In this document: positions 1 to 10,449 of the stretch, in pieces | How the letters are laid out: every line of letters starts with the position of its first letter | How positions within the stretch are numbered: position 1 is the stretch's first letter | Source: Pseudomonadota bacterium | GTDB lineage: Bacteria > Pseudomonadota > Gammaproteobacteria > Halothiobacillales > Halothiobacillaceae | Assembly: GCA_021795795.1 (NCBI GenBank) | Contig: JAJYPA010000262.1 | Coordinates: 1-10,449 of the forward strand | Direction of reading: 5' to 3' | DNA: 10,449 bases | The notes under the pieces: generated by a model | Database searches by the model: none | What the model was told of the DNA's origin: nothing | Seen by the model: the letters and a program-made list of their open reading frames with translations, nothing else | Translations under genes and position numbers: made by a program

Positions 1-20
1 ACTCCGGACCGCCCAGTTTT

Positions 21-153
21 ATGTATAGCATAGCGACACCGTTCGTACCAAATAGCCAGCATTGACAGGGCTTACAGCCAGCTCGACATGCACGCTATAC
101 ATAATCACGAGGTATACATAACAGTCTTTATGTATATATATACATAAAGACTG
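21..153 (-). repeat. Left recombinase-type end repeat (inverted relative to right copy)
   Basis: Read outward on the minus strand from position 153, this block holds a perfect palindrome (153-122), then TTATGTATACCTCG and, after one variable base, GATTATGTATAGC (to 94), then a spacer containing TGGCTG and CCCTGT, and last an inverted box CTATACAT (28-21). It aligns without gaps to 9020-9154 on the plus strand. The tandem-box part differs at one base, and the distal box lies 109.5-116.5 bp from the palindrome centre in both copies. Similarity stops at the palindrome on the inner side and at about the distal box on the outer side. The build, an inverted pair of motifs plus extra direct and inverted copies, is that of a tyrosine recombinase end with core-type and arm-type sites. 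That role is inferred. Confidence 0.85.
122..153. repeat. Perfect 32-bp palindrome at left end
   Basis: All 16 base pairs match around the centre 137/138. The inner 20 bp are TTATGTATATATATACATAA, identical to the core of the right palindrome. The outer six pairs (CAGTCT/AGACTG) differ from the right copy but still pair with each other. It could be a recombinase core site with two inverted binding half-sites, a cruciform, or a palindromic insertion target. Confidence 0.9.
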
Positions 154-275
154 GTAGCGGACGTTGGGTTCGGGTAAGGAAACGCCACACGCCCTGTTGT
201 AGAAAAATATTAATTTCATTGTGTTATATAACAGCAGGGAAATTACCAGAATCCTGGTTCTTAAATTTTTCCCCA
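154..275. other. Short gap between left end repeat and DUF262 gene
   Basis: No gene is supported here. An inverted repeat, ACCAG at 245-249 and CTGGT at 254-258, lies just after the stop of the minus-strand operon, with weak A/T pairing around it. It has no good T-run, so it is at best a poor terminator. This segment shows no similarity to the sequence inside the right end repeat. Confidence 0.5.
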
Positions 276-2495
276 TTATTGAGTGTCGGTTTTAGATGTT
301 CCCAGCTCCAGGTAAGTGTCGACATTTAGTGTGTGGTACCAGCTGCCATACAAAGCCACTAACCGTCTCTGGCACGCACCTACAAACCTGCGGGCAGCTT
401 CCGGTTGTGCAGTTTGCTCTAGAGTTAGTTGAAAATCTTCGGTTTTTGGCAATCCAAATTTGGTTTCCACGTGTGGATTAGCGGCTTTATCCAGAATAAG
501 GAAGCATTCGTCACCCACTTCTTTGTAGGCGTTATCTCCACCTTTCACGCTCGCTTCAATCGTGCCATAACTACGATTGCTCGAAAAATCAATTGCAATC
601 ATGTTGCCTATGGTTTCCTGCCAAGTTTTGCAGACCCGATGGTAGGGCCCGGCACTCCCCCTGCGCCCATCTAGAGTTGCGCTCGCCAGAATATGGTCGT
701 AATCCCATGGCCGATTATGGCCCCTGAACATCCTCCGGTCTGAAGGGTCGAAGCGGTTGAACCTCCCTTCGATGTATCTGCGTTGAGCGTAAAGCAAAAG
801 TTCCTTTTGGTTACATAACTTATTGACAAATACGCCAACATTGTACAGTCTGCTATTATCATGCTCTTGCGCAAGGCTTTTATTGCTTTCTGGCAAGTTC
901 ACCACACCTTGCCACATGTTCCCCCAGTTAGCGAGATCCTGATCATTTAGCTGGTGAGATAAGTGAATGGCCTCTGCCACTCTTTCTGGCGTCTGCAACG
1001 GAGTCAAATATGTTTTTCGACCATCAAGGTCGACGATTCTCTGAAGAGGAATTTTGTAGCCTTCTTTGACCAGCACATTCACTGCGCGATCTTTATCTTC
1101 ACCAAACCAGTGGATTGCCAACGCCAGCCCAAGAATACGTTTGGCCGTCGTGGCGTCAGACAAGTCTTCTAATCCGAAGCTATCGGCCAGATACATCAAC
1201 CAACTGAACACAGCTGGAGATGACCACGCCAGACTGCTGCGCAAATAGGCAGGAATGCCGTAAGGCCGATCATTGGTGTATAGAAAATTTCTGTCGATCC
1301 AGTGCAGTGCCTGCGTTATTGGCGGTTTTTTATCTTCTTTGTAAAAGTATCGGGTGAGTTTTTCGTGCAACACATCGTCTTCTTTCGTAGCCTGAACTTG
1401 TGAGTTATCAGCCCCCGCCTGACTTCTGCCAAATATTTTCCGTATCCGCTCAATGGAGAGTGCAGGCCTGAGCTGTTCGCGTTTCTGTTCATTCAACGTC
1501 AGCGCCGTGCGCATGCCCATGTTGATCAATCGCGCATCGCCGGTGTGCCTTAACTTGCTTTTGGTAATTTCGGTCATTGTAACTTCAATTTCAGGCCAAT
1601 AGGCCTTGATCATCGAGTAGGCAAGTTCCTCGGGATCCAGAGTAGTGCCTTGACGATTCAACCGGACGAATACCTGCTCAATCTCATCTACTTCATGCAC
1701 ACTATCAGGAACACAGAGAGCGATGACTCTTGTATCCAATGCCTGTTTCAGCCCACGCTCAACGAAGCGGCGTTGATCTTCTGCCAGGGATTTGACAGCC
1801 ATGTTTTTCCAACGTTGCGCCTGTTCAACCATGGGTCGTCTTGCAAGCTCATCCCAGTCAATATGACCGCCATCTTTGTTAAAGCATTCGATGAGATCCG
1901 CAACAGGTACAGGCAAAACGGAGTCCTTGGGAACGCACTTGTTTGGCAGGGGGCGTATCGCTTGATCGCCACAGCTGGCATTTTCAGACGAACAATCGTC
2001 GTGTAGCTCTCTCCAACGATCGAGAAACTCAAGGCGATCGCATACTCCAAGCGTAGAGCCCGCATCATCCCGTCCGAAACCCCAGGGATGTGCGCGTGTC
2101 GTAACCCGGAACAGGTATTTGCGTGTCGAGTTTTTGAGTCGGTCACCCGGGAGTAGATCAAGCCAGAGCATTTGTTCTTTGGCTTCAGGGATGTTGGCTA
2201 CCACAAATCCCCAAGTGATGGCGTTGCACCTCTGCTGTCCGTCAAGCAGGTGGTAATCTGGCGCCGGACCATCGTTCTGCCGTATTTGATTCTGCAGAGG
2301 CCGAGCGATCACGATCGAGCCAAAAGGAAAACCACGCATCAGTGAATCCCAAAACATCTCGATCTGCGCGGGATCCCAAACCAAGCCGCGCTGCAAGGAC
2401 GGAGTATCGATACGTATTTCATTAGAATTAGATGATTTGTACAACTGCCATAATGCGATTTCTTTAAGTGAAAAGCTAGGTGTTTTGTCTTCCAT
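276..2495 (-). CDS. DUF262/HNH (GmrSD-like) nuclease, 739 aa
   Basis: The N-terminal region (about residues 30-100) has the DUF262 signature: QRGLVW at 35-40, a stretch ending in RGFPFGSI, and the motif DGQQR at 85-89. The C-terminal part carries a DUF1524-type HNH pattern: WDYDH with His601, then IGN (Asn631) and Asn640. In GmrSD, BrxU and SspE, a DUF262 ParB/Srx-like domain uses nucleotide hydrolysis to drive an HNH domain that cuts modified or phage DNA. A similar cytoplasmic restriction role is inferred here, and the target modification is unknown. The protein is long for the family, with about 400 residues between the two signatures. The ATG at 2495 is chosen over an upstream TTG (2516) because AAGGAG lies 6 nt before it. 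It is the last gene of the minus operon, 21 nt after the WYL gene's stop. Confidence 0.87.
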   Translation of the reverse strand: MEDKTPSFSLKEIALWQLYKSSNSNEIRIDTPSLQRGLVWDPAQIEMFWDSLMRGFPFGSIVIARPLQNQIRQNDGPAPDYHLLDGQQRCNAITWGFVVANIPEAKEQMLWLDLLPGDRLKNSTRKYLFRVTTRAHPWGFGRDDAGSTLGVCDRLEFLDRWRELHDDCSSENASCGDQAIRPLPNKCVPKDSVLPVPVADLIECFNKDGGHIDWDELARRPMVEQAQRWKNMAVKSLAEDQRRFVERGLKQALDTRVIALCVPDSVHEVDEIEQVFVRLNRQGTTLDPEELAYSMIKAYWPEIEVTMTEITKSKLRHTGDARLINMGMRTALTLNEQKREQLRPALSIERIRKIFGRSQAGADNSQVQATKEDDVLHEKLTRYFYKEDKKPPITQALHWIDRNFLYTNDRPYGIPAYLRSSLAWSSPAVFSWLMYLADSFGLEDLSDATTAKRILGLALAIHWFGEDKDRAVNVLVKEGYKIPLQRIVDLDGRKTYLTPLQTPERVAEAIHLSHQLNDQDLANWGNMWQGVVNLPESNKSLAQEHDNSRLYNVGVFVNKLCNQKELLLYAQRRYIEGRFNRFDPSDRRMFRGHNRPWDYDHILASATLDGRRGSAGPYHRVCKTWQETIGNMIAIDFSSNRSYGTIEASVKGGDNAYKEVGDECFLILDKAANPHVETKFGLPKTEDFQLTLEQTAQPEAARRFVGACQRRLVALYGSWYHTLNVDTYLELGTSKTDTQ

Positions 2496-2501
2496 TTTCT
2501 T

Positions 2502-2507
2502 CTCCTT
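2502..2507 (-). promoter_or_regulatory. Ribosome binding site of DUF262 gene
   Basis: AAGGAG on the minus strand ends 6 nt before the ATG at 2495. This decides the start against the in-frame TTG at 2516, which directly abuts the previous stop. Confidence 0.8.
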
Positions 2508-2516
2508 GGCCTGCAA

Positions 2517-3548
2517 CTAATGACTCGAGATATCTCTTTTGCTTTTCATCAAAGCGATTGAACCTTCCATGTTCTGCAATATCAGATCGCAAATCTTTTT
2601 CGGGGCCAGGACCGTCATGTTGATGGATTGACCAAGAATCCACCATTCTAACTGCCATGTATGCGGTACTGTTGCTTTTACAAAGAAGCCATCGTCTAAG
2701 GATTCTATTACCTGATCCAGTGACAATGGCGTTTCCAAAAGGATCTGCCCTAGCTCCTGTGAAACTAACGCTTCCAGACTTATAAGGCCGTTTTCAGACT
2801 TGAAGTGGCCGTGACCTTCCTCCAGGTATTGTGCCAGTGAAAACCCTTGGGGCATTTCCCGTTGTTTGTCCAGCATCGTCACACCAGACATTCTGTGTAA
2901 TGCATACAACCGCACATCCTCATAGTCATATGCCGTTGCCACGAGGTACATAATGTTCCCTCGCAAGATCAGTCCCAGGGGATGAAGCCGTATCGGCTCT
3001 GCCACGTCTGCGGTCAGACGTCGATACGCTACCTCCACCTGCATTTCCTGCAGTACGGCTTCCTGGATAGTGCCCAGAATTTCCGGATCAACAACTGGCG
3101 GGAGTAGTGGCATGGTGGGCGGAACGCTTGCGATCTTATCCTGCCAGCGATTAAAGGGGTGTTCTGATCCCAATGACTGCAGTTTCCTTTTGGCCAGCGC
3201 GAACTGTGGTTGCATCACCCGGGCCAATGCGGAGGGCAGAAAAGGCCGAACGGCTTCCTCCGTCATGGCCAGTGACAGGGCCTCTGCAATGGAGATTCCC
3301 GGTATGTCACACGCCGCATTATCGCCCCAACGCCATCCGTAGGGTTGCCCCTTGTCATTGCAGAGCAATGGAAAAATACCAGACAACACTTCCAGATCCC
3401 GCAACACCTGGCGTTTGCTGACCTTAAACCCACGGTCATGCAAAGTCTGCTGTAATTGAACAGCCGTCATCCCATTCCCATGCCGGGGCAGACATTTCAG
3501 GATCTCCCACTGGCGTAGGAGTGTGTCCCCGCGTCCCTGGCTACCCAT
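2517..3548 (-). CDS. WYL-domain transcriptional regulator, 343 aa
   Basis: The layout is that of bacterial WYL regulators. There is an N-terminal winged helix-turn-helix (about residues 8-75, with VSKRQVLRDLEVL as recognition region), a linker, a WYL domain (about 170-222: AYRR, IRLHPLGLILRGN, YLVATAY, LYALHRM) and a C-terminal WCX-like part (about 255-335). The name-giving tripeptide reads Met200-Tyr-Leu rather than Trp-Tyr-Leu. Related proteins (BrxR, CapW) repress phage-defence operons and are thought to sense a nucleic-acid or nucleotide ligand through the WYL pocket. Here it probably controls its own operon and perhaps the divergent one, via 5505-5732; that is inference. The ATG at 3548 overlaps the upstream stop as ATGGGTAG, with a GGGGGA ribosome site just before. 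An upstream TTG at 3575 is less likely. Confidence 0.9.
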   Translation of the reverse strand: MGSQGRGDTLLRQWEILKCLPRHGNGMTAVQLQQTLHDRGFKVSKRQVLRDLEVLSGIFPLLCNDKGQPYGWRWGDNAACDIPGISIAEALSLAMTEEAVRPFLPSALARVMQPQFALAKRKLQSLGSEHPFNRWQDKIASVPPTMPLLPPVVDPEILGTIQEAVLQEMQVEVAYRRLTADVAEPIRLHPLGLILRGNIMYLVATAYDYEDVRLYALHRMSGVTMLDKQREMPQGFSLAQYLEEGHGHFKSENGLISLEALVSQELGQILLETPLSLDQVIESLDDGFFVKATVPHTWQLEWWILGQSINMTVLAPKKICDLILQNMEGSIALMKSKRDISSH

Positions 3549-5001
3549 GTGCTTCCCCCATGAAGTGCCGGACAATGTGGATCATAGCCAGTGTGTCCCG
3601 TTCACAATAAGTGAGCAGTGCCGCACGGACCTCTTCTCTGCGCAGAGGGTCAGCATCTGGGCTCAACATCTCCATAAAGGCTTCCTGTGCCATACCCCCA
3701 TTTGCTACCTCAAGATCATCGTAGGCGAGCTCTGGAGCAATAGTCGGGAGAACGGCCTTGATGGACCAAGAGCCTTTCATGGCGGGATGGTAGTAATAAG
3801 CGCGAGCGATGGGCAGTAGATCTACCACCCGCGCCAGAACGGATTGTACAGCCTGTGATTGTTGCGGAAGTTGCTCTGCCAGTTCGCGCAATCGGGCATT
3901 CTCGAACCCGGCATTATAGACCAATATGGGTCCCGTATCCCCCAACGCCAGCAGTAGTGTGCTTAAAAAGTGAGGTCTAGGGTCGTCCTGTCCATCCGCA
4001 AGATAAGCGTCATGAGTAATGCTGCCATCCGGCTCTTCGCGGTGGCAGGACCACTGAAAGGGAATTTGCTGGTAGGGCCGTGAGTTGGCCCAGAGGGGAA
4101 TCGCCGGATTGATGGTTTCAAAATCCATATAAAAACGTGGAAAGGGTAATGCTTGCAGTATCTCCGCTGCTTCTGGGCCGAGGAATGCTTTGTTATCAAT
4201 GCTTGCCTGACGGATACGCTGATACAGGGGATGGCTTAACCGGTTTTTCGGTACTTGGCGTAAATCCTCATACCCCTCCGCTCTCAAAACCGCTGCAGTG
4301 GCCCTACCGCGCGGCAGCAATGCAACGGGATATTCCGGCGGATCCGGCAGGTCTTTTTCGCAATACCCTATAAAAGGACAGGAGAATGGCGTTTCACATT
4401 GATCACCAGGCACCATATCTGGTTCTCCACCCGCCAGTGTCGCCTGGGCAGCGCTGATCCATTGCGGCACTTCAGGAAGCAGCGGCGCAATGAACGTATC
4501 CACTGACTCGGTTGAGAAGAGTCCCTGGTAATTACAGTTGCCGGGGTAAACGAATTGATTGTTGATAGTCGCGATGCTGCTCTGCAGGACAGGCACCCCT
4601 GCCTCGCGGCTTATCCAGGTCTGGATGGCGGTATCCTGAGCGTAGTAGGGCTTGATATGGGTGGCCGACTTCACCTCGATCAGATGAAACCCATGTGCCT
4701 GGGGCAGCAGAATGTCCACACGCACCAGCGTTCCCGCTGCCTGCAGAGTGGCTTCAAAAATTGGGCCGCTCGGAGATTGGAGTAATGACGCCGTCTCCGC
4801 AAGGGCTGCACGCAAATCATTCGTCTCCACCAGGTGGCCATCCGGAAAGAGGGTTCGTGCAATCTCTCCGACGGTCGTGCCCACATTCATCCGCATCTGC
4901 GAACCCCCATCCACCTCGGCAAGTTCAGGATGATAGGTCTGCAGCCAGAGTCTTTTGGGGCACTGGAGATGCGCTAAAACGCGAGATTTGGACAAACCCA
5001 T
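3541..5001 (-). CDS. DUF2779 protein: PD-(D/E)XK plus DEDD-type nuclease, 486 aa
   Basis: The N-terminus (LSKSRVLAHLQCPKRLW) is typical of DUF2779 and Cas4/AddB-like nucleases. A PD-(D/E)XK core is visible as Asp96 (VDILL) and Glu109-Val-Lys111, followed by YAQDTAIQTW. Cys14 with Cys202, Cys208 and Cys214 matches the one-plus-three cysteine arrangement that holds a [4Fe-4S] cluster in Cas4 and AddB. The C-terminal half resembles a DEDDy 3'-5' exonuclease (RNase_H_2-like): Asp293-Phe-Glu295, Asn363/Glu367 in YNAGFENARL, Asp394, and Tyr465-x3-Asp469. A DNA-end-processing enzyme is inferred; its substrate is unknown. The ATG at 5001 shares one base with the preceding gene's stop (TGATG), indicating coupled translation. 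A TTG 45 nt upstream would add 15 unconserved-looking residues. Confidence 0.87.
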   Translation of the reverse strand: MGLSKSRVLAHLQCPKRLWLQTYHPELAEVDGGSQMRMNVGTTVGEIARTLFPDGHLVETNDLRAALAETASLLQSPSGPIFEATLQAAGTLVRVDILLPQAHGFHLIEVKSATHIKPYYAQDTAIQTWISREAGVPVLQSSIATINNQFVYPGNCNYQGLFSTESVDTFIAPLLPEVPQWISAAQATLAGGEPDMVPGDQCETPFSCPFIGYCEKDLPDPPEYPVALLPRGRATAAVLRAEGYEDLRQVPKNRLSHPLYQRIRQASIDNKAFLGPEAAEILQALPFPRFYMDFETINPAIPLWANSRPYQQIPFQWSCHREEPDGSITHDAYLADGQDDPRPHFLSTLLLALGDTGPILVYNAGFENARLRELAEQLPQQSQAVQSVLARVVDLLPIARAYYYHPAMKGSWSIKAVLPTIAPELAYDDLEVANGGMAQEAFMEMLSPDADPLRREEVRAALLTYCERDTLAMIHIVRHFMGEAHG

Positions 5002-5504
5002 CAGACGCGATCTTCGGCCATCGTTTTGGGAACGGACAATCTCCAACCTCTTGCTTCGTAAACGGCAGGGCCATTGACCAGACGCATCACGAGCAGCGAC
5101 AACAAGCCCACCACGATCATGGCGGTGCTACGGCTATCGCTTTTTTGGGAATCATCCTTGCCGTTGGCATTCAGAATATCCATCCAGCTCACCACATAGA
5201 CGAAACTCAGGATGATCTTGGCGACGAGCACCGGGAGAGCTAAAAGCCACTGCCATCTATTGTATTGAAGGGTCAGCCACACACTGTATAGCCACGCCCC
5301 TGCAGCCAGGAAAAAGACCAGGTAGGCCAGGACCTCCTGACCACGTATTGCCAGTTGATACCCCACAAAGAACAGCGCCCACGGTGCGAAGGCCAGCCCC
5401 AAGTCCCACTTGTCGTAGTAAAAAACAGCCTTCCGGGTGACCCCCAGAAATAATCCGTACAGACTCACGAGCAGCAGTGCAGCTGCGATAACTTGGCCTT
5501 CCAT
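5001..5504 (-). CDS. Five-helix membrane protein, 167 aa, family not recognised
   Basis: Hydrophobic segments lie at about residues 5-22, 35-52, 57-78, 85-108 and 127-143, giving a likely five-pass inner-membrane protein. A short polar loop (about 112-126, rich in Asp, Ser and Lys) precedes the last helix, and the tail is charged. No catalytic motif or known family is evident. It is the first gene of the minus operon, with AAAAGGAG 8 nt before its ATG, and its stop overlaps the DUF2779 start by one base. Small membrane proteins in defence operons often act as effectors or anchors, but nothing in this sequence proves that. It could equally be an unrelated conserved membrane protein. Confidence 0.78.
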   Translation of the reverse strand: MEGQVIAAALLLVSLYGLFLGVTRKAVFYYDKWDLGLAFAPWALFFVGYQLAIRGQEVLAYLVFFLAAGAWLYSVWLTLQYNRWQWLLALPVLVAKIILSFVYVVSWMDILNANGKDDSQKSDSRSTAMIVVGLLSLLVMRLVNGPAVYEARGWRLSVPKTMAEDRV

Positions 5505-5732
5505 TGGGAATGCTCCTTTTTAACTTTAACCATTTAGTTGGGCTTGATGAATATGACAAGGTCCAGGGTACGCCCTAATCACGTCACATTGGGTCTCGGT
5601 GGAGCGCGTGTGGAAGATTGGGACGATATTTTCAGGCATGGTTCGACCACGACCCAATCTGACCCAGCTGCGCACCATAATAGCTCACATCATCGGTCAG
5701 TGATGCTGTCAAAAATCTACTGAGGGTACGAG
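5505..5732. promoter_or_regulatory. Divergent control region between the two gene clusters
   Basis: These 228 bp separate the starts of the divergent clusters and must hold their promoters unless transcription enters from outside. A CATAAT hexamer (5676-5681) is a possible plus-strand -10 box, but no good -35 box sits at 17 bp. An imperfect inverted repeat, AGGGTACGCCCT (5565-5576), could be part of an operator for the WYL protein. Neither is strong enough to call separately. No gene is seen here. Confidence 0.5.
5513..5520 (-). promoter_or_regulatory. Ribosome binding site of membrane protein gene
   Basis: AAAAGGAG on the minus strand, 8 nt before the ATG at 5504, is a strong site that supports this start for the first gene of the operon. 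Confidence 0.75.
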
Positions 5733-6638
5733 ATGTCAGATTACATGAAGTCAGAAAGTGAGATCGGGCTGCAAAGCGACGTCCATGAATTGTCCGCCAT
5801 GATCCTTACCCTTAAAAAGCTGTGGGATGATTGGTTGCACAGAATATTGCTCCGGCGTGATGATCTAGGCGACCCCTTGCTTGGAGCCTCCTTAGAACTG
5901 AAAGGGGAAATCTACCTAAACTCAGCAAGCGATTGGGCTGATGACCTATGCGACCCGCTGGTAGTTCGGCAATTCCTGCATATTGAAAGTGAATATCTTC
6001 CCGATATGGGAAAAACCGAAAACGTATTCCTGCGCCTGGCAGAAGATATCCAGTCACGGCTCCTCCGGACAGAACGTTTATTGGATATCTATCCCGGCGG
6101 TCCTCTGTCCCTTTCCTGGGCGTTATCGGCCGAGATGTGCCTGGAATACGATGAATGGCGAGTACCGGAAAAACTCGAAACCATAGAAATGCGTAACGAC
6201 GATGAAGCACTGGATGACAATGCGGCCGCCTATCTCTTGGCGTTCAATGACGCGTTAACAGCAAGTGAGGCGTGGCTTCGGCGGGAGATGATGGAATGGC
6301 ATCAAGCAGATACTGATGTGTTAGCTAAGAGTAGGCTGACCGATGTGGATTGGGTGAATATTGATCTACAGTACCGGTTCCCCCCTGGCACCAGACGAAA
6401 TTTAGTGGTCCAGGCTGACATGTTGCTTGACGATGGGGAGGGTACCAATTACAACGTTTTTGCTGCAATGAATGCCCACCCATTGGCGAGACAGCATCAT
6501 TGCTGGTTTTTCCACGATTTATACGACCATCATCCACTGTCGTTCAGTGAAATCTGCCGTATTACAGGTTGGCGTTTTGTGCTGACACGACGGGCGTCCT
6601 TTTTTTCCAACGAAAGCACCCGGACGGAACATGCCTAA
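5733..6638 (+). CDS. Unrecognised acidic 301-aa protein
   Basis: The family is not recognised. The start is supported by GAGGG 6 nt before the ATG. The protein is soluble and acidic, with a mainly helical-looking N-terminal two thirds and no membrane segment or signal peptide. The C-terminal part (about 245-285) is rich in His and aromatics: His249, HH255-256, Cys257, WFFHDLYDHH at 258-267, and Cys275. This could form a metal site or simply be a structural core; no established nuclease or kinase motif is seen. It is the first gene of the plus-strand cluster, and its end overlaps the next ORF as ATGCCTAA. Because it lies in the same cluster as a PP2C phosphatase, it may be that enzyme's partner or substrate. 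This is inference from position only. Confidence 0.8.
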   Translation: MSDYMKSESEIGLQSDVHELSAMILTLKKLWDDWLHRILLRRDDLGDPLLGASLELKGEIYLNSASDWADDLCDPLVVRQFLHIESEYLPDMGKTENVFLRLAEDIQSRLLRTERLLDIYPGGPLSLSWALSAEMCLEYDEWRVPEKLETIEMRNDDEALDDNAAAYLLAFNDALTASEAWLRREMMEWHQADTDVLAKSRLTDVDWVNIDLQYRFPPGTRRNLVVQADMLLDDGEGTNYNVFAAMNAHPLARQHHCWFFHDLYDHHPLSFSEICRITGWRFVLTRRASFFSNESTRTEHA

Positions 6639-6858
6639 AAATGCGTTTCAAAAGGCTTTCGCAAGCTGGCCAACAACGAACCATCATCGCTTTGTGGATA
6701 CGCGTACAGAGGATGGGCATTTCCAAGGCAGAAACGGTGCCCGGTGGATACCAGGAAAAAAGACGCATTGGAAAATGAACCGATCTTGCACTTCCCGAGA
6801 TGAGGTTTGGTTTCGCAGCCTCTTTGAGCCAATGCAATGCCAGAGCCGTGACGACTGA
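6631..6858 (+). CDS. Possible small basic protein, 75 aa
   Basis: The ATG overlaps the stop of the preceding gene as ATGCCTAA, a common arrangement for coupled translation. This is the main reason to keep the ORF. The product is rich in Arg, Lys, His and Trp, with an RNGARWIPGKKTHWK stretch at about 34-48 and two cysteines, and no membrane segment. No family is recognised. The ribosome site is weak (GGACGG). A 148-nt gap follows before the phosphatase gene. It may be a nucleic-acid-binding partner of the 301-aa protein, or a chance frame. Confidence 0.4.
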   Translation: MPKNAFQKAFASWPTTNHHRFVDTRTEDGHFQGRNGARWIPGKKTHWKMNRSCTSRDEVWFRSLFEPMQCQSRDD

Positions 6859-6875
6859 TCTGCCAGCAACGCGCC

Positions 6876-6900
6876 GCTGCTGTAGAAACATAAAAGCAGC
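6876..6900 (+). other. Short hairpin upstream of PP2C gene
   Basis: GCTGCT at 6876-6881 pairs with AGCAGC at 6895-6900 across a 13-nt loop. No T-run follows, so it is not a standard terminator. It may affect mRNA processing between the two halves of the cluster, or be chance. Confidence 0.25.
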
Positions 6901-7006
6901 ACTTAGGCTCGCGTCGGTAATCTGCAAGAACGTCACGATGATGAGAACGCCACACGTTCAATGGACACTTTACAAAAATAGGCGCAGTTAGAGGAGCGAT
7001 AACATT

Positions 7007-7780
7007 ATGGCTACAACCATCCGATATGCCGCATGGAGCGATTCTGGAGGCTTCCCCTGCAATGAAGATGCTCTTTTGGTCCATGGCGATGTTCATCAGG
7101 GGGTTTCCATCTGGGCTACGAATACGGTAACCATCGACAAGCCCACTGTTTTTGCCTGTGCTGACGGTCTGCATATTGGTCGGGGTGCCGCTTGGGCCAG
7201 CAGAACCCTTCTGGAGTTGCTGCGCGACAGTTATCTTACTTTCCCGATTTGGTCACCCCAGGCTCGGATTCAATGGCTGCAGAGCACACTGACCAAAAAC
7301 GGACAGCGGTATCCGGGGGCTGCCAGTACTTTGTTGTGGGCAGAACTGCAAGAGACCCGCTTAACGCTCTGCCATGTGGGTGACAGCAGGGCCTGGCTGA
7401 TTCGCGACAGTGTGGTGAAGTTGCTTACCGAAGATCAGACCGTGGCTACCGATCTGCGAAACGCAGGATATGCAGCAGACAATCATCCCCTTTTGGCGAG
7501 TAGTTATGGGGCATTAGCCGAATATTTTTCGGTGGACGCGTTCGTGGACGTACCGCATGCTGTAACGCAGAGCATGCCGTTTAAGGAGGGAAACCTGCTT
7601 CTCTTGGGAACAGATGGCATCGCTCACCTGGAGTTGCCAGAAATCATGATCCTGGCAGCAGAACTGATCGCGCGGGCGAACTCCTCATCCGGTCAACCGT
7701 CCAGTCCGAGCATAAGACGGTCGCCAGAAGGACCGGATAATCGCAGTGTGATTCTTATTTCAAACCATAGAGGGTATTAG
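7007..7780 (+). CDS. PP2C-family Ser/Thr protein phosphatase, 257 aa
   Basis: The PP2C motifs occur in order: SDSG with Asn19-Glu20-Asp21 (motif 1), Asp53-Gly54 followed by RGAAWAS, GAAST at 104-108, GDSRAWL at 125-131, LTEDQT at 140-145, GTDG with Asp203, and PDNRSVIL with Asp244-Asn245. All four metal-binding aspartates are present, so an active Mn/Mg-dependent phosphatase is expected. The usual DGMGGH stretch reads DGLHIGRG, an atypical variant. The length is that of a bare catalytic domain, and there is no membrane segment, so it acts in the cytoplasm. GAGGAG lies 10 nt before the ATG. No kinase is encoded in the window, so the phosphoprotein target is unknown. The next gene starts 2 nt after its stop, which points to a shared transcript. 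Confidence 0.88.
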   Translation: MATTIRYAAWSDSGGFPCNEDALLVHGDVHQGVSIWATNTVTIDKPTVFACADGLHIGRGAAWASRTLLELLRDSYLTFPIWSPQARIQWLQSTLTKNGQRYPGAASTLLWAELQETRLTLCHVGDSRAWLIRDSVVKLLTEDQTVATDLRNAGYAADNHPLLASSYGALAEYFSVDAFVDVPHAVTQSMPFKEGNLLLLGTDGIAHLELPEIMILAAELIARANSSSGQPSSPSIRRSPEGPDNRSVILISNHRGY

Positions 7781-7782
7781 GC

Positions 7783-8028
7783 ATGTCAGACAAGCAATGG
7801 TCGGAGGAACTACAGCAATACACCCGCGAATTACTGGACAAGGGAACCTTTGGAATAAATCCATTGACCTGCGAAGTGTGTTTCAAGCATATCAATGGCC
7901 AGTATGGCTTCATTGACGCCCGCGATGCGAGCGACGAGAGATATCAAATGCATGTGCGCGGAAGTGAAGAGACTATCAGTTTTCCTGACTCAGCATCATT
8001 GGTAGAGTCAGGATGGGCTTTAGACTAA
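7783..8028 (+). CDS. Small unrecognised protein, 81 aa
   Basis: The ATG lies 2 nt after the phosphatase stop, with GAGGG 8 nt upstream, so co-translation with the phosphatase is likely. The product is acidic and has a CEVC pair (Cys30, Cys33), a possible half metal site, and no membrane segment. Its start context (GAGGG, then ATGTCAGA) resembles that of the 301-aa gene at 5733. No family is recognised. It may be an accessory or inhibitor protein for the phosphatase; that rests on position only. Confidence 0.68.
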   Translation: MSDKQWSEELQQYTRELLDKGTFGINPLTCEVCFKHINGQYGFIDARDASDERYQMHVRGSEETISFPDSASLVESGWALD

Positions 8029-8063
8029 CTGGTTTTATGACAAAACAGAAAACGATTTATTTT

Positions 8064-8071
8064 AAAGGAGG
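8064..8071 (+). promoter_or_regulatory. Strong ribosome binding site of 108-aa gene
   Basis: AAAGGAGG lies 7 nt before the ATG at 8079. It fixes the start there rather than at in-frame codons further upstream that overlap the preceding gene. Confidence 0.8.
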
Positions 8072-8078
8072 CCAGACA

Positions 8079-8405
8079 ATGGAAAAGGAAATGCCGTGCT
8101 GGATTGTTTCATCAATAAGCCCAAAAATAACTAGTCTAGTACTCCTCAGCGAAGAGAGAGCGAAAGAAGAAGCGGTGAAGTTATATGGCATGCTTCTAAG
8201 TGAAGCGTTTGCCGAGTTTGAATCTGACTATCCAGATCGGGCTATTTGTTGTGATTTACAGGGCATCATTTCCAGCGCTAAGAATAACATCAAAAAAACC
8301 GATGATGGTTACTGCTACATTGAGGGAGAATCAATAAAAATATCTAAGAACAATTACGTAGATACTCAGTCTATATCTATTACTAAAGCCATAGCTATTT
8401 TCTGA
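8079..8405 (+). CDS. Unrecognised AT-rich 108-aa protein
   Basis: The start is set by a near-perfect ribosome site 7 nt upstream. The N-terminal half is helical-looking (about residues 24-50, with SEERAKEEAVKLYGMLL); the C-terminal half is rich in Lys, Asn, Ile and Ser, with a repeated SISITKAIAIF-like beta pattern. No family is recognised and no membrane segment is clear. Its second half is markedly richer in A and T than its neighbours, and it uses many ATA and AAA codons, which suggests separate acquisition. It lies 50 nt after the 81-aa gene and may be the last gene of the plus-strand transcript. An immunity or accessory role cannot be told from the sequence. Confidence 0.65.
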   Translation: MEKEMPCWIVSSISPKITSLVLLSEERAKEEAVKLYGMLLSEAFAEFESDYPDRAICCDLQGIISSAKNNIKKTDDGYCYIEGESIKISKNNYVDTQSISITKAIAIF

Positions 8406-8552
8406 TGTGTATTTTCTTTAGAAAGAAAAATATTACGGAGAATGCGACATCCGATTTTGCAGGCTACGCAGTGCATTGGACGTGCTGATCAATGATGCCG
8501 TGTCTAAAATGGAACCCGATACGATAGCTAAATTTTAATGGAAATATTGGCT

Positions 8553-8747
8553 TTATGACTTCCAAGTGTAGCGGGGTGGAGGCAGGGCTCCGCCAAAGCA
8601 TTCCGTACCACATTGATTTTCGCAAGCCCCATGTATCCAGAAATCACCACAACTGCATGAATGTTTGGGGAAATCGTAGACATGGGTGGCATAGGGCATT
8701 AACAGACGACTATATGCCCTTGCAATCAGTCGGATAGTCTCATACAT
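8553..8747 (-). CDS. Possible small SWIM-like cysteine protein, 64 aa
   Basis: A minus-strand ORF has AGGA 7 nt before its ATG. Its centre reads CSCGDFWIHGACEN, which fits the spacing of a SWIM zinc finger (CxC, x8, CxH), except that the final His is Asn here. Two more cysteines follow (QCG, TEC). SWIM fingers bind nucleic acid or protein, often in transposases and recombination factors. The ORF is short, lies alone in a decayed region, and is opposite in direction to its left neighbour, so it may be a fragment or chance. Confidence 0.35.
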   Translation of the reverse strand: MYETIRLIARAYSRLLMPYATHVYDFPKHSCSCGDFWIHGACENQCGTECFGGALPPPRYTWKS

Positions 8748-8856
8748 GACGTGGTCCTGGTTAGGAGGGCTCGTCGCAGGTCTTCTTTATAAATTCATGC
8801 AAGAAGGAAAGACTGATATGCGTTTTAGAGAAGCACTTAAACAAGTCGATATATAA
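8746..8856 (+). CDS. Possible 36-aa membrane micro-ORF
   Basis: It starts with MTWSWLGGLVAGLLYKF, a short hydrophobic segment, then a charged tail ending QVDI. No ribosome site precedes the ATG, and the frame upstream is open back to 8695, so it could instead be the tail of a lost gene. The call is weak. Confidence 0.2.
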   Translation: MTWSWLGGLVAGLLYKFMQEGKTDMRFREALKQVDI

Positions 8857-9019
8857 TCGTTTAAAGTTTAAAAACGAAGGTTTAATAGATACTTCCTTTC
8901 TGGACACTTTCGGGGCCATTTCTGGCACTGATTCTGTCCATCAACTTGTCGATCTTCTTTGTGCAGCAAACGTCACCGGGCGATTTTACGTGCTGCCCAC
9001 CAATTTCTGAATGACTGCA

Positions 9020-9055
9020 AACGCTGCTTATGTATATATATACATAAGCAGCGTT
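9020..9055. repeat. Perfect 36-bp palindrome at right end
   Basis: Every base pairs around the centre 9037/9038. The 20-bp core equals that of the left palindrome, while the outer arms (AACGCTGC/GCAGCGTT) are unrelated in sequence to the left arms yet fully self-complementary. Confidence 0.9.
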
Positions 9056-9154
9056 ATGTATACCTCGCGATTATGTATAGCATCTACGGCGGTGTGGCTG
9101 AATACCCTGTAAATATTGATCTTGCTGTAGATGTTGCGCCCGGATGATATACAT
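9020..9154 (+). repeat. Right recombinase-type end repeat
   Basis: This copy reads outward on the plus strand: palindrome (9020-9055), tandem boxes TTATGTATACCTCG and GATTATGTATAGC (9054-9081), a spacer with TGGCTG at 9095 and CCCTGT at 9105, and an inverted box ATATACAT (9147-9154). It matches 153-21 in reverse complement, gap-free and with the same spacing. The tyrosine recombinase gene starts 50 bp beyond the distal box, so that box may also overlap the gene's promoter. Confidence 0.85.
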
Positions 9155-9191
9155 AATCTGAGTGATACGTTGAAGTGATGATTCTTCTACT

Positions 9192-9196
9192 GGAGG
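9192..9196 (+). promoter_or_regulatory. Ribosome binding site of recombinase gene
   Basis: GGAGG lies 8 nt before the ATG at 9205. It falls in the loop of a possible weak hairpin (GATGAT at 9177-9182 with ATCATC at 9199-9204). Confidence 0.75.
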
Positions 9197-9204
9197 TCAT
9201 CATC

Positions 9205-10449
9205 ATGAAACGTACCAATCCATTTTACTCCTCTCCTGAGGCATTCCTCCTCGCCAGTGTGCTTGCGCCGCACATGGACGCATACACAGCCCACCTACAG
9301 CTTGGCCGTTATGCTACTAGCACAATCCAGGGCTACATTTTGGGTCTTGTGCATTTTGCACACTGGATGGCTAAAGATAATATTTCCATCAACTTACTGA
9401 ATGAGATGGTTATTCATCGATTCCTAAATGATCACCTCCCCCACTGTGACTGTCCATCCCCGGTTAATCGTGACTTCTTCACCTTGCGGGCAACACTCGG
9501 TAATCTGCTGAAGGTATTGCGCGAACAAGGAGTAATCGCCGAGCAGCCCGCACCTACGGGCGATATCGCTGACGAACTAAGTCGGTATCACGCATACATG
9601 CATAATGTGCGAGGGCTCAGTGTAATGACATGCCGTGGGCGGCTACGCACCATCCAACGGCTCCTACTACACAAATTTGAAGACCGTCCCGTCGAGATGG
9701 AAACGTTACAACCCAATGATATTCGTCAATTTGTTGCCAATCAGCTCAAGCAAGTAGACACAATTTCTAATGCGAAGGCGTTGGCTGCTGCATTGCGCGA
9801 TTATTTAGGCTATAGAGCAACCTGCGGTGACCACGTGGATAGCATGCTTGGCGTGATATCCTTGCCTGCTAACTGGAGTTTGGCTTCTTTGCCGCGTGCG
9901 CTCGCACCCGCTGATGTTGACCGTCTTCTCGAATCATTCAATGCCGCGCTTCCATCTCCAAAACGCGGCTACGCCATGGTGCGCTGCGCCCTAGACATAG
10001 GCTTGCGCTGTAGTGAAATAGCCAGTCTTCAACTGTCTGATATCGACTGGCGTTCCGGCACCGTCACGCTCAATCGGACAAAGGCGCTGCGCCAGGACAT
10101 CTTGCCACTGCCAACTATTACCGGAGAGGCGCTGGCAGACTACATCCGCTATGAACGCCCCAAAACCACCAATCAGGGGGTCTTTGTTCGTGTTTATGCG
10201 CCCCACGATCAGTCAATTAGTGTTGACACAGTCCACCGCGTGATACGTGATGCCTACCACCGCATCGGCCTGACGCATGGGCGCTCTCATGCATTGCGCC
10301 ACACGCTGGCATGCCAACTGGTCAATCATGGTAGCTCACTCAAGGAAGTAGCCGATCTTCTGCGGCATCGCTCGCTGAATACCTCACTCATTTACGCCAA
10401 GCTGGATATCACGAGTCTGGCCGCTGTCGCCTTACCGTGGCCGGGGAGC
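9205..10449 (+). CDS. Tyrosine recombinase/integrase, 3' end outside window
   Basis: The frame is open for 415 codons to the window edge. The N-terminal part (about residues 20-110 and 120-205) looks like SAM-like core-binding domains. The catalytic domain (about 230-410) shows Arg268 (GLRCSEI), Lys293, His362-x2-Arg365 (SHALRHT), His388 (LLRHRS) and the nucleophile Tyr397 (LIYAKLD), so the enzyme should be active. The last residues (VALPWPGS) look like a normal C-terminus, so the stop is probably just beyond. Such enzymes cut and rejoin DNA at specific sites through a 3'-phosphotyrosine link. It lies directly outside the right end repeat, whose TGTATA boxes are its likely binding sites. It resembles the recombinases of RIT elements, where three such genes follow one another; only one is visible. 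Confidence 0.93.
   Translation, partial: MKRTNPFYSSPEAFLLASVLAPHMDAYTAHLQLGRYATSTIQGYILGLVHFAHWMAKDNISINLLNEMVIHRFLNDHLPHCDCPSPVNRDFFTLRATLGNLLKVLREQGVIAEQPAPTGDIADELSRYHAYMHNVRGLSVMTCRGRLRTIQRLLLHKFEDRPVEMETLQPNDIRQFVANQLKQVDTISNAKALAAALRDYLGYRATCGDHVDSMLGVISLPANWSLASLPRALAPADVDRLLESFNAALPSPKRGYAMVRCALDIGLRCSEIASLQLSDIDWRSGTVTLNRTKALRQDILPLPTITGEALADYIRYERPKTTNQGVFVRVYAPHDQSISVDTVHRVIRDAYHRIGLTHGRSHALRHTLACQLVNHGSSLKEVADLLRHRSLNTSLIYAKLDITSLAAVALPWPGS

Follow-up and report, generated by a model that had tools for sequence, protein, structure and literature searches.

The two inverted repeats that bound a 9-kb block of genes in the window (the whole 10,449-nucleotide stretch analyzed here) are best explained as the ends of two separate units of the recombinase-in-trio (RIT) family with host genes between them, each unit consisting of an element body and a detachable palindrome and moving through a two-joint circle. 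To this explanation as a whole we assign a probability of roughly 0.8. Sequence comparison with relatives displayed the anatomy of such units, the 6-bp direct repeats around them, the switching of the palindrome from side to side, a symmetric target, target copies free of the palindrome, and gene-less derivatives.

Paired repeats and the genes between them

The first-pass annotation had described two gap-free repeats in opposite orientation, and these were confirmed: 21..153 (as the reverse complement) and 9022..9154 were identical at 91 of 133 positions (68.4%) without gaps. This was the top ungapped placement in the window (the runner-up scored 57), and the maximum score in 200 mononucleotide-shuffled windows was 59. 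Both repeats presented the same order and spacing of elements, i.e., a 20-bp palindrome, two tandem boxes 17 bp apart and one distal inverted box. The TTATGTATA-type boxes were identical at 45 of 45 positions, compared with 42 of 76 outside the boxes and palindrome arms. The proposal that the repeats are recombinase-element ends whose boxes look constrained was supported. The palindrome, TTATGTATATATATACATAA, was the same in both repeats, and the 6-mers on either side of it were mutual reverse complements within each copy; a perfect 32-bp palindrome (6-mer, 20-bp palindrome and 6-mer) was thus present twice. Read from the cargo toward the palindrome, the 6-mer differed between the copies (CAGTCT at the left, CGCTGC at the right). 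A search for Rfam families and tRNA found none in the window. The features were the following:

1..18, − strand: first interior bases of the left element, into which the similarity to a mini-RIT (L072, see below) continues
19..27, − strand: distal inverted box of the left element, TTATGTATA, spaced as 9148..9156
96..104, − strand: tandem box 2 of the left element, TATACATAA on the + strand
113..121, − strand: terminal box 1 of the left element, TATACATAA on the + strand
122..127, − strand: inner 6-mer CAGTCT, in the gap between element end and palindrome, the inner 6-mer position in relatives
128..147, no strand: left 20-bp palindrome, perfect, two abutting boxes, identical to 9028..9047
148..153, no strand: outer 6-mer AGACTG of the left unit, target side, reverse complement of 122..127, the outer position in relatives
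154..169, − strand: putative target half-site (arm) on the cargo side, left, ACCCAACGTCCGCTAC toward the 6-mer, fitting the arm consensus at G-9, C-7 and G-5
276..2516, − strand: DUF262/GmrSD_N protein (Pfam GmrSD_N, 8.1e-22)
2517..3548, − strand: WYL-domain regulator (Pfam WYL, 1.7e-15; WCX, 1e-06)
3541..5013, − strand: DUF2779 protein (Pfam DUF2779, 3.5e-43)
5001..5504, − strand: 167-aa ORF, no family matched
5733..6638, + strand: 301-aa ORF, no family matched
7007..7780, + strand: PP2C-type phosphatase (Pfam PP2C_2, 1.2e-05)
8863..9027, no strand: dispersed Acidithiobacillus repeat ending in the target half-site; copies elsewhere cross the 6-mer without a palindrome
9006..9021, + strand: putative target half-site (arm) on the cargo side, right, TCTGAATGACTGCAAA, fitting the arm consensus
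9022..9027, no strand: outer 6-mer CGCTGC of the right unit, target side, shared by 6 of 7 unoccupied copies of the target, the seventh having TGCTGC
9028..9047, no strand: right 20-bp palindrome, identical to 128..147
9048..9053, + strand: inner 6-mer GCAGCG, reverse complement of 9022..9027
9054..9062, + strand: terminal box 1 of the RIT A end, TTATGTATA
9071..9079, + strand: tandem box 2 of the RIT A end, TTATGTATA
9148..9156, + strand: distal inverted box of the RIT A end, TATACATAA
9205..10449, + strand: ritA, tyrosine recombinase gene, running off the window

Perfect 32-bp palindromes can form hairpins, judging from sequence symmetry rather than folding, and might act as transcription terminators or have some other hairpin role that does not involve recombination. 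Against this, the TTATG boxes of the core are common to the element ends, the 6-bp distance is fixed and the 6-mers are tied to a target duplication, and we consider the idea extremely improbable.

The right repeat is, by its sequence, the ritA-side end of a RIT element. RIT (ritABC) elements carry three overlapping tyrosine recombinase genes between inverted ends, and a complete one in Acidithiobacillus montserratensis (L001) was 98.3% identical to the window over 1441 bp (9009..10449; the window stops inside ritA). Its genes overlap (ritA 9998-11257, ritB 11233-12225, ritC 12218-13231), ritB and ritC encode Phage_integrase proteins, and its terminal repeats (9844-9878 and 13297-13331) are inverted and 97% identical over 35 bp. 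The earlier assignment of the right repeat to the adjacent recombinase element thus held. The product of the window ritA had a Pfam Phage_integrase domain at residues 233-401 (3.6e-28) and N-terminal core-binding domains at 126-201 (Phage_int_SAM_1) and 25-75 (SAM_4, below the Pfam cut-off). Residues R268, K293, H362/R365, H388 and Y397, which we take to be catalytic, did not vary across an alignment of 11 sequences headed by P0001, a protein 99% identical to the window RitA. These residues and the two core-binding domains, SAM_4 being sub-threshold, identify the product as RitA-type, RitA being described with two core-binding (CB) domains in passages of PMC8138268.

At the left, positions 2..127 were 96.8% identical to 1849-1974 of L072, a gene-less ~442-bp element with RIT-type ends (mini-RIT), covering the end and most of the 18-bp interior. 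The left repeat was therefore correctly taken as the end of a different element, though its similarity, said to stop at the distal box, continues to base 2 against this closest relative. The left element is most likely a gene-less mini-RIT like L072, pointing the opposite way to the right RIT, and possibly a full RIT.

Both ends face away from the cargo, which therefore lies outside both RIT-family units and most likely consists of ordinary bacterial host genes. Two other arrangements had been proposed. In one, a single large element would hold the cargo between its two ends. The repeats are indeed inverted like terminal repeats, but they are the wrong way round: in 32 palindrome-bearing RITs and in the minis the boxes point to the body and the palindrome to the target, and at both ends in the window it is the palindrome that faces the cargo, with ritA and the mini-RIT interior (from the L072 comparison) on the box side. 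This orientation contradicts the proposal, to which we give almost no credence. In the other, a composite transposon, left and right RIT-type elements would move the 9-kb cargo together through their outer (C) ends. Two RIT-family ends in opposite orientation do flank the cargo, and the cargo looks accessory because its DUF262 protein had distant matches at most, in 2 of 17 Acidithiobacillus genomes. However, the ends are 68% alike instead of belonging to near-identical elements, their 6-mers differ, each palindrome abuts a separate target half-site toward the cargo, as expected for independent insertions, and the left end resembles a gene-less mini-RIT; we regard the composite transposon as unsupported and quite improbable.

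The first-pass annotation had also pointed to relatives that carry the cargo with neither repeat. No such case appeared: among the matches listed in the 17 Acidithiobacillus genomes, none fell within window positions 170..8582, in a search that scored 17 of the first-look candidates in 10 of the 17 genomes. This search and one other similarity search each scored a subset of their first-look candidates in several genomes. A mini-RIT-like end and a real RIT had here mimicked a recombinase-bounded cargo island.

Anatomy of RIT units in relatives

A RIT unit appears to be made up of a detachable 20-bp palindrome and a RIT body, i.e., the ritABC genes with an inverted TTATG-box end on each side (A and C). 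Out of 59 RIT loci, both ends were located in 44 and not in 15; 37 RITs whose two flanks were both 33 bp or longer were kept, 7 more being dropped for short flanks. The ends were picked by hand from candidate ends, and, as several genomes contributed more than one RIT, the 37 are not independent. Bodies were ~3.1-3.5 kb long. The palindrome lay beyond the 6-mer at the A end in 14, at the C end in 15, at both in 3 and at neither in 5, by a criterion of 7/10 pairing; when 200,000 positions were drawn at random from these loci, 1.6% satisfied it.

The outermost 6-mers of the 29 one-sided units were exact direct repeats in 22 and shared at least 4 bases in 26. They were not identical at the fixed position in 7, two of which (L016 and L032) had the palindrome shifted by 1 bp. 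When the palindrome was left out, the 6-mers flanking the body were exactly direct in none of the 29 and exactly inverted in 20. This inversion ruled out the simpler idea that insertion of the RIT body by itself had duplicated the target.

In Methylomicrobium wino1, five RIT copies had identical bodies, with the palindrome on the A side in three and on the C side in two. Such side switching might result from in-place inversion of the body between the flanking 6-mers, whose exact inversion, in 20 of the 29 one-sided units, means that the overlap is common to both sites. We found nothing decisive against inversion, and it may happen together with a choice of junction at integration; alone it leaves new insertions unexplained, and we consider it a rather doubtful account of the switching.

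Exact palindromes adjoined an element box (TTATG/CATAA, at most one mismatch) in 6 of 6 cases in the 17 Acidithiobacillus genomes and in 9 of 10 genome-wide in wino1, and on these counts the palindrome was rejected as a plain dispersed repeat. Among contexts paired 9/10 or better, 53 of 54 adjoined such a box, in a biased set of loci fetched by RIT, palindrome or mini-RIT. Solitary palindromes were seen in L065 and, as an 18-bp one, in L166. Seven regions with more distant plasmid RITs were fetched and six tested, L168 (EbN1) being omitted because insertion sequences split it: L167 and L173 conformed clearly and L171 weakly, and three could not be parsed. On pHG1, the palindrome of one ritA copy, which escaped the TATG-requiring pattern, was read by eye; a second ritA copy lacked one at its A end, and the third RIT was not parsable. 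In viral_contigs there was no exact palindrome, and none of 43 pattern matches to RitA relatives was confirmed.

The possibility that the repeats occur at sites without recombinases, raised in the first-pass annotation, proved true in part, i.e., for the gene-less ~442-bp elements, found at 11 places in 6 of the 17 Acidithiobacillus genomes; the best-scoring RitA match in these six was at most 30% identical. The mini-RITs had no evident genes, and several were flanked by 6-bp direct repeats. They resemble MITEs in these respects, but if mobile they would rely on tyrosine recombinases and not on a DDE transposase. Among the matches listed for papers combining at least two of the subjects Acidithiobacillus, miniature inverted-repeat elements and tyrosine recombinases, none dealt with RIT minis, judging by title or start of abstract.

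A symmetric target site

The arms flanking 31 units (four minis and all one-sided RITs except L016 and L032, which have a 1-bp offset, leaving 27 of 29) shared the consensus GAnnGnCnGCnnn on both sides, and both arms in the window fit it. The RIT target, as read from these arms, is a symmetric GAnnGnCnGCnnn-N6 site. Joining the flanks of one wino1 RIT (L020) gave an open integron-integrase frame that aligned gap-free across the joint to IntI4 (2a3v).

Five joined Acidithiobacillus sites were compared with uninterrupted counterparts, which are dispersed repeats and hence paralogues, not proven empty orthologues. Three had counterparts over both flanks with one 6-mer and no palindrome: L075 (L163, 77% over 240 bp) and, with shorter ones, L001 (L164, 84% over 88 bp) and L072 (L131, 91% over 92 bp). 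Note that the counterparts of best identity, L153 for L001 (98.6%) and L162 for L075 (91%), included ~20 bp of one flank only. L076 had a 42-bp counterpart only, and for L074 no counterpart spanning the joint was found in this comparison. The uninterrupted copies lack the palindrome, which therefore probably travels with the element; that it forms part of the target was judged unlikely on the same ground.

These copies also bear on a further alternative, that the palindrome is a resident chromosomal landing pad beside which RITs insert. Its presence at either end of otherwise identical RITs and the two solo palindromes would suit a landing pad. Against one stand the palindrome-free target copies, the element box beside nearly every palindrome (in the biased locus set and in wino1 alike), and the outer 6-mers, whose direct repetition shows only when the unit is taken to include the palindrome. 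We think a landing pad unlikely and retain the palindrome as part of the mobile unit.

Proposed movement and relation to known systems

An integrated unit would read arm-X-palindrome-x-A...C-X-arm' or arm-x-A...C-X-palindrome-x-arm', X being the 6-mer and x its reverse complement. If the recombinases cut 6 bp apart, recombination between arm-X-palindrome and end-X-arm', the two outer sites, would release a circle with the joint C-X-palindrome-x-A. Two equivalent crossover sites would be present in this joint, both of the form end-X-palindrome. Recombination of either one with a new arm-X-arm' site would duplicate X and leave the palindrome at A or at C. The circle, the 6-bp staggered strand exchange and the binding of recombinases to the boxes are what we infer from this arrangement; a pattern search of the collected loci for a palindrome flanked on its two sides by element boxes, as a circle joint or a tandem joint would have, found none. 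We give even odds to the more specific idea that the palindrome is a switchable third end, both circle joints being equivalent and each insertion picking A or C with the 6-mer register kept.

The internal resolution site of TnpI in Tn4430 and Tn5401 combines an inverted core with tandem accessory boxes for a tyrosine recombinase; it lies within a transposon of the Tn3 family, where it serves to resolve cointegrates, whereas the boxes described here are element termini. No Tn3 transposase was found among the nine window ORFs scanned with Pfam, and the L001 body is filled by ritABC. Strand-biased circularizing integrative elements (SEs) and GInts, as portrayed in parts of PMC10214605 and PMC5385486, use tyrosine recombinases, exchange a 6-bp end spacer and form circular intermediates. 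They have four conserved genes, of which two or three encode recombinases, in contrast to the three recombinases and the palindrome at either end of RITs; in L001, the ORFs of at least 100 aa wholly between the ends were ritA, ritB and ritC only.

Section 11 of PMC3414803 gives RIT elements a length of ~3,500 bp and mentions an inverted repeat of 28-9 bp, an "overlapping palindromic sequence" and a variation of the terminal sequences that it leaves unexplained. To the account in that section we add the palindrome at either end, the 6-bp direct repeats outside and inverted 6-mers inside, the symmetric target motif and the gene-less derivatives. Target specificity, empty site and movement of RITs are listed as not tested in Table 1 of a 2023 paper (PMC10214605).

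RIT elements occur in many bacteria and are poorly understood, and the comparison with relatives suggests how they are built and where they insert. With this anatomy as a rule, RIT boundaries can be annotated and gene-less derivatives recognized. Circle joints, target sites and minimal substrates can be predicted from it exactly, making the question of how three recombinases move an element directly testable. If the palindrome is a switchable third end, this would account for two puzzles of earlier work, the additional palindrome and the "variation at the ends", and would suggest a division of labor within the recombinase trio among element boxes, palindrome and unrelated symmetric target arms.

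Two repeats and the elements that they end

The repeats on either side of the cargo genes, described in the first-pass annotation as inverted and gap-free, were indeed so: the reverse complement of positions 21-153 matched 9022-9154 at 91 of 133 positions without gaps, the second-best placement reaching 57 and the maximum among 200 shuffled windows being 59. The boxes, already suspected of being constrained, were identical between the copies at 45 of 45 positions, and 42 of 76 agreed outside the boxes and palindrome arms. In each copy a 6-mer on either side lengthened the 20-bp palindrome, made of two abutting boxes, to 32 bp; these 6-mers were reverse complements within the copy and different between copies. 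The recombinase gene noticed next to one repeat was identified as follows:

start 9205: ritA, encoding the RitA recombinase, beside the right copy

Contig 73 of Acidithiobacillus montserratensis GG1-14 (L001) matched window positions 9009-10449 at 98.3% identity. It carries a RIT (recombinase in trio) element with consecutive and overlapping ritA, ritB and ritC genes, RitB and RitC being Phage_integrase proteins, and a further copy of these boxes closes the element on the C side. Because the matching locus holds ritABC and the C-side boxes, the right repeat, on this comparison, forms the end of a RIT element on the ritA side, and the remainder of that element lies past the window edge.

The left copy had been taken for the end of a different element, and this reading held. 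Window positions 2-127 were 96.8% identical to a locus in another Acidithiobacillus genome (L072), where the matched stretch is one end of an element of ~442 bp with RIT-type ends and without evident genes (mini-RIT); its palindrome lies on the end opposite to the window match, and CAGTCT direct repeats lie outside. Since the match is to the end of such a gene-less element, the left element is most likely a mini-RIT, though, as the window includes only 18 bp of its interior, it may instead be a full RIT that shares this end. Among 17 Acidithiobacillus genomes, six contained full or nearly full-length mini-RITs, at 11 places in total; in these six the best-scoring match to RitA was at most 30% identical. 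Contig 86 (L138) of another genome of the genus carries an apparent internal deletion of a window-type RIT, in which a match to the N-terminal 30 residues of RitA adjoins one to the C-terminal 77 of RitC.

Anatomy of the RIT unit and position of the palindrome

An alignment of RitA relatives led to 59 loci, of which 44 had both ends located and 37 enough flank on both sides. A palindrome was called when at least 7 of 10 positions paired at no more than 1 bp from the expected place, a threshold attained by 1.6% of 200,000 random positions in the same loci. Of the 37 RITs, partly non-independent as several share the same or related genomes, 14 had the palindrome on the A side only and 15 on the C side only, three had one at each side and five had none. 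Methylomicrobium wino1 had five RIT copies with identical body sequences, three with the palindrome on the A side and two on the C side. Homologous recombination between an A-side and a C-side unit could have generated the two-palindrome and palindrome-free units as its two reciprocal outcomes, and the two-palindrome contigs could also be assembly effects. The outward order in palindrome-bearing units was body, box, 6-mer, palindrome, 6-mer and target arm.

The palindrome appears to belong to the RIT element, as three kinds of evidence indicate, because target copies lack it and direct repeats show only when it is counted as part of the unit. The outermost 6-mers were identical direct repeats in 22 of the 29 one-sided units; those flanking the body alone were never so (0/29) and were exactly inverted in 20/29. 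One wino1 copy (L020) was especially informative:

about 9824-13345 of L020: RIT unit interrupting an integron-integrase-like gene

Joining its flanks with the A-side 6-mer CACCCA yielded an open frame that aligned gap-free over the joint with IntI4 (2a3v, E 3.7e-49). Five joined Acidithiobacillus sites were compared with the collected loci; most counterparts are dispersed repeats, i.e., paralogous and not proven orthologous empty sites, a caveat from which the L020 evidence is independent. Uninterrupted counterparts, each with one 6-mer and no palindrome, were found for L075 (L163, both flanks, 77% over 240 bp), L001 (L164, 84% over 88 bp; L153, 98.6% over 140 bp with only 20 bp of left flank) and L072 (L131, 91% over 92 bp). 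L076 gave a 42-bp match only, and L074 had no counterpart across the joint among these loci. Seven loci (L078-L082, L090, L091) contain copies of the dispersed repeat located at window 8863-9027, and in them CGCTGC (TGCTGC in one) leads straight into non-palindromic DNA. These copies share the left half and differ directly past CGCTGC, as if the sites themselves recombined. Further dispersed Acidithiobacillus repeats were seen at window 8583-8883 (query parts 8484-8660 and 8661-8784).

Among six more distant plasmid RITs, those of Methylomonas and Sinorhizobium meliloti fitted this anatomy, that of Sphingobium did so weakly and three were unparsable. In pHG1, singled out as especially RIT-rich in PMC3414803, one of two identical ritA copies, read by eye, had a 20-bp palindrome, TCATGCCGCTAGCGGCATGA, with inverted 6-mers at the same distance; the other had no palindrome on the A side. 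Solo palindromes without an adjoining element, with 6-mers inverted or nearly so, were present in L065 (1501-1520) and L166. Plasmid 2 of A. aromaticum EbN1 (L168, 6022-12969) carried two opposed RIT gene sets with the ritC sides facing, one split by an insertion sequence.

The cargo

Both window palindromes face the cargo, and the sequence next to each outer 6-mer, towards the cargo, fits the target-arm consensus; therefore the cargo lies outside both elements, and the proposal of one large element enclosing it was abandoned. Its genes (DUF262/GmrSD_N, WYL, DUF2779, PP2C and ORFs without family) look like accessory genes, perhaps defence-related. The DUF262 protein had distant matches within the genus, in 2 of 17 genomes. 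Window 276-5504 holds a minus-strand run of GmrSD_N, WYL, DUF2779 and a small ORF, adjoining the divergent PP2C phosphatase, possibly a defence-type module.

Target sites and proposed movement

The consensus from 31 units (27 RITs and four mini-RITs) showed the same arm on each side of the 6-mer, roughly GAnnGnCnGCnnn, with G-9 (87% and 84% on the two sides), C-7 (94% and 90%) and G-5 (84% and 68%). Several Acidithiobacillus arms sit in dispersed imperfect hairpin-like sequences with two arm-6-mer-arm sites (L072, L131, L147), whose 6-mers, CAGTCT and CGCTGC, are the same pair as in the window. These compound targets recall the layout of integron attC sites but lack the attC consensus.

Table 1 of PMC10214605 enters RITs as untested in three respects: target specificity, the empty site and movement. 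The loci compared here display, at the level of sequence, the unit's anatomy, its duplications, the switching of sides, the target and palindrome-free targets. In the open literature covered we found no account of an end-switching palindrome or of mini-RITs; priority cannot be claimed, because the main RIT paper (Ricker et al. 2013) lay outside this comparison.

For movement, we infer a circle, strand exchange and an assignment of proteins to sites. The recombinases would perform a 6-bp staggered exchange between both outer sites, freeing a circle with the joint C-X-palindrome-x-A (X, a 6-mer; x, its reverse complement), which would reintegrate through either of two equivalent junctions. No such joint was found among the collected loci, and inversion of the RIT body in place is an alternative that would also move the palindrome to the opposite side. 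For GInts and SEs, 6-nt staggered cuts and the exchange of 6-mers have been reported (PMC5385486, PMC10214605). RitA is said to possess two core-binding domains (PMC8138268), which, speculatively, would suit a recombinase gripping two boxes together.
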